DNA from: Lacticaseibacillus parakribbianus
Lineage (GTDB): Bacteria > Bacillota > Bacilli > Lactobacillales > Lactobacillaceae
DNA: 64,000 nt
Reading direction: 5' to 3'
Assembly: GCF_025490915.1 (NCBI RefSeq)
Contig: NZ_JANQBA010000002.1
Span: 186,001 to 250,000 of the forward strand
The notes below the pieces were generated by a model. The model ran no database searches, was not told the origin of the DNA, and saw only the letters and a list, made by a program, of their open reading frames with translations. The position numbers and the translations under genes were made by a program. Of this stretch, positions 1 through 64,000 are shown piece by piece. Within the stretch, counting starts at the first letter, position 1. Each line of letters begins with the position of its first letter.

Positions 1-1184
1 GTGACGCCCGGCGCCGGGACGAACACGGCCTGGTCAGCCGACACCGTGGTTGGCGGCGCATCCACTGTCGCGACCACCGCGTCGACCTTCGCATCGGTCA
101 CGGTCAAAACGGTCTGGGTCGCCTGGACCGCAACGCCGGTCACCCGCACCGCGGCGCCGCCGTAGTTGTAGCCGAACGGCGGCAGGTACAAGCAGTCGCC
201 GACGCGGTAATCGGCCGTCGTGTCGTTGACGATCACCCGGGCATGGGCCGGGTCGATGCGGTAGCCGGCCGTCGTCTGCAGCGCGGCCGCGGTGGTTTTC
301 AACACCAGGGTGCCGCCGTTTTTGGTCAGCGCCTGGCCGAGCCGCAGCTTGCCAGTGGCCGCCTTCACCTTGTAGGTGTTGCGACCGCCCGGCGTCAGGT
401 TCGCATCAAGGCCGGCGCCGCTGATGCGGTAGCGGTGCGACTTGACCAGGCGGGTCGCCAGGACGCCATTTTGCAGCGGCACGGTTCGCTTGGTGGCCGC
501 GTCGCGGTCGCTCACCGTCACCCGGGCAAGTTTGTCGCCGCTCACCCGGGCGGTGAACGGGACCAGCACCGTTTTGGCCACCGTATCGTAGCGAATCTGG
601 GTGGCCACCGCGTAGACCTTGCCGTCGCGGGTGAACCGCACCTGGCTGTGCATAGACTCGGTCGCCGTCACCGGCCGGTTCAAAACCAGCGCCAGACCGC
701 CGCCGGTCAACCCAATCAGCACAATGGCCGTCGCCGCGCGGCGCCGCCGCAGCAGCCAAAACGCGCCGCCTGCGCCGAGCACCACCACGAAGGCGCCGGC
801 CGCAAGCCACCAGGTCGCGTGGCCGGCGTAGTGAACCGTGGCGCCGGGCTCGGCCACCGTCACCTTGCCGGAGCCCGGCGCCACCGTGAAGGCCAGCCGC
901 CGCTGGCCGCTCAGCCCGAAGCGCTTGATGCGCCAGGTCAGCTTGCCGCTTTGGCCGGCCAGCGCCTTGGGCAGCGTCGCGGTCACCCGCACGTTGCGGT
1001 AGTCGCGGTTGCTGTTGTTTTTCAAAATCAAATCGTAGCCGTTGGCCGTCGCGTTCTTGACGATGGCCGTCTGCAGCGGCGCGGTGGCCGCCGCCACCGG
1101 CTGCGGTCGCCAGGCCAGGCCGACCACGGTTGCGACCAGCGCCACCAGGGCCACCAAGGCCGCGCGTGTTCCTCGTTTCATCAT
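1..1184 (-). CDS. Membrane-anchored surface protein, N-terminal part (cut by window edge)
   Basis: About 394 codons are visible; the reading frame runs off the left edge. Two adjacent ATGs (1184 and 1181) follow a GGGGG-rich ribosome binding site. Residues 1-33 form a signal peptide. Next comes an ectodomain of about 90 residues, then two membrane helices (about 126-172) joined by an arginine-rich cytoplasmic turn, then a long extracellular part. The sequence is closely similar throughout to the first 400 residues of the next gene at 1402-3921, so the two are tandem paralogs. I do not recognise the family. The predicted location, anchored with most of the chain outside the cell, comes from the hydrophobic pattern only. 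Confidence 0.8.
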   Translation of the reverse strand, partial: MMKRGTRAALVALVALVATVVGLAWRPQPVAAATAPLQTAIVKNATANGYDLILKNNSNRDYRNVRVTATLPKALAGQSGKLTWRIKRFGLSGQRRLAFTVAPGSGKVTVAEPGATVHYAGHATWWLAAGAFVVVLGAGGAFWLLRRRRAATAIVLIGLTGGGLALVLNRPVTATESMHSQVRFTRDGKVYAVATQIRYDTVAKTVLVPFTARVSGDKLARVTVSDRDAATKRTVPLQNGVLATRLVKSHRYRISGAGLDANLTPGGRNTYKVKAATGKLRLGQALTKNGGTLVLKTTAAALQTTAGYRIDPAHARVIVNDTTADYRVGDCLYLPPFGYNYGGAAVRVTGVAVQATQTVLTVTDAKVDAVVATVDAPPTTVSADQAVFVPAPGV

Positions 1185-1401
1185 CCAATCCCCCTACTTC
1201 AACTCCGTTTGACGCATCAAAAAAGCCAATCCGCGAAAATGGGGCCGCCGCGCTGTTTTGCGCGACCGGTGACCCCTTTTCCAAAGATTGGCTCAACGAT
1301 TCTGACACGCACTGGGTAAAACGTTAGCACAGTCGGCCACACGCGCCAACCGGGAGGCTCAATCGTGACTAACGGAAGTAGTTAACGACCCCATTCGGCG
1401 G

Positions 1402-3921
1402 TCAGGGCTTCTCAAAGCCCGGAATCTGCTGAATCTGGGCGGTGTCGTCGGAAAGGGTGAAGGACAACGTCACCTTGTACGTCTTCGTGGCATCAGCACG
1501 ACTCTGGACCACATTCTGGAACGTGATCTGCCCATTCGTCACGGTGAACGGAATGGCGTAGGCGACACCCTGCTGGTCCTTGAAGCGCAGCCGGTTGCCG
1601 GTGGTCGTGTAGGTCACCGTTGCCACCGGGAAGTTCCCGCTGTAGTAGCTGACCTTCATCCGGTGGTCGTCGATGAAATAACCGAACGGGTACAGCACTT
1701 TCGTCACCCACCCCGGCGCAAAATCCTGCGGAAAGACGACCTGCGGGTCCTTGCCGTCGATCTGCTCGAGCCTCATCATAAACGATTTGCCCGGCAGCAG
1801 CTTACGCGGATCGTTGGCCGCAGCCTCCGCCCTTTTCTTGGCGGCTGCTTCGGCTTTTTTCTTTGCGTCGACTTTTTTCTTTTTGTCTGCCTTCTTTTTC
1901 GCCGCTGCCTTCTTCTCTCGTTCCTCCTTGGTGCTGTACTTGAAGAGTCGCAGCTTCCATTTTAATTTCTCGCTTTCCAGCGGTTTCCCACCCCAGAACT
2001 TCGGTAACTTACTCTCCGCCTTCGTACTTGAAACGAAACTACCTTCGATTGAGTAATCATTGGTACTACTATTTGTTAGTGTGACCAAATCCTTGGAAAA
2101 TCCAAATTTTGCGTGGCCTTCTACCTCAAAGCCAAAAGTTCCGTCGAGATCAACTGGTGAAAGCTTCTCTAGCACCATTAATTCTGGATTGACGTTTTCC
2201 CCCACGGTGAGAGTGCCCTTGATATCAGCCGAGCCTTCACAGGTGGGTGTTATCTTACGCGTCAAGCTGGCCTCACCCTCCTCTGAAATTTCAGCAGTCG
2301 CACTTTGCGTAACGGCCAACTTAACGCTTGCTTTCAAACTGCCGTCGAATTTAACAAAAATTCTCAGTGGCGCATGAACGCTGATGCCTGGTAGCGGCAC
2401 TTTGAAGTATATGTTACCAATTTCAATACCGTCCGTTAGCTTTTTTAGTGCCTTAATATCCTTTGTGCTCCCCTTAATTTCAAGACTCGACTCGTTACTA
2501 AACTCAAGTTTTTCAGAGAGGCTGGCACTATTTTTATGTGTCAAAAAGTTAATGTGGGCCTCAGCCTCAAGTTTGCCAGAGAATTCAAATTCATTACTGA
2601 GACTGATTTTACTATCTTCTCCGCGTTCTTTTGACCACTCGATTGAGACCTTTTTTGCGCCAACTGCCTCAAAGGCGGGATTAATAGATCCAAATCTCGT
2701 CTTCTCCATCCCCACCCCGGCCACGGGCTGACCGGACACCTTGACGCCGGGGGCCGGAACGAACATGGCTTGGGCGACCGACACTTCAGTCTTGGGCGCA
2801 TCCACCGTCGCGACCACCGCGTCGACCTTGGCGTCGGTGACGGTCAGGCTCGTCTGGGTGGCCTGGGCATCGACGGCCGTGACGCGAACCGCGGCGCCGC
2901 CGTAGTTGTAGCCGAACGGCGGCAAGTACAGGCAGTCGCCGACGCGGTAATCGCCGGTCACGCCGGCGACGATCACGCGCGAATGGGCCGGGTCGATGCG
3001 GTAGCCGGCCGCCGTTTGCAGATCGGCCGCGGTGGTTTTTAACACCATCGTGCCGCCGTTTTTGGCAATGGCTTCGCCCAATTGCAGCCGGCCGGTCGCC
3101 GCCTTCACCTTGTAGGTGTTGCGGCCGCCGGGCGTCAGGGTAGCGTCAAGGCCGGCGCCGCTGATGCGGTAGCGGTGCGACTTGACCAGCCGGGTCGCCA
3201 GGACCCCGCCTCGCAGCGCGACGGTTCGCTTGGTGCCGCCGTCGCGGTCGCTCACGGTCACGCGAGCAGGCGCTTCGCCGCTCACCCGGGCGGTGAACGG
3301 GACCAGCCGGGTCGCACCGACCGCGTCGTAGCGAATCGCCGTGGTCACGGTGTAGACCTGACCATTGCGGGTAAAACGGGCCTGCCCGTGCGTTTCATCC
3401 GTCGCGGCCACCGGCTGCAGCAGCGTCAGCGCCAGGCCACCGCCGGCCACGCCGATCAAAAGCAGCGCCAGCGCCGCCTTGTGCCGCCGCCAGAGCAAAA
3501 AGGTCCCGGTGCCGCCGATCAGCACCACCAGGGCGCCAGCCGCCACCCACCAGGCCTGAAACCGCGCGTATTGGACCTGCACCGCCTTGGTCGCCACGGT
3601 GACTCGGCCCGACTGCGGATGAACCGTGAACGGCAGCCGCCGCTGGCCGCTCAGCCCGAATTTGGCGACGCGCCAGGTCAGCTTACCGCTTTGGCCGGCC
3701 AGCGCCTTGGGCAGCGTTGCGGTCACCGTCACGTTGCGGTAGTCGCGGTCGCTGTTGTTCTTCAAAATCAAATCGTAGCCGTTGGCCTCACCGTTCTTCA
3801 CAATCACGGTTTGCAGCGGCTGCCCCGCGGCCGCCACCGGCTGCGGTCGCCAGGCAAACCCGACCACCAACGCGAGCAGCGCCACCAGCTCCATCAAGGT
3901 GGCTTGCAGTCTGTGTAACAT
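1402..3921 (-). CDS. Large membrane-anchored surface protein, paralog of the neighbouring partial gene
   Basis: 839 residues; the ATG is 7 nt after GGAGG. Signal peptide at about 1-32, ectodomain 33-122, two membrane helices at about 125-172 with an RRHK turn, and the remainder presumably extracellular. Residues about 408-660 are rich in alternating Ser, Glu, Lys and hydrophobic residues, suggesting beta structure, and are encoded by DNA clearly poorer in GC than either flank. A Lys/Ala-rich stretch follows at about 668-715, probably a charged linker or coiled coil, then a C-terminal domain of about 120 residues. No LPXTG motif is seen. Function unknown. The abrupt composition change suggests a domain exchanged or imported into a duplicated scaffold. 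Confidence 0.85.
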   Translation of the reverse strand: MLHRLQATLMELVALLALVVGFAWRPQPVAAAGQPLQTVIVKNGEANGYDLILKNNSDRDYRNVTVTATLPKALAGQSGKLTWRVAKFGLSGQRRLPFTVHPQSGRVTVATKAVQVQYARFQAWWVAAGALVVLIGGTGTFLLWRRHKAALALLLIGVAGGGLALTLLQPVAATDETHGQARFTRNGQVYTVTTAIRYDAVGATRLVPFTARVSGEAPARVTVSDRDGGTKRTVALRGGVLATRLVKSHRYRISGAGLDATLTPGGRNTYKVKAATGRLQLGEAIAKNGGTMVLKTTAADLQTAAGYRIDPAHSRVIVAGVTGDYRVGDCLYLPPFGYNYGGAAVRVTAVDAQATQTSLTVTDAKVDAVVATVDAPKTEVSVAQAMFVPAPGVKVSGQPVAGVGMEKTRFGSINPAFEAVGAKKVSIEWSKERGEDSKISLSNEFEFSGKLEAEAHINFLTHKNSASLSEKLEFSNESSLEIKGSTKDIKALKKLTDGIEIGNIYFKVPLPGISVHAPLRIFVKFDGSLKASVKLAVTQSATAEISEEGEASLTRKITPTCEGSADIKGTLTVGENVNPELMVLEKLSPVDLDGTFGFEVEGHAKFGFSKDLVTLTNSSTNDYSIEGSFVSSTKAESKLPKFWGGKPLESEKLKWKLRLFKYSTKEEREKKAAAKKKADKKKKVDAKKKAEAAAKKRAEAAANDPRKLLPGKSFMMRLEQIDGKDPQVVFPQDFAPGWVTKVLYPFGYFIDDHRMKVSYYSGNFPVATVTYTTTGNRLRFKDQQGVAYAIPFTVTNGQITFQNVVQSRADATKTYKVTLSFTLSDDTAQIQQIPGFEKP

Positions 3922-4146
3922 GTCTCAACCTCCATTGCCGATTTTGCAATCGGCCGCCCTCACCATTTTGGCGCAAAAAAATAGCCAACCCCCAAAATAG
4001 TCATCGCCACGCGCGTTACGAATATGCAACTCGCGGCCTGTGATAATTATTTCATGTGATTAGCTAATCGATTTTCACAAATCTCGTGTTATAACGATTA
4101 TATTTTAACCCCGCTATAACGAAACCGCAACCAAAAAGTGGCCGCA

Positions 4147-4827
4147 TCAATGCGTCGGCAGCACCCGCTTGCTCAGGATGTTCAGCCCGGCGTCCAGCTT
4201 GTAGACGATCGGCTGGGCGTTGGCGACCTCGACCCCGTCGATGGCCGCGTCGCTGATGCCCTCCAAGTACTTAATCAGGGCCCGCAGCGTCGAGCCATGG
4301 GCGACCACCAGCTGCGGTTGCCCGGCGATCAGCCGCGGGGCAATCTCATCCACCCAGTACGGCACCAGCCGGGCCTCGGCGTCCTGCAGACTTTCGCCCC
4401 GCGGCACGATGGCCCGGGGAAAGCCGGCGTAGCGCCGGCCGCCCTGGGCATGGGCCAACAGCGGCGGCAGGTCGCAGTAGCTGCGGCGCCAGGCCGCCAC
4501 TTGGCTGGCCCCGAACAGGTCGCGGGTTCGCTGCTTGTTCAGGCCGCGCAAGGCGCCGTAGTGGCGTTCGTTGAGCCGCCAGGACTTGGTGATCGGCAGC
4601 CAGTTTTGGCCGATCGCGTCCTGCACCAGGTAGGCCGTCGCGATGGCGCGTTGCAAAACCGAGGTGTGAACGTGGCCGAACTGGATGCCGGTCGCGGCCA
4701 AAGCGGCGCCGGCGGCCTGGGCCTGGGCCACGCCCTTGGCGGTGAGCGGGACATCCGACCAGCCGGTGTAGGTGTTCGTGAAGTTGGCGGTGCTTTCTCC
4801 GTGCCGGAGCAGAACTAATTCGACCAT
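4147..4827 (-). CDS. gpmA: 2,3-bisphosphoglycerate-dependent phosphoglycerate mutase
   Basis: 226 residues, the normal length for this family. It interconverts 3- and 2-phosphoglycerate in glycolysis in the cytoplasm. The phospho-histidine motif LRHGES lies at residues 7-12, followed by [10 protein letters not shown], then [12 protein letters not shown] (the family acid and substrate-binding segment) and a second catalytic histidine in VAHGST. An AAAGG ribosome binding site is 7 nt before the ATG. It is a single-gene unit; on its strand a TATAAT at 4875-4880 is a plausible -10 element. Its stop is followed by the AT-rich spacer before the surface-protein genes. Confidence 0.95.
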
Positions 4828-4974
4828 GTGGCGACCTTTCGCGAGCGTTGCGACGCCCGGTTTTCTTAGCTTCCATTATACCCTGATTCAAATTTTTTTG
4901 AAAATGGGTGGAAAATGAGATAACGGTTAGATATACTTAGTTACATCTAATCGAATTCTGGGAGCGTGTTGTCT

Positions 4975-5778
4975 ATGAAAATCTGGGTCCCCGGGACGGT
5001 CACGTCCCTGGTGCAGCCGGCGTTCGCCTTCGCGATCGACCGCGGGGTGACCGTGACGGTCGGACCGGCTTGGTACGAGTGGGAGGTCGCACACGCCGAC
5101 CCCACCCTGCCGCACGATGAGTCCAATCTCATCGTCGCCGTCGCGCAGACGGTGGCGCCGGGGCTGGAGCCGCACCAGCTGTCGGTCGCCTCGACGCTGC
5201 CGACCGGCATGGGCCTGGGCAGCTCCCTGGCCGCCACGCTGGCCGGCGTCAGCCTGGCCAGCGCCTTGGGCGACCACCCCTTGAGCGAAAACGAACAGAT
5301 CGCCCACACCGCCTTTTTCGAGCCGGACGAGTTGGCCATTCGCACCGCCTTGGCCGGCGGCGGCCTGCAACAGGGCGAAACCGGCACCGCCCCGTTGAGC
5401 ATCGCCGGGCTGCAAGGCGCCGTCTACCTGCCGACCCAAGTGCCGGCCGTGGCGGTGCCGGCGCGACCGACGCTCGCGCCACCGGCCATCGCCGACCTGC
5501 TGGCGGCGATGCAGCGGTGCGACGGCACCTGGTTGCGGCGGCATTTTCCCCTAGAGGCGCAGGTCACGGCCAGCTACTACCCCCACGCGGAAATGGTCTC
5601 CCGGGCGGTGGTCGCCACCGGCGGCTTCGCTTGCTTCGCCTCGGGCAACGGCCCGGCCCTGATCTGCTTGGCCCCGGCCGCGCTGCCCGACTTCCTGGTG
5701 CGGCTGCGCGAACGCCTGACGGCCGGCACGGTCCTGCCGCTAACAATCAGCGAGGAAGGGCTGAGTATCAGAGCGTGA
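4975..5778 (+). CDS. thrB: Homoserine kinase-like GHMP kinase
   Basis: 267 residues from the ATG at 4975, which is preceded by GGGAG; upstream GTG (4966) and TTG (4969) codons are too close to that site. Homoserine kinase phosphorylates homoserine in threonine synthesis. Visible family features are the DESNLI segment near residue 50, the ATP-binding GHMP motif LPTGMGLGSSLA around residue 80, and a C-terminal glycine motif ASGNGPALIC. The first GHMP motif and the usual EGHPDN region are poorly conserved (FEPDEL here), so it is a divergent member. No other threonine gene is adjacent. Its stop codon lies inside a direct repeat that recurs 120 bp downstream. Confidence 0.8.
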   Translation: MKIWVPGTVTSLVQPAFAFAIDRGVTVTVGPAWYEWEVAHADPTLPHDESNLIVAVAQTVAPGLEPHQLSVASTLPTGMGLGSSLAATLAGVSLASALGDHPLSENEQIAHTAFFEPDELAIRTALAGGGLQQGETGTAPLSIAGLQGAVYLPTQVPAVAVPARPTLAPPAIADLLAAMQRCDGTWLRRHFPLEAQVTASYYPHAEMVSRAVVATGGFACFASGNGPALICLAPAALPDFLVRLRERLTAGTVLPLTISEEGLSIRA

Positions 5779-5922
5779 GCCCGAGCGCCCTTAGCGGGAC
5801 GGGTAGCCTAGCCGTGAGGGTGGGGCGGGGTTGTGCCCCGACCGCGCGGCGTAGCTAGCCGCTCCCGCGTTGCTCGGGGGAACGCGTTTAGAGCGTGAGC
5901 CCGAGCGCCCTTAGCGGGACGG
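5770..5922. repeat. Direct repeat pair in the intergenic spacer after thrB
   Basis: A 33-nt sequence beginning AGAGCGTGAGCCCGAGCGCC is present at 5770-5802 and again, identical over that length, at 5890-5922. The first copy contains the thrB stop codon. Its core, read in reverse as GCTACCCGTCCCGCTAA, resembles sequences at about 22240 and 22370. The DNA between the copies is very GC-rich with no credible gene. Confidence 0.8.
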
Positions 5923-5979
5923 CTAGCGCAGGGTCCGGCTTGGACCGCGAGCCCGTTGCTGAATTCAGGACATGAACGC

Positions 5980-6036
5980 AAACACCCGCGACGCGGAACT
6001 GAAGCTGCTGCTTCGGTCTCGCATCGCGGGTGTTTT
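5980..6036. terminator. Bidirectional terminator between thrB and the DUF2187-like genes
   Basis: An inverted repeat pairs AAACACCCGCGA with TCGCGGGTGTTTT around an A/T-flanked stem. It can terminate thrB from the left and the convergent small gene at 6068-6310 from the right. Confidence 0.7.
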
Positions 6037-6067
6037 GGGCTGGCGCGGTCGCCGTTGGGAATCAGCC

Positions 6068-6310
6068 CTACTTGGCGTCGTCCGGCTTCGGGGGCTGAAC
6101 GGCCTTGCCGTTTTGGGTCATGTGCTTGTAGTTCACAACGGTCTTGTGCTTCAGGTCCTCGACGACCTCGGCATCCGCGTTGTCGAACTTGTCGATGGTC
6201 AGCATCGCGGAGTTGGCGTACAACTTCTCGATGGTGCCGGTGAAGGACAGCGGCACGTTCGCGCTTTTCTTGACGTCGACCGTCGATCCTACTGTAATTT
6301 CTTGTGCCAT
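6068..6310 (-). CDS. DUF2187-like small protein
   Basis: 80 residues from the ATG at 6310, placed after a GGGGGAAAAC ribosome binding site; an upstream in-frame ATG at 6343 has no such site. Residues about 8-60 match the pattern of the Firmicutes DUF2187 family: a small beta barrel with a GTIEKLYANSAML core and the closing KHKTVVNYKHM segment. The biochemical role of the family is not known to me. The last 15 residues are a polar tail. It is the second of two adjacent members and is convergent with thrB. Confidence 0.75.
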   Translation of the reverse strand: MAQEITVGSTVDVKKSANVPLSFTGTIEKLYANSAMLTIDKFDNADAEVVEDLKHKTVVNYKHMTQNGKAVQPPKPDDAK

Positions 6311-6377
6311 GTTTTCCCCCGTATCTTTGCCTAAGTGTCGCAACTGTTCTTATTATACCACAACGGGGGCAAGACAC

Positions 6378-6626
6378 TCAGCTGGCGGAGATGATCGGCG
6401 CCGTTGCCGGCTCGGGCTGGCCCGGCACCAGCACCTCCATGCGTCTGTTGGCGATCACCGTCATGTGCAAAAGCTCACGCGCATTCATGCGGTCCTTGGG
6501 GTCGAACTCGTCGATCTGCACCAGGCAGGAGTTCTCGTAGCACTTGGTCACCGTGCCGATGAAGTCGTGTTCCATGTTGCCGTTCGCCTGGCACTTGACG
6601 ACGGCCCCCTTCGTGATGTTGGTCAT
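6378..6626 (-). CDS. DUF2187-like small protein, second member
   Basis: 82 residues with a GGGAGGG ribosome binding site. The core FIGTVTKCYENSCLVQIDEFD followed by a late MTVIANRRMEV segment follows the same layout as the neighbour at 6068-6310, about 67 bp downstream, so they are probably a duplicated pair and may be co-transcribed. A Pro/Ala/Thr-rich tail ends the protein. Function unknown. Confidence 0.7.
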   Translation of the reverse strand: MTNITKGAVVKCQANGNMEHDFIGTVTKCYENSCLVQIDEFDPKDRMNARELLHMTVIANRRMEVLVPGQPEPATAPIISAS

Positions 6627-6736
6627 GTGAAAGCCCTCCCAATATTTTGATAACTAGAGTATATCAAAATCCGGGTTATGGTAAAAATAATTTTTAACTT
6701 TTTATTTTAAAGAAGTTGGTTATCGCAACGATTGGT

Positions 6737-7978
6737 TCAGCCGCGAATCTGACCGCTGCCGCGAATCGCGTACTTGATGGTGGTCAGCTGCGCCAACCCC
6801 ATCGGCCCCCGGGCATGCAGCTTCTGGGTGCTGATGCCGATCTCCGCCCCGAAGCCAAACTCCGCGCCGTCCGTGAAGCGCGTCGAGGCGTTGACGTAGA
6901 CACAGGCGGCGTCGACTTCGTTCAGGAACCGCTCGCTGGCCGCGTAGTCGTTGGTGACGATGGCTTCGGAGTGGCGGGTGCCGTGGCGGTTGATGTGGGC
7001 GATTGCATGGTTCAGGTCCGGTACCACCTTCACGGCCATGATCAAGTCGTTGTACTCCGTCTCCCAATCCGCTTCCGTCGCCGGCGTCATCGCCGGCCAC
7101 AGGGCGCAGGCGGCCGCGTCACCGCGCAGCGCCACGCCATGCTCGGTCAGGGCCTGGGCCAACCTAGGCACCGCCTTTTTCGCAATCGCCTCATGCACCA
7201 ACAGCTTCTCGGCGGCGTTGCAGACGCTGGGCCGTTGCACCTTGGCGTTGACCACGATGCGCTCGGCCATCGCGAGGTCGGCGGCCGCGTCGACGTAGAT
7301 GTGGCAGTTGCCGGCGCCGGTTTCGATCACCGGCACGGTCGCCTCTTGCACCACCGCCTGAATCAGCCGGGCGGAGCCGCGCGGAATCAGCACGTCCAAG
7401 TAGCCGTTCAGGTGCATCAGGGCCGTGGCGCTGGCGCGGCTGGGGTCTCCCACCAGCTGCACCGCGGTCTGCGGCAACCCGCAGGACGCAAGCGCCGCCT
7501 GCAGCACCGCGGCCAGCGCTTGGTTGGTCAAAAGCGCCTCGTGACCGCCGCGCAGAATCACCGCGTTACCGCTTTTGAGCGTTAGGGCCGCGGCGTCGAC
7601 GGTCACGTTCGGCCGCGCCTCGCAGATCATCCCGATCACGCCCAGCGGCACCCGGCGCGGCTGAATCTCGAGGCCGGCGTGGGTCACCCAGCCGGCGTCC
7701 AATCGCGCGGTGGGATCCGGCAGCGCCGCCACTGCCCGGACCCCGGCGGCCATGTCGGCGATTCGCGCTTCGCTCAGGCGCAGCCGGTCCAAGAACTTGG
7801 TCGGCGCCGTCGCGGCCGCCGCCAGGTCCTGCGCGTTGGCGGCCAAAATGGCCGGCGTCGCGGCCTCGAGCTGCGCCGCCATCGCGAGCAGCGCCGCGTT
7901 TTTGTCGTCGGTGGTCAATTGGGCCAGCTGCGTCGCCGCGGCTCGGGCGGCCTGACCCATGGTGGTTAAGTTCGTCAT
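6737..7978 (-). CDS. proA: Gamma-glutamyl phosphate reductase
   Basis: 413 residues, the usual length. It reduces glutamyl-5-phosphate to glutamate semialdehyde with NADPH, the second step of proline synthesis. The catalytic cysteine sits in RPSVCNAAEKLL, typical of this aldehyde dehydrogenase branch. The ATG at 7978 follows AAGGAGGACGTGAA, and the start overlaps the proB stop as ATGA, so the two are translationally coupled. The longer upstream reading frame is inside proB and is not used. It is controlled by the T-box leader upstream of proB. Confidence 0.95.
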   Translation of the reverse strand: MTNLTTMGQAARAAATQLAQLTTDDKNAALLAMAAQLEAATPAILAANAQDLAAAATAPTKFLDRLRLSEARIADMAAGVRAVAALPDPTARLDAGWVTHAGLEIQPRRVPLGVIGMICEARPNVTVDAAALTLKSGNAVILRGGHEALLTNQALAAVLQAALASCGLPQTAVQLVGDPSRASATALMHLNGYLDVLIPRGSARLIQAVVQEATVPVIETGAGNCHIYVDAAADLAMAERIVVNAKVQRPSVCNAAEKLLVHEAIAKKAVPRLAQALTEHGVALRGDAAACALWPAMTPATEADWETEYNDLIMAVKVVPDLNHAIAHINRHGTRHSEAIVTNDYAASERFLNEVDAACVYVNASTRFTDGAEFGFGAEIGISTQKLHARGPMGLAQLTTIKYAIRGSGQIRG

Positions 7979-8787
7979 TTCACGTCCTCCTTTTCGGCTG
8001 GGGCGAACCAGGTGCCGATGGCCTCGCCGGCCACCACCTGCAGCAGCACCCGCGGATCCGCGCCGCTGCACAGCACCATCTGCTTGCCGGCGTCAAGCAT
8101 CGTGGCCGCGGCCTTCAGCTTGGTCACCATGCCGCCGGTGCCAAAACGGCTGCCGGTGCCGCCGGCCCGTTCGATCTGCGCTTGGGACACCGCGGTCACC
8201 CGCGGAATGCGCGAGGCCGCCGGGTCGCTGCGCGGATCCGCGGTGTACAGGCCGTCGATGTCGGACATCACGATCAACAAGTCGGCGTCGATCTGCGTGG
8301 CCACCAGCGCCGACAGCTGGTCGTTGTCACCGAAGGTCGTGCGGTGGTCGAGCTCATCGACGGCGACCGAGTCGTTCTCGTTGATCACGGGAATCGCCCG
8401 GGCGGCGAGCAGCGCGTCGATGGTATCCAGCACGTGCTGGCGCGACAGCGGGTAATCGAACACATCGTGCGTCAAAAGCAGCTGGGCGGCCTGGGCGTCG
8501 TAGTCGGCGAATCGCTGCGAGTACAGGCGCATCAGCTCGCTTTGGCCGATCGCCGCAAGCGCCTGTTGGGCGGCGATGGCGGCCGGCCGCTCGCTGAGGT
8601 GCAGGCGGTTGAGCCCGACCCCGATGGCCCCGGAGGTCACCAGCACGACGGCCAGCCCCTGGTTGGTCAAGGCGGCCAAGGCGTAGGCCAGGCGGTCGAT
8701 GGTTTGCAGATTGATGGTGCCGGAGGGGTGAATCAGGCTGCTGGTGCCGATTTTGACCACCACCCGGCGGCAGTTGAGAACACGCAT
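7975..8787 (-). CDS. proB: Glutamate 5-kinase (short form, no PUA domain)
   Basis: 270 residues. It phosphorylates glutamate as the first step of proline synthesis. Amino-acid kinase features are the N-terminal VVVKIGTSSL, the SGAIGVG segment, INENDSV, and the FGDNDQLSALVA and SDIDGLYTADP motifs. The C-terminal PUA domain found in the E. coli enzyme is absent, as in many lactobacilli. The ATG at 8787 follows AAAAAGGAGTCGCTC. First gene of the proBA operon; transcription enters through a proline-type T-box. Confidence 0.95.
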   Translation of the reverse strand: MRVLNCRRVVVKIGTSSLIHPSGTINLQTIDRLAYALAALTNQGLAVVLVTSGAIGVGLNRLHLSERPAAIAAQQALAAIGQSELMRLYSQRFADYDAQAAQLLLTHDVFDYPLSRQHVLDTIDALLAARAIPVINENDSVAVDELDHRTTFGDNDQLSALVATQIDADLLIVMSDIDGLYTADPRSDPAASRIPRVTAVSQAQIERAGGTGSRFGTGGMVTKLKAAATMLDAGKQMVLCSGADPRVLLQVVAGEAIGTWFAPAEKEDVK

Positions 8788-8807
8788 GAGCGACTCCTTT
8801 TTGCGCA

Positions 8808-8981
8808 AAAAAGCCCGCTTTGATCGAGACACCCAAGCGGGCGGTACCATTCTCGTTCAAAGCTAGGCTTTGCGCTTTTTAATTGCGGATTAAACTGAGG
8901 GCTTGGCTAGGATTCGGCATCGTACACGGTGTTTCCAGCTTCCCACCGCTCTCTGGGTACGCCTACTTGGGCCAAGAAATT
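8808..8981 (-). promoter_or_regulatory. T-box riboswitch of proBA, predicted proline (CCU) specifier
   Basis: On the minus strand the leader shows the ordered T-box elements. The Stem I base pairs CTTGGC with GCCAAG, enclosing an AGTA loop-E motif (8963-8966), an AGAGAGC segment and a GGAAACACCG loop. The specifier region GAATCCTAG (8907-8915) follows, then the T-box core TGGTACCGCC (8840-8849). A terminator stem (CCCGCTT with AAGCGGG, then six Ts) overlaps the antiterminator. Aligned to the usual GAA-Y-codon-A pattern, the specifier codon is CCT, i.e. proline, which fits the genes controlled. Uncharged tRNA-Pro should favour read-through. Confidence 0.88.
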
Positions 8982-8987
8982 ATCTGA

Positions 8988-9016
8988 ATTGTAGCCGGCC
9001 AAGTGGCGAATGTCAA
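8988..9016 (-). promoter_or_regulatory. Sigma-A promoter of proBA
   Basis: A perfect TTGACA (9016-9011) and TACAAT (8993-8988) are separated by 17 nt on the minus strand, placing the transcript start just before the T-box Stem I. Confidence 0.85.
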
Positions 9017-9069
9017 GCGGGGTTGGGCCTGATATAATGAAGTGAGACACAACACTTGGAGGTCCAACC

Positions 9070-10323
9070 ATGAGCCCACTGCCCCACTGGCGTCGCAACA
9101 TCAACCTGTTTCTCGGCGGCCAATTGCTCTCCGGCATCACGACCATGATCGTCCAGTACGCGATCATCTGGTACCTGACCAAGCAGACCGGCTCGGCCAC
9201 GATATTGAGCCTCGCCACGCTGGTCGGGATGCTGCCGATGGTGCTGCTCAGCCCGTTTGTCGGCGGCTTCATCGACCGCACCCACAAAAAACGCCTGCTG
9301 ATCGGCGCCGATTGGGTGGTCGCCGCCTTCGCCCTGGCGCTATTTTTCGTCGGTCACGATCAGTTTCCCCTGTGGCTGGTTTTTGTCAGCCTGGCGATGC
9401 GGGCCATCGCCCAAACCTTCCAGATGCCGACGATTCAGTCGCTGATGCCGACGCTGGTGCCGGAGGTCGAGCTCACCCGCATCAACGGGCAGCTCGGCAT
9501 GGTGCAGTCGGCCAACATGCTGATTGCGCCGGCGCTTGGCGCATTCTTGTTCAGCCTCGTCGACATTCGCTGGCTGATCCTGCTGGACGTGCTGGGGGCG
9601 GCGCTTGGCACCTTGATGCTGCTGCCGGTTCGCATCCCCCACCGCCCGGCCGCGGATGCCGGCACCCCGGTTTGGCAAGACACCAAGGCCGGCTTCACCA
9701 TGCTGCGGCGCCGGCGCGGCCTCTGGGCAATCACGGTGCTTGGCATGGCCTTCACGCTGGTGTTCATGCCGGCGGCGAGCCTGTACCCGCTGATGACCAT
9801 GCAGCACTTCCACGGCAGCGTCGCGCAGGCCGGCCTGATCGAAGTCGTCTACTCCGCCGGCATGCTCCTCGGCGGCGCCGTCATCGGGCTGTTCGGCAGG
9901 TGGCGCGACCGGATGCGGCCGATTATCTTCGCCTACCTGATTTTGGGCGTCACCATCGGCGCCAGCGGCCTGTTGCCCGGCACCCAAAAGGCCTTCTGGT
10001 GGTTCGTCGGGCTCAACGCGCTGGCCGGCGTCGGGACGCCGTTCTTCAACACCCTGTTGATGGCGATGATCCAGCAGAGCTTCCCGCCCGAACGGCTCGG
10101 CCGCGTCCTCGGCGTGTTGAACGCCTTGATGAGCCTGACCGGCCCGGTCGGCCTGATTTTCGCCGGGCCGCTGGCGGATCGCTTCGGCGTGGCGACCCTC
10201 TTCGTGATTGCCGGCGTCGGCACCCTCGTCTGCGGCGCCGCGACCTGGCTGTTGCCGGCCACCCGCACCTACGACCAGCGCCTGCAGGCCGAAACCCAGC
10301 AGACGACGACGCAACCGAACTGA
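9070..10323 (+). CDS. MFS transporter, macrolide-efflux-like family
   Basis: 417 residues with about 12 hydrophobic segments; a TTGGAGG ribosome binding site precedes the ATG. The N-terminal half carries the GGFIDRTHKKRLL loop typical of the Mef-type drug/proton antiporters between helices 2 and 3. It probably exports a hydrophobic compound; the substrate cannot be told from sequence. A TATAAT at 9033-9038 is a likely -10 element. It is divergent from proBA and followed by its own terminator, so it forms a single-gene unit. A second member of the same superfamily lies at 23819-25345. Confidence 0.85.
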   Translation: MSPLPHWRRNINLFLGGQLLSGITTMIVQYAIIWYLTKQTGSATILSLATLVGMLPMVLLSPFVGGFIDRTHKKRLLIGADWVVAAFALALFFVGHDQFPLWLVFVSLAMRAIAQTFQMPTIQSLMPTLVPEVELTRINGQLGMVQSANMLIAPALGAFLFSLVDIRWLILLDVLGAALGTLMLLPVRIPHRPAADAGTPVWQDTKAGFTMLRRRRGLWAITVLGMAFTLVFMPAASLYPLMTMQHFHGSVAQAGLIEVVYSAGMLLGGAVIGLFGRWRDRMRPIIFAYLILGVTIGASGLLPGTQKAFWWFVGLNALAGVGTPFFNTLLMAMIQQSFPPERLGRVLGVLNALMSLTGPVGLIFAGPLADRFGVATLFVIAGVGTLVCGAATWLLPATRTYDQRLQAETQQTTTQPN

Positions 10324-10325
10324 CC

Positions 10326-10351
10326 AAGGGCCGCCGACCGCGGCCTTTTTT
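10326..10351 (+). terminator. Terminator of the MFS gene
   Basis: GGCCGC pairs with GCGGCC and is followed by six Ts, immediately after the MFS stop codon. Confidence 0.85.
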
Positions 10352-10480
10352 GGTCCCAGGCCGCGGCCGGCGGCTTGCCACAATTGATCGGTGAAAAACC
10401 CGTCGCACCGGGCTTGCAAGCAGATTGCTTGACGCTCACGCCGGCGCCTGTTAGACTCTGGCGCAAAAGGAGGGAGTGCG

Positions 10481-10789
10481 ATGACAAAAGTTGAAACCCT
10501 GCTCTTCGCCGCCGGGGCCTTGGTGCTTGGCCTGCAGCTCATGCTGGCCGTGCTTGGGGCCGGCGAGCACCGGGCGCTGACCGCTCGTCTGGCCGGGTAC
10601 GTCCTGGCGCAGGCCGCGGCGGTGGTCGCCAACGGCTTTTTGATTGCCGCGTTCTTGCAAAACCACGACTTTGAAACCGGCCAGGTCACCACCACCGGCC
10701 GCTTCGACCTGCTGGCCTTGGCCAGCCTCGCGCTGTTCATCGGCGGCCTGCTGACGTACGGCCACCGCGAACCGCAGCGGCCGCACTAG
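10481..10789 (+). CDS. Small membrane protein of unknown function
   Basis: 102 residues; an AAAGGAGGGAGTGCG ribosome binding site gives a clear start. Three hydrophobic segments are visible, at about 5-25, 35-57 and 75-92, with a short charged loop HDFETGQVTTTGRF between the last two. No recognisable domain. It stands alone between two terminators, so context gives no clue to its job. An inner-membrane location is inferred from hydrophobicity alone. Confidence 0.65.
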   Translation: MTKVETLLFAAGALVLGLQLMLAVLGAGEHRALTARLAGYVLAQAAAVVANGFLIAAFLQNHDFETGQVTTTGRFDLLALASLALFIGGLLTYGHREPQRPH

Positions 10790-10860
10790 GTCGCCGGACC
10801 CGATTGCACGGCCGCCCCGGACGCCAGGCGGTCGCTTCATCAGGCCACCACAAAACAGTC

Positions 10861-10900
10861 AGGGTCTGTCAAATCCGGCCAATTCGGATTTGGCAGACCC
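10861..10900. terminator. Bidirectional terminator-like hairpin
   Basis: A long inverted repeat, AGGGTCTGTCAAATCCG against CGGATTTGGCAGACCCT, lies between the convergent small membrane gene and the Nudix gene. The T-tract is weak in both directions. Confidence 0.6.
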
Positions 10901-10956
10901 TTGTGTGTCGTCGCAGCCGCTGCGGGTAACGGCCGCCGTGGCCTTGGCGCCTGCGG

Positions 10957-11472
10957 CTAGCGGCCGGCCTGCGCCCAGGCCGCTTCCAGCACCGCTTGCC
11001 ACCCACCGTGGTCCGGTCGGGTCAGCCGCGCCACCGCGACCGCTGGGGGGACCAGTGCGGTGGCGGCCACCTCCGCCGTCTGCAGGTGAAGTGGCCCACG
11101 CAACAAGTTGGGCAGCACCACCGCAAAGCTCTGTTCGACCCAGTCGCGGTACCAGGTGGTGGCAAAGCAGTCGGCCGCGGTCAGCGGCACGGTCAGCCCG
11201 AGCTCCTCTTGCAGCTCGCGGGTGGCCGCCGCGGCGCCAGTTTCGCCGCGCAGCGCCGAGCCACCGGCGGCGACGTCCCAAGTGTCGGGCTGATTGAGCT
11301 TCTGGTGACCGCGCCGCTGGATCAAAACCCGCCCGTCCGGTGCGAACACCCACACCGCGACGGTCAGGTGAAAAAAGCCGGCCGGCATCGCGTCACCACG
11401 CCGCTGGGTGCCGCAGACGCGCCAGTCGCGGTCGTACAGGTCCCACAGTTCATCGAGTTTGTCTGTCGTCAT
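10957..11472 (-). CDS. Nudix hydrolase
   Basis: 171 residues from the ATG at 11472, which follows GCAGGAGGTGGGCCC; the longer frame upstream lacks a binding site. The Nudix box is complete: the first glycine, GSALRGE, then seven residues, then RELQEELGL, matching the metal-binding GX5EX7REUXEEXGU pattern. The N-terminal DLYDRDWRVCGTQRRGD and AGFFHLTVAVWV segments resemble the isopentenyl-diphosphate isomerase-like branch often annotated only as Nudix. It likely hydrolyses a nucleoside diphosphate derivative; the substrate is unknown. Single-gene unit. Confidence 0.9.
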   Translation of the reverse strand: MTTDKLDELWDLYDRDWRVCGTQRRGDAMPAGFFHLTVAVWVFAPDGRVLIQRRGHQKLNQPDTWDVAAGGSALRGETGAAAATRELQEELGLTVPLTAADCFATTWYRDWVEQSFAVVLPNLLRGPLHLQTAEVAATALVPPAVAVARLTRPDHGGWQAVLEAAWAQAGR

Positions 11473-11568
11473 GGGCCCACCTCCTGCTCGCCATTGTACC
11501 CCAGACTTTACCTGCCGCCAAAATAGTGTAGGATAAAGGCATCGCATGTATTCAAAGGAGTGTTAAGG

Positions 11569-12414
11569 ATGGCTGATACAACGCAACGCATTGCCTTACT
11601 CGCCGATGTTCACGGCAACCAGACCGCGCTAGAGGCCGTTTTGGCGGATGCCGACGCGCAAGGCGTCACCGCCACCTGGTTTTTGGGGGACCTGTTTTTG
11701 CCCGGGCCAAGCGCCGCGGGGCTGGTCGCGCTGCTTGAGGCCCGGCACCCAGGCGTGTGGCTCAACGGCAACTGGGAAGGCGCGATGCTCGAAATCGCCG
11801 ACGGCACCCAGCCGCTGACCGGCCCGACCGTGGTGTACCTGGCGATGCTGACCCAATACGCCCAGCGTCAGCTCTCAGCCGCCCAGTGGCAGCAAGTCGC
11901 GGCGCGGCCCTTCGTCACCACCCGCCGGGTCAACGGCCTGACCATCGTCGCCGCCCACAACTCGCGGCTGGCCCCGGACGGCCGCTCGCTTTACCCGAGT
12001 CAGCCGCAGCCGGCCTTCGACGCGCTGGCCGGCGATGCCGACCTCGCCGTTTACGGTCACACGCACCAGCAGCTCATGCGCCCAAGCTCACAAGGTCAGC
12101 TGATTGTGAACCCCGGCGCAGTCGGCCAGCCGTACAGCCCGTGGCCGCAGTTTTTCAAGGACCAACGCGCCCATTACGCCATCCTCACCATCGACCCCGC
12201 CGGGCGGCTCGACGTCGCTTTTCGCAAGGTGCCTTACGATATTTCCCGGGAAATCGCCCGGGCCGAGGCCGCCAATCTGCCTTACGCCGACTTGTATCGC
12301 CACCTGCGCGAAACCGGTGAGACCATCACCCACGACCAGGCCCTGCTCGGTCGCATCAATCGCGAGCGGGGCTACGACCGGGCCGCCCAGGCGGCGTTCG
12401 GTGACCGATCATGA
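11569..12414 (+). CDS. Metallophosphoesterase
   Basis: 281 residues; the ATG at 11569 is 8 nt after AAAGGAG. Calcineurin-like motifs occur in order: ADVHGN near residue 11, GDLFLPGP, GNWE around residue 64, a histidine in AAHNSR and GHTHQQ near residue 165. These bind two metal ions and identify a YfcE/MJ0936-type phosphodiesterase fold. The physiological substrate is unknown. The stop overlaps the next gene start as ATGA, so the two are translationally coupled. Confidence 0.9.
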   Translation: MADTTQRIALLADVHGNQTALEAVLADADAQGVTATWFLGDLFLPGPSAAGLVALLEARHPGVWLNGNWEGAMLEIADGTQPLTGPTVVYLAMLTQYAQRQLSAAQWQQVAARPFVTTRRVNGLTIVAAHNSRLAPDGRSLYPSQPQPAFDALAGDADLAVYGHTHQQLMRPSSQGQLIVNPGAVGQPYSPWPQFFKDQRAHYAILTIDPAGRLDVAFRKVPYDISREIARAEAANLPYADLYRHLRETGETITHDQALLGRINRERGYDRAAQAAFGDRS

Positions 12415-12725
12415 CCTACCAGGAGCTGGCCGAGCAGCTGGCGGATTCGCTGATGGGCGATTTTCCCATGTGCGAGATCTACGCGTCGCTGGCGATCGAT
12501 CCGGTGGACAAAACCGACCCGGCCGCGACGCTGACCGTCGTCCATGAGCCGCCGCAGTTTGCCACCTACCTCATCCTGCTTGGCGAGACGGTCGGCTGGA
12601 GCTGGGACACCGGTGCCATCGACATGCAACTCAAACACGCCACCAGCGACCCGGCCAAAACCAAGCGCGTGGTGGCCGCGCTCATCCGCCGCTTCGTGGC
12701 CAAAACCGAGGGCCAACCAACCTGA
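12411..12725 (+). CDS. Conserved-looking hypothetical protein coupled to the phosphoesterase
   Basis: 104 residues, starting at an ATG that overlaps the phosphoesterase stop codon. Soluble, with an acidic N-terminal helix (YQELAEQLADSLMG) followed by a mixed alpha/beta region and a C-terminal helix rich in Lys and Arg. I do not recognise the family. The overlap suggests related function or co-regulation with the phosphoesterase. Confidence 0.7.
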   Translation: MTYQELAEQLADSLMGDFPMCEIYASLAIDPVDKTDPAATLTVVHEPPQFATYLILLGETVGWSWDTGAIDMQLKHATSDPAKTKRVVAALIRRFVAKTEGQPT

Positions 12726-12768
12726 CGCGCCTGTCGCCTCCCTGAAATCCGGGGAGGCGGCAGGCGCG
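12724..12768. terminator. Strong hairpin after the phosphoesterase operon
   Basis: GACGCGCCTG and CGCCTCC pair with GGGAGGCG and CAGGCGCGTC in a long GC-rich stem just after the stop codon; the T-tract is poor. The following stretch to 12950 holds imperfect copies of CGGGTCAAGGCCGCA (12837 and 12891) and no credible gene. Confidence 0.6.
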
Positions 12769-12953
12769 TCGTTCGTTGAAGCGACGCCGCGAGTTGCAGG
12801 CCAGAGGGGCGGCCGCAGATGCCGACAAGGCCGTCTCGGGTCAAGGCCGCAAGCCGGGGCAAGACCGCGAACCAATTCATGGCCGCAAACCGGGTCAAGG
12901 CCGCAGACCGCCGGCAAAACGCGGGGCGACGAGGTGCGACCCCCCACCGAGGA

Positions 12954-13670
12954 TTACGGCTGCGCATCCTCGGCATTGCGCAGCCAAGCGCCAAAGAGCC
13001 GCTCAAGGTAAGTTGGATCGGTCAACCGCTCGCGGTCGATGCGCAGCGGCGGCGCCGCGCTGGTGCTGGCCGGCGGCGTCAGCAACACCGGATCCCAGAT
13101 AGCCGACAGCAGCCGCGCGTGAGGGGCCAGACGTCGGTGTTGCCTGGCCATCACCGCGCGTTGAGCCGCCTGAAGCGCGACAAAATCTGCGGCCGCGGGG
13201 TCGGCGACCCAGGCCGCGGCACGTTTTTGATAGTCTGCAAACGGCAGGCGGCCGGCCGCAAGCTGCGCGTCCAGCGCGTCCAGCCCCGGGGCAAAGCCGT
13301 GACGCCGCTGCCACCGGCCGCTGAGGTGGCTCACCCGGCGCAAGTTTTCATTCTGCAGCCGCAGCGCCACCCCCGCGTAATCCGGATCTAGCCGGTTGAG
13401 CAGTGCCAGCGTCCCACCGACCTGAAGCTCATCGCCCGGATTGACCCGGGCGGCTGCCAGCGTCGCGGTGAACGGCAGCAAAAGCGTGGTGCTGACCGTC
13501 AGCCCATCGTCTTGGGTGGCCGTTTCACCGCTTGCGGTCACGCTTTCCACCGCCGTGATCAGGCACGGCGCCTTGAACACATCGCCGGTCGGTCTCAGCG
13601 CGATCACCAAACTGCCGCCGGTCACCGTTAGGGTGGCCGTCACCTGGTTCTTGGGCTGCTTGGTTGCCAT
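12954..13670 (-). CDS. Hypothetical protein, paralog of the upstream gene
   Basis: 238 residues from the ATG at 13670, preceded by GGGGAGGCGGTGACC. About 110 N-terminal residues look beta-rich, ending with the segment LRLQNENLRRVSHLSGRW. A helical C-terminal half has the pattern FADYQKRAAAW and a terminal DPTYLERLFGAWLRNA. The gene upstream has matching elements in the same order, so the two are paralogs. No signal peptide or membrane segment. It starts 2 nt after the upstream stop, so the pair is one operon. I do not recognise the family. Confidence 0.75.
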   Translation of the reverse strand: MATKQPKNQVTATLTVTGGSLVIALRPTGDVFKAPCLITAVESVTASGETATQDDGLTVSTTLLLPFTATLAAARVNPGDELQVGGTLALLNRLDPDYAGVALRLQNENLRRVSHLSGRWQRRHGFAPGLDALDAQLAAGRLPFADYQKRAAAWVADPAAADFVALQAAQRAVMARQHRRLAPHARLLSAIWDPVLLTPPASTSAAPPLRIDRERLTDPTYLERLFGAWLRNAEDAQP

Positions 13671-13672
13671 GG

Positions 13673-14431
13673 TCACCGCCTCCCCTCGGTCGTCTCGCTT
13701 GGCACCGGCGTCGCGATGCCGTGCTGCTTGCGGTAGGCCGCCTGGCGCATGATGCGCCCCAACACCATGCGCTGGTAGTTGGGATCTCGCGCCAGCGCGT
13801 GATCGCTCACCGTGGTTTTGGGGTAAACCGCGTCGTGGCCACCCAGCTGCAACCGATGCACCTCGCGCGGGGCCTGCACCAAGGGCAGCGACGGGGCAAT
13901 CGCCTCGAGGTTGCGCGTCAGCTCGGCCTGAAGCGCGTTTTGCCGTTGAACCAGCGACTCCCGCGGCACGATGTCTTGCCACCGCGCCATCAGCGCCAGC
14001 TCCCGCTTCACGAACTGGTCGAAAGTGAGCTCATCGGCCAAAAATGCCGCGGTCAGCCGGCGCCAGGCCGGCGACTTGGGGTGACGCTTGGCAAGGCCGC
14101 TGGCCGTCGCCACGATATGCGTCCTTGTGCGATGCCTCAGAGTTTGAACGCGCCGCATGGCATTCCCGACCAGTTTCAGTTGCACAAATCCCATCTCGCC
14201 GGTCGCCCAGAATTCATCCCCGACGCCCCAGGCCACTGGTGCGAGCGTAAACGCTGAAGTGAAGGCAACGAAGCCAACTTCATCGGTTTCCAGTCTCGTC
14301 TTGCCCTCCCCGTCCAGAAGTGCCAAAAAACGGACTTCGAGTAACTGAATGGGCTGCAATTTCACAGTATCAATAATGGCCTCACCCGAATAGCCGCCGG
14401 TGACCAAGGCCCGAAAGAATGTTTTCGTCAT
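13673..14431 (-). CDS. Hypothetical protein, first gene of a paralogous pair
   Basis: 252 residues from the ATG at 14431, after GGGGAGGTGAGGAG; the upstream in-frame ATG at 14575 lies in AT-rich DNA without a binding site. The layout matches its downstream neighbour: a beta-rich first half ending in LVGNAMRRVQTLRHR, a helical part with LTFDQFVKRELALMARW, and a terminal DPNYQRMVLGRIMRQA. Soluble, basic, and without recognisable domains. A promoter-like TATAAT (14450-14455) lies just upstream. Function unknown. Confidence 0.75.
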   Translation of the reverse strand: MTKTFFRALVTGGYSGEAIIDTVKLQPIQLLEVRFLALLDGEGKTRLETDEVGFVAFTSAFTLAPVAWGVGDEFWATGEMGFVQLKLVGNAMRRVQTLRHRTRTHIVATASGLAKRHPKSPAWRRLTAAFLADELTFDQFVKRELALMARWQDIVPRESLVQRQNALQAELTRNLEAIAPSLPLVQAPREVHRLQLGGHDAVYPKTTVSDHALARDPNYQRMVLGRIMRQAAYRKQHGIATPVPSETTEGRR

Positions 14432-14449
14432 CTCCTCACCTCCCCAATT

Positions 14450-14478
14450 ATTATATTTCAAATAATCACATTTGTAAT
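14450..14478 (-). promoter_or_regulatory. Probable promoter of the paralogous hypothetical pair
   Basis: On the minus strand ATTACA and a perfect TATAAT are 17 nt apart, 19 bp upstream of the start codon at 14431. Confidence 0.5.
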
Positions 14479-15049
14479 TTAATATGCCTGAAGCATTGGA
14501 AATTAGTTGCCTATATGTACCATTTACATAACTTTTACATTTTAGAAGCAGGAAAATCACTTGCAATATAATCAAACCAATGATAAACTACAAGCATGGG
14601 TGATCCATGTTCGGCGACGGCCCAGCCAATTTCCTCATCCTCATCTGATGAACGTCGACCTATGTCGACCACGTCCGCGGCGTGAGTGTCTAGCGACGAA
14701 GAAATTCGCGTAAAAGAAAACAGCTTAACTGGTTTGAGTCCAGAAATTGGCTGAGTCGTCGAGCCCCATCCCCTCTCGCATACGTGCCACACACCTCGCC
14801 GGCTTTGCCGTGCCGTGGTGTGTGTCTAAAAACCAAGGCGCCTCCAACCGGTTGACCCGGCTGGAGGCGTTTGTGTGCCCAAATTTCCGTTCCCGCCTCA
14901 CGGAACTGGGCGAGGCTTACCCGCGAGAACGCCACGCCCCCCGGAAATCTCATATTCTCCTTATTGCGGCTAAGTCGTTCGCCCCCTGCAGACAGTTGCC
15001 TACCCAGCGCAAATTCTATGATTCATAGACAAATTTTGTCCTCAGTTCA
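14479..15049. other. Gene-poor spacer with AT-rich part and paired hairpins
   Basis: From 14479 to about 14760 the DNA is AT-richer than its surroundings. An open frame on the minus strand (14535-14792) has no good start and no recognisable domain; it may be a gene remnant. From 14787 to 14870 there are two consecutive hairpins: ACACACC with GGTGTGT, and CGCCTCCAACCGG with CCGGCTGGAGGCG. They could terminate leftward or rightward transcripts. I see no credible intact gene here. Confidence 0.5.
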
Positions 15050-15078
15050 TTGTTTATGGATGAAAATTCGGCTATAAT
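15050..15078 (+). promoter_or_regulatory. Promoter of the alpha-mannosidase gene
   Basis: TTGTTT and a perfect TATAAT with 17-nt spacing, 43 bp upstream of the GH38 start codon. Confidence 0.6.
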
Positions 15079-15120
15079 CTGGTGAAAATAAGGCGTGTGA
15101 TGCGCCGCGAGGAGGACAAA

Positions 15121-18100
15121 ATGCCTTACCAGGGAAACGATTCAATCGAGATCTTTAACGCCAGAAAAGCGCGGCAGCAGTTGCGGCTGTTGGGCGCCGC
15201 CCGTTACACCGGCTTCACCGACCTGTCGGGCCTGCGCATGTGGCACGACACCCGGGCCGACCACCGCACCGTGCCGACCGAGGCCGAGGCCGACTGGCAG
15301 GACGCCGCCATCGGCACCCAGTGGGAGGGCCGCGACCAGTACTTTTGGCTACAGTTCCCGCTGCACTTGGACCCGACGACCGCGGAACGCGCGGTGGTGC
15401 GGCTGGATCTGGGCCGCACCGGCGACGGTTACAACGACGGCTATGAAGGGCTGGCCTACATCAACGGCGAGCGTTACCAGGCCGTCGACACCAACCACGA
15501 GGAGCTGTTCTTGGATCCGGCCGAGTTCGGCGGCGACAATGTCGTGTCGGTTCTGATGTGGTCCGGGCTTGAGGGTGGCGGGCCCAAGAAAATTCAGTAC
15601 TACGCAATCAAAACCGCGGCGGTGGGGCCGGAACGCAAGCCGATTCGCGACGCCTACACCTACCTGTGGAACATCATCGACCTGATTCCGGAGCTGGCCG
15701 ACGACGAGCCGCTCAAGTACGATTACGTGCGGCTGGTTCGCAACACCTTCAAGCGCTTCTTCTGGGCCACCGCCGACACGGCCGCGATTACGGCGGCCTG
15801 CACCGCCGCCTTGGCCGAAATCCACGCGTTCACCAAGGCCCACGCCGGGCAGAAGCTCGGGTTTGACGTCGCGGCCATCGGGCAGACCCACATCGACGTG
15901 GCCTGGCTGTGGCGCTATCGCCACACCGCCGAAAAGGCCACGCGCTCCTTCACCACGGCGCTGCGCCTGCTCAAGGAGTTCCCGGAGTTCAAGTTCTTCT
16001 ACTCCACGCCGCAGGTTCACGACTTCATCGAGCAACGCGCCCCTGAGCTGTTCGCCCAAATCAAAGACTACGCCAAGGACGGCCGCTGGGAGGCCGACGG
16101 CGGCACCTGGGTTGAGCCCGACACCAACCTGCCGAGCGGCGAATCCCTGACCCGTCAGTTCCTGTACGGATCGACTTATTTTAACGATAAACTCAATGCC
16201 AAGCAGACCGTGCTGTGGCTGCCGGACGTGTTCGGCTACTCCTACGCGCTGCCGCAGATTATGAAGGGTTTTGGCATCAATCACTTCGTCACGTCCAAAA
16301 TCTCCTGGAACGACACCAACCGCGCCCCGCACGACACCTTCGTCTGGCGCGGTCTGGACGGCTCGGAGGTGCTGACCTACTTTTTGACCACCACCGAGGT
16401 CACCTACGATTACAGCAAGCCCGAGATGTTCAAATACACCTACAACGGCGAGATCACGCCGCGGGTCATCCTGCAATCCTACCGCGCCTACAAGGATAAG
16501 CAGCTCAACCACCGCATCATGATGCCTTACGGGTTCGGCGACGGCGGCGGCGGCGCGACCCGCGAGATGGTCGAAAACATTCGCGTGATTAACGAGCTGC
16601 CGGGGATGCCGCGCATTCACAACGAACGCGTCGACGACTTTTTCGACACCTTGGAGGACCAGGTCGCCCAAAACGGCGAGCAGTACCCGGTTTGGGCCGG
16701 CGAACTGTACCTGGAGTACCACCGCGGCACCTACACGTCGCAGGCGTTCGTCAAACGCGCCAACCGCAAGCTGGAGTTTGCGCTCAAGAACCTGGAGCTG
16801 GCTCGCACGACCCAGCGCGTCTTTGACGGCGTCGCCTACCCTAAGGCAGACCTGAACCGCACCTGGGAAATTCTGATGAAGACGCAGTTCCACGACGTCT
16901 TGCCGGGTTCTGCGATTCAGGAAACCTACGAAGATGTCCACGCCGACGTCGCGACCATGACCCAGACCATCACCGACCTAACCCCGGCCGGCGGCACCGC
17001 GCTGACGCTGACCAACCCAAGCGGCACCCTGGCGACCGGTGAGGCCGTCATCAAAGAGCCGCGCGAGGGCCGCTTCGCCCTGGCCGACGGCACCCCGCTG
17101 ACGGCAATTCGCCAAGCGCAAGGCTACCGCCTGATCAACGTGCCGCTGGCGCCGCTGGCCAGCGCCCAGCTTTCCTTCACCCCGGCAACCTTGAGCAGCC
17201 AAGCGCTTGCCGGCGACAGCATCGAATCCGCCCACTACCTGGTGGCGTGGAACGCCGCCGGCCAGCTGACCCGCGTCTTTGACAAGGACAACCAGCGCGA
17301 AGTTTTGCTGCCGGGCCACGTCGGCAATCGCCTGACCATCTACGAGGACCGGCCGATGAACTTCGACAACTGGAACATCGACGAGGACTACGTGGCCAAG
17401 TCGGTCGACCTGACCGCCGCAAGCATCCAAAGCGTTCGGCAGGACGCCGCCACCGTGGTCACCTTCACCTACCGCTTCGACCGCTCAACGGTCACCCAGA
17501 AGCTGATTTTGGCCGACGACAGCCGCCGCATCGATTTTGACACCGTCGCCGACTGGCACGAACAGGAGCTCTTGCTTCGGACCGCGTTTGATCTGAACAT
17601 CCGCACCGATTTTGCCACCTACGACATTCAGTACGGCAACCTGCGCCGCCCGATCAACCAAAACACCAGCTGGGACACCGCGCGGTTCGAGGTGGTCGGC
17701 CACAAGTGGGCCGATCTGTCGCAGCCGGACTACGGCGTCGCCTTGCTGAACGACTGCAAGTACGGCTACGCGGCCCTCGACCAGACCTTGTCGTTGTCCT
17801 TGATCAAGGCCGGCACCTACCCGGACACCACGGCCGACCAGGGAGAACACCGCTTCACGTACAGCCTGTTCGCCCATGCCGGTGATTTTGCCCAAGGTGA
17901 GGTTGAACAGCAGGCGATGCTGCTCAACGCACCGCTGGCCGTCAGCCAAACCGACGCCAAACTCCCGCAGCTCTTCACGCTGAGCGAGGCGGCAGACGTT
18001 GAGGTCGACGCCATTAAGCTTGCGGAGGATCAGACCCGCGTCATTTTGCGCCTGCACGAGTTCACCGGCGTCGACACGACGCTCACGGTGACCCCGCACT

Positions 18101-18231
18101 TCGCGGCCAAGGCGGTTGGCCTGACCCGCCTGGATGAAACACCGCTTCAGGCGCTGACCCCGGCGGCAGACGGCAGCGTGACGCTGACCGCCACGCCGTA
18201 CCAGGTTTTGACCATCGCCTTCACGCTTTAA
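15121..18231 (+). CDS. Alpha-mannosidase, glycoside hydrolase family 38
   Basis: 1036 residues from the ATG at 15121 after GCGAGGAGGACAAA; an upstream in-frame start at 15082 lacks a site. GH38 enzymes release alpha-linked mannose from the non-reducing end using a zinc ion. An N-terminal domain of about 240 residues is followed by the catalytic domain. It shows the zinc-binding GQTHIDVAWLW (about 256-266), STPQVHDF and EADGGTWVEPDTN, and the nucleophile Asp369 in LWLPDVFGYS; the middle helical and C-terminal beta domains follow. No signal peptide, so it is cytoplasmic and acts on imported oligosaccharides. It is a single-gene unit with its own promoter and terminators. Confidence 0.93.
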   Translation: MPYQGNDSIEIFNARKARQQLRLLGAARYTGFTDLSGLRMWHDTRADHRTVPTEAEADWQDAAIGTQWEGRDQYFWLQFPLHLDPTTAERAVVRLDLGRTGDGYNDGYEGLAYINGERYQAVDTNHEELFLDPAEFGGDNVVSVLMWSGLEGGGPKKIQYYAIKTAAVGPERKPIRDAYTYLWNIIDLIPELADDEPLKYDYVRLVRNTFKRFFWATADTAAITAACTAALAEIHAFTKAHAGQKLGFDVAAIGQTHIDVAWLWRYRHTAEKATRSFTTALRLLKEFPEFKFFYSTPQVHDFIEQRAPELFAQIKDYAKDGRWEADGGTWVEPDTNLPSGESLTRQFLYGSTYFNDKLNAKQTVLWLPDVFGYSYALPQIMKGFGINHFVTSKISWNDTNRAPHDTFVWRGLDGSEVLTYFLTTTEVTYDYSKPEMFKYTYNGEITPRVILQSYRAYKDKQLNHRIMMPYGFGDGGGGATREMVENIRVINELPGMPRIHNERVDDFFDTLEDQVAQNGEQYPVWAGELYLEYHRGTYTSQAFVKRANRKLEFALKNLELARTTQRVFDGVAYPKADLNRTWEILMKTQFHDVLPGSAIQETYEDVHADVATMTQTITDLTPAGGTALTLTNPSGTLATGEAVIKEPREGRFALADGTPLTAIRQAQGYRLINVPLAPLASAQLSFTPATLSSQALAGDSIESAHYLVAWNAAGQLTRVFDKDNQREVLLPGHVGNRLTIYEDRPMNFDNWNIDEDYVAKSVDLTAASIQSVRQDAATVVTFTYRFDRSTVTQKLILADDSRRIDFDTVADWHEQELLLRTAFDLNIRTDFATYDIQYGNLRRPINQNTSWDTARFEVVGHKWADLSQPDYGVALLNDCKYGYAALDQTLSLSLIKAGTYPDTTADQGEHRFTYSLFAHAGDFAQGEVEQQAMLLNAPLAVSQTDAKLPQLFTLSEAADVEVDAIKLAEDQTRVILRLHEFTGVDTTLTVTPHFAAKAVGLTRLDETPLQALTPAADGSVTLTATPYQVLTIAFTL

Positions 18232-18236
18232 CCACA

Positions 18237-18265
18237 GGTGGTTGCGGCTGACAGCCACAACCACC
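18237..18265 (+). terminator. Hairpin after the alpha-mannosidase gene
   Basis: GGTGGTTG pairs with CAACCACC six bases after the stop codon; there is no T-tract, so it may act with the next hairpin. Confidence 0.5.
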
Positions 18266-18324
18266 GGCCATCACACCGCAAAAGCGACCACTCCCCCGGC
18301 CGCCTTCGCGGTGCGAGGGTCGCC

Positions 18325-18369
18325 AAAAAGGCTCAACTCCTGCAACTTGCAAGAGCTGAGCCTTTTTTT
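18325..18369. terminator. Bidirectional rho-independent terminator
   Basis: AAAAAGGCTCA...CTC pairs with GAG...TGAGCCTTTTTTT, giving T-tracts in both directions between the convergent mannosidase and ABC exporter units. Confidence 0.85.
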
Positions 18370-18409
18370 GTCCTCGTCACGCAACATCGTGGTGAAAGTG
18401 AACGCGACC

Positions 18410-19483
18410 TCACCGCCACCGCCTGCGGCTCACCAGCAGGGTCGCCACGCCGCCCAGCGCCGCGGCGGCCCCGAGCATCAGGACCAGCGCCTGGGGCAGC
18501 GGCAGCAGCACGCTTCCCCACTCGGCGGCCTCAAGCGGCGGCACGCTCAGCGTCAGGTCAATGGGGATGCTGATGTCCACGTAATTGGGCAGCCAGTACA
18601 GCGCCAGGTGCGAGAAGTTCGCGCTTTGAAACACCGTGGTCTGGCTGAGCAGCAGCACCGCCAACAGCACCGCCAACACGCTGGTGAACTTCGCCGTCAG
18701 ACACCGCACCAGCCCGGCCACCGCGCATAGCAGCGCCGTCCAGGCCGCAACCATCGCCAGATACGCGGCGAGCGCCTGCCACAGCGGGTAGGTGCCGGTG
18801 ATCCTGCTGGCCACCGGGTAGTTCAGGTGGCCGACCCCGCCGCGAGCCGCCAGGTAGGCGAACACGATGGCGTTGGCCGCCAAAAAGCTGCCGAAGGTCC
18901 ATAGAAAGCTCCAGGCCAGCCGCCGCCAGAAAATCCCGATTTTGGCGCGTGGCACCAAGGCGATCAGGTCCTCCTGCCGCGGCGTCAACGCGCTCAAGGC
19001 GTCGGCGATGCCAAAGGCCAGCACCACTAACAGCCACAACGTCTTGGGCCGCGGCAGCGCGTTCAAGGCCGGCTTGTGTGGCGCGTAGAAGGACACCATC
19101 GGAATGTGGCGCTTGACCAGCGCATCCAACACCGGATCGGCGCTGCCGCCCAGCTTGCGGTACTTGGCCAGCGCCAAAGTGTAGGCCCAAGTGTCGTTTT
19201 GGGCCGCGGCTTTTTGCAGCTGTCGGGCCGCCTTGAGCGAGTCCGTGGCGTTTTGCGTGATTGACGCACCCGGGTCGGCCTTAATCGTCTGCTTGAGATC
19301 CTTGATGGTCGTCGCCGTCACGCTGAAGGACAGCTCCCTGACCAGCGCCGCGTGGTTGGTTTTTTGGATGCTGACCGATTTTTGAACCAGCGGTACGGCC
19401 AGCAGCACGACCAAAAGCAGCGGCACCAGCCAAAGTTGCCAGCGGCGGCGCAAAAACCGCCCCTGAAACCGAAATTCTCCCAT
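18410..19483 (-). CDS. ABC exporter membrane protein (second permease)
   Basis: 357 residues from the ATG at 19483 after GAGGAGGACGGCA. One N-terminal membrane helix, then an ectodomain of about 130 residues, then about five further helices, the layout of ABC-2 type permeases. It shares this architecture with the preceding gene, so the two are probably a heterodimeric pair served by the ATPase at 20619-21311. The cargo is unknown; small exporters of this design in Firmicutes often move peptides or antimicrobials. Last gene of the three-gene operon, ending at a bidirectional terminator. Confidence 0.8.
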   Translation of the reverse strand: MGEFRFQGRFLRRRWQLWLVPLLLVVLLAVPLVQKSVSIQKTNHAALVRELSFSVTATTIKDLKQTIKADPGASITQNATDSLKAARQLQKAAAQNDTWAYTLALAKYRKLGGSADPVLDALVKRHIPMVSFYAPHKPALNALPRPKTLWLLVVLAFGIADALSALTPRQEDLIALVPRAKIGIFWRRLAWSFLWTFGSFLAANAIVFAYLAARGGVGHLNYPVASRITGTYPLWQALAAYLAMVAAWTALLCAVAGLVRCLTAKFTSVLAVLLAVLLLSQTTVFQSANFSHLALYWLPNYVDISIPIDLTLSVPPLEAAEWGSVLLPLPQALVLMLGAAAALGGVATLLVSRRRWR

Positions 19484-19494
19484 TGCCGTCCTCC

Positions 19495-20622
19495 TCACAG
19501 CCGCTGGCGGCGATTCGCCCAGCAGCCACCAAGCGCCACCAGCAACACGCCGCACCCGGCCATCAAGGCGGCGGCGGCCGGCAGCCGCAGCGGCAGCGCG
19601 TAGCCGCTCGCCGGCAAAATCACCCTGGGCAGATCCAGGTAGCTCATCGGCAGCCACCCGAGGCCGCTGGCACTGCCGACCAGCACCAGCGCAACCAGGG
19701 CCAAAAGCGACACCATCAGCTGCCGCGTGAGCAGCTGGATAACCGTGGCCAGCCCGACCGTCAGCAGAAAGGCCGCCACCAGCCAGCAAGTCGCCTGCAC
19801 AATGAACGCACCGGCTGACATCAGCGCCGCGTGGCTGCCGTCCGGTGAGTAAACCAGCGGGTACTGCCACCCGACCGTACCGGCCAGGAGAATCGAGCCG
19901 CCAAGCGCCGCGGCGACCGCCAACACGATCGCCACGCTGCCGTAGCCGCCGACCAACGCGGCCCGGCGCCAGTAAATCCCCCCTTTGGCGACCGGTGCCA
20001 GATCAAGCAGCGCCCTGGCGCCGCCGCGCTTGTCGGCTAGGATGAACAACCCGGCCCAAAAGCAAAACAGCACCGCAAACCAGCTGCTGGGGGTGTCGGT
20101 GGCCAGGCTCCGCGCTAGGCTCAACGCGCCGGGCAGCCGGCGTTCGCGGCTGTAGTACTGGGTGCGATGCGCCTTTTGGTTGGCGACAAGCTCCGTCACG
20201 CGCTTTTTTAGCGTCAGCACGTCCATGTCGGCGTGGCCGTGCCCGGCCGCGGCCTGGCGCAGGAAGTAGCGGTCCATCGTAAGCTCCGCTCGCACCAGCG
20301 CCGCGCGGTTGTCGTACTCGTCCAGCCGCACCATGCGGTTCAACGCGTCGGTCGCATCCACCGCGCTTTCCATCTGCTTGACGCTGGGATTGGTCAAAAC
20401 CGGCCGCGGCTTGGGCTGCTGGCGCCAGGTGTTCAGCACCTCGCCGTAGCGGTAGCGTAGCGAATACATCGCGGAAAACTCCGGCATGTTGCTCATCGTC
20501 GTGGTTTCACGCACCCGCTGGAAGTTGCCCCACAAAAGCATCACCAACAGGCAAAACGGCAGCACCCACCAGGCGCGGCCGCGAAACACGCGCCAGCAGG
20601 CGAAGCGCCACCCCGCCGTCAC
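19495..20622 (-). CDS. ABC exporter membrane protein (first permease)
   Basis: 375 residues. I prefer the GTG at 20622, which overlaps the ATPase stop as GTGA and is 7 nt after AGGAGG; a TTG at 20625 is the alternative. One N-terminal helix, a hydrophilic region of about 140 residues with many charged helices, then about five membrane segments. It probably pairs with the permease starting 11 bp downstream. Cargo unknown. Confidence 0.8.
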   Translation of the reverse strand: MTAGWRFACWRVFRGRAWWVLPFCLLVMLLWGNFQRVRETTTMSNMPEFSAMYSLRYRYGEVLNTWRQQPKPRPVLTNPSVKQMESAVDATDALNRMVRLDEYDNRAALVRAELTMDRYFLRQAAAGHGHADMDVLTLKKRVTELVANQKAHRTQYYSRERRLPGALSLARSLATDTPSSWFAVLFCFWAGLFILADKRGGARALLDLAPVAKGGIYWRRAALVGGYGSVAIVLAVAAALGGSILLAGTVGWQYPLVYSPDGSHAALMSAGAFIVQATCWLVAAFLLTVGLATVIQLLTRQLMVSLLALVALVLVGSASGLGWLPMSYLDLPRVILPASGYALPLRLPAAAALMAGCGVLLVALGGCWANRRQRL

Positions 20623-21311
20623 CAATCCGCCTCCTGAACGCCGTACAGCGCGTCGTAGGTGGCGTCCAGGTCGATGCTCGCGGCGTCGAACACCTGCAAG
20701 CGCGTATCCTTGAGGAAAAACACGCGGTCGGCCATCGCCGTCACGTTGCCCAGCTGGTGCGACGACATGATGATGCCCTTGCCGCGCTGTTTGAGCTTGG
20801 TAAAAATTTGCGTGAACAGGCGAATGCTGGTCGGATCCAGCCCGTTGAGCGGCTCGTCGAACAGCAAGTAGCGGGCATCGGCGATCATGTACAGCCCCAA
20901 AAGCACGTGCTGGCGCATCCCCAACGACATCCGGCCGACGCGCTTATCCGCGTAGGCCGTCATGTGCAAGGCGCTGAGCACCGCGTCGATGCCGACGTCT
21001 GAGTTCCAGGCGGCCTTCACATAGGCGAAGTGCTCCCGGGCCGTCAGGGTGGGCAATAACCCCTGTCCGTCCTCAAGGAAGAACAGGCCGTGCAAAAACG
21101 CGCGGCGCTGACGCCTGGCATCGGCGCCGTCCAGGGTCACCGTGCCGGCCTGAGGCGTCAAAAGCCCGGTCAGGTTGCGCAGCAGGGTGCTTTTGCCCGT
21201 GCCGTTGGGCGCCACCAACCCGACGATTTCGCCGGGGGCGAGCTCAAAGCCGATGTCGGTCAAAACGGGATGGTGCCGAAAGCCGAAGCGTAAATTCTCG
21301 CAGGTCAGCAT
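20619..21311 (-). CDS. ABC transporter ATP-binding protein
   Basis: 230 residues; RBS AGGAGCAGTGAGAAA. Walker A is APNGTGKST (34-42), Walker B is YLLFDEP and the switch histidine is in SSHQLG. The signature motif is atypical: MSLGMRQ in place of LSGGQ, as in many ABC-2 type exporters of Firmicutes. It energises the two permeases downstream, with which it forms an operon. Cytoplasmic face of the membrane. No immunity or biosynthesis gene is adjacent that would reveal the cargo. Confidence 0.9.
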   Translation of the reverse strand: MLTCENLRFGFRHHPVLTDIGFELAPGEIVGLVAPNGTGKSTLLRNLTGLLTPQAGTVTLDGADARRQRRAFLHGLFFLEDGQGLLPTLTAREHFAYVKAAWNSDVGIDAVLSALHMTAYADKRVGRMSLGMRQHVLLGLYMIADARYLLFDEPLNGLDPTSIRLFTQIFTKLKQRGKGIIMSSHQLGNVTAMADRVFFLKDTRLQVFDAASIDLDATYDALYGVQEADW

Positions 21312-21364
21312 TTTCTCACTGCTCCTTCATTTTTACTCATTAAGGATCCAAACCGCGAACGCTT

Positions 21365-21829
21365 TCATCCCATCGTTCGGTGCGGTCGGGCGACGTCCTT
21401 GGCCACCAGCTGCTGCCAAAAAACGCCGACCGCCATCATGCCCCAGGCCATGTAGAATCGCGCCATCAGGTTCTCGCTGTAAGGCGGCAGCAGCGGCACC
21501 GCGGCCGCCACCGCGATCACGAGCCCCGCGTAGGCGCGAACCGGCATCCCCTTACTATTATGAAAAATCCAGATTCCCACTCCCACCCCGGCGAGCAAAA
21601 GCAGCCACATCCAGGGTGCATGAAGCGCGGTCAAATTGCCCTGCAGCCGGTTGAGTCCCCAAGTCGTGTAGTTGGCGTGTCGCGCCCGGTACGCCGGGTC
21701 GTTGGTCGCCGCCAGCCGGTAGAAGTGAAGCTTGAAAAACAGCAGCGTTCCCGCGACATACACCAGCGCATAGGCCGCCGCCAAGTACCGGTGAACGACG
21801 TAACGCCGCCACGTCGAATCGTGCCTCAT
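21365..21829 (-). CDS. Small multi-pass membrane protein
   Basis: 154 residues with about four hydrophobic segments. Conserved-looking elements are FYRLAAT, WGLNRLQGNL and PLLPPYSENLMAR. A second gene in this window, at 27512-27994, has the same segments in the same order (YYRLEAS, WGLSRFHGNL, PLMPPYTENLVAR), so the two are paralogs. I do not recognise the family. It sits downstream of nothing obvious; the ABC exporter operon begins 54 bp further along the same strand and could be co-transcribed with it. Confidence 0.7.
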   Translation of the reverse strand: MRHDSTWRRYVVHRYLAAAYALVYVAGTLLFFKLHFYRLAATNDPAYRARHANYTTWGLNRLQGNLTALHAPWMWLLLLAGVGVGIWIFHNSKGMPVRAYAGLVIAVAAAVPLLPPYSENLMARFYMAWGMMAVGVFWQQLVAKDVARPHRTMG

Positions 21830-22189
21830 TGCATCTCCCCCTCGTGGTATGATTGGGTTAAGAATAGCAGGACGCTCAGCGAAATGCCAGCGTTCTCACA
21901 GATTTAATCCAAAAATGAAGCGCTTTCTTCTATTAAATAGGTGCAATCCCCAAAGACCACTTGCGCATTGTTTTGGACCGCTCGCGCAGGAATTCTTCCG
22001 TACCCCGGACTCAAGGTGTGTAATAGACCATGCAGGCAGGAACTCAACGACTGATTGAGTACAATTGCTTCGGTCTCTGCTAGACTAAGCATTGAACAGG
22101 CGCCGCCCTGCGACTTGCGGCCGCCTCTGAGCCACCCCCTCTCTCTTGGCTCAGCGGTGACCGCAAATCGCAGACCGCGCCGCCGCACT
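21830..22189. other. Spacer without recognised gene
   Basis: Between the small membrane gene and the repeat region I see no credible reading frame, RNA gene or clear terminator. Open frames here have no binding sites and no domain-like sequence. Confidence 0.5.
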
Positions 22190-22214
22190 CGATTCGCGCC
22201 GCGCCGTTCTTTCT

Positions 22215-22547
22215 ATACAGAATCACCCCAAGCCCCAGCGCTAGGCTACCCGCCCCGCTAAGTTCGCGCCGCTTTGCCCTCTCACCAAACGGGCGCCGCG
22301 CCGCAACGCGGGGGCGGCTAGCTACGCCGCGGCCCTCGAGCCAAGTCCAGGCCCAAGCGCCACGGCTCGGCTACCTGTCCCGCTAAACCCGCGCTTTTCC
22401 GCCCTCTCACCAAACGGGCTACGCCGAGCATCGCCGGCGCGTCTAGCTTGGGCGGGGCATTGGGCCAGGTTCGGGCCCATTGTCCCGCCCCGCGCTAGCC
22501 GGTCGGCTAAACGCTCGGCTCCGCCCTCTCACGAAAGGAGGCTCGCC
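22215..22547. repeat. Intergenic imperfect tandem repeats upstream of the LytTR gene
   Basis: Two imperfect units about 127 bp apart share GCTACCCGCCCCGCTAA / GCTACCTGTCCCGCTAA and the block GCCCTCTCACCAAACGGGC (22274 and 22401). A third partial block, GCCCTCTCACGAAAGGAGG, leads into the ribosome binding site of the LytTR gene. The GCTACC-CCCGCTAA core is the reverse complement of the repeat after thrB at 5770-5922. Confidence 0.75.
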
Positions 22548-22994
22548 ATGAAAATCCAATTTGTTCCGGATCCCGCCGCAACGGACGTCACCGTGGTCAT
22601 CCACGGGCGACCCGACGACCCGGCCGTGGCGCGTCTCCAGGAGCTGCTGGCGCCGCAACCCGCGACCATCGCCTGCTACAAGCGCGGCACCGAGTACTAC
22701 CTGCCGCTTGAACAGGTGTTGTTTATCGAAACCGAATCAAGACAGCTGCAGATTCACACCACCGACGAGATTTACACCAGCAAAAAAACGCTGCGCGAGA
22801 CCCTGGACGCGCTGCCGCACAGCTTCCTGCAGGTCGCCAAGTCGACGGTGGTGAACCTGACGCAGGTCGCCGCGGTCAACCGCTCGATTTCCAACTGCGA
22901 GGTGTCGTTTCACCGCTCGCACAAGCAGGTCTTCGCCTCCCGCCGCAACGCCAAGCAACTGTTAGAACGCCTAGATGAAATGAGGAATGCGTGA
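22548..22994 (+). CDS. LytTR-domain transcriptional regulator
   Basis: 148 residues; RBS AAAGGAGGCTCGCC. The N-terminal 40 residues are short and not a receiver domain. Residues about 45-145 form the LytTR DNA-binding domain, with KRGTEYYLPLEQVLFIETESRQL and a late FLQVAKSTVVNLTQVAAVNRS, the family core. Stand-alone LytTR proteins of this size are common in lactobacilli, often next to a membrane protein that controls them. The stop overlaps the start of the next gene (TGATG), so the LiaF-like protein is the obvious partner. It may bind the repeat region just upstream. Confidence 0.88.
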   Translation: MKIQFVPDPAATDVTVVIHGRPDDPAVARLQELLAPQPATIACYKRGTEYYLPLEQVLFIETESRQLQIHTTDEIYTSKKTLRETLDALPHSFLQVAKSTVVNLTQVAAVNRSISNCEVSFHRSHKQVFASRRNAKQLLERLDEMRNA

Positions 22995-23743
22995 TGAACG
23001 TGAAAACCAGTTTGAGCCGCCTGTTTTGGGGCCTGTTCTTCCTGACCAGCGCCGGGGTCCTAGTCGCCAGCAAAATGGGCTGGCTGAGCTTTTCCATCGG
23101 TTTTTGGCCGTGGCTGTTGAGCCTGATCTTGGGCGCCGCCGCCTTGAAGGGCCTCTTCGATCTCTCCGCCCCGGTGGTCGTGTTCGCCCTGGCCTTTCTC
23201 GGCATGGTCTGGGCCAAGCCGCTGGGCATTGAGCCGCTGGTGCCATGGACGCTTCTGGGTGGCGCCACGCTGCTCAGCATCGGGCTGTCCTTGATCCTGG
23301 CGCCGCTGCACAAAAAGCACCACCCGAGCTTCACTTTCGTCTCCAAGGGCGGCCGCAAAATCGAAATCGGCGACGACCACCGCTTCACCGACAGCACCAC
23401 CACCACGCACGACGACCAAGTCGACGTCAACGTTCGCATGGGCAGCGCGGTGCGGTACATCCAATCCGATCACTTCGAACACGCCAGCATCCGCGTCTCC
23501 ATGGGCGACGCCAAGGTTTACTTCGACGAGGCCAAGATCACGGCCGACCAGGCGACCATCGACATTCAGGGCTCCATGGGCGACGTCAGCCTGTACGTGC
23601 CGCGCGACTGGCGCATCGAATCCCACCTCAACGCCTTCATCGGCGACCTGGAGGAAAAGGGCGTGACGCCGACCGGCACCGGCCCGACGGTTTACCTGAC
23701 CGGCGACTTCAAAATCGGCGACGTCACGATCCATTACATCTAA
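22994..23743 (+). CDS. LiaF-like membrane protein
   Basis: 249 residues from the ATG at 22994, which overlaps the LytTR stop; an in-frame GTG three bases earlier is less well spaced. About four membrane helices fill residues 8-105. A C-terminal soluble domain of about 130 residues is rich in short beta repeats (VNVRMGSAVRYI, IRVSMGDAKVYF, IDIQGSMGDVSLYVP), as in LiaF/DUF2154 proteins that sense or respond to cell-envelope stress. Inference: it modulates the LytTR regulator. A terminator follows. Confidence 0.82.
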   Translation: MNVKTSLSRLFWGLFFLTSAGVLVASKMGWLSFSIGFWPWLLSLILGAAALKGLFDLSAPVVVFALAFLGMVWAKPLGIEPLVPWTLLGGATLLSIGLSLILAPLHKKHHPSFTFVSKGGRKIEIGDDHRFTDSTTTTHDDQVDVNVRMGSAVRYIQSDHFEHASIRVSMGDAKVYFDEAKITADQATIDIQGSMGDVSLYVPRDWRIESHLNAFIGDLEEKGVTPTGTGPTVYLTGDFKIGDVTIHYI

Positions 23744-23754
23744 TTAAAAGTAAG

Positions 23755-23789
23755 GACACACCTCACTTGGGGTGGGGTGTGTTTTTTTT
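23755..23789 (+). terminator. Terminator of the LytTR operon
   Basis: ACACACC pairs with GGGTGTGT and is followed by a run of Ts. Confidence 0.8.
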
Positions 23790-23818
23790 ACCCAAAAATC
23801 GCACCTCAGGAGGCAATC

Positions 23819-25345
23819 ATGCGCAAGTTATCTGCACAAACCATCAAGATTCTGATCATCCGCTTCGCCGGCACCTTCGGCTCAGGCATGTTGTCGTTCG
23901 CCATCGGCCTGTACATCCTGCAACGCACCGGCTCGGCGCTGGGCATGGGCATCAGCCTGATCACCGGACCCTTGGTATCGCTGTGCCTGACGCCGGTGCT
24001 TGGCTACATCGTCGACACCAAGAACCACCGCGCGATCATGGTATTGGCGCAGCTGGGGACCACCCTGGGGCTGATCGCCTTCGCCGCCGCCTTCGCCCTG
24101 TGGCCGGCCGCCTACTACCAGGAGCTGATCGCCCTGATCGTGCTGCTGCAGATCACCGACAGCTTCCTGAGCACCACCCTGACCGCCAGCCTGGTGCAGC
24201 TTTTCGCCAAAACGGAACTGCAAAGCGTCAACTCGCTGAACCAGTCGCTGCAGTCCCTGGCCAGCTTCCTGGCCCCGGTGATCGGCGCGTTGGTCTACAC
24301 GCTGGTGGCCATCGGCAGCTTCGCCTTGATCGAGGTCGGCTTCGAGCTGATCGCCTTGGTCGGCATCCTGACGCTGAACTTCCACGCGGTGCCAGCCGCT
24401 GCCAGCGAAGCGGCGGCCGAGTCAATGACCGCCGCCGCAACCGGCAAAGCGCCGGCCGAACCGACCGCCGAACCAGCGGCGACCGGGGAACCGACCGCCG
24501 CCACCGCCACCGCAGCCGACGCTGAGGGCGCCACGGCCAACACGGCCGACGCAGCCGTGACGATTGAGGCGGCAACGGCCCCCGCTGCGGCCACCACCGC
24601 CGCGGCCGCAGAAGCGGCGTCTGAGGCCGCCTCCGAACCAGCCGCCACCACCGCCAAGCCCAGCCTCTGGCGCAACTTCGCCGAAGGGTTTCACTTTCTG
24701 CTCGACCGGCCGATTTTCCTGCTGTTGACGGCGACCGGCGCCGCCATCAACTTCTTCTTCGCCGCCCTCAACGTCGGGCTGCCTTACGTCCTGGTCCACA
24801 CGCTGCACCTGTCCAACACCCAGTACGGCTGGACCGACTCGGCCTTTGCCGTCGGGATGTTTCTCGGTGGCCTGCTGCTGTCGCAGATCACGCTGCGCCA
24901 CCACCCGATTGACGTGTCCTACGCCTTCTTGCTCGGCCTGTCGCTTCTGATGGGCGTCCTCGGGCTGCCAACTTTGACCGGCTGGGGCAACGGCGTCAAC
25001 ACCGGATTTTACCTCGTGCTGAACGCGCTTCAGGGCATTTTGCTGGTGTTCGTCAACACGCCGCTCAGCACCTACATGCAGCAGCTGATTCCCGCCAACA
25101 TGCAGGGCCGCGTGTTCTCGCTGCAATCCGCGTTGTCGATGATGCTGATGCCGCTGGGGACGCTGCTTTACGGCGTGTTGTTCGACCACGTCGCCGCCTT
25201 TTGGCTGATGACCGGCACCGGCGTCATCCTGATTGCGCTGGTGCTGGCCGCGATGGCCGCGATGCGCAAGTTCCACCTGCTGGCCGGGCTGCCGACGTTC
25301 GCGCCGGACGCGGCCGAGGCACCGGCGGCCAGCGAGGAAGGCTGA
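23819..25345 (+). CDS. MFS transporter with alanine-rich central loop
   Basis: 508 residues from the ATG at 23819 after CTCAGGAGGCAATC. Twelve helices of the Mef-like efflux type, with GYIVDTKNHRAIM between helices 2 and 3. The loop between the two halves (about residues 192-280) is expanded into a low-complexity stretch of Ala, Thr, Glu and Pro, while related proteins have a short loop. Its coding DNA is repetitive (GCC/ACC/GAA codons). The transport core looks intact, so the loop is probably a tolerated cytoplasmic insertion. Substrate unknown. Confidence 0.85.
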   Translation: MRKLSAQTIKILIIRFAGTFGSGMLSFAIGLYILQRTGSALGMGISLITGPLVSLCLTPVLGYIVDTKNHRAIMVLAQLGTTLGLIAFAAAFALWPAAYYQELIALIVLLQITDSFLSTTLTASLVQLFAKTELQSVNSLNQSLQSLASFLAPVIGALVYTLVAIGSFALIEVGFELIALVGILTLNFHAVPAAASEAAAESMTAAATGKAPAEPTAEPAATGEPTAATATAADAEGATANTADAAVTIEAATAPAAATTAAAAEAASEAASEPAATTAKPSLWRNFAEGFHFLLDRPIFLLLTATGAAINFFFAALNVGLPYVLVHTLHLSNTQYGWTDSAFAVGMFLGGLLLSQITLRHHPIDVSYAFLLGLSLLMGVLGLPTLTGWGNGVNTGFYLVLNALQGILLVFVNTPLSTYMQQLIPANMQGRVFSLQSALSMMLMPLGTLLYGVLFDHVAAFWLMTGTGVILIALVLAAMAAMRKFHLLAGLPTFAPDAAEAPAASEEG

Positions 25346-25401
25346 GCCAGCAGACTCCGAACGACTATCCCTTGCCTTTGACAACGTCACCTCACCAGCT
25401 T

Positions 25402-25430
25402 GTCACCGTTTACGAAGCGGTGACTTTTTT
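25402..25430 (+). terminator. Terminator of the MFS gene
   Basis: GTCACCG pairs with CGGTGAC, followed by six Ts. Confidence 0.85.
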
Positions 25431-25512
25431 GGTTTTAGGAAATGCTCCGATCCCGGCGCTATGCGATTCTGGCCCTTGTATTTTCACGTCTGCAACTCGC
25501 CGTCGATTCTCG

Positions 25513-25541
25513 TTGGCGGCACGGCCGGATGCGCTTACACT
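25513..25541 (+). promoter_or_regulatory. Promoter of the small secreted peptide gene
   Basis: TTGGCG and TACACT with exactly 17-nt spacing, 48 bp upstream of the peptide start codon. Confidence 0.55.
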
Positions 25542-25589
25542 AATCTTGTTGAGGGCCTCGACAAAACAATCAAGGGAAAACATATTGCC

Positions 25590-25736
25590 ATGAAACTTAA
25601 ACTTATCGCCTTAGTTGCCACCATCGCCATCGGTTTCGCTGCGTCTGCGGTTGCGCCAGTCAGCGCCAGCACCCAGGAAGTTCAGCCATTCTACGATCAG
25701 CTCTGGGCTGCCTACCACAATGGCGGTGGCAACTGA
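25590..25736 (+). CDS. Small secreted peptide precursor (48 residues)
   Basis: The ATG at 25590 opens a 48-residue product. A lysine-containing start, then a hydrophobic stretch, then APVSAS gives a convincing Sec signal peptide with probable cleavage after about residue 26. The predicted mature peptide is about 22 residues, ending in QLWAAYHNGGGN. It has its own promoter, but the ribosome binding site (AAGGG, 13 nt away) is poor. An insertion sequence begins 27 bp after the stop, so the original 3' context may be lost. It could be a signalling or bacteriocin-like peptide, or the remnant of a longer gene; I cannot decide. Confidence 0.5.
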   Translation: MKLKLIALVATIAIGFAASAVAPVSASTQEVQPFYDQLWAAYHNGGGN

Positions 25737-25845
25737 TTGCCAGTTACTGCGACGCCAAAAAAGAGTCGTTCAAAGTGCAATAATCCCTTTGTGGTTGTCA
25801 GATGAAATACTATAATTCATCTGGCAATCACGGAGGGATTTTTGT

Positions 25846-26520
25846 ATGCCCAGATCAAAATATACGGTGGAAGAGAAGTTGGCCTTCTTGGCAGAATTCA
25901 GGCACTCTAATCTTGGGCCCAAGAGATTTGAGCGCGAGCACGGACTCAGTGAGCATAGCGTAGAGCGTTGGCAGGCACGATACGAACGCGATGGACTTGA
26001 GGGCCTTAGTGAAGCTAAGCAGAATAACCATTATTCGTCAGCGCTGAAATTAGCTATGGTTCTAGCCTATCAAAATGGCGAAGGAACGCTTAATGAGCTG
26101 GCTCTTCAGTATGGCCTTCGTTCAGAAGCGGACCTCTGCAGATGGATTTCCAAGTATAATGAGGACAAGACTTTGACGGCATCGCCGATCAGAAAACAGG
26201 TCCCCACTATGAGCCGGAAGACAACCTTTGAAGAGCGAATTGAAGTGGTCGAGTATGTGACCAAAGACAAGCATTCCTACGCCGAAGCTGCGGATCATTT
26301 CCAAGTTTCCTATCAGCAAGCCCGTTCCTGGGTACTCAAGGCCAAGGATGGCGGCTATGAGGCTCTCGTTGATAATCGTGGCCACCACAAGGCTCAAGCC
26401 GATCTGACGGAGAACGAAAAACTACGTTTGGAAGTACGTAGGCTCAAGGCTGAGCTGGCCGATAAAGAGCTGGTAGAAGCCTTCCTAAAAAAACTGCAGG
26501 AACTTCAGCGCAGGGGGTGA
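25846..26520 (+). CDS. IS3-family transposase OrfA
   Basis: 224 residues; RBS ACGGAGGG. It has two consecutive helix-turn-helix regions (residues about 5-55 and 120-175) and a C-terminal leucine-zipper-like helix (ENEKLRLEVRRLKAELADKE), the usual OrfA layout of the IS150 group. It binds the IS ends. Near its 3' end there is a run of seven A residues at 26487-26493 from which a -1 shift enters the orfB frame. Confidence 0.9.
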   Translation: MPRSKYTVEEKLAFLAEFRHSNLGPKRFEREHGLSEHSVERWQARYERDGLEGLSEAKQNNHYSSALKLAMVLAYQNGEGTLNELALQYGLRSEADLCRWISKYNEDKTLTASPIRKQVPTMSRKTTFEERIEVVEYVTKDKHSYAEAADHFQVSYQQARSWVLKAKDGGYEALVDNRGHHKAQADLTENEKLRLEVRRLKAELADKELVEAFLKKLQELQRRG

Positions 26521-27410
26521 ACAGAAGACATCGGCTGGCCTACATCGCAATAAGTGAAGTCAGTCAAGGCAGGCACGGCGCCACGGCGACGCTATTAAGG
26601 CTAATTGGTGTGAGCCGTCAAGCATACTACAAAGGCCTAAAATGCGTCGAGACAGCGTGGAAACAACACGACGCCAAGCTCAAGGAAAGAACGCAGTATT
26701 GGTACGACTTCCATCATCAAGGGATTGGCGCGGGTAACCTACTCGTTGCCCTTCAGCATGACCCTGAGGTGACCTTTTCGGTCACCTTCAAAATGATCAA
26801 GCGGGTGCAAAGAGAGCTCGGCATTCACTGCAAGATTAGAGTTAAAAAACGGAATCATCGCAAGGAACGCGAGCAGCACATACTCGACAACGTGCTCAAC
26901 CAGAATTTTGAAGTTGATGGTCCCAACCAAGTATGGCTGTCGGACTCCACGGAATTAAAGTATGGCTTGAATGGTGAACATAGCGTGCGATTGAGCGGTG
27001 TCCTCGACCTGTTCGGACGTCGTCTACTAGCTTTTAAACTCAGCGATACCGAGACCGCAGTTGCGGAGATTCAAGTTTTTCAGCGAGCCTTCGCGGTAGC
27101 TGGGGACGTTCATCCGATGGCGCATACCGACCGTGGTTCAGCGTACACGGCGGGATCATTTAACCACTTCCTAGAGCTTCACAACGTGAAGCGTAGTATG
27201 TCCCGTCCAGGCACACCCTATGACAACGCGCCGATGGAGCGCTGGTGGAATGAATTCAAGCTGCGGTGGATGGGTCGGCACCCAATGGCTAAGACGTATC
27301 AAGAGCTCGTGAAGCTGGTGGAAAAAGGTGTTGAGTACTTCAATCGCCATAATCGTTCGGCACAAAGAAACGGCCTCACCCCAGATGAATACTGGGATAA
27401 AGCCGTTTAG
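26517..27410 (+). CDS. IS3-family transposase OrfB (DDE catalytic domain)
   Basis: 297 residues in the -1 frame relative to orfA. The catalytic triad is visible as VWLSDSTELK (first Asp), AHTDRGSAY (second Asp) and APMERWWNEFK (Glu), within an rve integrase core. The nominal GTG start is only a frame entry point; the active product is probably an OrfAB fusion made by frameshifting at the A7 run. All key residues are present, so the element may be active. Confidence 0.9.
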   Translation: MNRRHRLAYIAISEVSQGRHGATATLLRLIGVSRQAYYKGLKCVETAWKQHDAKLKERTQYWYDFHHQGIGAGNLLVALQHDPEVTFSVTFKMIKRVQRELGIHCKIRVKKRNHRKEREQHILDNVLNQNFEVDGPNQVWLSDSTELKYGLNGEHSVRLSGVLDLFGRRLLAFKLSDTETAVAEIQVFQRAFAVAGDVHPMAHTDRGSAYTAGSFNHFLELHNVKRSMSRPGTPYDNAPMERWWNEFKLRWMGRHPMAKTYQELVKLVEKGVEYFNRHNRSAQRNGLTPDEYWDKAV

Positions 27411-27511
27411 AAACAGACGAAACATTATATTATTTCATCCGTCAACTTGACAGGGCCTAGTGCAAAGTGAACGACTCCTTTTCGGTACTCTTTGGGAAAG
27501 AAGGCCTTGCC

Positions 27512-27994
27512 ATGCATGTCTCACAACACACTCACGATTGGATCTACCGTCATTTAGCCTGGGTTTACGGCATTCTTTACGCCCTAGGCTTCGGCTGGTT
27601 CTATCACACGAAATACTACCGGCTCGAGGCGTCGCTTGACGTCTATTACCGCGTCCGGCACAATACGGCGGAGTGGGGCCTCAGCCGCTTTCACGGCAAC
27701 CTGTTGATGCTTCACTCACCGCTGATGATTGCGCTGCTTGTGCTGGGGGTGGTCGCAGGCATCATCATCTTCGTGAATTCGCGCTTCGATGCGCTACGTG
27801 CTTGGCCCGGCCTGATCATCGCACTTGGTGCCGCCGTGCCGCTGATGCCGCCTTACACGGAAAATCTGGTGGCGCGAATCTACTGCTCATTCGGGCTCGT
27901 CGCCTTTGGCATCTGGGGCCAGCTGATTGTCGGCCGGTCGCTGCCGAAGCGAAGCAATGTCAAGAAGCGTTGGCAGCGCGGCTTTGCACGATAG
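27512..27994 (+). CDS. Small multi-pass membrane protein, paralog of the 21365-21829 product
   Basis: 160 residues from the ATG at 27512; an AAGG sequence 8 nt upstream is the likely binding site. About four hydrophobic segments, with the same conserved blocks as the paralog at 21365-21829 and a basic C-terminal tail (KRSNVKKRWQRGFAR). The IS right end lies 34 bp upstream, so its native promoter has probably been displaced or replaced. Function unknown. Confidence 0.7.
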   Translation: MHVSQHTHDWIYRHLAWVYGILYALGFGWFYHTKYYRLEASLDVYYRVRHNTAEWGLSRFHGNLLMLHSPLMIALLVLGVVAGIIIFVNSRFDALRAWPGLIIALGAAVPLMPPYTENLVARIYCSFGLVAFGIWGQLIVGRSLPKRSNVKKRWQRGFAR

Positions 27995-28106
27995 ACATCT
28001 TGCGTTTACCGCTTGCGTGGCACGTTTTCAGTCAACATCGCACCTCATCCTGCTAGCACAAGCCAATGAAGCATTTCATTCAACATCTACGCGCCTGGTG
28101 TGCCGG

Positions 28107-28964
28107 CTAGATGTCTGGTAACGCAATACGCATTGACTCAATCCACCTGAGCTCTTCATCTGCGAACTCAGTTGCGCCAATGAGTCTCATAGCCGAGATC
28201 AACTGCGCAATCTGCTCAAGTGCATGACCTTCGCCATAGAATCTAAAATGTAGCGCTAATTCCAATAGCTTCATGCGGTGTTTTATGAACACCGTATTTT
28301 TTCTGACCGGTATGCCCCTAAGTACCCCAAGCATTAGGTCAACCAACGCCTTATCATGGTGCTGATCAGCGATATATGCGGCGTTAAACAGGGCGGCCAT
28401 TAACGACTCCTCATATACGCTGTTTTGATCACGACTGTACTCAACCGCAGCCCGCCGAATCAGTGTTTGCATCGGCTTTGAAGGCAAATAGTTGATGGCC
28501 AAGACGAGAATATCATACTCGAACTGGTACCAAGGCTGTGGCCTCAACATCAGCTCTAGGAATTCCTCGACTTGGTTTGAGTCTGTGAAGCGAGAGGAGA
28601 AGTCAGTAGATTGCCACCCGACAGCCGTCAACCAAATCAAGCGGCCAATGTAATCCTGACGGTTCTGGTATTGGGTGACAATCCCATCTAAAGCTTTCGA
28701 GTCTTCTTTTCTCGCGGCTCGCTCGAAGGCAGCCCAGACTTCCGGATAAGGTGTCGTTGTATCCAAATGACCCAGAACCTCAGCAACCGTACAGCCCAAT
28801 TCGTTAAGTACCTGTGAAAGATCTCCCAACGTGAGAGACGATTGCCCGTTTTCAACGCGCGACAGGGTACTAATGCTGACCGGTGCATCAATCTCCTTAA
28901 ACAAAATACCTCGTCGCTGCCTAATCTTTCGAATGACATTACCCAATTCGGTCGTATTCAACAA
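28107..28964 (-). CDS. rgg: Rgg/GadR/MutR-family transcriptional regulator
   Basis: 285 residues. The start is a TTG (28964, or the next TTG at 28961) after GGAGG. Residues about 8-62 are an XRE-type helix-turn-helix with IRKIRQRRGI, STLSRVENG and LSQVLNELG; the rest is an all-helical peptide-binding domain typical of Rgg proteins, which act as intracellular receptors for imported peptides. The gene is AT-richer than its neighbours, suggesting acquisition. It diverges from a 46-residue exported-peptide gene 72 bp away, the arrangement of Rgg-SHP pairs, and the oppABCDF importer follows directly. Confidence 0.9.
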   Translation of the reverse strand: MLNTTELGNVIRKIRQRRGILFKEIDAPVSISTLSRVENGQSSLTLGDLSQVLNELGCTVAEVLGHLDTTTPYPEVWAAFERAARKEDSKALDGIVTQYQNRQDYIGRLIWLTAVGWQSTDFSSRFTDSNQVEEFLELMLRPQPWYQFEYDILVLAINYLPSKPMQTLIRRAAVEYSRDQNSVYEESLMAALFNAAYIADQHHDKALVDLMLGVLRGIPVRKNTVFIKHRMKLLELALHFRFYGEGHALEQIAQLISAMRLIGATEFADEELRWIESMRIALPDI

Positions 28965-29036
28965 CTAATCCTCCAATCATATCCAAGTATCAAGCACAGT
29001 TCTCCGCCACACTATCACGAAAGGAGGGCTCTCACA

Positions 29037-29177
29037 ATGCGCAAAATTCAATTTCACCTGATTATGCTTGCGCTTACGTTGTTCACAGGTGTAACTGTCA
29101 TCCTAACGCCACACAACACAACCGGAAGCGGTTCTACCGGAACGAACAACGTGATCATTACGCGTGTCCAGCCTTGA
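29037..29177 (+). CDS. Short exported peptide, candidate Rgg pheromone precursor
   Basis: 46 residues; a strong GAAAGGAGGGCTCTCACA ribosome binding site marks the ATG at 29037. A positive start (MRKIQ), a hydrophobic core (LIMLALTLFTGVTVIL), then a polar Ser/Thr/Gly segment and the hydrophobic end NNVIITRVQP. It is divergent from the adjacent rgg gene and has its own terminator, as in short-hydrophobic-peptide pheromone genes of streptococci. It is longer than classical SHP precursors (about 20-30 residues), so it may be a distinct type. The mature form cannot be read from sequence. Confidence 0.7.
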   Translation: MRKIQFHLIMLALTLFTGVTVILTPHNTTGSGSTGTNNVIITRVQP

Positions 29178-29190
29178 AAAGTGCAGAAAT

Positions 29191-29244
29191 AAACGCCATT
29201 GCGACCGCAACTTTCATTTTGCGTCAGATGCAATGGCGTTTTTT
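29191..29244 (+). terminator. Terminator of the short peptide gene
   Basis: AAACGCCATTGC pairs with GCAATGGCGTTTTTT, giving a clear rho-independent terminator 14 bp after the stop. Confidence 0.88.
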
Positions 29245-29444
29245 CCTAAGCACTTGCTAAGAAACTTAATTTTCCCCGGCCACCGTCTCGCCACGGTCGA
29301 ACAATTGTCTGCGAATTGCGAACACAAATAAGAATTTGTGTGTGGATGGTCACAATTTCGTCAAACTCGGAAAAAAACTTTGCCCCAGGAATGCCCATTT
29401 GACAGCACATGAGAAAATTATTTGAAATTTCTTCGCAGATTCAG

Positions 29445-29473
29445 TTGACACCAAATTCTCATGGACTTATAAT
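29445..29473 (+). promoter_or_regulatory. Sigma-A promoter of the opp operon
   Basis: Consensus TTGACA and TATAAT separated by 17 nt, 65 bp upstream of the oppA start. The remaining stretch from 29245 to 29444 is AT-rich and holds no gene; it could carry regulator sites. Confidence 0.9.
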
Positions 29474-29538
29474 TTGAACAATTCTTAAATGACCCGGCAA
29501 TCAATGCCACGTCAAAAAATTGTTTGGAGGTTTGCAAT

Positions 29539-31521
29539 TTGGATACTAAAAAGAAATCTGGACTGCTCGCTGTCGGTCTTGTATGTGCAGTAGCACTGGC
29601 AGCATGTGGGGGCAAGAGCAGTAACGGTGACTCCGCGAAGAAGTCGGCCGCACCTACAACTTATAAGTACGTTTACTCAACCGACCCGGACACGTTCGAC
29701 TACACAATCACCTCTCGTGCGACGAACTCCGATCAGCTGCAAAACTGGGAAGATGGCCTTCTTGAGACCAACCAGTACGGTCAGCTCGAAGGCGCCTTGG
29801 CGAAGTCCTACGACGTCTCCAAGGACGGCAAGACCTACACCTTCCACCTGCGCAAGGGTGTTAAGTGGTCCGACAGCGAAGGCAACACGGTGGCCGACGT
29901 GACCGCCCAGGACTTCGTCACCGGCCTGAAGCACGCGGTTGACGGCAAGTCCGAAACCCTGTACGTCGTTCAAGACTCCATCAAGGGTCTGGCCGACTAC
30001 ATCTCCGGCAAGGACAAGAACTTCGACGATGTCGGCGTCAAGGCCGTTGACAAGTACACCGTTCAATACACCTTGAACCAGGCTGAATCCTACTTCCCAT
30101 CCAAGACCACGTACGGTGTTATGTACCCAGTCTACGCGAAGTTCCTGAAGCAACAGGGCAAGAACTTCGGGAAGGCTTCCGCCGACGCCATCCTGTACAA
30201 CGGGGCTTACATCCTGAAGAACTTCACCGCGAAGTCCGTCATCGAGTTCAAGGCTAACCCGAACTACTGGGACAAGAAGAACGTTCACGTTCAAGACGTT
30301 AAGTTGACCTTCAACGACGGCTCCGATCCGGATGGCCTGTACAAGTCCTTCAAGAAGGGCGAATTCAGTACCGCCCGTGTCTACCCTGCTAACCCGTCTT
30401 ACAAGACGGTTCAAAAGCAGGACGGCAACAACATCGTGTGGTCCGACCAAGGCGCCGCGACCTACAACATGACGTTCAACCTGAACCGCAAGTCCTACCA
30501 CGACACCAGCAAGACGACCAGCGCTCAGAAGTCCGCAACCAAGGCTGCGATCCTGAACAAGAACTTCCGTCTCGCCGTGCAGTTCGCGCTTGACAAGGGC
30601 GCCTACAACGCGCAGACCAACGGTAAGGCTGCGGCCACCAAGGCCCTGCGTAACACCTGGACCCCTTACAACTTCGTCAACGTGGACGGCAAGGCTTACG
30701 GCGATGTCGTTTCCGCCGACACCAAGGCCCTGAACAAGGAAGCCTTCGGCGACATCGACTACACCGATGGTAACAACTCGACCTACAACGCCTCCAAGGC
30801 CAAGACCTACTTCGCCAAGGCGATCAAGGAACTCGGCTCCAAGGTTAGCCTGCCAATCCACTTGGATTACCCAACGCTTGAAACCTCTTCAGGTCTGGTC
30901 AACTCCGCGAAGTCCATCAAGGAATCCATCGAAGCATCCCTGGGCAAGAAGAACGTCGTCGTTGACGTTCAGATGCTGAACCTCGACAAGTACAACGCCG
31001 CAACCTACGCCGCTACCGCCGGCAAGGCTTCCGACTTCGACCTGTCCACCGCTTCCGGCTGGTCCCCTGACTACCAAGACCCATCGACCTACCTGGATGT
31101 CTACAAGCCATCCACCGGTTCTTCTCTGATCACCCTGGGCCTGGATGCCGAATCCTCAGGCAACGCAACGGCCGAGACCAAGTCCGTCGAAAAGACGGTT
31201 GGTCTGGACAAGCTTGAGAGCCAGCTCGACAAGGCTGAGGCCATCACGACAGACGTTAACGCCCGTTACGAAGCCTTCGCTAAGGCCGAAGCAACGTTCA
31301 ACGACTCCGCCGTTCAGATTCCGCTGGTTTCCGATGGTGGTACCCCATCTGTCACGAAGGTTGTGCCTTACACCCGTGCTTACAGCTGGAGCGGTTCCGT
31401 TGCCCCAACCTTCAAGTTCATGAAGCTTCAAAAGAAGACCGTTACGACCAAGCAATTCAACAAGGCGAAAGCCGCATGGCAAGCAAAGCGTACGGAAATC
31501 GCAAAGGAAAACCAAAACTAA
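29539..31521 (+). CDS. oppA: Oligopeptide ABC transporter substrate-binding lipoprotein
   Basis: 660 residues; the TTG at 29539, 8 nt after GGAGG, is the best start. A lipoprotein signal (LAVGLVCAVALAACGG) places the acylated cysteine near residue 23. The remainder is an SBP_bac_5 oligopeptide-binding fold, with the length of AmiA-type proteins. Codon use is strongly biased (AAG, AAC, TCC, GTT), as for a highly expressed gene. It captures peptides for nutrition and probably for signalling. An attenuator hairpin separates it from oppB, so OppA is likely made in excess over the rest. Confidence 0.95.
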   Translation: MDTKKKSGLLAVGLVCAVALAACGGKSSNGDSAKKSAAPTTYKYVYSTDPDTFDYTITSRATNSDQLQNWEDGLLETNQYGQLEGALAKSYDVSKDGKTYTFHLRKGVKWSDSEGNTVADVTAQDFVTGLKHAVDGKSETLYVVQDSIKGLADYISGKDKNFDDVGVKAVDKYTVQYTLNQAESYFPSKTTYGVMYPVYAKFLKQQGKNFGKASADAILYNGAYILKNFTAKSVIEFKANPNYWDKKNVHVQDVKLTFNDGSDPDGLYKSFKKGEFSTARVYPANPSYKTVQKQDGNNIVWSDQGAATYNMTFNLNRKSYHDTSKTTSAQKSATKAAILNKNFRLAVQFALDKGAYNAQTNGKAAATKALRNTWTPYNFVNVDGKAYGDVVSADTKALNKEAFGDIDYTDGNNSTYNASKAKTYFAKAIKELGSKVSLPIHLDYPTLETSSGLVNSAKSIKESIEASLGKKNVVVDVQMLNLDKYNAATYAATAGKASDFDLSTASGWSPDYQDPSTYLDVYKPSTGSSLITLGLDAESSGNATAETKSVEKTVGLDKLESQLDKAEAITTDVNARYEAFAKAEATFNDSAVQIPLVSDGGTPSVTKVVPYTRAYSWSGSVAPTFKFMKLQKKTVTTKQFNKAKAAWQAKRTEIAKENQN

Positions 31522-31559
31522 GTTCAAGGGTAGTATAATGAGAACTTAGAAGTGCGTTG

Positions 31560-31593
31560 AAGGGTTGGCACTTTCGGGTGACCAGCCCTTTTT
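31560..31593 (+). terminator. Attenuator hairpin between oppA and oppB
   Basis: AAGGGTTGG pairs with CCAGCCCTTTTT. It probably reduces transcription into the permease genes. Confidence 0.75.
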
Positions 31594-31621
31594 CTTCTGA
31601 AAAAGAGAGAGAGGACTTTAT

Positions 31622-33112
31622 ATGAAGAAATATCTGTTTTTCCGGATCCTGCGCTCGCTTGTGAGTATCTTCTTGGTGACCACGCTTTCGTACATCATCA
31701 TTTACTCACTGGTTCCCCGAAGCGATGTGCTCAAGGACGACCCGAACATCCGCAAGCTGCTTGCGACCCCCGATAAGTACATCGACTACCAGAACAATGC
31801 GTTCCAGAAGATGAACTATATCGAGTACAAGGACACCAAGTCTTTGATCGCCGCAGTGAAGAAGGACGATAAGAAGACCGCCACCACCGCCCACACCGCC
31901 GCCAACAAGGCGCTGTTCGATGCCTGGGCCAAGAAGACGGGCTACACCATCCAGCGCTTCAAGCGCAGCAAGGACTACTACGCCACGCGCGAGTTGTCGA
32001 TCTTTGAGCGTCTCGGCCGCTTCTACGGTCGCCTGATCCAGATTGACACGCCTTGGGCCATTCACGACAAGTCCAACCCCGGCCTCAAGCGCTACCTGAA
32101 GATTCAAAAGGATCCGCTGGTCGGCTGGGCCTTGGTCGGCTCCGGCACCAAGTACCGCTACCAGATCTACTTCAACGACAAGTTCCCGTACATTCACCAG
32201 AACTTCCTGAAGTTCGACCTCGGGATCTCCTACCCGACCTACGCCGGCAACCAGGTCAGCCAGGTCATCGGTGGTGGTCAGGGCCAGACCGTGGCCAAGC
32301 AGTACAAGATCAACGGCCAGACCTTGAACCTGTCCAACAACGTCTACACCCGCGCCTACCAGAAGAAGAGTCAGCGCGACGAAATGACCTACGACCGCTT
32401 CAAGGATGATTACACCAGCACCACCTCGACCATGAGCGATCCGTCGATGATCGGCACCTCGTTCCGTGCCGGCATGATCGCGCTGGTCATCCAGTACCTG
32501 ATTGCCATTCCAATGGCCATTTTGATGGCGCGTTACAAGGGCCGCCTGTTCGACCGCATCGGCACCGCCATCGTCACCGCCTTCATCGCGATTCCTTCTT
32601 TGGCCTTCATCTTCGCGTTCCGCTACGTCGGGGCCAACGGCTTCGGCCTGCCGGGCCTGTTCCCGACTTACGGCGCCGGTGACATCCGCTCCTGGATTCT
32701 GCCGTCCGTCATCCTCGGGTTGCTCGGGGTCTCCGGGCTGGTCATCTGGTTCCGTCGTTACATGATCGACCAGCAGCAGTCCGATTACGTCAACTTCGCC
32801 CGGGCCAAGGGCCTGAACGAAGGCGAAATCTACCGCAAGCACATTTTCAAGAACGCGTCGATCCCGATTGTCAACGGGATTCCAGGCTCGATCATCGGCT
32901 TGATCGGCGGCGCCACCATCACCGAGCAAGTCTTCGCGATGCCCGGGATGGGCAAAATGTTGCCGACCTCGATTCTCGCCCACAACAACACGGTCGTCAT
33001 CGCCTTGGTCTTCATCTTCACGACCATCGGGGTGCTGTCCGTCCTGCTGGGTGACCTGTTGATGGTCGTCGTCGATCCACGCATCAAACTTACAACGTCA
33101 GGAGATGATTAG
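31622..33112 (+). CDS. oppB: Oligopeptide ABC transporter permease (long, AmiC-like)
   Basis: 496 residues; RBS GAGAGGACTTTAT. One N-terminal membrane helix is followed by a soluble extracellular insertion of about 230 residues and then five helices, the AmiC type rather than the 300-residue OppB type. The cytoplasmic EAA-like loop for ATPase contact is visible in [22 protein letters not shown]. It forms the channel with OppC. The stop TAG overlaps the GTG just before the oppC ATG. Confidence 0.93.
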
Positions 33113-33114
33113 TG

Positions 33115-34047
33115 ATGGAAAATCCAGAGATCAAAGATTCCGATTTCAAGCTGGTCAAGCTGGATGAAGAGGCAAGCGAAAAAATCGACACGCCGAAGTA
33201 CTCGTACTGGCGCTCGGTTGGCCGCCAATTCTTCTCCAATAAGATCACGATCATCGTCTTGGTTGTCATGGTTGTTGTGCTTTTGATGTCCTTCATCCAG
33301 CCGATGTTTTCCGGCTACAGCCTGACCGACGTGACCGGCGTGAACGACCTGTCCCGCCGCTTCAAGTGGCCGTCCATGCAGTACTGGTTCGGGACCGACA
33401 AGGATGGTAAGTCGCTGTTTGACGCCATCTGGGCCGGGGCTCGCACCTCGATTTCCATCGGGGTCATCAGTACCTTGATCACCATGGTCATCGGCGTTTT
33501 GGTCGGCGCCATCTGGGGCGTCTCCAAGAAGGTCGACCGCGTGATGCTGGAAGTCTACAACGTCATCAGTAACGTCCCAAGCCTTCTGATTGTCATCGTG
33601 CTGTCTTACACCTTCGGCTCCGGCTTCTGGAACCTGATTTTCGCCATGACCGTCACCAGCTGGATTGGGACCGCGTACTTCATCCGTGTTCAGGTCATGA
33701 TCATGCGTGACCGCGAGTACAACATCGCCTCCCGGACCCTCGGGACGCCGACGGTGCGGATGATTTTCCGCAACATCCTGCCTTACCTGACCTCGGTTGT
33801 CGTGACCAACGCGTCGACCACGCTGCCCGGCTTCATCTCCTACGAAGTGTTCCTGTCCTTCCTGGGCGTTGGGCTGAGCCAAAACGTGCCGTCTTTGGGC
33901 CGTCTGATTTCCGATTACGCGCCATACATCACCAGCTACCCTTACTTGTTCTGGCTGCCGGTTCTGGTCTTGGCTTTGATCACCATTTCGCTTTACGTGG
34001 TTGGTCAGAACCTGGCCGACGCATCCGATCCACGGACGCACCGTTAA
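33115..34047 (+). CDS. oppC: Oligopeptide ABC transporter permease
   Basis: 310 residues from the ATG at 33115; a GTG at 33112 overlapping the oppB stop is the alternative and shares the same AGGAG. One N-terminal helix after a cytoplasmic segment of about 45 residues, then five helices. The EAA loop is [21 protein letters not shown]. Partner of OppB in the membrane; third gene of the operon. Confidence 0.93.
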
Positions 34048-34081
34048 GCTTTGCAGTCAAATAATCTAGGGAGGTAATACT

Positions 34082-35152
34082 ATGGCAGACGACGTAATTC
34101 TCAAAGTTGACGACGTGTCCGTGAACTTCAAGGTTCGCGGCAAGGTTCTCAAAGCGATCCACCATGTTTCCATGGAGCTGCACGAAGGCGAAATCTTCGC
34201 CCTCGTTGGCGAGTCCGGCTCCGGCAAGTCCGTGTTCACCAAGACCTTCACCGGGATGCTGGAAGGCAACGGTGACATCGTCGGTGGCACCATCGACTAC
34301 CGCGGCAAGCACCTGGAAACCCTCAAGAAGGACAAGGACTGGGAAGGCATCCGCGGCAAGCAGATCGCCACGATTTTCCAGGACCCGATGACCTCGCTGG
34401 ACCCGATCAAGACGATCGGCTCCCAGATTTCCGAAGTCATCATCAAGCACCAAGGCAAGGGCAAAAAGGAAGCCAAGAGCATGGCCATCGACCTGATGGA
34501 CAAGGTCGGTATCCCGAACGCCAAGAACCGCTACGACGAGTACCCATTCGAGTACTCCGGCGGCATGCGCCAGCGCATCGTCATCGCGGTCGCCTTGGCC
34601 TGCCACCCGGACATCCTGATCTGCGATGAGCCGACCACCGCGCTTGACGTGACCATCCAGGCCCAGATTCTGGAGCTGATCCGCGAGCTGCAGGCGGAAT
34701 ACAAGTTCACGACGATCTTCATCACCCACGACCTCGGCGTTGTCGCCTCGATCGCGGATCGCATCGCCGTAATGTACTCCGGGCGCATCATCGAAGTCGG
34801 CACCTGCGACGAAATTTTCTATGACCCGAAGCACCCGTACACATGGAGTCTCCTCTCTTCACTGCCGCAACTGGCAACCCGCGGCGGTCAACTCTACTCC
34901 ATTCCGGGTACCCCACCGTCACTGTACAAAGACATCGTGGGCGACGCCTTCGCGCCGCGCGACCCGTGGGCGATGGCGGTCGACTTCAAGGCCGACCCGC
35001 CGATGTTCAAGGTCTCCGACACGCACTACGCCAAGACCTGGCTCCTGGATCCCCGGGCGCCTAAGGTTGAAAAGCCTGAACTGATTCAAAACCTGCACGA
35101 GAAGCTTTTGGCAAACACGACTTATGGGAAGGGTGAGCACGTTGACGACTGA
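34082..35152 (+). CDS. oppD: Oligopeptide ABC transporter ATPase OppD
   Basis: 356 residues; RBS AGGGAGGTAATACT. Walker A GESGSGKS at 43-50, signature YSGGMRQR, Walker [13 protein letters not shown], and the C-terminal oligopeptide-transporter extension that begins near [12 protein letters not shown]. It powers peptide import together with OppF, whose start lies within the last codons of this gene. Confidence 0.95.
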
Positions 35153-36086
35153 AAAAGAAGTTCTCCTATCGCTCCGTGACCTGGAGATCACCTTCGGCAA
35201 GTTCGTCGCCGTCCAAGATGTCAACTTCGACATCTACAAGGGCGAAACGTTCTCGCTTGTCGGTGAATCCGGCTCCGGTAAAACTACCATCGGCCGCGCG
35301 GTTTTGGGCATCAACCCGACCAGCAACGGCACCATCACCTTCGAGGGCCAACAGATCAACGGCGGCCTGAAGGGCAAGGCCAAGCACGAACTGGAACGCA
35401 AAATCCAGATGATTTTCCAGGACCCAACCGCCTCCTTGAACGAACGCGCGACGGTCGATTACATCATCTCCGAGGGCCTGTACAACTACGGCCTGTTCGA
35501 GAACGAAGAAGACCGCATCAACAAGGTCCGCACCATGCTCGAGGAAGTCGGGCTGCTGCCGGAGCAGCTGTACCGCTACCCGCACGAATTCTCGGGCGGC
35601 CAGCGTCAGCGCATCGGCATCGCCCGGGCCTTGATCATGAAGCCCGACTTGGTGGTCGCCGACGAGCCGATCTCCGCCTTGGACGTCTCCATTCGCGCCC
35701 AGGTCCTGAACCTGCTGAAGAAGTTCCAGCGTGAATCCCAGCTGACCTACCTCTTCATCGCCCACGACCTATCCGTCGTTCGCTTCATCTCCGATCGCAT
35801 CGCCGTCATTCGCTCCGGCCGCATCGTGGAGCTGGCGGAGACCGAAGAGCTGTTCCGCCACCCGATCCACCCCTACACGCAGTCGCTGCTGTCGGCCGTG
35901 CCGGTGCCGGATCCGCAGATTGCCCGGCACATCAAGCCGATCGTCTACGACCCAACCCAGCACCACTACGAAACCGACAAGCCGAAGTTCGTCGAGCTGC
36001 TCCCGGGCCACTTCGTCTACTGCAACGCACCGGAAGAAGCCGCCTACCGCAAGCAGCTGGCGGCCGAGGGCAAGACCCAGGCGTAA
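35142..36086 (+). CDS. oppF: Oligopeptide ABC transporter ATPase OppF
   Basis: 314 residues from the TTG at 35142, 9 nt after AAGG; the ATG at 35124 and GTG at 35133 have no suitable site. It overlaps the oppD end by 11 nt. Walker [10 protein letters not shown] at 41-49, signature FSGGQRQR, Walker [13 protein letters not shown], and the [12 protein letters not shown] extension. Last gene of the importer operon, followed by tandem repeats and a terminator at 36346-36371. Confidence 0.95.
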
Positions 36087-36111
36087 CCCACCGAGGACAA
36101 CCCACACCCAA

Positions 36112-36242
36112 GTGCGTGAGTTGAAATCCCGCTGCACTGGAAGCAAACGCGAAACGCGCGATGTACCAGTGCGTGAGTTGAAGTCCCGCTGTGCTGGAAG
36201 CAAACGCGAAACGCGCGATGTGACCAGTGCGTGAGTTGAAAT
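36112..36242. repeat. 57/58-bp tandem repeat, two full copies and a partial third
   Basis: Units begin with GTGCGTGAGTTGAA at 36112, 36169 and 36227. The whole unit is conserved, including AAGCAAACGCGAAACGCGCG, with two or three substitutions between copies. The third copy breaks off after about 16 nt. It lies between the oppF stop and the operon terminator, so it would be in the 3' untranslated region. Confidence 0.85.
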
Positions 36243-36345
36243 TTCCGTCACGCCTTGGCGCGACCACCGGCCGGCGGTGGGCCCCCTCACCGCCGCCTAA
36301 CCTTCAAACACCGCGTGCGACCGAGCCCCCTCGGCCACACGCCGG

Positions 36346-36371
36346 GCCCCGCAGGAATGCGGGGCTTTTTT
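36346..36371 (+). terminator. Terminator of the opp operon
   Basis: GCCCCGC pairs with GCGGGGC, followed by six Ts. The stretch 36372-36526 holds no gene I can support. Confidence 0.85.
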
Positions 36372-36526
36372 GTGTGGTCCAAGCGGCGCCGAGCGGGAAT
36401 AGCCGGACACGTCGGGTGGGGTTGGGCCTTGAGCCGAGTACCGGTGCGTCGTTAGCCACTTCCGCGCTGTGCGGCTACGAACCACCTAACCAAAAACGTC
36501 GCGTGATAACGTGGCTTGGCTATCAG

Positions 36527-36555
36527 GTGACAGACAAACATGTTCATGCTAGAAT
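36527..36555 (+). promoter_or_regulatory. Promoter of a short structured RNA
   Basis: GTGACA and TAGAAT with 17-nt spacing; TGC precedes the -10 as an extended element. Confidence 0.7.
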
Positions 36556-36561
36556 GAGGGT

Positions 36562-36693
36562 ACAGAAAAACGCGGTGCTGCCAACACCGCGGGATACACA
36601 TATCCTCGTACGACCGTTTTGGAACGGTGGCGAGTCAGGCGACAAAGAAAACCGCGAGACTTCGGGAAAAGTTTAGCGCGGTTTTTCTTTGTC
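36562..36693 (+). ncRNA. Candidate small RNA, possible type I antitoxin
   Basis: A good promoter drives about 130 nt without a credible reading frame, ending in a strong terminator. Three stems can form: CGCGGTG with CACCGCG, ACCGTT with AACGGT, and the terminator stem GACAAAGAAAA-CCGCG with CGCGG-TTTTTCTTTGTC. A small membrane-type ORF converges on the same terminator from the other side. This is the layout of par/Fst-type toxin-antitoxin loci. The identification is inferred from layout; no sequence match is claimed. Confidence 0.5.
36641..36693. terminator. Shared bidirectional terminator
   Basis: A near-perfect long stem with A/T runs on both sides, placed directly after the stop codon of the convergent small ORF (36694) and at the end of the small RNA. 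Confidence 0.85.
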
Positions 36694-36909
36694 CTATTTT
36701 GGTTCCCCGGGGTTCCGGGACGCCGTCTTCCAAGTCGCGGCCGCGATCAGAAGCGTCGCCAGCGTTCCGCCTAGCTCGCTGATGGCATGCGAGTTGGCGG
36801 TTAGCCAGTTCCAGACGGTGCCAATCAATGCACACCAGTCGCTTACGTACAAGATGGACACACCTTTGGTCGGATTGCTGATCGGATGATGTTGCCACCA
36901 TTCGGTCAC
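36694..36909 (-). CDS. Small membrane-type ORF, possible type I toxin
   Basis: Up to 71 residues from a GTG at 36909; AAAGGAGG lies directly at this codon, so the true start may be further in (for example the GTG near 36843). The distal part contains a hydrophobic stretch (ELGGTLATLLIAAATW) and a polar end (KTASRNPGEPK), which resembles small single-span toxins. The stop codon is immediately followed by the shared terminator, which supports it being a real gene. A TACAAT at 36957-36962 is a possible -10. No sequence family recognised. Confidence 0.4.
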   Translation of the reverse strand: MTEWWQHHPISNPTKGVSILYVSDWCALIGTVWNWLTANSHAISELGGTLATLLIAAATWKTASRNPGEPK

Positions 36910-37067
36910 CTCCTTTCGTCGGTTGGACCACCGCTCTTCACTTTCGTACTGGCGTCATTGTATCATGCATCATAAAGTTTTGTACATGAACCCATCGTTG
37001 CCTCGTTTTCTAAACAAAAAAGGCCCAGACGGCCGCCGCAGTGATCCGTCCGTGCCGTTACTTCCGC

Positions 37068-37835
37068 TCAGTCTCCCCGCAGCCCCAGTGCCGCCAGCGC
37101 GGCGTCCTTGGGGGTCCTCAAAAGCACCACCCAGGCCGCGGCGGCGACGAGCAGGTCCAGCGCCAGCATCACGCCGTACAGCGTCCCCGACTGCGGACCG
37201 CCGCCGGCCGCGTTGAAGACGGTCGCCACATCGACGACGGCATGCAAGGCGATGCCCCACAGCAGGCTGCCGGTTTTCAGGTACACGGCCGCGTAGGCGA
37301 AGCTGAAGGCCAGGGCCGCGACCCCTTGGGCCAAGATGGCGTAGCCGGACATCCCGGTCAAAGACATCACAAGCGTCATGCAGGCCTCCACGATGCCGCC
37401 GATCAACACCGCGTACCACAGCCGGTCCCGGCGCAGCATGCTGGGCAAGAGCAGGCCGCGAAACAGTCCTTCGCGCAAGGCGGCCCCGACCAGGCTGTAC
37501 AAAACGGTCCCGGCCGCCACCGCCGCGGTTTGCTGCACCGCCCCCCAGCGCGTGGTCGCCGCCAGGATCACTGCGACGCCAAGCGCCGGCAGGCTCAGCC
37601 ACCCCGCCGTGCGGCCGTCGTGCCAGGCCAGCCGCCAGCTCACGGAAAGCGTCAGCCAGTTGAACAGGCCCAGCGCCAACAGCGCCACCACCTCGGCCAG
37701 GGTCGCCGCCCAGATGGTCTCGCCCAGCCCGTAGCCCAAGAGGCCACCGGCGATCGTGAACACCAGATACACCAAGACACAGACCAGTGCGGCCCAGCCG
37801 CCGCGGTGGTTCGCCACAAACTGCTTATATTTCAT
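37068..37835 (-). CDS. CPBP-family membrane protein (Abi/CAAX protease-like)
   Basis: 255 residues with about seven hydrophobic segments; RBS CAAGGAGAATAACG. The conserved region reads LREGLFRGLLLPSML and later FAYAAVYLKTGSLLWGIALHAVVD, which fits the CPBP intramembrane protease family. The first glutamate of the usual EExxxR motif is replaced by arginine (REGLFR), so protease activity is uncertain. It overlaps the end of the AraC regulator by 11 nt and is probably co-transcribed with it. In lactobacilli such proteins are often linked to bacteriocin self-protection; no bacteriocin gene is visible here. Confidence 0.8.
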   Translation of the reverse strand: MKYKQFVANHRGGWAALVCVLVYLVFTIAGGLLGYGLGETIWAATLAEVVALLALGLFNWLTLSVSWRLAWHDGRTAGWLSLPALGVAVILAATTRWGAVQQTAAVAAGTVLYSLVGAALREGLFRGLLLPSMLRRDRLWYAVLIGGIVEACMTLVMSLTGMSGYAILAQGVAALAFSFAYAAVYLKTGSLLWGIALHAVVDVATVFNAAGGGPQSGTLYGVMLALDLLVAAAAWVVLLRTPKDAALAALGLRGD

Positions 37836-38685
37836 CGTTATTCTCCTTGGACGCGCGTTTGGCGCGGTATTGAGTGGGGGCTTGCCCGAACGCCCGGGTG
37901 AAGCTGCGGGAAAAGGCCAGCGGGTCGACGTAGCCGACCGCCTGGGCGATCTGCTGCACGGGAAAGCTCGTGCGAGCCAGCAGGTCGGCCCCTTTTTGTA
38001 GCCTGAGGCCGACCAGGTACTGCTGCGGCGACACCCCGATGCCGTCCTTGAACAGCCGGTACAAGTAGCCGCGCGACAGGTTCAGGTGCCCGGCGACGTC
38101 GACGACGCTCAGCGGCCGGTCGTAGTTGGCCTCAAGGAACGCCTGGGCCTGGCGCAAGTAACGCGCCTGGCGCGGCAGCGGCGTCACCTGCTGCGGGTGT
38201 TCCCGGGCCAGCCAGTACAGCAGCCGGTAGAGCTCACCGGTCAAAAGCAGGTCGTGATCGGCGTCAGCCGGCGCCTGGGCCAGCGCCATCAAGGCATGCA
38301 GCTGCTTGACGAACTGGGAGTCGGGGTCGCAGTGCAGGTAATTGGCGGTGGTCAACGCGCTGCGGCCCAAGTACGAGGTGACCTTGGTGCCGCTCATGCC
38401 CAGCCAAAAATATTCCCACGGGTTGGTGGCGTCGGGCCAATAGGCGGTCGGCACGTTGGGCGGCAGCAGGAAGCAGTCGCCCGGCCCCAGTACGACGGTG
38501 TGGCCGTTGCAGGCGAAGCTGCCCTTGCCGCGCAGCACGTAATGAATCACCGCGTTGCCCTTGAGCATCTGCCCGTTGGACGTCGCGTTGGGCCCATGCG
38601 CCAGGCCGCAGAAGTCGAAGTTCAGATCCATCTGCGTGGCGGCGTAGGCCTTGAAAAAAAGTTCGTCCGGTCGCAGCTTGACCAT
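37825..38685 (-). CDS. AraC-family transcriptional regulator of the beta-glucoside genes
   Basis: 286 residues. The N-terminal cupin-like sensor domain contains GKGSFACNGHTVVLGPGDCFLLPP; the C-terminal domain has two helix-turn-helix units (VVDVAGHLNLSRGYLYRLFKDGIGVSPQQYL and VQQIAQAVGYVDPLAFSRSFTRAFGQAP). It diverges from the phospho-beta-glucosidase gene across 124 bp that includes a TGTCCA-N8-TGGACA palindrome, so it probably controls that gene and its PTS partner in response to a sugar or sugar phosphate. Confidence 0.9.
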   Translation of the reverse strand: MVKLRPDELFFKAYAATQMDLNFDFCGLAHGPNATSNGQMLKGNAVIHYVLRGKGSFACNGHTVVLGPGDCFLLPPNVPTAYWPDATNPWEYFWLGMSGTKVTSYLGRSALTTANYLHCDPDSQFVKQLHALMALAQAPADADHDLLLTGELYRLLYWLAREHPQQVTPLPRQARYLRQAQAFLEANYDRPLSVVDVAGHLNLSRGYLYRLFKDGIGVSPQQYLVGLRLQKGADLLARTSFPVQQIAQAVGYVDPLAFSRSFTRAFGQAPTQYRAKRASKENNDEI

Positions 38686-38719
38686 CCGACTCGCCTGCCC
38701 TTCTCAGTACATTTTGCCA

Positions 38720-38739
38720 TGTCCACAGCACATTGGACA
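38720..38739. promoter_or_regulatory. Palindromic operator candidate
   Basis: TGTCCA and TGGACA separated by 8 nt, in the shared upstream region of the AraC and GH1 genes. Confidence 0.4.
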
Positions 38740-38809
38740 CTTCTATTCTACCCGTTGTGCCGCTATGATGAAAGGGTATTCAGCAATCATACGCAGGAGG
38801 AATGACAAG

Positions 38810-40318
38810 ATGACTGAACTTCCAAAGGGATTTCTGTGGGGCAACTCGGTGTCGAGCATGCAGACCGAAGGCGCCTGGAACGAAGACGGCAAGGGCCCGT
38901 CCGTATATGACATTCGACCATCAAGTGAGCATCAGTCCGACTGGAAGGTCGCGACCGACAGCTACCACCGCTACCGCGAGGACTTCGACTACATGAAGGA
39001 CCTCGGCATGACCTGCTACCGGTTCCAGATTTCCTGGAGTCGCGTTTGCCCGGACGGCGACGGCGCCTTCAACGAGGCCGGCATCGCCTTTTACGACCGC
39101 TTCATCGACGACCTGCTGGCCCGGGGCATCCAGCCGATGATCTGCCTGTATCACTTCGACATGCCGCTGCACCTCGCCCAGGCCTACCACGGCTTCGCCG
39201 ACCGCCACGTGATGGACGCCTTCGTGCGGTTCGGCAAGGAGATGATGGACCGCTTCGCCAACAAGGTGAAATACTGGCTGACCTTCAACGAGCAAAACCT
39301 CTACCACATGGGCGCGTTCGGGGCCGCCGGCGACCTCGACGGCGACTACAACGTGCATCAGCTGTACTTCATCGAACACCACATCATGATGGCCCACGCG
39401 CGGCTGGCCAACTACCTTCACGCGACCTACAAGCAGGCGCAGATCGGTGGGATGCTGGCCTACATGCTGTACTACCCAGCGACTGCCAAGCCGCACGACG
39501 CCTTCGTCGCCCGGAAGCAAGACGAGTTTTTGAACCAGAACCTGCTGCAGCTGTTCTCAACCGGTACCTACTCCAACGAGGTGCTGGCCGAGATGCGCCA
39601 GTTCGGCATCGACGACGTGTTCCAACCCGGCGACCTCGAGGAGCTCTCGCACCTGAGAAGCGACTACATCGCCTTCAGCTACTACTACTCCAACGTCTTG
39701 AACGGTGACAAAATCACGCCGGACATGCCGGTGTATCAGTACCACGACGTCGGCACCGAGGCCAACCCCTACCTCAAGGCGACCGCCGAGTGGCACTGGC
39801 AGATCGACCCGCTCGGCTTCCGCTACTGCATCGACCAGATTTACAGCAAGACCCACCTGCCCGTTTTCCCAATCGAAAACGGCATCGGCGTAATCGAGGA
39901 ATGGGACGGCCAGCACCCGATTCAAGACGACTACCGCGTGGTTTACCACCGCGCCCACATTCAAGCGATGAAAGACGCGATACAATACGAGGGCATCCCG
40001 ATCCTCGGCTACCTGGGCTGGGGCCTGATCGACATCCTCAGCTCGCAAGGCGACATGCGCAAGCGCTACGGGCTGGTCTACGTCAACCGCACCAACCACG
40101 ACCTGCGCGACCTCAGCCGCAGCCCCAAGAAGAGCTACGCCTGGTTTAAGCGGGTGATCGCGACCAACGGCCGAGATTTATCGGATCTAACGCCTAGCGA
40201 GGCAGCCGTTGGCGGCGCCGCTCTTTCGAATCTAACGCCTGGGGAGGCAGCCGTTGACGGCGCCGCGCGGCCGGGCGAGACCACCGAGCCGGCGGATGGA
40301 ACCGCGCGTCATGACTGA
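38810..40318 (+). CDS. 6-phospho-beta-glucosidase, glycoside hydrolase family 1
   Basis: 502 residues from the ATG at 38810 after AGGAGGAATGACAAG. GH1 acid/base Glu161 in LTFNEQN and nucleophile Glu356 in FPIENGIG. The phosphate-recognition pattern of phospho-glycosidases is present: LSSQGDMRKRYG (Ser, Lys, Tyr) followed by KKSYAWFKRVIATNG. It hydrolyses PTS-imported phospho-beta-glucosides in the cytoplasm. The last 45 residues are unusual: two copies of LTPxEAAVxGAA followed by a polar tail. The stop overlaps the EIIC start by 8 nt. Confidence 0.92.
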   Translation: MTELPKGFLWGNSVSSMQTEGAWNEDGKGPSVYDIRPSSEHQSDWKVATDSYHRYREDFDYMKDLGMTCYRFQISWSRVCPDGDGAFNEAGIAFYDRFIDDLLARGIQPMICLYHFDMPLHLAQAYHGFADRHVMDAFVRFGKEMMDRFANKVKYWLTFNEQNLYHMGAFGAAGDLDGDYNVHQLYFIEHHIMMAHARLANYLHATYKQAQIGGMLAYMLYYPATAKPHDAFVARKQDEFLNQNLLQLFSTGTYSNEVLAEMRQFGIDDVFQPGDLEELSHLRSDYIAFSYYYSNVLNGDKITPDMPVYQYHDVGTEANPYLKATAEWHWQIDPLGFRYCIDQIYSKTHLPVFPIENGIGVIEEWDGQHPIQDDYRVVYHRAHIQAMKDAIQYEGIPILGYLGWGLIDILSSQGDMRKRYGLVYVNRTNHDLRDLSRSPKKSYAWFKRVIATNGRDLSDLTPSEAAVGGAALSNLTPGEAAVDGAARPGETTEPADGTARHD

Positions 40319-41513
40319 CCGCAGTCTGGAGGGCCGGGTGGTCGCCTTCTCCGGCTGGCTGGACCACCACCCGCTGCCCCAGGCCTTTCGCAGCGCGACC
40401 TGGCCGCTGAACCCAATCACACTGGCGCTGAGCGTCTTGGTGCTGGCCACGCTTGGGCTCAACGCGCTGGGGGCGGCCACCGCGCTGGCCGCCCCGCTGC
40501 ACCAAGGCGTCGCTAGGCTGCTGGCGCTGACCGGGCCGCTGGCCGCCGCCTTGGCCGCCAAAAGCCTGGCGGAGACCTGGCACGAGGACGCCTTGATGAG
40601 CGCCGTCGCCGCCTTCGGCCTGGCTTACCTCAACCAGCTGGCCGCCCCGCAAGCGGCCGGGCTGGGCATTTTGACCGGCATCGCCGCGGGGCTCGCGTTT
40701 GGCCTGCTCAACCACGGCCTGAGCCTGGTTGCGATGCGGCTTCGGCTGCCGGCCGGCGCCGTGCCGCCCAACGCGCTGGCCTTCTTGCAGGGGCTGATCG
40801 CGCCGCTGGCGACGGTGCTGGCGACCGCCGGGGTCAGCCTGCTGACCTGGCAAATCGCCGGCACCACCTGGTGGCAGCTGGGGGCGACCTGGCTGGACCG
40901 GCCGCTTCTGTGGGTCACCACTAGCATCGGCGGCTACCTGCTCTTGTACAGCTTCGCCAACCTGGTTTACACCCGCGGCATTCACCAAGGCGTGATCTCC
41001 GGCACCCTGACGGAGCCGTTCATCACGATTGCGCTGGCGGAGAACCTCGCGGCCTGGGCGAACGGCCAGCCGCTGACCCACACGGTGACCACCGCCTGGC
41101 AAGTCAGCTTCACCCAGCTGGGCGGCAGCGGTGCCACCCTGGCGCTGGTCTTGGCCACCCTGGTCGCCAGGCAGCCGCGGCTGCGCGAGCTCGGCCGCGT
41201 CGCGCTGCCGGCCGGGATTTTTGAAATCAACGAACCGATCATTTTCGGCTACCCGATCGTCCAAAACCGCGCGATGACCATCCCCTTCCTGCTGGTACCG
41301 GTGGTCAACGGCCTGGTGGCCTACGCGGCGACCGCAGCCGGCTGGATCGCCCCGACGATGATTGCGCTGCCGTGGATCACCCCGCCGGTCCTCAGCGGCT
41401 TTCTGGCCACCGGTGGCGACTGGCGAGCCGCGGCCTTGCAGCTGGTGCTTTTGCCAATCGGCGCCTTGATCTACCTGCCGTTCATGCACCTGGCCGCCAC
41501 GGCCACCGATTGA
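40311..41513 (+). CDS. PTS EIIC component, lactose/cellobiose type
   Basis: 400 residues from the ATG at 40311, which overlaps the GH1 stop. About ten hydrophobic segments; the substrate-channel motif GIFEINEPIIFGYPIVQN is characteristic of the Lac-family EIIC (CelB-like). It forms the membrane channel for a beta-glucoside, phosphorylated during uptake. EIIA and EIIB are not encoded in this window and must come from elsewhere. The N-terminal region is less similar to the family than the C-terminal half. Confidence 0.88.
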   Translation: MTDRSLEGRVVAFSGWLDHHPLPQAFRSATWPLNPITLALSVLVLATLGLNALGAATALAAPLHQGVARLLALTGPLAAALAAKSLAETWHEDALMSAVAAFGLAYLNQLAAPQAAGLGILTGIAAGLAFGLLNHGLSLVAMRLRLPAGAVPPNALAFLQGLIAPLATVLATAGVSLLTWQIAGTTWWQLGATWLDRPLLWVTTSIGGYLLLYSFANLVYTRGIHQGVISGTLTEPFITIALAENLAAWANGQPLTHTVTTAWQVSFTQLGGSGATLALVLATLVARQPRLRELGRVALPAGIFEINEPIIFGYPIVQNRAMTIPFLLVPVVNGLVAYAATAAGWIAPTMIALPWITPPVLSGFLATGGDWRAAALQLVLLPIGALIYLPFMHLAATATD

Positions 41514-41522
41514 TCACACCAA

Positions 41523-41568
41523 AAAGCAGCCTGGTTCCGCAATCCTTTCGCGGAGCCAGGCTGCTTTG
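41523..41568. terminator. Bidirectional terminator
   Basis: AAAGCAGCCTGGTTCCGC pairs with GCGGAGCCAGGCTGCTTT. It ends both the GH1-EIIC operon and the long convergent glycan operon. Confidence 0.88.
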
Positions 41569-41575
41569 TTGTGGC

Positions 41576-43369
41576 CTAGCGCTTGTACCCGAAGTCCGGC
41601 ACGGCCGCCCAGCGGTCCTTGAAGTAATGCGCCGCCATCTTGGGCCGGCGGTCGCGGGTGAACAGCCCCTTCTTGTTGCCGTCGACGCGCAGGGTGCCTT
41701 GGATCGTGGCGAAATCCGCGAAGTTCCAGGCCTGCTCGCCGATCACGAACGGGTAGCGGTCCAGCACCGCGTTGAGGCGCCGGTAGTAAGCGACTTGGAA
41801 CTCCTCGTCGAACATCCCGGGCACGACGTTGTGCAGCCCGGCAATCGTGTCGGCGCCGTACTCCGTCAGCATCACCGGCTTGTGCTGGGCCGCCCACCAG
41901 TCGAGCTCGACCGCCAGCGCATCGCAGGCGGCATCGAGGTCGCCGGACAGGTTGTACCAGCCGTAGTAGCGGTTCAGGCAGACCACGTCCATCGTGCGGG
42001 TGGTCAGGTCTTTTTGGTAGTCGTTGGGGTAGCTGACGCCGGTCACCGGTCGGCTCGCCGGGTCGCTGACATGCGCGAGCTCGTACAGGCGGTGAAAATA
42101 ATCCCGGGCGAGCGTCGGGTGCTGATCCAGCGCCGCCTCGTTGGCCAAGGACCACATCACGACGCTCGGGTGGTTCTTGTCGCGGGCGATCATGTCCTGC
42201 AGCGTCTTGGCGTGGTTGGCGTAGATTGCCGGGTCGCGGTAGGCCCGGCCGTCTTGGCCCCACCCAAGCCCCACCGCCGGCACCTCGTCGATAATCACGA
42301 TGCCGGCACGGTCGCACAGGTCGTACATCTCCTCGGCGTAGGGGTAGTGGCTGGTGCGAAAGGAGTTGGCGTTCAGCCAGTGGATCAAGTCGACGTCCAG
42401 CACGTTTTGGCAGTCGTCCTCACCGCGGCCGTGAACCGCCGCGTCCTCGTGCTTGCCAAAGCCCTTGAAGTAAAAGGGCTCGCCGTTGATCAAGAGCTTG
42501 GTGCCGCTGACTTGGACGGTGCGAACCCCGACGGCCAGCTGGTAGCGGTCGGCTGCGGCCGTCACCGTCACCTGGTACAGGTACGGCTTGCCCGGGGCCC
42601 AGAGGTGGGCGTTTTGCAGCCGCAGCACCCCATTGGGCCCCGTCGCCTTGGCGCAGATCACGCCGGCCTGGTCCTGGACCGTCACGCTGACCGCAGTCGC
42701 CCCGCTGGTGGTGACCGAGTAGCGCAAAAGCCCGGTGGTGCCGTCAAGCGATGGCGTCACGGCGACGTCTTGAATGTAGGTCTGCGGCGTGGTGTACAGG
42801 CAGACCGGCCGGTGGATGCCGGCGAAGTTGAAAAAGTCGAAGTTCGGCCGGTTGAACGGGGCTCGCCGCGCCTCGGCGACGTCGATGCTCGGCACCCCGG
42901 ACGGCTGGTAGGCCGCCTGGGCCTCCGCCGGGCTGGTGCCCACCGGCAGCGTCGTGAAGTCGATGCGGTTGTCCACCGCCACGGTCAAAAGCGCCCCTTC
43001 CGGCAGCGGCAGCCGCGCGGTGAGCTCGAACTCGAAGGGCAAAAACCCGCCGCGGTGCTCCCCGAGCAACTCGCCGTTCAAGAAGACCTGCGCCCGGTGC
43101 GTGACGCCGCCGAAGCGCAGCCACACCCGCTGGGTCAAAAAGGCGCTAGGCACGGTCAGCCGGGTCTGATACACCGCCCAGCCGTAGTGGTCGCGGTAGG
43201 CCGCCGTTGCTTTTTGGCTGTTGTACGAACCCGGCACCGCCATCGGCGTCGGGTCCGGCAGCGGGTGGCGAACCCAGGCCGAATCGAAGGTCTCACCGGC
43301 CAACTGAAAGTCCCAGACGCTGGGCAAGCTCAGCACCGTTCGCGCCTTGTTGGCCTCTGGCTTAAGCAT
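41576..43369 (-). CDS. uidA: Beta-glucuronidase, glycoside hydrolase family 2
   Basis: 597 residues from the ATG at 43369 after GCAGGAGGTGGCCG. Sugar-binding, immunoglobulin-like and TIM-barrel domains in order. Acid/base Glu411 in WSLANEA and nucleophile Glu503 in MLTEYGAD match the spacing of E. coli GusA (413/504). The GNKKG loop carries the Asn-x-Lys pair that recognises the glucuronate carboxylate, which separates it from beta-galactosidases. No signal peptide, so it removes glucuronic acid from imported oligosaccharides. Last gene of the operon; it overlaps the preceding GH95 gene by 8 nt. Confidence 0.95.
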   Translation of the reverse strand: MLKPEANKARTVLSLPSVWDFQLAGETFDSAWVRHPLPDPTPMAVPGSYNSQKATAAYRDHYGWAVYQTRLTVPSAFLTQRVWLRFGGVTHRAQVFLNGELLGEHRGGFLPFEFELTARLPLPEGALLTVAVDNRIDFTTLPVGTSPAEAQAAYQPSGVPSIDVAEARRAPFNRPNFDFFNFAGIHRPVCLYTTPQTYIQDVAVTPSLDGTTGLLRYSVTTSGATAVSVTVQDQAGVICAKATGPNGVLRLQNAHLWAPGKPYLYQVTVTAAADRYQLAVGVRTVQVSGTKLLINGEPFYFKGFGKHEDAAVHGRGEDDCQNVLDVDLIHWLNANSFRTSHYPYAEEMYDLCDRAGIVIIDEVPAVGLGWGQDGRAYRDPAIYANHAKTLQDMIARDKNHPSVVMWSLANEAALDQHPTLARDYFHRLYELAHVSDPASRPVTGVSYPNDYQKDLTTRTMDVVCLNRYYGWYNLSGDLDAACDALAVELDWWAAQHKPVMLTEYGADTIAGLHNVVPGMFDEEFQVAYYRRLNAVLDRYPFVIGEQAWNFADFATIQGTLRVDGNKKGLFTRDRRPKMAAHYFKDRWAAVPDFGYKR

Positions 43370-45773
43370 CGGCCACCTCCTGCAGCGTCGCCTTCGCCGC
43401 ATCGTACACCAGCGTCTTGGTCTGTCCGGCCTCAAGCGTCACCTCAAGCGCCGCGCCTTGGTAGGCCACGGTGCGGGTGACGTCGCGCGTGGCCGACAAC
43501 GTCGCTTGGGTCAGCTCGCCGTTGCGCCACACCAGCGCGTAGTCGATGCCGGCCGCCGAACGCAGGCCGTGGCAGTCACCGTCCCGCCAGCTGGGCAAGA
43601 GCACCGGCAGCAGCTCGTCGACGCCGCGGTGGCCCTGCAACAAGGTCTCGGCCAGCCCGGCGGCCCAACCCATCACCGCGTCGATCTGCAGCGTCTCTTC
43701 GGTGAAGAAGTTGGCGCCAAGCCCCGCATGCAGCGACGCCTCGTTGAGGTAGCAGGCCGTGCGGTCCTTGAACCGCGCGTTCAAACACAGGTTCCAGGCA
43801 CTCGGCCACTGGCCGGTCGCCGCGCCGTTGCGCTGGCGGCGGTCCAGCGACGCCTTGGCCGCGGCCATCAGCTTGGGGTCGTGGGTCAACACGCTGCCGG
43901 GGTATGCCCCGACCAGGTGGGACACGTGCCCCATCCCCGGGGTACACTCGGCGAAGTCTTGCTCCCACTCCTGCAGCTGGCCGTAGCGGCCGATCTGAAA
44001 GCTCGGCAAATGTGCCGCGACGGTCGCGACCGCCGGCAGCTCGGGCTGGTTCAGGTCGCGGCAGGCGGCCTGATAGTCGTCAATCAGCTCGCGAATCAGG
44101 CTGAGGTCCATGGTCGAAATCTTGGACACCGCGGCAAGCGCCGGGTGATCCGGCGAAAAGCGGCTGGTCTGGCGGATCTGCTCGAGGTCTTCGGCGTTGT
44201 CACGCACCGTGTGGCCCGGCAGCACGAACTTGTTTTCCGGCGACAAAGACGGCGCCGTGACGTAGGCACCAAGCGCGTCGTCCCACACCACGAAGTCGCA
44301 GACGAACTGCATCGCCCCGGTCAAGACCGGCATCATTTTGGCCAAAAAGGCGCCGTCCTTCGTGTAGGTGTAGTGCGTCCAGATGTGCTGGGTCAGCCAC
44401 AGCCCGGCGGTCGGCCACCACGCCCAAGACGCGTCCTCGCCGGCGACGTCGGCCATCCGCCACAGGTCCGTGTTGTGCCAGACCATCCAGCCACTCGAGC
44501 CGATCAGGTGCTCAGCCGCCCGGTGGCCGGTCACGGCCAGCTCTTGCAGCATCGCCATCAAGGGCTCGTGGCACTCGGAAAGGTTGAGGTTTTCGGCGAT
44601 CCAGTAGCACATCTGCACGTTGATGTTGGTGGTGTAATTAGACGCCCACATCGGACACGGGTTGGCGTTCCAGATGCCCTGCAGGTTCATCGCCTGGCTG
44701 CCCGGCCGCGAGCTTGCGATCATCAGGTACCGCGCGTATTGCATCACTAGGGCGGAGAGGCTCGGGTCATCCATGGTGGCAAAGGCGGCCAGGCGCTTGC
44801 TGGTCGGCCAGATGTCGGTGCTGGGCCCGGCCACCCGCAGGCCGAAGCGGTCGGCGAGCTGGCGGTAGTCGGCGACGTGCCGGGCGGTCAGGGTGGCCCA
44901 GTCGCGGGTGGCGGCCTGAGCGACCACCGCCTGGGCGGTCTCGACCAAAGGCTGCACGGCCAAGTCGCGCGGTTGTTGGAAGCCGGCGTAATTGGTGGTC
45001 GCGCTGACCAGCACCTCGACGAAGGTGGCGCCGTGAACATAGGTGCGAACCGCGTCTTGCGTCAGGGTGCCGTCGGTGGCGGCCACCGTGGCCACCGCGC
45101 AAAAGCGCAGCGCGTGTGAGCCTGCTTCGTAAACCATGCGCGGTGAGTACTGCGGCCAGTAAGACTCGACTTGATCCGGGGCCCGGCCGGTGACCGCCAA
45201 AGTGTCGGCACTCAGGTGGCGGCTTTCGTGGCGCAGCGGCGAGTCAAGCGCCAAGGACAGGTCGAACGGCGCCGGGCTCTGGTAGCGAATCCCGACCACG
45301 TTGTCGGGGTGCGAGACCCAGTAACTGCGCGTGAACGGCTGGCCGGCCTGCTTGAAGCTGACCGTGGCGACCGCCGTGTCGAGGTCCAGCTCGCGGCGGT
45401 AGTCGGTGACCAGCCGCTCGCCGGCCAGCCGGCGCTTTTGCTCGGCGTCGCGCCAGTTGCTGGTGTTGCCCAGCGTCAGGTGGACATGGGCCAGCGGCAG
45501 GTAGGCCGCACTCCAGCACCCCACCATGTGGTCGTTAATCAAGTCGTTGGCCGCGCGGAACTGACCGGCCAGGGTCAGCCGCCGGGCCGCTTCAAAATGG
45601 GCCCGGGTCTCGGGGTTGAACGTGTCGTGTTCTGCCCCCGACCACAGCGTGTCGTGGTTGATCAACACATCGTCATGCACGGGGTCGCCGTAGACCGTGG
45701 CGCCAAGCGACCCGTTGCCCAGCAGATGCGCGTCTTCAAAGCGCGTCGCCGGGGTTTGTTCCATTAGCTTCAT
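43362..45773 (-). CDS. GH95 family glycosidase, divergent member
   Basis: 803 residues; RBS AAGGAGGCAATC. GH95 landmarks are LLGNGSLGATVYG at the start, NYTTNINVQMCYW, the proposed acid Glu in GQLQEW, and GMGHVSHLVGAYPG. The family hydrolyses alpha-1,2-linked L-fucose or L-galactose. This copy is the most divergent of three: it has Cys where the others have Asn in the QMNYW block, and the C-terminal QIDGNFG becomes QIDAVMG. Its substrate may therefore differ. Cytoplasmic. It overlaps the glucuronidase start. Confidence 0.85.
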   Translation of the reverse strand: MKLMEQTPATRFEDAHLLGNGSLGATVYGDPVHDDVLINHDTLWSGAEHDTFNPETRAHFEAARRLTLAGQFRAANDLINDHMVGCWSAAYLPLAHVHLTLGNTSNWRDAEQKRRLAGERLVTDYRRELDLDTAVATVSFKQAGQPFTRSYWVSHPDNVVGIRYQSPAPFDLSLALDSPLRHESRHLSADTLAVTGRAPDQVESYWPQYSPRMVYEAGSHALRFCAVATVAATDGTLTQDAVRTYVHGATFVEVLVSATTNYAGFQQPRDLAVQPLVETAQAVVAQAATRDWATLTARHVADYRQLADRFGLRVAGPSTDIWPTSKRLAAFATMDDPSLSALVMQYARYLMIASSRPGSQAMNLQGIWNANPCPMWASNYTTNINVQMCYWIAENLNLSECHEPLMAMLQELAVTGHRAAEHLIGSSGWMVWHNTDLWRMADVAGEDASWAWWPTAGLWLTQHIWTHYTYTKDGAFLAKMMPVLTGAMQFVCDFVVWDDALGAYVTAPSLSPENKFVLPGHTVRDNAEDLEQIRQTSRFSPDHPALAAVSKISTMDLSLIRELIDDYQAACRDLNQPELPAVATVAAHLPSFQIGRYGQLQEWEQDFAECTPGMGHVSHLVGAYPGSVLTHDPKLMAAAKASLDRRQRNGAATGQWPSAWNLCLNARFKDRTACYLNEASLHAGLGANFFTEETLQIDAVMGWAAGLAETLLQGHRGVDELLPVLLPSWRDGDCHGLRSAAGIDYALVWRNGELTQATLSATRDVTRTVAYQGAALEVTLEAGQTKTLVYDAAKATLQEVADA

Positions 45774-45795
45774 GATTGCCTCCTTGGCGTCGTGT

Positions 45796-46380
45796 TCACA
45801 GCACGGCGGCGATGGCCGAAGCCACCGCCTGCCCCACCACCTGGTTGCCGGTCTCGGTCAGGTGCAGGTGGTCGGCCCCCTTGTAAAACCGCGGTCCGGC
45901 AAGCGCCACCTGGTACAGGTCGTCGATGGCCACCCCCCGGGCGGCCATCACCGTCGTCGCCGCCTGGTTGTAGGCGACCACCCAGTCGTTATCGTAGTGA
46001 ATCATCGCGCCGGTGCCGGTGTTGTCGACCGCCGCCCCGCTGCGTTCGATCGGCAGGCTGGTGGCGAACAGCAGCGTGTGGCAGTGGGCCAACAGCAGCT
46101 CGGCCAGCCGGTCCAACTGGTAGCCGTACTCGGGCAGCGGCCGCAGCGGGGTCGCAAGCGGCGGCTCGATGTTCATGTCCCAGTACCCGTTGTTCCAGTG
46201 GATGACGTCAAAATCCCCGGCCGCAGCCAGCAGCTGGTTGGCCTGATACAGCGTGTAGGTGGTGTCGCGGCCGTTGTCAGCCGGCGCCACCACCTCGGCC
46301 TTGCCGGCCAGCTTTGCTTTGACCACGTCTTGGTAGCCCATGCGAATCGAGTCGCCGAGCAGCAGCACCCGCGGCGTCAT
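45796..46380 (-). CDS. SGNH/GDSL hydrolase, probable carbohydrate esterase
   Basis: 194 residues. The catalytic serine lies in LLLGDSIRMGY near residue 10 and the Asp/His pair in DHLHLTETG near the C-terminus. Short SGNH proteins in glycan clusters commonly remove acetyl groups from sugars. The start overlaps the stop of the preceding GH95 gene as ATGA, and a second, larger SGNH gene is present in the same operon, which suggests an acetylated substrate. No signal peptide. Confidence 0.85.
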   Translation of the reverse strand: MTPRVLLLGDSIRMGYQDVVKAKLAGKAEVVAPADNGRDTTYTLYQANQLLAAAGDFDVIHWNNGYWDMNIEPPLATPLRPLPEYGYQLDRLAELLLAHCHTLLFATSLPIERSGAAVDNTGTGAMIHYDNDWVVAYNQAATTVMAARGVAIDDLYQVALAGPRFYKGADHLHLTETGNQVVGQAVASAIAAVL

Positions 46381-48665
46381 TGCGGCGCCTCCGCGTCGGC
46401 CGCGGCGTTGCTTGTGGTCTCGGCCGCACCGGCGATGGTCCCAGCGGCCGTGGTGCCGGCCGCGGCCCCGTTCGTTGCGCCCGCACCCGCGGTACCGCCG
46501 GTGACGGCGACCGGTGCCTCGTGAATCTGGTAGTCGACCAGCTTGTGGTCGGCCCAGGTGATATCGATGGTGCGACCGGCCGTCAGGCGCAGCCCGGCGA
46601 CGTGGCCGTTGGTCCAGGCCGCCGGCAGCGCCGGCAGGATTTTCAAGCCGTCTTCGCGGTCTTGCACCAGCATGTTGGCGATGCCGGCGGCGCCGCCGAA
46701 GTTGCCGTCAATCTGAAACGGCGGGCAGGAGTCCCACAGGTTGTTCAACGTCGACCCCTGAAGCAGCCGCTGCACGAAGGCGCCGGCCTTATCGCCGTCG
46801 CCCAAGACGGCGTAGAGGCTGATCAGCCAAGCACAGCTCCAGCCGATCTGGTCCTTGACGTCCAGGTTGGCCAGGCGGTGTTCGATCAGCTTGCGGCAGG
46901 CTTCCTGCAGGTCCGGGCGCTTGCTGAACAGGTCGCCGGGGAACAGGCCCCACACCGGCGTCATGTGCCGGTGGCCGGGCTCCCGCTCCGGGAAGGCGCG
47001 GTTCCACTCCAGCAGCCGGCCGTCTTCGCCGACCTCAACGTCCGGGTAATGCGCGAGTTTGGCGGCAAACTCGGCAATCAGCGGATCGTCAATCGCCAGA
47101 ATCTCGCAGGTGCGGCGGAAGTCGCGGAAGGTGCTGCGAACCAGTTCGCGGTCCAGCGCCACGCTTTCGGTCATGCCGGCGAAGTTGCCGCGCGGCGTGA
47201 TGAATTGGTTTTCAGGCGAGCTCGAGGGGCAGGTCGTGTAGGTGCCGTCGCCGCGGTCGACCAGCCAATCGTTCAAGAAAAGCATCGCCTCGCGCAGCAT
47301 CGGGTAAACCGTACCCTTAAGGTAGGCCTGGTCCTTGGTGTAGCGGTACTCTGAAAACAGCTCGCTGGCCAGCCACGCGCCGCCCATCGGCCACATCGCC
47401 CACCACACGGCGATGCCGCTGGCCGATTGGTCGCCGAAGTTGATGCCGACCGGGTTGGTGCTGCCCCAGGCGTCGATGTTGTGATGCGCGACAAAACCCT
47501 TGGCGTGGTAGTTGATCGCCGCGGTTTTTTGACCCTCGGTCACGATTTTGCGCATCAGGCGCAGGTACGGCGGAAAGGCCTCCTCGAGGTTGCCGACATG
47601 GGCCAGCCAGTAGTTCATCTGCAGGTTGATGTTGACCGTCCAATTGCTGCTCCAAGGCGCCCTAAGCTGCCAGTTCCAGATGCCCTGAAGCGTCGGCGGC
47701 AAGGCGCTGTCTTCTCTGGCCGAGGCGATCAGCAGGTAGCGCCCGTACTGGAAGTACAGGCTGACCAGCCCGAGGTCGGTGGCGCCGTCACGCACCCGCG
47801 CCAGCCGCACGTCGGTCGGCGCGGTTTCGTCGGCCGTCTGGTCAAGGTTCAGCGCGACGCGGCCGAACAGCCGCTGGTAATCCGCCACGTGCTGGGCCTT
47901 CAAGGCGGCGTAATCGCCGGCAAGCTGGGGCTTTCGAACGCAGGACACCGCGATCACCGTGTCGTGGCTGTCGTGAACGTCCAGCGTCCCGTGGTAGGCG
48001 TTGACCCGGCCGTCGGTGGCGAGAATCCGCACCGCACCGGCGAAGCGAATGCCGCGGGTGCCTTGGATCACGGCCTGCGGGGCCTCCCAGTGGTACTCGG
48101 GATCCACGTGTTCCGGGCACTGACCGCTCAGACTCAGCGTGTCACCCGCCGCCTCAACGGTCACCGCCAGCTCGGATTCGAACTTGAGCTGGAAGGACTG
48201 CGGCCCCTGCAGGCGAATGATCAGCGCCTGGGCCGGATGGCTGACGAAGGCCTCGCGGTGCAGGTGAGCCCCGCCCATGTCGTAATCGACGCTGGCCACC
48301 GCAGTCGTCAGGTCCAGGCTGCGGTGGTAGTTGGTCACGATGCTTTGGTTGAGCCCGTCGATGATCAGGTTGCCCATGGGCAGGTAGGACTCGTTGTTTT
48401 CACCCAGCAAGGACTGGGCGATCACGGCCTCGGCCTTTTCGTACTGCTGGTCAAAAATCAGCCGCCGCACCTCTTGCAGGTGAGCGAAGGCCTGCGGGTT
48501 GTTCTTGTCACGCGGGTAGCCGGACCACAGCGTTTCCTCGTTGAGGCCGATCACCTCGCGGCCGACCGTCCCCCAGACCATCGCACCGAGGCTCCCGTTG
48601 CCCAGCGGCAGGCTTTCCTCCCACTGAAGCGCCGGGTGATCGTAATGCAGCAATAAGTTGGTCAT
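46377..48665 (-). CDS. GH95 family alpha-L-fucosidase-type glycosidase with alanine-rich tail
   Basis: 762 residues from the ATG at 48665, 7 nt after GGAGG; the ATG two codons earlier is too close to that site. Landmarks: LPLGNGSLGAMVWG, NINLQMNYW, the Glu of GRLLEW, GHRHMTPVWGLFPGD and PPFQIDGNFGG, all standard for the family. The last 45 residues are a low-complexity Gly/Ala/Thr tail absent from the GH95 neighbour at 52961. Cytoplasmic exo-enzyme removing fucose or L-galactose. Translationally coupled to the small SGNH esterase. Confidence 0.9.
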   Translation of the reverse strand: MTNLLLHYDHPALQWEESLPLGNGSLGAMVWGTVGREVIGLNEETLWSGYPRDKNNPQAFAHLQEVRRLIFDQQYEKAEAVIAQSLLGENNESYLPMGNLIIDGLNQSIVTNYHRSLDLTTAVASVDYDMGGAHLHREAFVSHPAQALIIRLQGPQSFQLKFESELAVTVEAAGDTLSLSGQCPEHVDPEYHWEAPQAVIQGTRGIRFAGAVRILATDGRVNAYHGTLDVHDSHDTVIAVSCVRKPQLAGDYAALKAQHVADYQRLFGRVALNLDQTADETAPTDVRLARVRDGATDLGLVSLYFQYGRYLLIASAREDSALPPTLQGIWNWQLRAPWSSNWTVNINLQMNYWLAHVGNLEEAFPPYLRLMRKIVTEGQKTAAINYHAKGFVAHHNIDAWGSTNPVGINFGDQSASGIAVWWAMWPMGGAWLASELFSEYRYTKDQAYLKGTVYPMLREAMLFLNDWLVDRGDGTYTTCPSSSPENQFITPRGNFAGMTESVALDRELVRSTFRDFRRTCEILAIDDPLIAEFAAKLAHYPDVEVGEDGRLLEWNRAFPEREPGHRHMTPVWGLFPGDLFSKRPDLQEACRKLIEHRLANLDVKDQIGWSCAWLISLYAVLGDGDKAGAFVQRLLQGSTLNNLWDSCPPFQIDGNFGGAAGIANMLVQDREDGLKILPALPAAWTNGHVAGLRLTAGRTIDITWADHKLVDYQIHEAPVAVTGGTAGAGATNGAAAGTTAAGTIAGAAETTSNAAADAEAPQ

Positions 48666-48747
48666 GTTCATTCCTCCAATGTCTCGTCGCGACCTAACGC
48701 CCGAACGCCCGGGGTTACCCCCAGGCGTTGTGCGACGCTTGCCGCCC

Positions 48748-50937
48748 TTAGTTGACTTGGTGCAGGCTCAAGACCCGCGCCTGAAAATCGTGGTTGATGC
48801 CGGCGTCGATGAACAGGCCGTAGTTCATCAGCTCATCGCCCGGCAGCTTGAGGCCGTCGATCTCGTAGGTCGCTGCCGGATCCAGCCCCCACAGCCGCAG
48901 CTTGACGTGCGGCCGGCTGGCGCTGTTGAGAATCTGGAAGAAGAACAGCAGCGCGTCTTTGCGGTCCGGGCTGACGAACATCCAGGCGCAATCGTTGGTC
49001 TCGTACGGGCTGAGCAGCCGGTAGAAGTCGCCGAACTGAATCAGCTGGCGGTGGGCCTTGTAAAACTTGATGCCGGCCGCCACTTCCGGCAGGTCGGTGC
49101 GGTCTTTTTGGCCCAGGTCCATCATGATGCCCAGGTTGCCCGAGGCAGCGGTGGCAAAGCGCGTCGAAAGGTCCGTGATGCGCCCGACCTGCTGGTTGGG
49201 CGACTCGGAGACATGGGCGCAGATCATCGAGGCCGGATACAAGAGGCTGGTGCCATACTGAATCTTCAGCCGCGCGATCGCGTCGGTGTTGTCGGAGGCC
49301 CAGCTTTGCGGCATGTAGTAGCACATCGCCGGGTCGAAGCGGCCGGCGCCGCCCGAGCAGTTTTCAAAGAGGATCTGCGGGTAACGGGCGGTCAGCTTCT
49401 CCAAAAACTCGTACAGGCCCAGGATGTAGCGATGCGCGGTTTCCTTTTGATGATCCGCGGCGCGTCCGACCGAGGCGACCTCGGTCAGGTTGCGGTTGAA
49501 GTCCCACTTGACGTAGGTGATTGGCAATTCATCGAGAATCGCGGTCATCTGGCGGAAAATCTCGGCTCGCACCTCCGGCCGCGAAAAGTCCAGCACCAGC
49601 TGGTTGCGACCGCGCGAGCTCGGGTAGCCGGCGACGTGAACGTGCCAGTCGGGATGGGCCCGAAACAGGTCGGAGTCCTCGGAAATCATCTCGGGTTCAA
49701 ACCACAGGCCGAACTGCATCCCGCGGTCGACCGCGGCCTTGGCGACCCCGGCCAATCCCTGCGGCAGCTTGTCGCGGTCGACTTGCCAGTCGCCAAGCGA
49801 CGTGGTGTCCGAGTTGCGCTTTTTGAACCAACCGTCGTCCAGCACGAAGAGCTCGACGCCCAGCTTGTGGGCGTTGTCGATCAGATCAACCAGCTTGTCC
49901 TCGTTGAAGTTGAAGTACGTGGTCTCCCAGTTGTTGGCCAGAATCGGGCGCTGGGCGTCGCGGTACTGCCCATGGGCCAGCCGCTCGCGGTACAGGTGGT
50001 GGAAGGTGTTGGACATGCCGTTCAGGCCCTTGTCGGAGTATACGTAGACCAGCTCCGGGGCCTGGAAGCTGGCACCCGGTTCCAGCTGCCACTCGAACTC
50101 GTAGGGGTTGATGCCGGCCAACACCCGGGTCTGATCGAAGGCGTCGACCTCCGCGGCGATGCGGAAGTTGCCGGAGTAGACGAAGTGAAAGGCGTGAACC
50201 TCGCCTTGGAACTCGTCGGTGTTGGGGCTGCACAGCGCGATGAACGGCTGCTGGGCGACGGAGCTTGCGCCGCGCTTGCTGTCCAGCACGTGGATGCCGG
50301 CGGCCAAGTGGTCGCGCCGCAGCTGCTTCTCGTTGGCCCAGGCGCCTGGCAGCTGGATCATGTCGTAGTCCGAATCCGTGAAGTCGAAGCACCCAGACAT
50401 CACCTTGTTGAGCCGAATCAGCGTGTCGCCCTCGTTGTCCACCCGGGCCGTGCGGGTCACGACGTTGCGGTCGGCGTAGATGGTGTAGCTCAAGACCACG
50501 GCGACGTGGCGCAGCGCGTCCTTGAGCGTGATGTTGAGCGTCTGCGCCTCGCTGTCGGCCTCGACGTAGGTGGCCGGCAGCCCGGTCAGGCGAGGCTTGC
50601 CGGCGACGATCTCGTGGTGGTCGTAGGTCAAAGTGGTCGCGTTGGTGCCGTCTGCGTAGGTGAACTCAAAGGCGGTTTCGCGGTAGTCGCCGGCCCCGTC
50701 GCCCGGGTACTCCTGCGGCCACAGGTCCAGGGTGAAGCCCTGCAGGCGCTTGTCCGGGACGTTCGGTGAGAAGCTCGACCGCCCGTCGTGCGGGTAGGGC
50801 TGGCTTTGGGCGAAGCGGCGAATCCGCTTGCCGGAATAGACATGCACCAGGTAACCGCCCGGCAGGACCTCCATCACGTAGCTGATCTGGTCGTTGTATA
50901 GGTGAAACTGCTGCTTTTGGGAATCAAACTCAATCAT
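48748..50937 (-). CDS. Alpha-galactosidase, glycoside hydrolase family 36
   Basis: 729 residues; RBS TTGGAGAGTAAAT. Nucleophile Asp479 in YVKWDFNRN and acid/base Asp549 in QSWASDNTD, the same spacing as the Geobacillus enzyme (478/548). The N-terminal beta-supersandwich and the WFEPEMI and ENCSGGAGRFD motifs are all present. It releases terminal alpha-galactose in the cytoplasm. A second GH36 of the same length stands outside the operon at 61244-63445. Confidence 0.95.
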   Translation of the reverse strand: MIEFDSQKQQFHLYNDQISYVMEVLPGGYLVHVYSGKRIRRFAQSQPYPHDGRSSFSPNVPDKRLQGFTLDLWPQEYPGDGAGDYRETAFEFTYADGTNATTLTYDHHEIVAGKPRLTGLPATYVEADSEAQTLNITLKDALRHVAVVLSYTIYADRNVVTRTARVDNEGDTLIRLNKVMSGCFDFTDSDYDMIQLPGAWANEKQLRRDHLAAGIHVLDSKRGASSVAQQPFIALCSPNTDEFQGEVHAFHFVYSGNFRIAAEVDAFDQTRVLAGINPYEFEWQLEPGASFQAPELVYVYSDKGLNGMSNTFHHLYRERLAHGQYRDAQRPILANNWETTYFNFNEDKLVDLIDNAHKLGVELFVLDDGWFKKRNSDTTSLGDWQVDRDKLPQGLAGVAKAAVDRGMQFGLWFEPEMISEDSDLFRAHPDWHVHVAGYPSSRGRNQLVLDFSRPEVRAEIFRQMTAILDELPITYVKWDFNRNLTEVASVGRAADHQKETAHRYILGLYEFLEKLTARYPQILFENCSGGAGRFDPAMCYYMPQSWASDNTDAIARLKIQYGTSLLYPASMICAHVSESPNQQVGRITDLSTRFATAASGNLGIMMDLGQKDRTDLPEVAAGIKFYKAHRQLIQFGDFYRLLSPYETNDCAWMFVSPDRKDALLFFFQILNSASRPHVKLRLWGLDPAATYEIDGLKLPGDELMNYGLFIDAGINHDFQARVLSLHQVN

Positions 50938-50954
50938 ATTTACTCTCCAACTTT

Positions 50955-51824
50955 CTAACGACGTATACTTGGCTGCCCGTCTCGAATCTCGAACGGGTAA
51001 AAATGCGGCCGCTCCCGCAGCTGGTCGTTCGGCGCGTGAAGCGTCAACAGCGCCTGGCCAGCCAGCGTCTCAAAGACCATGGCGTGACCACCGTCTCGGC
51101 CAAACACCGGCACCGGGCACTGGCGCCAGGGGCCAAGCACCGATTCGGTGTCGGACCGCGCCGCCAGCAGCAGGTACTTGCCCTCACCGTAGGACGACCA
51201 CAGCATGAACAGCCCCTGCGGCCGCTGCACCAAGAACGGCCCGTCGGTGACATAAGCGGCCGCCTTCGTTGCCGTCGCGGCCTCAAAGGGGGTGACGCTG
51301 ACGCCGTCGGAGCCGTGAAACAGCACCTGCGGCTCCCCGATTGCCCGGGTGAGGTCGGGCGCCAGCTCCTGGACGCAGATGGTGCCGTCTCGCGCCTGCA
51401 GCCACTCGTGGCAAAACACCAGGTACGGGGTGCCGTTTTCCACCCACAGCGTCCCGTCGAGACACTCCCAGTCCGGCGGCGTCACCGGGCCGGCGGTCAG
51501 CGGCTTGAAGGGCCCGAGCGGTCGGTCGCCCACTAGAATCTGGGTCCCCCGGGCCCGGCCCGGGGCCTTGAAGGTCGCCAGCATCACGAAGCGGTCGCCG
51601 TAAGCCGACACCTCCGGGGCCCAGTAGTTCTCCGTCGCCCAGAAGTCGCCGCGGTTTTGAAAACAGGTCACCGGCCCGAGCCACTCGCTCAAGTCGCGGC
51701 TGACGTAGCCGTCGAAGCCGTCGGCCGGCCCCCAGGTCGTCGCGCCGCGGGTGCCGTACAAGTAGTAGCGGCCGTGATCCACCAGGACGTACGGGTCTCG
51801 CACATTGATTTCATCGAGTCGCAT
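50955..51824 (-). CDS. GH43-type five-bladed propeller glycosidase
   Basis: 289 residues; RBS AAGGGAGGACGCC. Propeller motifs: the general base Asp in INVRDPYVL, the pKa-modulating Asp in WECLDGTLW, and a later TDGPFLVQ segment. Length matches a single-domain GH43, typically an alpha-L-arabinofuranosidase or beta-xylosidase; some members cleave galactose. No signal peptide. It overlaps the SGNH gene upstream by 14 nt. Confidence 0.85.
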   Translation of the reverse strand: MRLDEINVRDPYVLVDHGRYYLYGTRGATTWGPADGFDGYVSRDLSEWLGPVTCFQNRGDFWATENYWAPEVSAYGDRFVMLATFKAPGRARGTQILVGDRPLGPFKPLTAGPVTPPDWECLDGTLWVENGTPYLVFCHEWLQARDGTICVQELAPDLTRAIGEPQVLFHGSDGVSVTPFEAATATKAAAYVTDGPFLVQRPQGLFMLWSSYGEGKYLLLAARSDTESVLGPWRQCPVPVFGRDGGHAMVFETLAGQALLTLHAPNDQLRERPHFYPFEIRDGQPSIRR

Positions 51825-52977
51825 GGCGTCCTCCCTTCAGCCAAGCCGCAACCGCCGGCGCGGCGGCCAGCTGCCGGGCCATCAGCGCCCCGGCGGCCGG
51901 CGTCGGGTGAACGTGGTCGCCCGAGTCGTTCTCGGCCAGGTCGCGCGTCGGGTCCTGCGGGTCGGCGACCGCCGCGGCGAGATCAACGCTCGCCCCGAAG
52001 CGGCCGGCCACAATCGCTTGGTTCAGCGTCTGCCGCACCGCCTCACGGGCCGGGGTGTGGTAATCGGACCCGCCGAACGGCAGTAAGGTGCTGACCACCG
52101 CCGGCACCCGCGCCGCGGCCACAATCGCCTGCAGCTTGGCAAACCCGGCGAGCAGGGCCGCCACGGGTACCTCCTGTTCGACCGGTGCCCATGGGCCCGG
52201 CTGCACCAGGTCGTTGATACCCAACAGCACGACGGCCAGGTCTTGGGGGCCGGCCCCACAGGCGGCGAGCTCGCCGGCCGCACGGTTCACCGCCGCCGTG
52301 CCGTACTGATTGCCGACCCCTTGGCTGGGATCGGTGTCGCGCAACACGCGGTTGCCGGACACGCCGAGGTTGACGATGGCAAGCCCGGGCCAGTTTTGCG
52401 CCAGGGCCCCGAGGAAGTACCCCTGCTGGGTGATCGAATCCCCCAGCGCGATCAGCCGCCGCGGCGCCGGGGCCGGCACCAACAGCGCCTGCAAGCCGTA
52501 CAGCACGAGGGCATGCGGGTCGTTGGCGGCCAGGGCGAACAAGTCGCGCGAAGCCACCGCGGCCCCGGCCGCGTCTCGATGCGCCACCTGCACCAACGTC
52601 TTGTCGTAGGTCCAAGTCAGCGTCTCAACGGTCGCGGCCACCGCGGTCAGCGTCACCGTCAGCCGGTGCGGCCCCGAACCGGTCAACCCAATTGCGTCGC
52701 TGTCCAGGACGCCGCCGGCCGGCACGGTCAACGTCGCGCCGCCGCCTTGCGTCACCGGCAGCGCCGCGGCGTCAGGGGCCGCGGCGTCTTGTACCGTCGC
52801 CGCGGTGAACACCAAGGGTTGGGTGCCGAACGCGTTGCTCAGCCGCAGCCGAACGCTTGGGGCAACCACCGGGGTCGCCAGGGTAATCACTTGGGTATCA
52901 TAGGCCAGGTGAGTCGGCACCGTGTGGTAATCCAGCGGGTGCAGGCTCCAGATGGGAACGTCAGATTTTGTCGTCAA
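51811..52977 (-). CDS. Two-domain SGNH/GDSL hydrolase, probable carbohydrate esterase
   Basis: 388 residues if started at the TTG at 52977, inside the end of the preceding GH95 gene; no ATG with a site is available. Residues about 1-160 look like a beta-sandwich domain; the SGNH catalytic domain follows, with all four blocks: IALGDSITQQ, LGVSGNRVL, LLGINDL and the Asp-His pair DHVHPTP. Probably a sugar acetylesterase. Cytoplasmic. The start codon is the least certain part. Confidence 0.85.
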   Translation of the reverse strand: MTTKSDVPIWSLHPLDYHTVPTHLAYDTQVITLATPVVAPSVRLRLSNAFGTQPLVFTAATVQDAAAPDAAALPVTQGGGATLTVPAGGVLDSDAIGLTGSGPHRLTVTLTAVAATVETLTWTYDKTLVQVAHRDAAGAAVASRDLFALAANDPHALVLYGLQALLVPAPAPRRLIALGDSITQQGYFLGALAQNWPGLAIVNLGVSGNRVLRDTDPSQGVGNQYGTAAVNRAAGELAACGAGPQDLAVVLLGINDLVQPGPWAPVEQEVPVAALLAGFAKLQAIVAAARVPAVVSTLLPFGGSDYHTPAREAVRQTLNQAIVAGRFGASVDLAAAVADPQDPTRDLAENDSGDHVHPTPAAGALMARQLAAAPAVAAWLKGGRHATR

Positions 52978-55138
52978 TTGAGCTCGCTTCTTCCTTGGGT
53001 TCGTGAATCTTGTGGGCAACCAACCGGTGGTCGCGCCAGGTCAAGTCGACCGTGCGGCCGCCTTTGAGGCGCAGGCCGGTGACGCTGCCGTCGCGCCATT
53101 CGGCAGGCAGCGCCGGCAGCAGGCGAACGCCTGCGCCGTGGTCTTGCACCAGCATGTTGGCGATGCCGGCGATGGCGCCGAAGTTGCCGTCGATTTGAAA
53201 CGGGGGACAGGAGTCCCACAGGTTGGCCAGGGTGGACTGGGCCAGCAGGTTGCGGACGAAGCGTCCCGCCTGCTCCCCATCCCCCAAAATCGCGTACAAG
53301 TTGATCAGCCAGGCGCAGCTCCAGCCGATCTGCTCGGTGGAATGGGCGACCCTAGACTCGATCAGCTTGCGGCAGGCCACCTGGCGCTTGGCGTCGTTGG
53401 CGAACAAGTCGCCGGGGTACAGCCCAAACACCGGGGACAGGTGGCGGTGGCCGGGCTCACGCTCCGGCAGCGGCTTCCCCCACTCGAGCAGCCGCCCGTC
53501 TGCCCCAACGCGGGTCTCTTGCAGCCGCGCTGCCTTGGCCGCGACCTCCCGCGTGAAAGCGTCGTCGAGGCCAAGCGCCGTGGTCGTTCGCAGAAAATCG
53601 CGGAAGGTGGCCGCGGTGAGCTCGAGGTCCAAGGCGACGCCAGCGGTCCAGGCCGCCGGCTCGCCGTCGGGCAGCAGGAACTGGTTTTCCGGCGAATCGG
53701 CCGGGCAGGTGGTCAACTGGCCATCCGGCGCCTCAACCAGCCAGTCGCACAAGAAGGCGCTGGCTTCTTTGAGCACCGGGTAAACTTCCGCGGCCAAAAA
53801 GGCGCGGTCCTTGGTGTATTCGTAGTGCTTGTAAAACTCCTGGGCCAGCCACACCCCGGCCATCGGCCACATCCCCCACCAGACGCTGACGGCGTTGCCC
53901 TCGTGGTCGCCGTAGTTGATGCCGACGGGGTTGGTGTTTTGCCAGTAATCGAGGTTGCAATGGGCGACGAACCCCCGAGCGTGGTAGTTGATCCGCGCCG
54001 TTTTTGTGCCCTCCTTGACCACCCCGTGCATGAAGTCGACGAACGGCGTGAAGCAGTCCAGCAGGTTGCAGCTTTGAAGCGGCCAGCAGTTCATCTCGAG
54101 GTTGATGTCGGTGGTCCAATTGCCGCTCCAAGGGGCTCGCAGCTGCCAGCTCCAGATGCCCTGCAGGTTCGGCGGCAGGCTGCCGGGCCGGGCACTTGCG
54201 ATCATCAGGTAGCGCCCGTACTGAAAGTACAAGGCGACTAGGGCCGGGTCGCTGGCGCCGTTTCGCACCGCGGCCAGCCGCAGCGGCACCGGCAGGTCGG
54301 ACTGGGGCCCCAGGTCCAGGCTGACGGTCGCAAACAGCCGGCGGTAATCCGCGACGTGAACGCTTAGCAGCTGGTCCCAGGTGGCCCCGGCCGGCAGCCG
54401 CGCCGGCTTCACGAACTCGACGGCCAACAGCGTGTCGCTCGCGTCCCTGACCTCGAGCATCTGGTCGTAGGCGTAGGTGCGGCCGTCGGTGTGAAGCAGC
54501 CGCACGGCGCCTTGGAAGTGTTGGCCGCGCGTCCCCTGAAGGATTGGCGCCGGCACGTCCCAGTTGTACTCGGGCTCGACGTGTTCCGGGCACTGCCCGG
54601 TGATGGTCAACCCGGTGCGAGCGGCGACCACCGCGTGTTGCAACAGCGAGCTGAACCGCACCTGAAAGGACTGGCGCCCGGTCAGGTGAATCAGGATCGC
54701 CTGGTGGGGAAAGCTCGCGATCACCTCGCGGCGCAAGTGTTCCCCGTTCATGTCGTAGCTGACCGTGGCCGTCGCCGTGGCGAGGTCCAACACGCGGTGG
54801 TAGTTGCTTGCGACGTGCTGGTTGAGAAACTCGAGTTCGAGGTTGCCCAGCGGCAGGTAGGACTCGTTGTTCTCCCCCAGCATGTGGGCGGCCATGATCG
54901 CCTCGGCCTCGTGGTTGCGCCCGGCCTGAATCAGCCGCCGCACCTGCGCCAGGTACTGGAAGGCCGAGGGATTGTTCTTGTCGCGGTAGTAGCCCGACCA
55001 CAGCGTCTCCTGGTTGAGCCCGATGCGCTCAACGCCGATGCCGCCCCAGACCATGCCACCGAGGCTACCGTTGCCGACCGGCAGGGTTTCCTCCCACTGC
55101 CGGGCCGGCTGGTCGTAGTTCATCTCAAGTTCGGCCAT
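52961..55138 (-). CDS. GH95 family alpha-L-fucosidase-type glycosidase
   Basis: 725 residues from the ATG at 55138 after TTGAGGTGCGAC. Landmarks: LPVGNGSLGGMVWGG, DINLEMNCW, GRLLEW, GHRHLSPVFGLYPGD and PPFQIDGNFGAIAG. It is clearly more similar to the 46377 copy than to the 43362 copy. One visible difference is Asp for Asn at the start of the NINLQMNYW block. Probably an exo-acting fucosidase or L-galactosidase in the cytoplasm. Begins 8 bp after the preceding enzyme gene. Confidence 0.9.
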   Translation of the reverse strand: MAELEMNYDQPARQWEETLPVGNGSLGGMVWGGIGVERIGLNQETLWSGYYRDKNNPSAFQYLAQVRRLIQAGRNHEAEAIMAAHMLGENNESYLPLGNLELEFLNQHVASNYHRVLDLATATATVSYDMNGEHLRREVIASFPHQAILIHLTGRQSFQVRFSSLLQHAVVAARTGLTITGQCPEHVEPEYNWDVPAPILQGTRGQHFQGAVRLLHTDGRTYAYDQMLEVRDASDTLLAVEFVKPARLPAGATWDQLLSVHVADYRRLFATVSLDLGPQSDLPVPLRLAAVRNGASDPALVALYFQYGRYLMIASARPGSLPPNLQGIWSWQLRAPWSGNWTTDINLEMNCWPLQSCNLLDCFTPFVDFMHGVVKEGTKTARINYHARGFVAHCNLDYWQNTNPVGINYGDHEGNAVSVWWGMWPMAGVWLAQEFYKHYEYTKDRAFLAAEVYPVLKEASAFLCDWLVEAPDGQLTTCPADSPENQFLLPDGEPAAWTAGVALDLELTAATFRDFLRTTTALGLDDAFTREVAAKAARLQETRVGADGRLLEWGKPLPEREPGHRHLSPVFGLYPGDLFANDAKRQVACRKLIESRVAHSTEQIGWSCAWLINLYAILGDGEQAGRFVRNLLAQSTLANLWDSCPPFQIDGNFGAIAGIANMLVQDHGAGVRLLPALPAEWRDGSVTGLRLKGGRTVDLTWRDHRLVAHKIHEPKEEASSIDDKI

Positions 55139-55146
55139 GTCGCACC

Positions 55147-57039
55147 TCAATCGGCGATTTGGAAAATCAGCGTCTCCTTAGGGGCCAGGGTCGCGGTCAA
55201 TAGGGCACCGGCCACCACCGGCTGGTTGTGCCACAGCTCGGTGATTGCGCCGTGCTGCCCGACGCCGACCGTCGCCAGGTCCAGGTTCAAGGCCGCCGGC
55301 TCCGACAGGCTGTAATTGAAGCAGGCGACATAGGTGGCGTTCGTGTCACGCGCGTAAAACACCGTGGCCGAGGCCTTGCCGAGCAGCGGCTCACCCACTG
55401 GGCGGAAGGCCAGCTCCTTTTTGACCAGTGCCATGATTGAGGCGTTGCCAAAAATCGCCTCGGCGTTGGCCCTGGCCTGTGGCACCGCGAAGTCCTCTGA
55501 AATCAGCTTGAGCCCGGAGATCAGGCCGGTCGAAAAGCGCGTCTTGGCCTCGGCCAGGCTGATCGAATCGGAGTCGTTGCTGTGGAACAGCACGATGTGA
55601 TCCGGGTCGTTGTAGGCGAACTGCCGCCCCTGCAGCCACCACAGGTAGGTCATCGAGTTGTTGACGTACTCGGATTGGTCCAAGGCCCCGAAGGCGTCGC
55701 AGGAAATGCGCCGGGCGTGGCCGTAGCCGCCGGGGAAAATCGGCGCGATCGACAGGCTGATGAACATATCGTAGCCGATGCGCTCAGGCGCAAGCCGGGC
55801 CGTGATCTGCTTCATCGCGAAGTTGTAGGCTGCCATGCCGGTGGTGATCGACGGGTCGTAGAACGCCCCCTCGCGGCTGGCGTGGCCGAGAAAGTCGATT
55901 TTGACGAAGCGGAAACCCCAGGCGACGATGCGATCCAGGTCATATTGCAGGTGCTGGATGGTGCCGGGGTGGGTCGGGTCCAGCGAGTACAGCCCATCGA
56001 CCGGCGGCAAAATGTTGCCGGCGTGGTCGCGCAGCACAATGTCTTTGAGCCGGTAGTTGTCATCGGTGCCGGAGACGTATTCGTCGAAGTTGCCCCCGGA
56101 GATGAACGGCGCCAGGTAGGAGCCGGCAATTTGGCCGTTCGCCTGCAGCCGCGCCGGCAGCACCTTCATGCGGTCGGTGAACTTGTTCCAGCTGGCGTCC
56201 AGGTTCAGCCACTGGCTGCCGTTGGCGTCGCTGAATTCCTTGTGCTGGGCCAGGTAATCCGCGGAGGTCAAGAAGCGCTCGTAGGTGATGTTGCCCATGA
56301 AGGCGGCCCAAGTGTTCCACCCCACCGGCACCGGGTGCGACCAGGTCAGCGGCGGTTGCACGACCTGCAAGGCGTCGCCCAGCTTCGCCAGCCCCGCCTG
56401 AAAATCAGCGAACTGGCCGACGAAGAACCGCGCGGAGCTGACCGTCGTGCCGCTCACGGTGCCGTGAACCGCCCCGTCGAAGTCGCGCGTCACCTCGCTG
56501 GTGGCCCCGGAGTAGATCTGCACCCGCGCCGTTTTGGCATCCACCACGTCGATGGCGGACTTCCACGTATCGTGGTCGACGGCGCCGACCACCAGCCCGG
56601 CGTTGCTGCCGCTTGCGTGAAGCGCCGTGAAGCCGTAGCTCTCCCGGGCCGCGTTCAGCGGGTAATCGACGAACTTCGCCCACTTGTCGTTGTCAAACGG
56701 CACGGCCAGCATCCGCCAGGCCTCGGTGCCGGCCAAAGTCGCGGTCAAGCCGACCTGGCGCAGCGCCACGGTCGCGCCGGCGCCGCCGGTCACGCTGACC
56801 TGCACCAGCCCGGTGGTCGCGTTCAACGCCGCGGCGGTGACCGTCGCGGTGCCTTCGCTCAGCGAAAACGTGGTCGCGGTGGCGGCCAGGGTGCGATCCC
56901 CGAAGGCGACGGTCGTGGCGGCCGCCACCGGCGTCTCAGTCGGCGTCAGGCGAACGCCGGTCGCCGTCACGGCAAAAGGTGCCAGGGCCTGGAGCTGCCA
57001 GGCGCCGTTAATCGTCAGCGTTTGATCTTCCATCTTCAT
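55147..57039 (-). CDS. Clan GH-D glycosidase, alpha-galactosidase-like
   Basis: 630 residues from the ATG at 57039 after AAGGAGTTATCGCTG. An N-terminal beta domain of about 250 residues is followed by a TIM barrel that opens with VPVGWNTWAAFMGNIT, has a candidate nucleophile in FVKIDFLGH and a candidate acid in RRISCDAFGALD, and ends with a beta domain. This arrangement fits GH27/GH36 relatives but the sequence is not a standard alpha-galactosidase, so specificity is open. First enzyme gene after the importer. No signal peptide. Confidence 0.8.
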   Translation of the reverse strand: MKMEDQTLTINGAWQLQALAPFAVTATGVRLTPTETPVAAATTVAFGDRTLAATATTFSLSEGTATVTAAALNATTGLVQVSVTGGAGATVALRQVGLTATLAGTEAWRMLAVPFDNDKWAKFVDYPLNAARESYGFTALHASGSNAGLVVGAVDHDTWKSAIDVVDAKTARVQIYSGATSEVTRDFDGAVHGTVSGTTVSSARFFVGQFADFQAGLAKLGDALQVVQPPLTWSHPVPVGWNTWAAFMGNITYERFLTSADYLAQHKEFSDANGSQWLNLDASWNKFTDRMKVLPARLQANGQIAGSYLAPFISGGNFDEYVSGTDDNYRLKDIVLRDHAGNILPPVDGLYSLDPTHPGTIQHLQYDLDRIVAWGFRFVKIDFLGHASREGAFYDPSITTGMAAYNFAMKQITARLAPERIGYDMFISLSIAPIFPGGYGHARRISCDAFGALDQSEYVNNSMTYLWWLQGRQFAYNDPDHIVLFHSNDSDSISLAEAKTRFSTGLISGLKLISEDFAVPQARANAEAIFGNASIMALVKKELAFRPVGEPLLGKASATVFYARDTNATYVACFNYSLSEPAALNLDLATVGVGQHGAITELWHNQPVVAGALLTATLAPKETLIFQIAD

Positions 57040-57360
57040 CAGCGATAACTCCTTATTGAATGCAACAGACAACAGTGACAAAAACTAGGTTCAGCGGTGC
57101 TTGGCAACACGCGAGTCGAGGGGTTGACTTGCGCATTGCCAAGCATCGCCTTTCGAGTGGGCGTCGAAAGGCGAGCCCGACCAGGCGCGGTGAGAAGACG
57201 CTGCGCCTGCGCAGCCGCGGCCGCTAGGGAACAGCCGCGGGTGCTAGATGTGGTTGAAGGTGTCGCCGAGGCTAAAAATCTTTCCGTTCGCTACTTGAGC
57301 GTTAACAGTTGATGGCGACACGCGACTGTGTCAGGCAGAGGCCCGGATTTTCGGATGCAG
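57040..57360 (-). other. Structured spacer between importer and enzyme genes
   Basis: No gene. On the minus strand this would lie inside the operon transcript. It holds two clear inverted repeats: GGTGCTTGGCAA with TTGCCAAGCATC (57097-57146), and CGCCTTTCGA with TCGAAAGGCG (57147-57173). A GC-rich stem around CAGCCGCGG follows. They could form an attenuator or processing site separating importer and enzyme expression. There is no good T-tract. Confidence 0.55.
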
Positions 57361-58269
57361 TTATGCCTTGACGGCCCCGAGCATCATGCCCTTGACGAAG
57401 TACTTTTGGACGAACGGGTAAACCATGATGATCGGCACGGAGGACACGATGGTCGCCGCCATGCGGATGCTGTCTGGGGTGACCGCCTGGGCCGCCGTCG
57501 CGTTCTTGACCGCGGCCTTGGAGGCGTCGCCGGTGGCGTACTGGTTCAGGATTTCAACCAGGATCGCCTGCATCGGCTTGAGGCTTTGTGACGAGGTGTA
57601 CAAGTAGGCATCAAACCAAGAGTTCCACTGCCCGACCGCCACGAACAAGGCGACGGTCATCAGGATTGGCTTGGACAGCGGCACGACGATTTTGAAGAAA
57701 ATCGTCAGGTCAGACGCCCCGTCCAGCCGGGCCGATTCGAACAGGTCCTCCGGCAGCGTGTCGATGTAGCTGCGAATCAAGATCATGTTGTAGACGCTCA
57801 AGGCGCCTGGGATGATGAAGACCCAGAAGTTGTTGATCAAACCGAGGGCTTTGATGATCATGTAAAACGGCACCAGGCCACCGCCGAAGTACATGGTGAA
57901 GATGAAGATCATGGTCAAGGTCTTGCCACCGTAGAAGTCACGCCGCGACATCACGTAGGCCAAGGCCGCGGTGACGAACAGCGAAACCGGGGTGCCGATC
58001 AAAGTCCGGGCCACGGTGACCTTGATGGAGTCCAGGAACTCCACGTTTTGCAAAATGTTGGTGTAGCTGGCCAGGCTGAACTTGCGCGGCCACCAGTAGA
58101 TGCCGCCGCGAACCGCGTCGGTCGCGTCGTTGAACGACACGATCAAAACGTTCCAAAACGGGTACAAGGTGACCAAGAGGACCAGGGCCAACACGACCCA
58201 CTTGACGATGTCCAAGACGACGTCGCCCTTGGAGGAACGTGCGAAGTATTTGTGCAATTTTTCCGTCAT
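57361..58269 (-). CDS. Carbohydrate ABC transporter permease, LplC/YtcP-like
   Basis: 302 residues; RBS AGGGGGGAACATC. Six membrane helices; the EAA loop reads ESARLDGASDLTIFFKIVVPLS. This type works with LplB-like permeases and large binding lipoproteins to import complex oligosaccharides. Second permease of the importer; starts 12 bp after the first. No ATPase is encoded in the operon, so a shared MsmK-type ATPase encoded elsewhere is presumably used. Confidence 0.92.
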   Translation of the reverse strand: MTEKLHKYFARSSKGDVVLDIVKWVVLALVLLVTLYPFWNVLIVSFNDATDAVRGGIYWWPRKFSLASYTNILQNVEFLDSIKVTVARTLIGTPVSLFVTAALAYVMSRRDFYGGKTLTMIFIFTMYFGGGLVPFYMIIKALGLINNFWVFIIPGALSVYNMILIRSYIDTLPEDLFESARLDGASDLTIFFKIVVPLSKPILMTVALFVAVGQWNSWFDAYLYTSSQSLKPMQAILVEILNQYATGDASKAAVKNATAAQAVTPDSIRMAATIVSSVPIIMVYPFVQKYFVKGMMLGAVKA

Positions 58270-58281
58270 GATGTTCCCCCC

Positions 58282-59253
58282 TTAGAAAAGCGCCGCGTCG
58301 CTGTACTTCTTGGACAGCTTGTTGGCAAAAATCACAAGCAAGAAGGACACGACGGCCTTGAACAGCCCGACGGCAGTACCGTAGGAGTACATGCCGTTGA
58401 CCATCCCGTAACGGTACGAGTAAGTGTCCAGCACATCGGCGTAATTCAGAATCGAGGAGTTCTGCAACAGCAGGATCTGCTCGAAGCCGGTGTTGAGGAT
58501 GCCACCGATAGAGAGAATCAAGAGGATCATGATGGTCGGCTTGAGGGCCGGCAGCGTGATGAAGCGAATCTTCTGCGAGCGGGTGGCGCCGTCAATGTCG
58601 GCCGCCTCGTACTGCTCCTGGTCGATCCCGGAAATCGCCGCCAGGTAGATGATGGCGTTGTAGCCCATCCCCTTCCACATGTTGGCAATCGCGAGGATCC
58701 ACCAGAAGTACTTCCCGTTTTGGAAGAACAGAATCTCCTTGGTGGTGATGTGCAGCGCCTGCAGGATGTCGTTGATAATCCCGTTGGCGGAGAACATGGT
58801 CAAAATCAGGTTGGCCGCGACAACCCAGGAAATGAAGTATGGCAGGTAGGATGCGGTCTGGATGCCCTTCTTTGCCCAACCGACGCGAACCTCGTTGAGC
58901 AAGACGGCGATGATAATCGGCATCGGGAAGCCGAACAGCAAAGACAGCAGGCTGACGCCCAAGGTGTTGCGCATGATCAGCCCGAAGTCGTTTTCAAAGA
59001 AGTACTTGAACCAGTAGAGCCCGACGAACGGCGCGTGGGTCAGATCCGAGATGTAGCCGTTGGAACTTGAGCTGTAGTTGGTGAAGGCCATGTAAATCCC
59101 GGACATTGGCGCGTAGTTGAACAAAATGACACAGACGATGGCGGGAAAGGCCAAAAGCCATAAGTAGCGCTGGTCGACGATGGTTTTCCAGCCATTCTTC
59201 TTCTTGTTCGGGTGCGTCACTTGAGTCGTCGGTGCCGGTGTTGCGTTATCCAT
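58282..59253 (-). CDS. Carbohydrate ABC transporter permease, LplB-like
   Basis: 323 residues from the ATG at 59253 after GAGAGGAGTGAGTTT; the longer frame is not preceded by a site. Six helices with the loop YEAADIDGATRSQKIRFITLPALKP contacting the ATPase. Forms the heterodimeric channel with the next gene. Separated from the binding-protein gene by a hairpin, which probably sets their relative expression. Confidence 0.92.
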   Translation of the reverse strand: MDNATPAPTTQVTHPNKKKNGWKTIVDQRYLWLLAFPAIVCVILFNYAPMSGIYMAFTNYSSSSNGYISDLTHAPFVGLYWFKYFFENDFGLIMRNTLGVSLLSLLFGFPMPIIIAVLLNEVRVGWAKKGIQTASYLPYFISWVVAANLILTMFSANGIINDILQALHITTKEILFFQNGKYFWWILAIANMWKGMGYNAIIYLAAISGIDQEQYEAADIDGATRSQKIRFITLPALKPTIMILLILSIGGILNTGFEQILLLQNSSILNYADVLDTYSYRYGMVNGMYSYGTAVGLFKAVVSFLLVIFANKLSKKYSDAALF

Positions 59254-59273
59254 AAACTCACTCCTCTCTATGA

Positions 59274-59304
59274 ATAAAGCTTGAGGGGTTAGCCTCAAGC
59301 TTTA
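59274..59304 (-). terminator. Intra-operon hairpin after the binding-protein gene
   Basis: AAAGCTTGAGG pairs with CCTCAAGCTTT. It has only a short T-run, so it probably acts as an attenuator or mRNA stabiliser. Confidence 0.65.
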
Positions 59305-59318
59305 CAGAACCGATCAAC

Positions 59319-60917
59319 TCATTCGCCCCAAAGTTTGTTTTGAGCCTTGTACTTCTGGTTGACCACCTTCAAGACGTCCTTCAGCCCGGCCGCGTTGATG
59401 TCTTTGAGCATCTGCTTGTAGGCCTTCTTAGTGCCGGCCGCGGTCTTGGCGTTGACCATCTTTGGAATGGCTTGCGTCTGAATGTCTTGGATCTTCTGAG
59501 CTTTCAACCCTTCCGGTGTGCTGCCTTCCGGAAGCAGTGAATCGTAAGGCGCCGTGTCGTAGGCGGTGTCCGTCAGGTTCTGCTTGGCGAACTTCGCGCT
59601 CATGCTCTGGTCACCGATGTAAGCGGTCAGGCTTTGAGCACTCTTTGGTGTCGGCGGTGTCGAGGTGACACACCAGGTCCAACGCGTGATCCCGGTTTCC
59701 TTCTTGGCCTTGTCTTGATCAGCCTTGAAGGCCTTTTCGACCTTGGCGGTTGGCACGTACTCACCGTTCTTGATGGTGTAGTCCTTGCCCTTGAAGCCCC
59801 AGAACATCAGGTTTTGACCCTTGCGGCTGGCCAGGAAGTTCAACAGCTTCGCGGCGGCCTTCTTGTCCTTGCACTTGTCGGTGATGCCGATGGCGTCCCA
59901 GCCCAGGGAGCCGGCGGCCCCGTAAGTGGTCTCCTTCGGGCCGACGCCGTCACCCATGACCTTGTAGGCCACATAGTGGGCATCCTTGCCGTGCGTGGCT
60001 TCCAGGCTCTTGGACGCCGTGTCGGTGTTCCAGTAGGCCCACATGGTCCCGAGCACGTTGTTGGCGGAGAGCTTTTGCGAGGACAGGGTGTCGTTGTTGG
60101 TGACCCATTCCTTGTCGAGCAGGCCCTTGCGCTGCAGTTCGTTGACGAACAACATTTCCTTGAGGTACTGCGGATCGTAGGCGTTCCAGTTGAGCTTGCC
60201 GCCCTTTTCCGTCTGGTAGTACTTCTTGACGCCGAACATCCCGTCGACGACCCAGAAGGCGCCGGTGCCGTTCAACAGCAAAGGCACACTATCTTTGCCG
60301 TCGATCTTGGGGTGCTTTTCCTTGAACTTGGTCAAAATGTCGATCATTTCGGACTGCGTGAACGGCTTGGAGGAGGCGGCTCGCTTGGCGCCGACCAGCT
60401 CCTTCATGTAGTCGTAGCGCATTTCGAACCCACCGACCGCGCTACCCGTGCCGCCGTACCAGTTGGCCAGGTAGTAGTTCTTCCCGTCGGACCAGCGCGT
60501 CTTGTTCAGGGTGTTGCCGTACATCTTCTTGACGTTCGGCATGTACTTGTCGATCAAGTCGTTGAGCGGCACGAAGGCCTTGGATGAAATGTACTTATTC
60601 AGGTTATTCGACGAGCGGCTAACCATAACAATATCGGGATAATCGTGACTTGAAAGCAGCAGCGAGAGCTTGCCGTCCGGGTCGCCGGATGGGTTTTGGA
60701 TGTCGACCTTGACCCCGGTTTGCTTTTCGATTTCTTTGGCCACTGGATCATCAAACTTGGCAGACCCCGAGTTCCCATCGAACCACGTAAGCGTGACGGG
60801 TTTGTTCGTGTCCGATTTGGAACCAGAGTCTTTGGCACCGCATGCAGAAAGCATGACAGCGCCGCCAAGTACTAAACCACTTAGCAAGAGTGTGTGACTT
60901 ACAAAGTGCTTGTTCAT
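59319..60917 (-). CDS. Sugar-binding lipoprotein of the ABC importer, LplA-like
   Basis: 532 residues; RBS TAAGGAGGTTGGACAA. Lipoprotein signal with the lipobox LSACG near residue 26, then a mature extracellular solute-binding domain of the large type used for complex oligosaccharides (opening TLTWFDGNSGS). Lys/Ala-rich mature sequence and biased codon use suggest high expression. First gene of the 19-kb glycan operon. A TATACT at 60946-60951 is a likely -10, and two CRE-like sites lie further upstream. Confidence 0.93.
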   Translation of the reverse strand: MNKHFVSHTLLLSGLVLGGAVMLSACGAKDSGSKSDTNKPVTLTWFDGNSGSAKFDDPVAKEIEKQTGVKVDIQNPSGDPDGKLSLLLSSHDYPDIVMVSRSSNNLNKYISSKAFVPLNDLIDKYMPNVKKMYGNTLNKTRWSDGKNYYLANWYGGTGSAVGGFEMRYDYMKELVGAKRAASSKPFTQSEMIDILTKFKEKHPKIDGKDSVPLLLNGTGAFWVVDGMFGVKKYYQTEKGGKLNWNAYDPQYLKEMLFVNELQRKGLLDKEWVTNNDTLSSQKLSANNVLGTMWAYWNTDTASKSLEATHGKDAHYVAYKVMGDGVGPKETTYGAAGSLGWDAIGITDKCKDKKAAAKLLNFLASRKGQNLMFWGFKGKDYTIKNGEYVPTAKVEKAFKADQDKAKKETGITRWTWCVTSTPPTPKSAQSLTAYIGDQSMSAKFAKQNLTDTAYDTAPYDSLLPEGSTPEGLKAQKIQDIQTQAIPKMVNAKTAAGTKKAYKQMLKDINAAGLKDVLKVVNQKYKAQNKLWGE

Positions 60918-61055
60918 TTGTCCAACCTCCTTAGTTGATACCCAAAGTATAGGGGGTATTCGCGGCTAAATACATGGGCAGATGCTCGATGCAGCCGACC
61001 TAATGCGCTATTTCAGCCCATTACTGATAAAGTCTAGCATCTCGCTATATTTTGG

Positions 61056-61069
61056 ATAAAGCGTTTACA
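61056..61069 (-). promoter_or_regulatory. CRE-like operator upstream of the glycan operon
   Basis: Minus-strand TGTAAACGCTTTAT matches 12 of 14 positions of the CcpA site TGNAANCGNTNNCA. LacI-family regulators use similar palindromes. Confidence 0.45.
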
Positions 61070-61109
61070 TCTCGCCCACAATTTAGCATTATCCGGGTTA
61101 ATTAACTTT

Positions 61110-61123
61110 TGCAAGCGCTTAGA
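61110..61123 (-). promoter_or_regulatory. CRE-like operator, second copy
   Basis: Minus-strand TCTAAGCGCTTGCA matches 13 of 14 positions of the CcpA consensus. Confidence 0.5.
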
Positions 61124-61140
61124 CCACTTTTGCCCCATCT

Positions 61141-61174
61141 AAAAAGGGCGGCTCACCGTAAGGGTGAACCGCCC
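61141..61174 (-). terminator. Terminator of the right-hand alpha-galactosidase gene
   Basis: On the minus strand GGGCGGTTCACC pairs with GGTGAGCCGCCC and is followed by TTTTT, so the GH36 gene at 61244 is a separate unit from the long operon. Confidence 0.88.
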
Positions 61175-61243
61175 GAATTTCGAGGCGTTCGGTGCCGGAT
61201 CAAGCCGACCCGCACAAGCTGGATGGCCGCATTTCGCGGCGGC

Positions 61244-63445
61244 TTACTCAGCCGTCAGCTCGTACAGTCGCGACTGGAAATCGCCTGAGGTGCCGTCGAA
61301 GGCCTGCTGGTCGTTTTCGGTGGCGATGCGCAGCCCGGCGTTCATCAGCTCGGCGCCGGCGTGGGACCCGACCCCGTTGACCCGGTAGTTCAAGGCGGGG
61401 TCAAGCCCCTGCAGGTGCAGGTAGGTCGCGACCGGCTGGTTGGGCTGGTTCAGGGTGCGGTAGTCGGCCAGCAAGGCGGTCTTTTGGTCCTTGGCCACCA
61501 CCAGCCAGGCGGTTTCGTCGCCGTCAAACGGGCTGAGCAGCCGGTAGAAGGTGCCGTACTGGATCAACTCGCGATGCGCCTTCATGAAGGCGACCTGGCG
61601 GCTGACCTCCGCCAGCTCGGCGGCACTGAGCTTGTTGAGGTCCAGCTCGTAGCCGAAGGTGCCAAAGTACGCGACGTTGGCTCGGGTGGTCAGCGGCGTG
61701 ATCCGCCCCACCTGGTGGTTCGGCACGGCCGAGACGTGCGAGCCGATGGCAGACAGCGGGTAGGCCAAAGACGTGCCGTACTGAATTTTTTGCCGGGCCA
61801 CCGCGTCGGTGTCGTCGGACGCCCAGGCCTGTGGCGCGTAGTACAGCATGCCGGCGTCGAACCGGGCACCACCGCTGGCGCAGGACTCGAACAAGACATC
61901 CGGGAAGGCCCGAATCAGCCGCTCGTACAAGGCGTAGACGCCGAGGATGAAGCGGTGGTAGACGCTGCCCTGAGACTCCGGGGCGCCGCCTTGGGAGAAG
62001 ACCTCCGTCAGGCTGCGGTTCATGTCCCACTTCACGTAGCTGACCTTGGCGGTGCCCAGAATCGCGCTCATCTGCTGGTACAAGGCGTCGACCACCTCAG
62101 GCTTGGAGAAGTCCAAGACGTACTGGTGCCGCCCGACCGAGGCCACGCGGTCCGGGGTCCTAAGCACCCACTCGGGATGGGCCCGAAACAGGTTGGAGTC
62201 CGGGTTGACCATCTCGGGCTCGAACCACAGGCCGAACTTCAGGCCCAGCTCGGTGATTTTGTCGGCCAAGCCGGTGATGCCGCCGGGCAGCTTGGCCAGG
62301 TTGGCCTGCCAGTCACCCAAGGCGCGTTGGTCGTCGTGGCGTTCGCCGAACCACCCGTCGTCCAAAACGAAGAGCTCGACGCCGACCTTTTTGGCCGTCC
62401 GGGCGATGCCCAGGAGCTTGGCCTCGTCGAAGTCAAAGTACGTGGCCTCCCAGTTGTTCAGGAGAATCGGCCGCGGGGCGTCGCGGTACGGGCCGCGAGC
62501 CAGCCGATGCGCGAACAGGTCGTGGAAGGCCTGGCTCATCGCGTTGAGCCCGTGGGTCGCGTAAACCATCACCACCTCGGGCGTCTGCAAGGCACCGTCG
62601 ACATCCAGCCGCCAGGCAAAATGATCGGGGTGAATGCCCATCACCACCCGCGTCTTGTTCATCGTGTCGGCGTCGACCAGCCCCTGGAAGTTGCCGCTGT
62701 AAACCAGCGCCAGGCCGATCGCATCCCCGGCGAACTCGGTGGTGTGCGGCCGGCGCAGCACCATGAACGGGTTGAACTGGGCGCTTGAGTGACCGCGCAG
62801 GCTCTGAATGGCGGCGATGCCCGGCACCACCGGCCGCGTGGTGATCGCGCGTTCCCGGGCCCAGGCACCGGTCAGGGTCATCAGCTCGTAGTCTTGATCC
62901 GGGAGATCCAGCGCCAAGCTGGCGGCCCGGGTGACGGTCAAAGGCGTCGTGGTCGCCTCGAACCGGGCGTTACGGGTGATTACCGGCCGGTGCTCGTAGA
63001 TCGTGTAGGACAAGACCAGGGTCGCGTCGATCACCGCGTCGTGCAGCGTGATGGCAAGCGTCGTGGCCTCGCTGTCGTCTTCCACGTAGGTCGCCGGCAG
63101 CCCGGCCAGGCGCGGCTTGCCCGGGGTGATGGCGTGGCTTTGGTAGGTGAAATTGGTGACGTGGCTGCCGCTTGGCTGGGCGACCTCAAAGGCCGGGGTC
63201 CGCATGTCGCCGGTGCCGAACGTCGGGTACTCCTGCCGCACTTGGTCCATCTGGTTGGCGTCGGGTTCTTTTGGATCGAAGGTCAGCGGGGCGTCGATCA
63301 GGTCGGACAGGTGCTCCCGGTCGGGGATGCGCGGGCCAAAATACACCTGGCCGAGCTGGCCGTTGGGCAGCACCGCCAGCACGTAGCTGAGCTGCGCGTT
63401 GGTCAGGTGGAACGTCGAATCCGTCTTGTGGTATACAACCGTCAT
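61244..63445 (-). CDS. Alpha-galactosidase, glycoside hydrolase family 36
   Basis: 733 residues; RBS AGAGGAAAACGCAT. Nucleophile Asp474 in YVKWDMNRS, acid/base Asp544 in AWASDDTD, with WFEPEMVN and FESCASGGARFD also present. It is a paralog of the enzyme at 48748-50937 with the same domain layout. Its own terminator and the divergent AraC gene suggest separate, sugar-specific control. Cytoplasmic; releases alpha-galactose from oligosaccharides such as the raffinose series. Confidence 0.95.
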   Translation of the reverse strand: MTVVYHKTDSTFHLTNAQLSYVLAVLPNGQLGQVYFGPRIPDREHLSDLIDAPLTFDPKEPDANQMDQVRQEYPTFGTGDMRTPAFEVAQPSGSHVTNFTYQSHAITPGKPRLAGLPATYVEDDSEATTLAITLHDAVIDATLVLSYTIYEHRPVITRNARFEATTTPLTVTRAASLALDLPDQDYELMTLTGAWARERAITTRPVVPGIAAIQSLRGHSSAQFNPFMVLRRPHTTEFAGDAIGLALVYSGNFQGLVDADTMNKTRVVMGIHPDHFAWRLDVDGALQTPEVVMVYATHGLNAMSQAFHDLFAHRLARGPYRDAPRPILLNNWEATYFDFDEAKLLGIARTAKKVGVELFVLDDGWFGERHDDQRALGDWQANLAKLPGGITGLADKITELGLKFGLWFEPEMVNPDSNLFRAHPEWVLRTPDRVASVGRHQYVLDFSKPEVVDALYQQMSAILGTAKVSYVKWDMNRSLTEVFSQGGAPESQGSVYHRFILGVYALYERLIRAFPDVLFESCASGGARFDAGMLYYAPQAWASDDTDAVARQKIQYGTSLAYPLSAIGSHVSAVPNHQVGRITPLTTRANVAYFGTFGYELDLNKLSAAELAEVSRQVAFMKAHRELIQYGTFYRLLSPFDGDETAWLVVAKDQKTALLADYRTLNQPNQPVATYLHLQGLDPALNYRVNGVGSHAGAELMNAGLRIATENDQQAFDGTSGDFQSRLYELTAE

Positions 63446-63559
63446 ATGCGTTTTCCTCTTCTCTCTCCAGTCTACCCCCTCATTCTAGGGACCGGGCGAC
63501 CCCAATGATATGGACTGACCGGCTTTGAATGCGGCGAAATGCGCTTTTTCCTAGCATTA

Positions 63560-63587
63560 TTGACATGTTCTCGCATTCTGCTATACT
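63560..63587 (+). promoter_or_regulatory. Promoter of the right-edge AraC gene
   Basis: Perfect TTGACA and TATACT with 16-nt spacing. Confidence 0.65.
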
Positions 63588-63593
63588 CGAGGC

Positions 63594-63607
63594 GAAAAGC
63601 GCTTACA
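63594..63607 (-). promoter_or_regulatory. CRE-like operator between GH36 and AraC genes
   Basis: Minus-strand TGTAAGCGCTTTTC matches 12 of 14 CcpA consensus positions and sits just downstream of the AraC promoter. Confidence 0.45.
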
Positions 63608-63665
63608 GCGTGGTCGGCCGAGAGGGGGGCCGGCCGCCATTGTCGTGGGCGCCAGGAGGAGGACC

Positions 63666-64000
63666 ATGGAAACCGATAAATTGCTGACGCTTGCACAAGA
63701 GGAAATGCTCGACCTTCGGCTGTACCAGGCCGGCTTTGCGGCCTGCGAGCCGCTGCACTACTACGGGCCGGTCAAGCGCAACCACTTCTTGTTTCACCTG
63801 ATCATCGACGGCAAGGGGACGCTGCAGTCGACCCGCTCGACCGGCGAAACCGTCGACTACCACCTGAACAAGGGCAGCGGCTTTTTGATTGTGCCCGAGC
63901 AGGTCAACACCTACTACGCCGACCGGGAGCTGCCCTGGTCTTACGTGTGGATGGAATTCGACGGGCTGCAGGCGTATCATTTGCTGAAGCTGGCCGGGCT
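63666..64000 (+). CDS. AraC-family regulator, N-terminal part (cut by window edge)
   Basis: The ATG at 63666 follows CCAGGAGGAGGACC. The visible 111 residues form the cupin-type sensor domain of AraC regulators (LFHLIIDGKGTLQS, GSGFLIVPEQVNTYYAD, WSYVWMEFDGL). The DNA-binding domain would lie beyond the edge. Divergent from the GH36 alpha-galactosidase, which it probably activates in response to an alpha-galactoside. Confidence 0.85.
   Translation, partial: METDKLLTLAQEEMLDLRLYQAGFAACEPLHYYGPVKRNHFLFHLIIDGKGTLQSTRSTGETVDYHLNKGSGFLIVPEQVNTYYADRELPWSYVWMEFDGLQAYHLLKLAG

Follow-up and report, generated by a model that had tools for sequence, protein, structure and literature searches.

A regulator of the Rgg type, a gene for a short peptide with an export-like start and an oligopeptide importer lie side by side in a 64-kb stretch of Lacticaseibacillus DNA (hereafter the window, meaning the whole stretch analyzed). 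The locus raises the question of whether the three make up one complete peptide-signaling module, as the first-pass annotation proposed, or whether only some of them belong together. We consider it likely that the regulator is a cytoplasmic pheromone receptor of the Rgg type and that the divergently transcribed gene encodes its pheromone precursor (Table 1). This part of the proposal is supported by the predicted fold of the regulator, by a class-level association that held in an out-of-sample test and by another such pair that this genome carries.

Table 1. Features of the receptor-peptide locus and of the adjacent importer (window coordinates).
Feature	Position	Strand	Description
Rgg-like (RRNPPA) regulator	28107..28964	-	285 aa; N-terminal helix-turn-helix and TPR-like helical domain; TTG start after GGAGG
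Divergent intergenic region, 72 bp	28965..29036	.	Presumed promoters and operator (putative)
Candidate pheromone precursor, 46 aa, MRKIQFHLIMLALTLFTGVTVILTPHNTTGSGSTGTNNVIITRVQP	29037..29177	+	ATG start; SD AAAGGAGG; basic N-terminus, hydrophobic segment; chance test and class association
Intrinsic terminator of the peptide gene	29178..29255	+	Fold -31.4 kcal/mol, z -5.7; terminator-like site 29221-29239
oppA promoter TTGACA-17-TATAAT	29445..29473	+	12/12 consensus match
oppABCDF oligopeptide importer	29539..36086	+	SBP_bac_5, BPD_transp_1, OppC_N; NF043080 OppC above cut-off

The anatomy of the receptor-peptide pair agrees with its earlier description. The two genes stand back to back with 72 bp between them, and the strong ribosome-binding site, export-like N-terminus and own terminator ascribed to the peptide gene are all present: the ribosome site AAAGGAGG sits 9 nt 5' of the ATG, a basic and then hydrophobic start follows, and the terminator region, which includes a T run, was equaled in folding by 0 of 200 shuffles. 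A pattern scan of 28000-29700 returned three terminator-like sites against 1.6 expected, one of them at the peptide gene. The peptide has a polar, Ser/Thr/Gly-rich tail ending in NNVIITRVQP, and domain and family profile searches gave no family match for it; nor did any Rfam family reach its gathering score in 25000-38000. A pattern scan of the 72-bp region found no sigma-70 consensus, and its alignment with the L. kribbianus counterpart revealed no operator, the sole standout being a shared TATCACGA. The segment is AT-richer than its surroundings, as had been stated: GC3 is 0.54 in rgg and 0.53 in the peptide gene versus 0.76-0.86 in the opp genes, and the genes for LytTR, LiaF-like, MFS, CAAX and AraC proteins reach 0.80-0.90, while two neighbors are intermediate (memb175, 0.72; another small peptide gene, 0.61). 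Such low values in rgg and the peptide gene would be compatible with acquisition of the block from elsewhere. A pair of transposase genes ends 0.7 kb from rgg, and a second small exported peptide ORF lies nearby at 25590-25736.

An ORF of this kind seldom arises by chance. Candidates were defined by a length of 28-60 aa, an ATG start, at least two basic residues within the first nine positions, a hydrophobic stretch of ten residues and a threshold for the SD run, the export-like start being scored by charge and hydropathy. The 46-aa ORF is the only one in the window that combines these features with an SD run of at least 7. Among 20,000 first-order Markov sequences modeled on 28965-29538 (plus strand only), 12 contained such an ORF at an SD run of at least 4 and none at 7 or more.

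The regulator has the predicted fold of the helix-turn-helix plus TPR-like peptide-binding type that defines the Rgg/RRNPPA family. Structural alignment gave about 16% identity to Rgg2, and the protein scores under both curated cut-offs for the Rgg C-terminal domain (PF21259, 13.9 vs 27; TIGR01716, 18.8 vs 36.9). PF21259 is passed by a paralog in the same genome (40.2) and by a relative in genome G057 (100.8), and TIGR01716 matched all seven members of set A1 at E <= 0.01. RRNPP_detector defines a precursor as a product of 10-100 aa adjoining a receptor of 250-500 aa, and the window pair, 46 aa and 285 aa at a distance of 72 bp, falls within both ranges. Relatives of the window Rgg at E <= 1e-15 occur in 6 of 30 genomes of the genus, its own included, and among those 30 only L. 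kribbianus has one above 28% identity (48%). In viral contigs the related-locus search turned up no Rgg relatives; plasmid records gave no match to the window Rgg and three to the G057 Rgg.

Orthologs being so scarce, the association between small ORFs and Rgg genes was tested at class level. Of 62 Rgg-family genes, 7 have a divergent small exported ORF within about 200 bp; of the 263 other genes that these loci contain, none does (p 6.9e-6). The criteria of this count were fixed after examples had been seen; one of the seven (L107) encodes a different, two-segment protein of 59 aa, and two represent one peptide in two near-identical genomes. Left out of the count were two precursor-like ORFs, L136 6002-6127 and L168 1612-1752, which fall short of the strict requirements for SD or orientation. 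With the criteria frozen, 29 new loci from a receptor search gave 4 of 31 Rgg-family genes versus 0 of 112 other genes (p 0.0019), and all four such ORFs within the 220,847 bp of these loci are Rgg-divergent. Two of the four positive loci are orthologs of each other, which leaves three independent cases. When any neighbor within 300 bp on either side was counted, the new loci gave 4/31 vs 4/112 (p 0.067), a weaker result because each ORF adjoins one other gene too. By the same criteria, no such ORF was present at 55 of the 62 and 27 of the 31 Rgg genes.

In genus g60, two orthologous loci with receptors 84.5% identical both retain the peptide, and the two peptide genes differ at 4, 2 and 15 first, second and third codon positions over 36 codons; judged from sequence, this pattern is characteristic of a peptide under translation and selection. 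The idea that all precursors are directly homologous was dropped, the common basic-hydrophobic start being too simple as proof. A single-clade origin of peptide-bearing Rggs likewise went unsupported, for their distribution on the tree shows no clustering (7 rows, 6 changes; as low in 115 of 500 shuffles).

The 46-aa ORF might serve another purpose. It could be a small membrane or secreted peptide (an effector, a bacteriocin-like product or a small regulatory protein) under Rgg control, the ligand of the regulator being another peptide or nothing. Among the related pairs, L136 adjoins a lactococcin-972 gene; the second small exported peptide also lies near the window Rgg, and the excerpted text of one study (PMC9765709) describes MutR and GadR as proteins close to Rgg but lacking quorum-sensing activity. 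Against this stands the recurrence of short divergent exported ORFs at Rggs in four genera (g1, g29, g60 and g19), with differing sequences and a similar layout, as receptor-specific signals would have, and we judge the explanation unlikely while still giving it some weight. Secreted proteins in L205 and L004 are suspected to be lactococcin-972-like and are without a Pfam match.

This genome holds another such pair, which strengthens the pheromone-receptor reading. The paralog, 25% identical to the window Rgg (G000:C30:9254-10093, locus L105), has a divergent 48-aa ORF, MRRPWWKILCAMIMIFSVAGIIIISNETDGGDSFAVSHRTVLWSEVTQ, at a distance of 98 bp, also with AAAGGAGG. It is followed in the same direction by a gene whose 283-aa product begins like an exported protein and matched no Pfam family at E <= 1. 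The window receptor and this paralog fall into one eight-row tree set (98/90), and no such peptide was found at the other relatives in the set.

Comparison with L. kribbianus bears on the reading in two directions. The flanking proteins are mostly well conserved (LytTR 83%, LiaF-like 90%, MFS 71%), as are those of the importer (OppA and OppB 90%, OppC 96%, OppD and OppF 98%); between the flanks, identity falls to 55% for a membrane protein and 48% for the regulator, with 62% in its HTH part and 44% in its TPR part. At the DNA level, identity is 0.52 for rgg, 0.38 for the peptide gene (81 aligned bases, 60 in gaps), 0.75 for 29241-29444 and 0.95 from the oppA promoter onward, with 89 of 94 bases the same in 29445-29538. 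The receptor-peptide block thus stands much further from this nearest species than most of the sequence on either side, as would be expected of a signal-receptor pair changing its specificity; a similar block would result if selection had been relaxed or a foreign allele had replaced the original, and two genomes cannot separate these. GC3 of the L. kribbianus rgg is 0.65.

The first-pass annotation had named peptide conservation next to rgg orthologs as a test of its proposal. The outcome was negative or unclear, there being one ortholog, beside which the peptide frame is broken. No canonical start opens an intact frame at the corresponding spot in L. kribbianus, where we also found no terminator-like site and no significant match to the peptide; a peptide query of the 30 genus genomes matched six at E <= 1 and, below E 0.5, its own genome only. 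The break is either decay or sequence error, which one assembly cannot tell apart, and of all the evidence it weighs most against the pheromone reading. The system might accordingly be dead or dying: the pair would have worked in an ancestor, L. kribbianus would already have lost the peptide, and the copy seen in the window would be a leftover, with the Rgg kept for another role. Besides the broken frame and absent terminator, the second peptide is truncated in L. kribbianus, and the low GC3 and the nearby transposase pair also point to decay. We nevertheless hold this to be improbable: neither window gene is disrupted, a strong SD and a terminator are present, and the break in L. kribbianus may stem from an error in sequencing.

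A leaderless micro-ORF of the RopB/LCP type as the ligand, with the 46-aa ORF unrelated, is very improbable, for although Lactobacillaceae do have LCP systems and, in the excerpted report (PMC10518010), the LCP of Limosilactobacillus reuteri and its receptor are divergently arranged, no LCP-like ORF with an SD run of at least 5 lies in the flanks of the window regulator. Over 520 bp upstream and 400 bp downstream, on both strands, the only other ORF of at least six codons with such an SD run is a downstream 9-aa one with a TTG start (MTENVPRKR), which is not LCP-like. The ORF at 25590-25736 was set aside as cognate peptide, as it lies 2.4 kb off behind the transposase pair and beside the L. 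kribbianus rgg has only a truncated relative.

The importer fits the module less well. Its families were confirmed: a family 5 binding protein, two permeases and two ATPases stand in one cluster, as in Ami/Opp systems. OppA starts 361 bp past the peptide stop codon (362 bp in the earlier description) if TTG 29539 is taken as its start, chosen by its GGAGG, the first possible start of that ORF being 29524. The promoter scan found one site against 2.2 expected at a match of at least 9/12, and that site matches at 12/12; the identical promoter is present in L. kribbianus. OppA orthologs at E <= 1e-60 occur in 9 of 30 genus genomes, its own included; the regulator stands within 1.5 kb beside oppA in two of the nine, and oppA is in pieces in one genome. 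None of the 11 other pair loci contains oppA, oppB or oppC, only ABC ATPases 23-30% identical. The claim that Opp is part of the module is therefore unsupported, given its own promoter, the two of nine and the 0 of 11, and Opp is a plausible re-import route that does not define the module. As the adjacent importer it is an obvious import candidate, but probably a general one, not a dedicated one.

From the gene anatomy, the predicted receptor fold and the association of ORF and Rgg, we infer how export, processing, import, binding and regulation may proceed. The 46-aa precursor would be exported by way of its basic-hydrophobic N-terminus, either through Sec or through an EcsAB/PptAB-type exporter with a membrane protease. 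Cleavage would release a short C-terminal peptide from within NNVIITRVQP, which would return through an oligopeptide importer and bind the TPR-like domain of the regulator; the peptide-bound regulator could then switch the peptide promoter in the 72-bp region and unlinked targets. The terminator directly after the peptide gene points to the signal itself as the local output. The genome has one EcsB-type exporter gene, found in 2 of 14 control genomes, and one gene for an M50 membrane protease, which is uninformative because all 14 controls have one. In Streptococcus thermophilus, PptAB reportedly exports Rgg peptides (PMC7564271).

An Rgg receptor with a neighboring small peptide gene is a known kind of system, and the variation here is the long precursor in Lacticaseibacillus. 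The window pair resembles the streptococcal Rgg2/Rgg3-SHP systems in its receptor fold (HTH plus TPR-like), in the adjoining small peptide gene with a basic-hydrophobic start, and in the presence of an EcsB-type exporter and Opp genes in the genome. SHP precursors have about 20-25 aa and end in a hydrophobic peptide, whereas the window precursor has 46 aa and a polar tail, which places it outside the SHP definition; the suggestion of a class different from SHPs accordingly fits both length and layout. PlcR-PapR and Phr-type systems of Bacillales have a longer precursor with an export sequence and a C-terminal signal, and the window precursor is like them in its length, its export-like start and its proposed C-terminal signal. 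The Enterococcus PrgX-cCF10/iCF10 system has a different precursor layout, and the window locus is also unlike it in that inspection of the ORF list by eye revealed no conjugation genes around it. Leaderless LCPs, mostly of 8-10 aa in the excerpted account and tested in Limosilactobacillus reuteri (PMC10518010), differ from the window precursor with its 46 aa and export-like N-terminus.

Among the excerpted studies, one detected by its method no propeptides beside Rgg, ComR or PrgX (PMC9765709), another lists Lactobacillaceae among the families with RRNPP-linked gene clusters (PMC10075063), and a third reports for L. paracasei HD1.7 rgg2/3/4 together with comS-encoded XIP and a ComS/XIP-Rgg pathway (PMC12346395). 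In the literature searched, mostly titles and the first lines of abstracts, we found no description of a long-precursor Rgg system in Lacticaseibacillus; supplements may list such pairs.

It is possible, though we would wager against it, that Lactobacillaceae carry a broad Rgg class with long (34-54 aa), leader-bearing, divergent precursors, undescribed in that literature, and that the block in the Lacticaseibacillus lineage is a hypervariable pherotype locus between conserved flanks beside an importer, by which close species split into signaling groups. Adjacency to an importer calls for caution, as it does not define the module. Rgg peptide quorum sensing is best worked out in streptococci, and lactobacilli are used in food and as probiotics; the window pair, the second pair of the same genome and the family-wide association provide testable candidates for the communication codes of Lactobacillaceae.

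In the nearest species of the comparison, L. kribbianus, rgg is adjoined by a relative of the second small exported peptide of the window (64% over 33 aa, with the N-terminus missing). In the window itself, this peptide ORF is separated from the gene for the 175-aa membrane protein by a pair of transposase genes, which we take to be IS3-like, and the gene order around this pair differs between the window and L. kribbianus. The 175-aa protein, which has matches at two places in L. kribbianus (51-55%), resembles the 154-aa membrane protein of the window; a Pfam search with both returned nothing above the cut-off.

Features in the window and at Rgg loci of other genomes (L-numbers; locus-internal coordinates)
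Feature	Location	Strand	Remarks
Small membrane protein, 154 aa	window 21365-21829	-	
ORF (48 aa) for the second small exported peptide	window 25590-25736	+	mature part ends in HNGGGN, after a Sec-like signal with SAS at its end
Two transposase genes (products of 224 and 297 aa)	window 25846-27410	+	rve domain in second member
Small membrane protein, 175 aa	window 27467-27994	+	
Tandem repeat, 57-bp unit, 2.3 copies, 93% matches	window 36111-36242		directly past oppF
59-aa protein, two hydrophobic segments	L107 3732-3911		adjoins Rgg gene
59-aa protein, two hydrophobic segments	L109 3606-3785		adjoins Rgg gene
Rgg-divergent precursor	L195 4441-4596		conserved with L203
Rgg-divergent precursor	L203 4380-4544		conserved with L195

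The 59-aa proteins of L107 and L109, found in two genomes of the window's genus, are alike and represent a different type of small protein. At L136 (3460-6127), from another Lactobacillaceae genus, two Rgg genes lie in tandem, each with a divergent exported ORF of 40-41 aa; next to these pairs are ABC transporter-like genes and a bacteriocin gene of the lactococcin-972 family, whose match to PF09683 scores 80 bits.

The precursors of the orthologous loci L195 and L203 have GLQLWRDM and GASKLIYLPP in common. The ribosome site of the L195 precursor is overlapped by the palindrome GAAAGGATCCTTTC, possibly an operator, from which the L203 version differs by one base.
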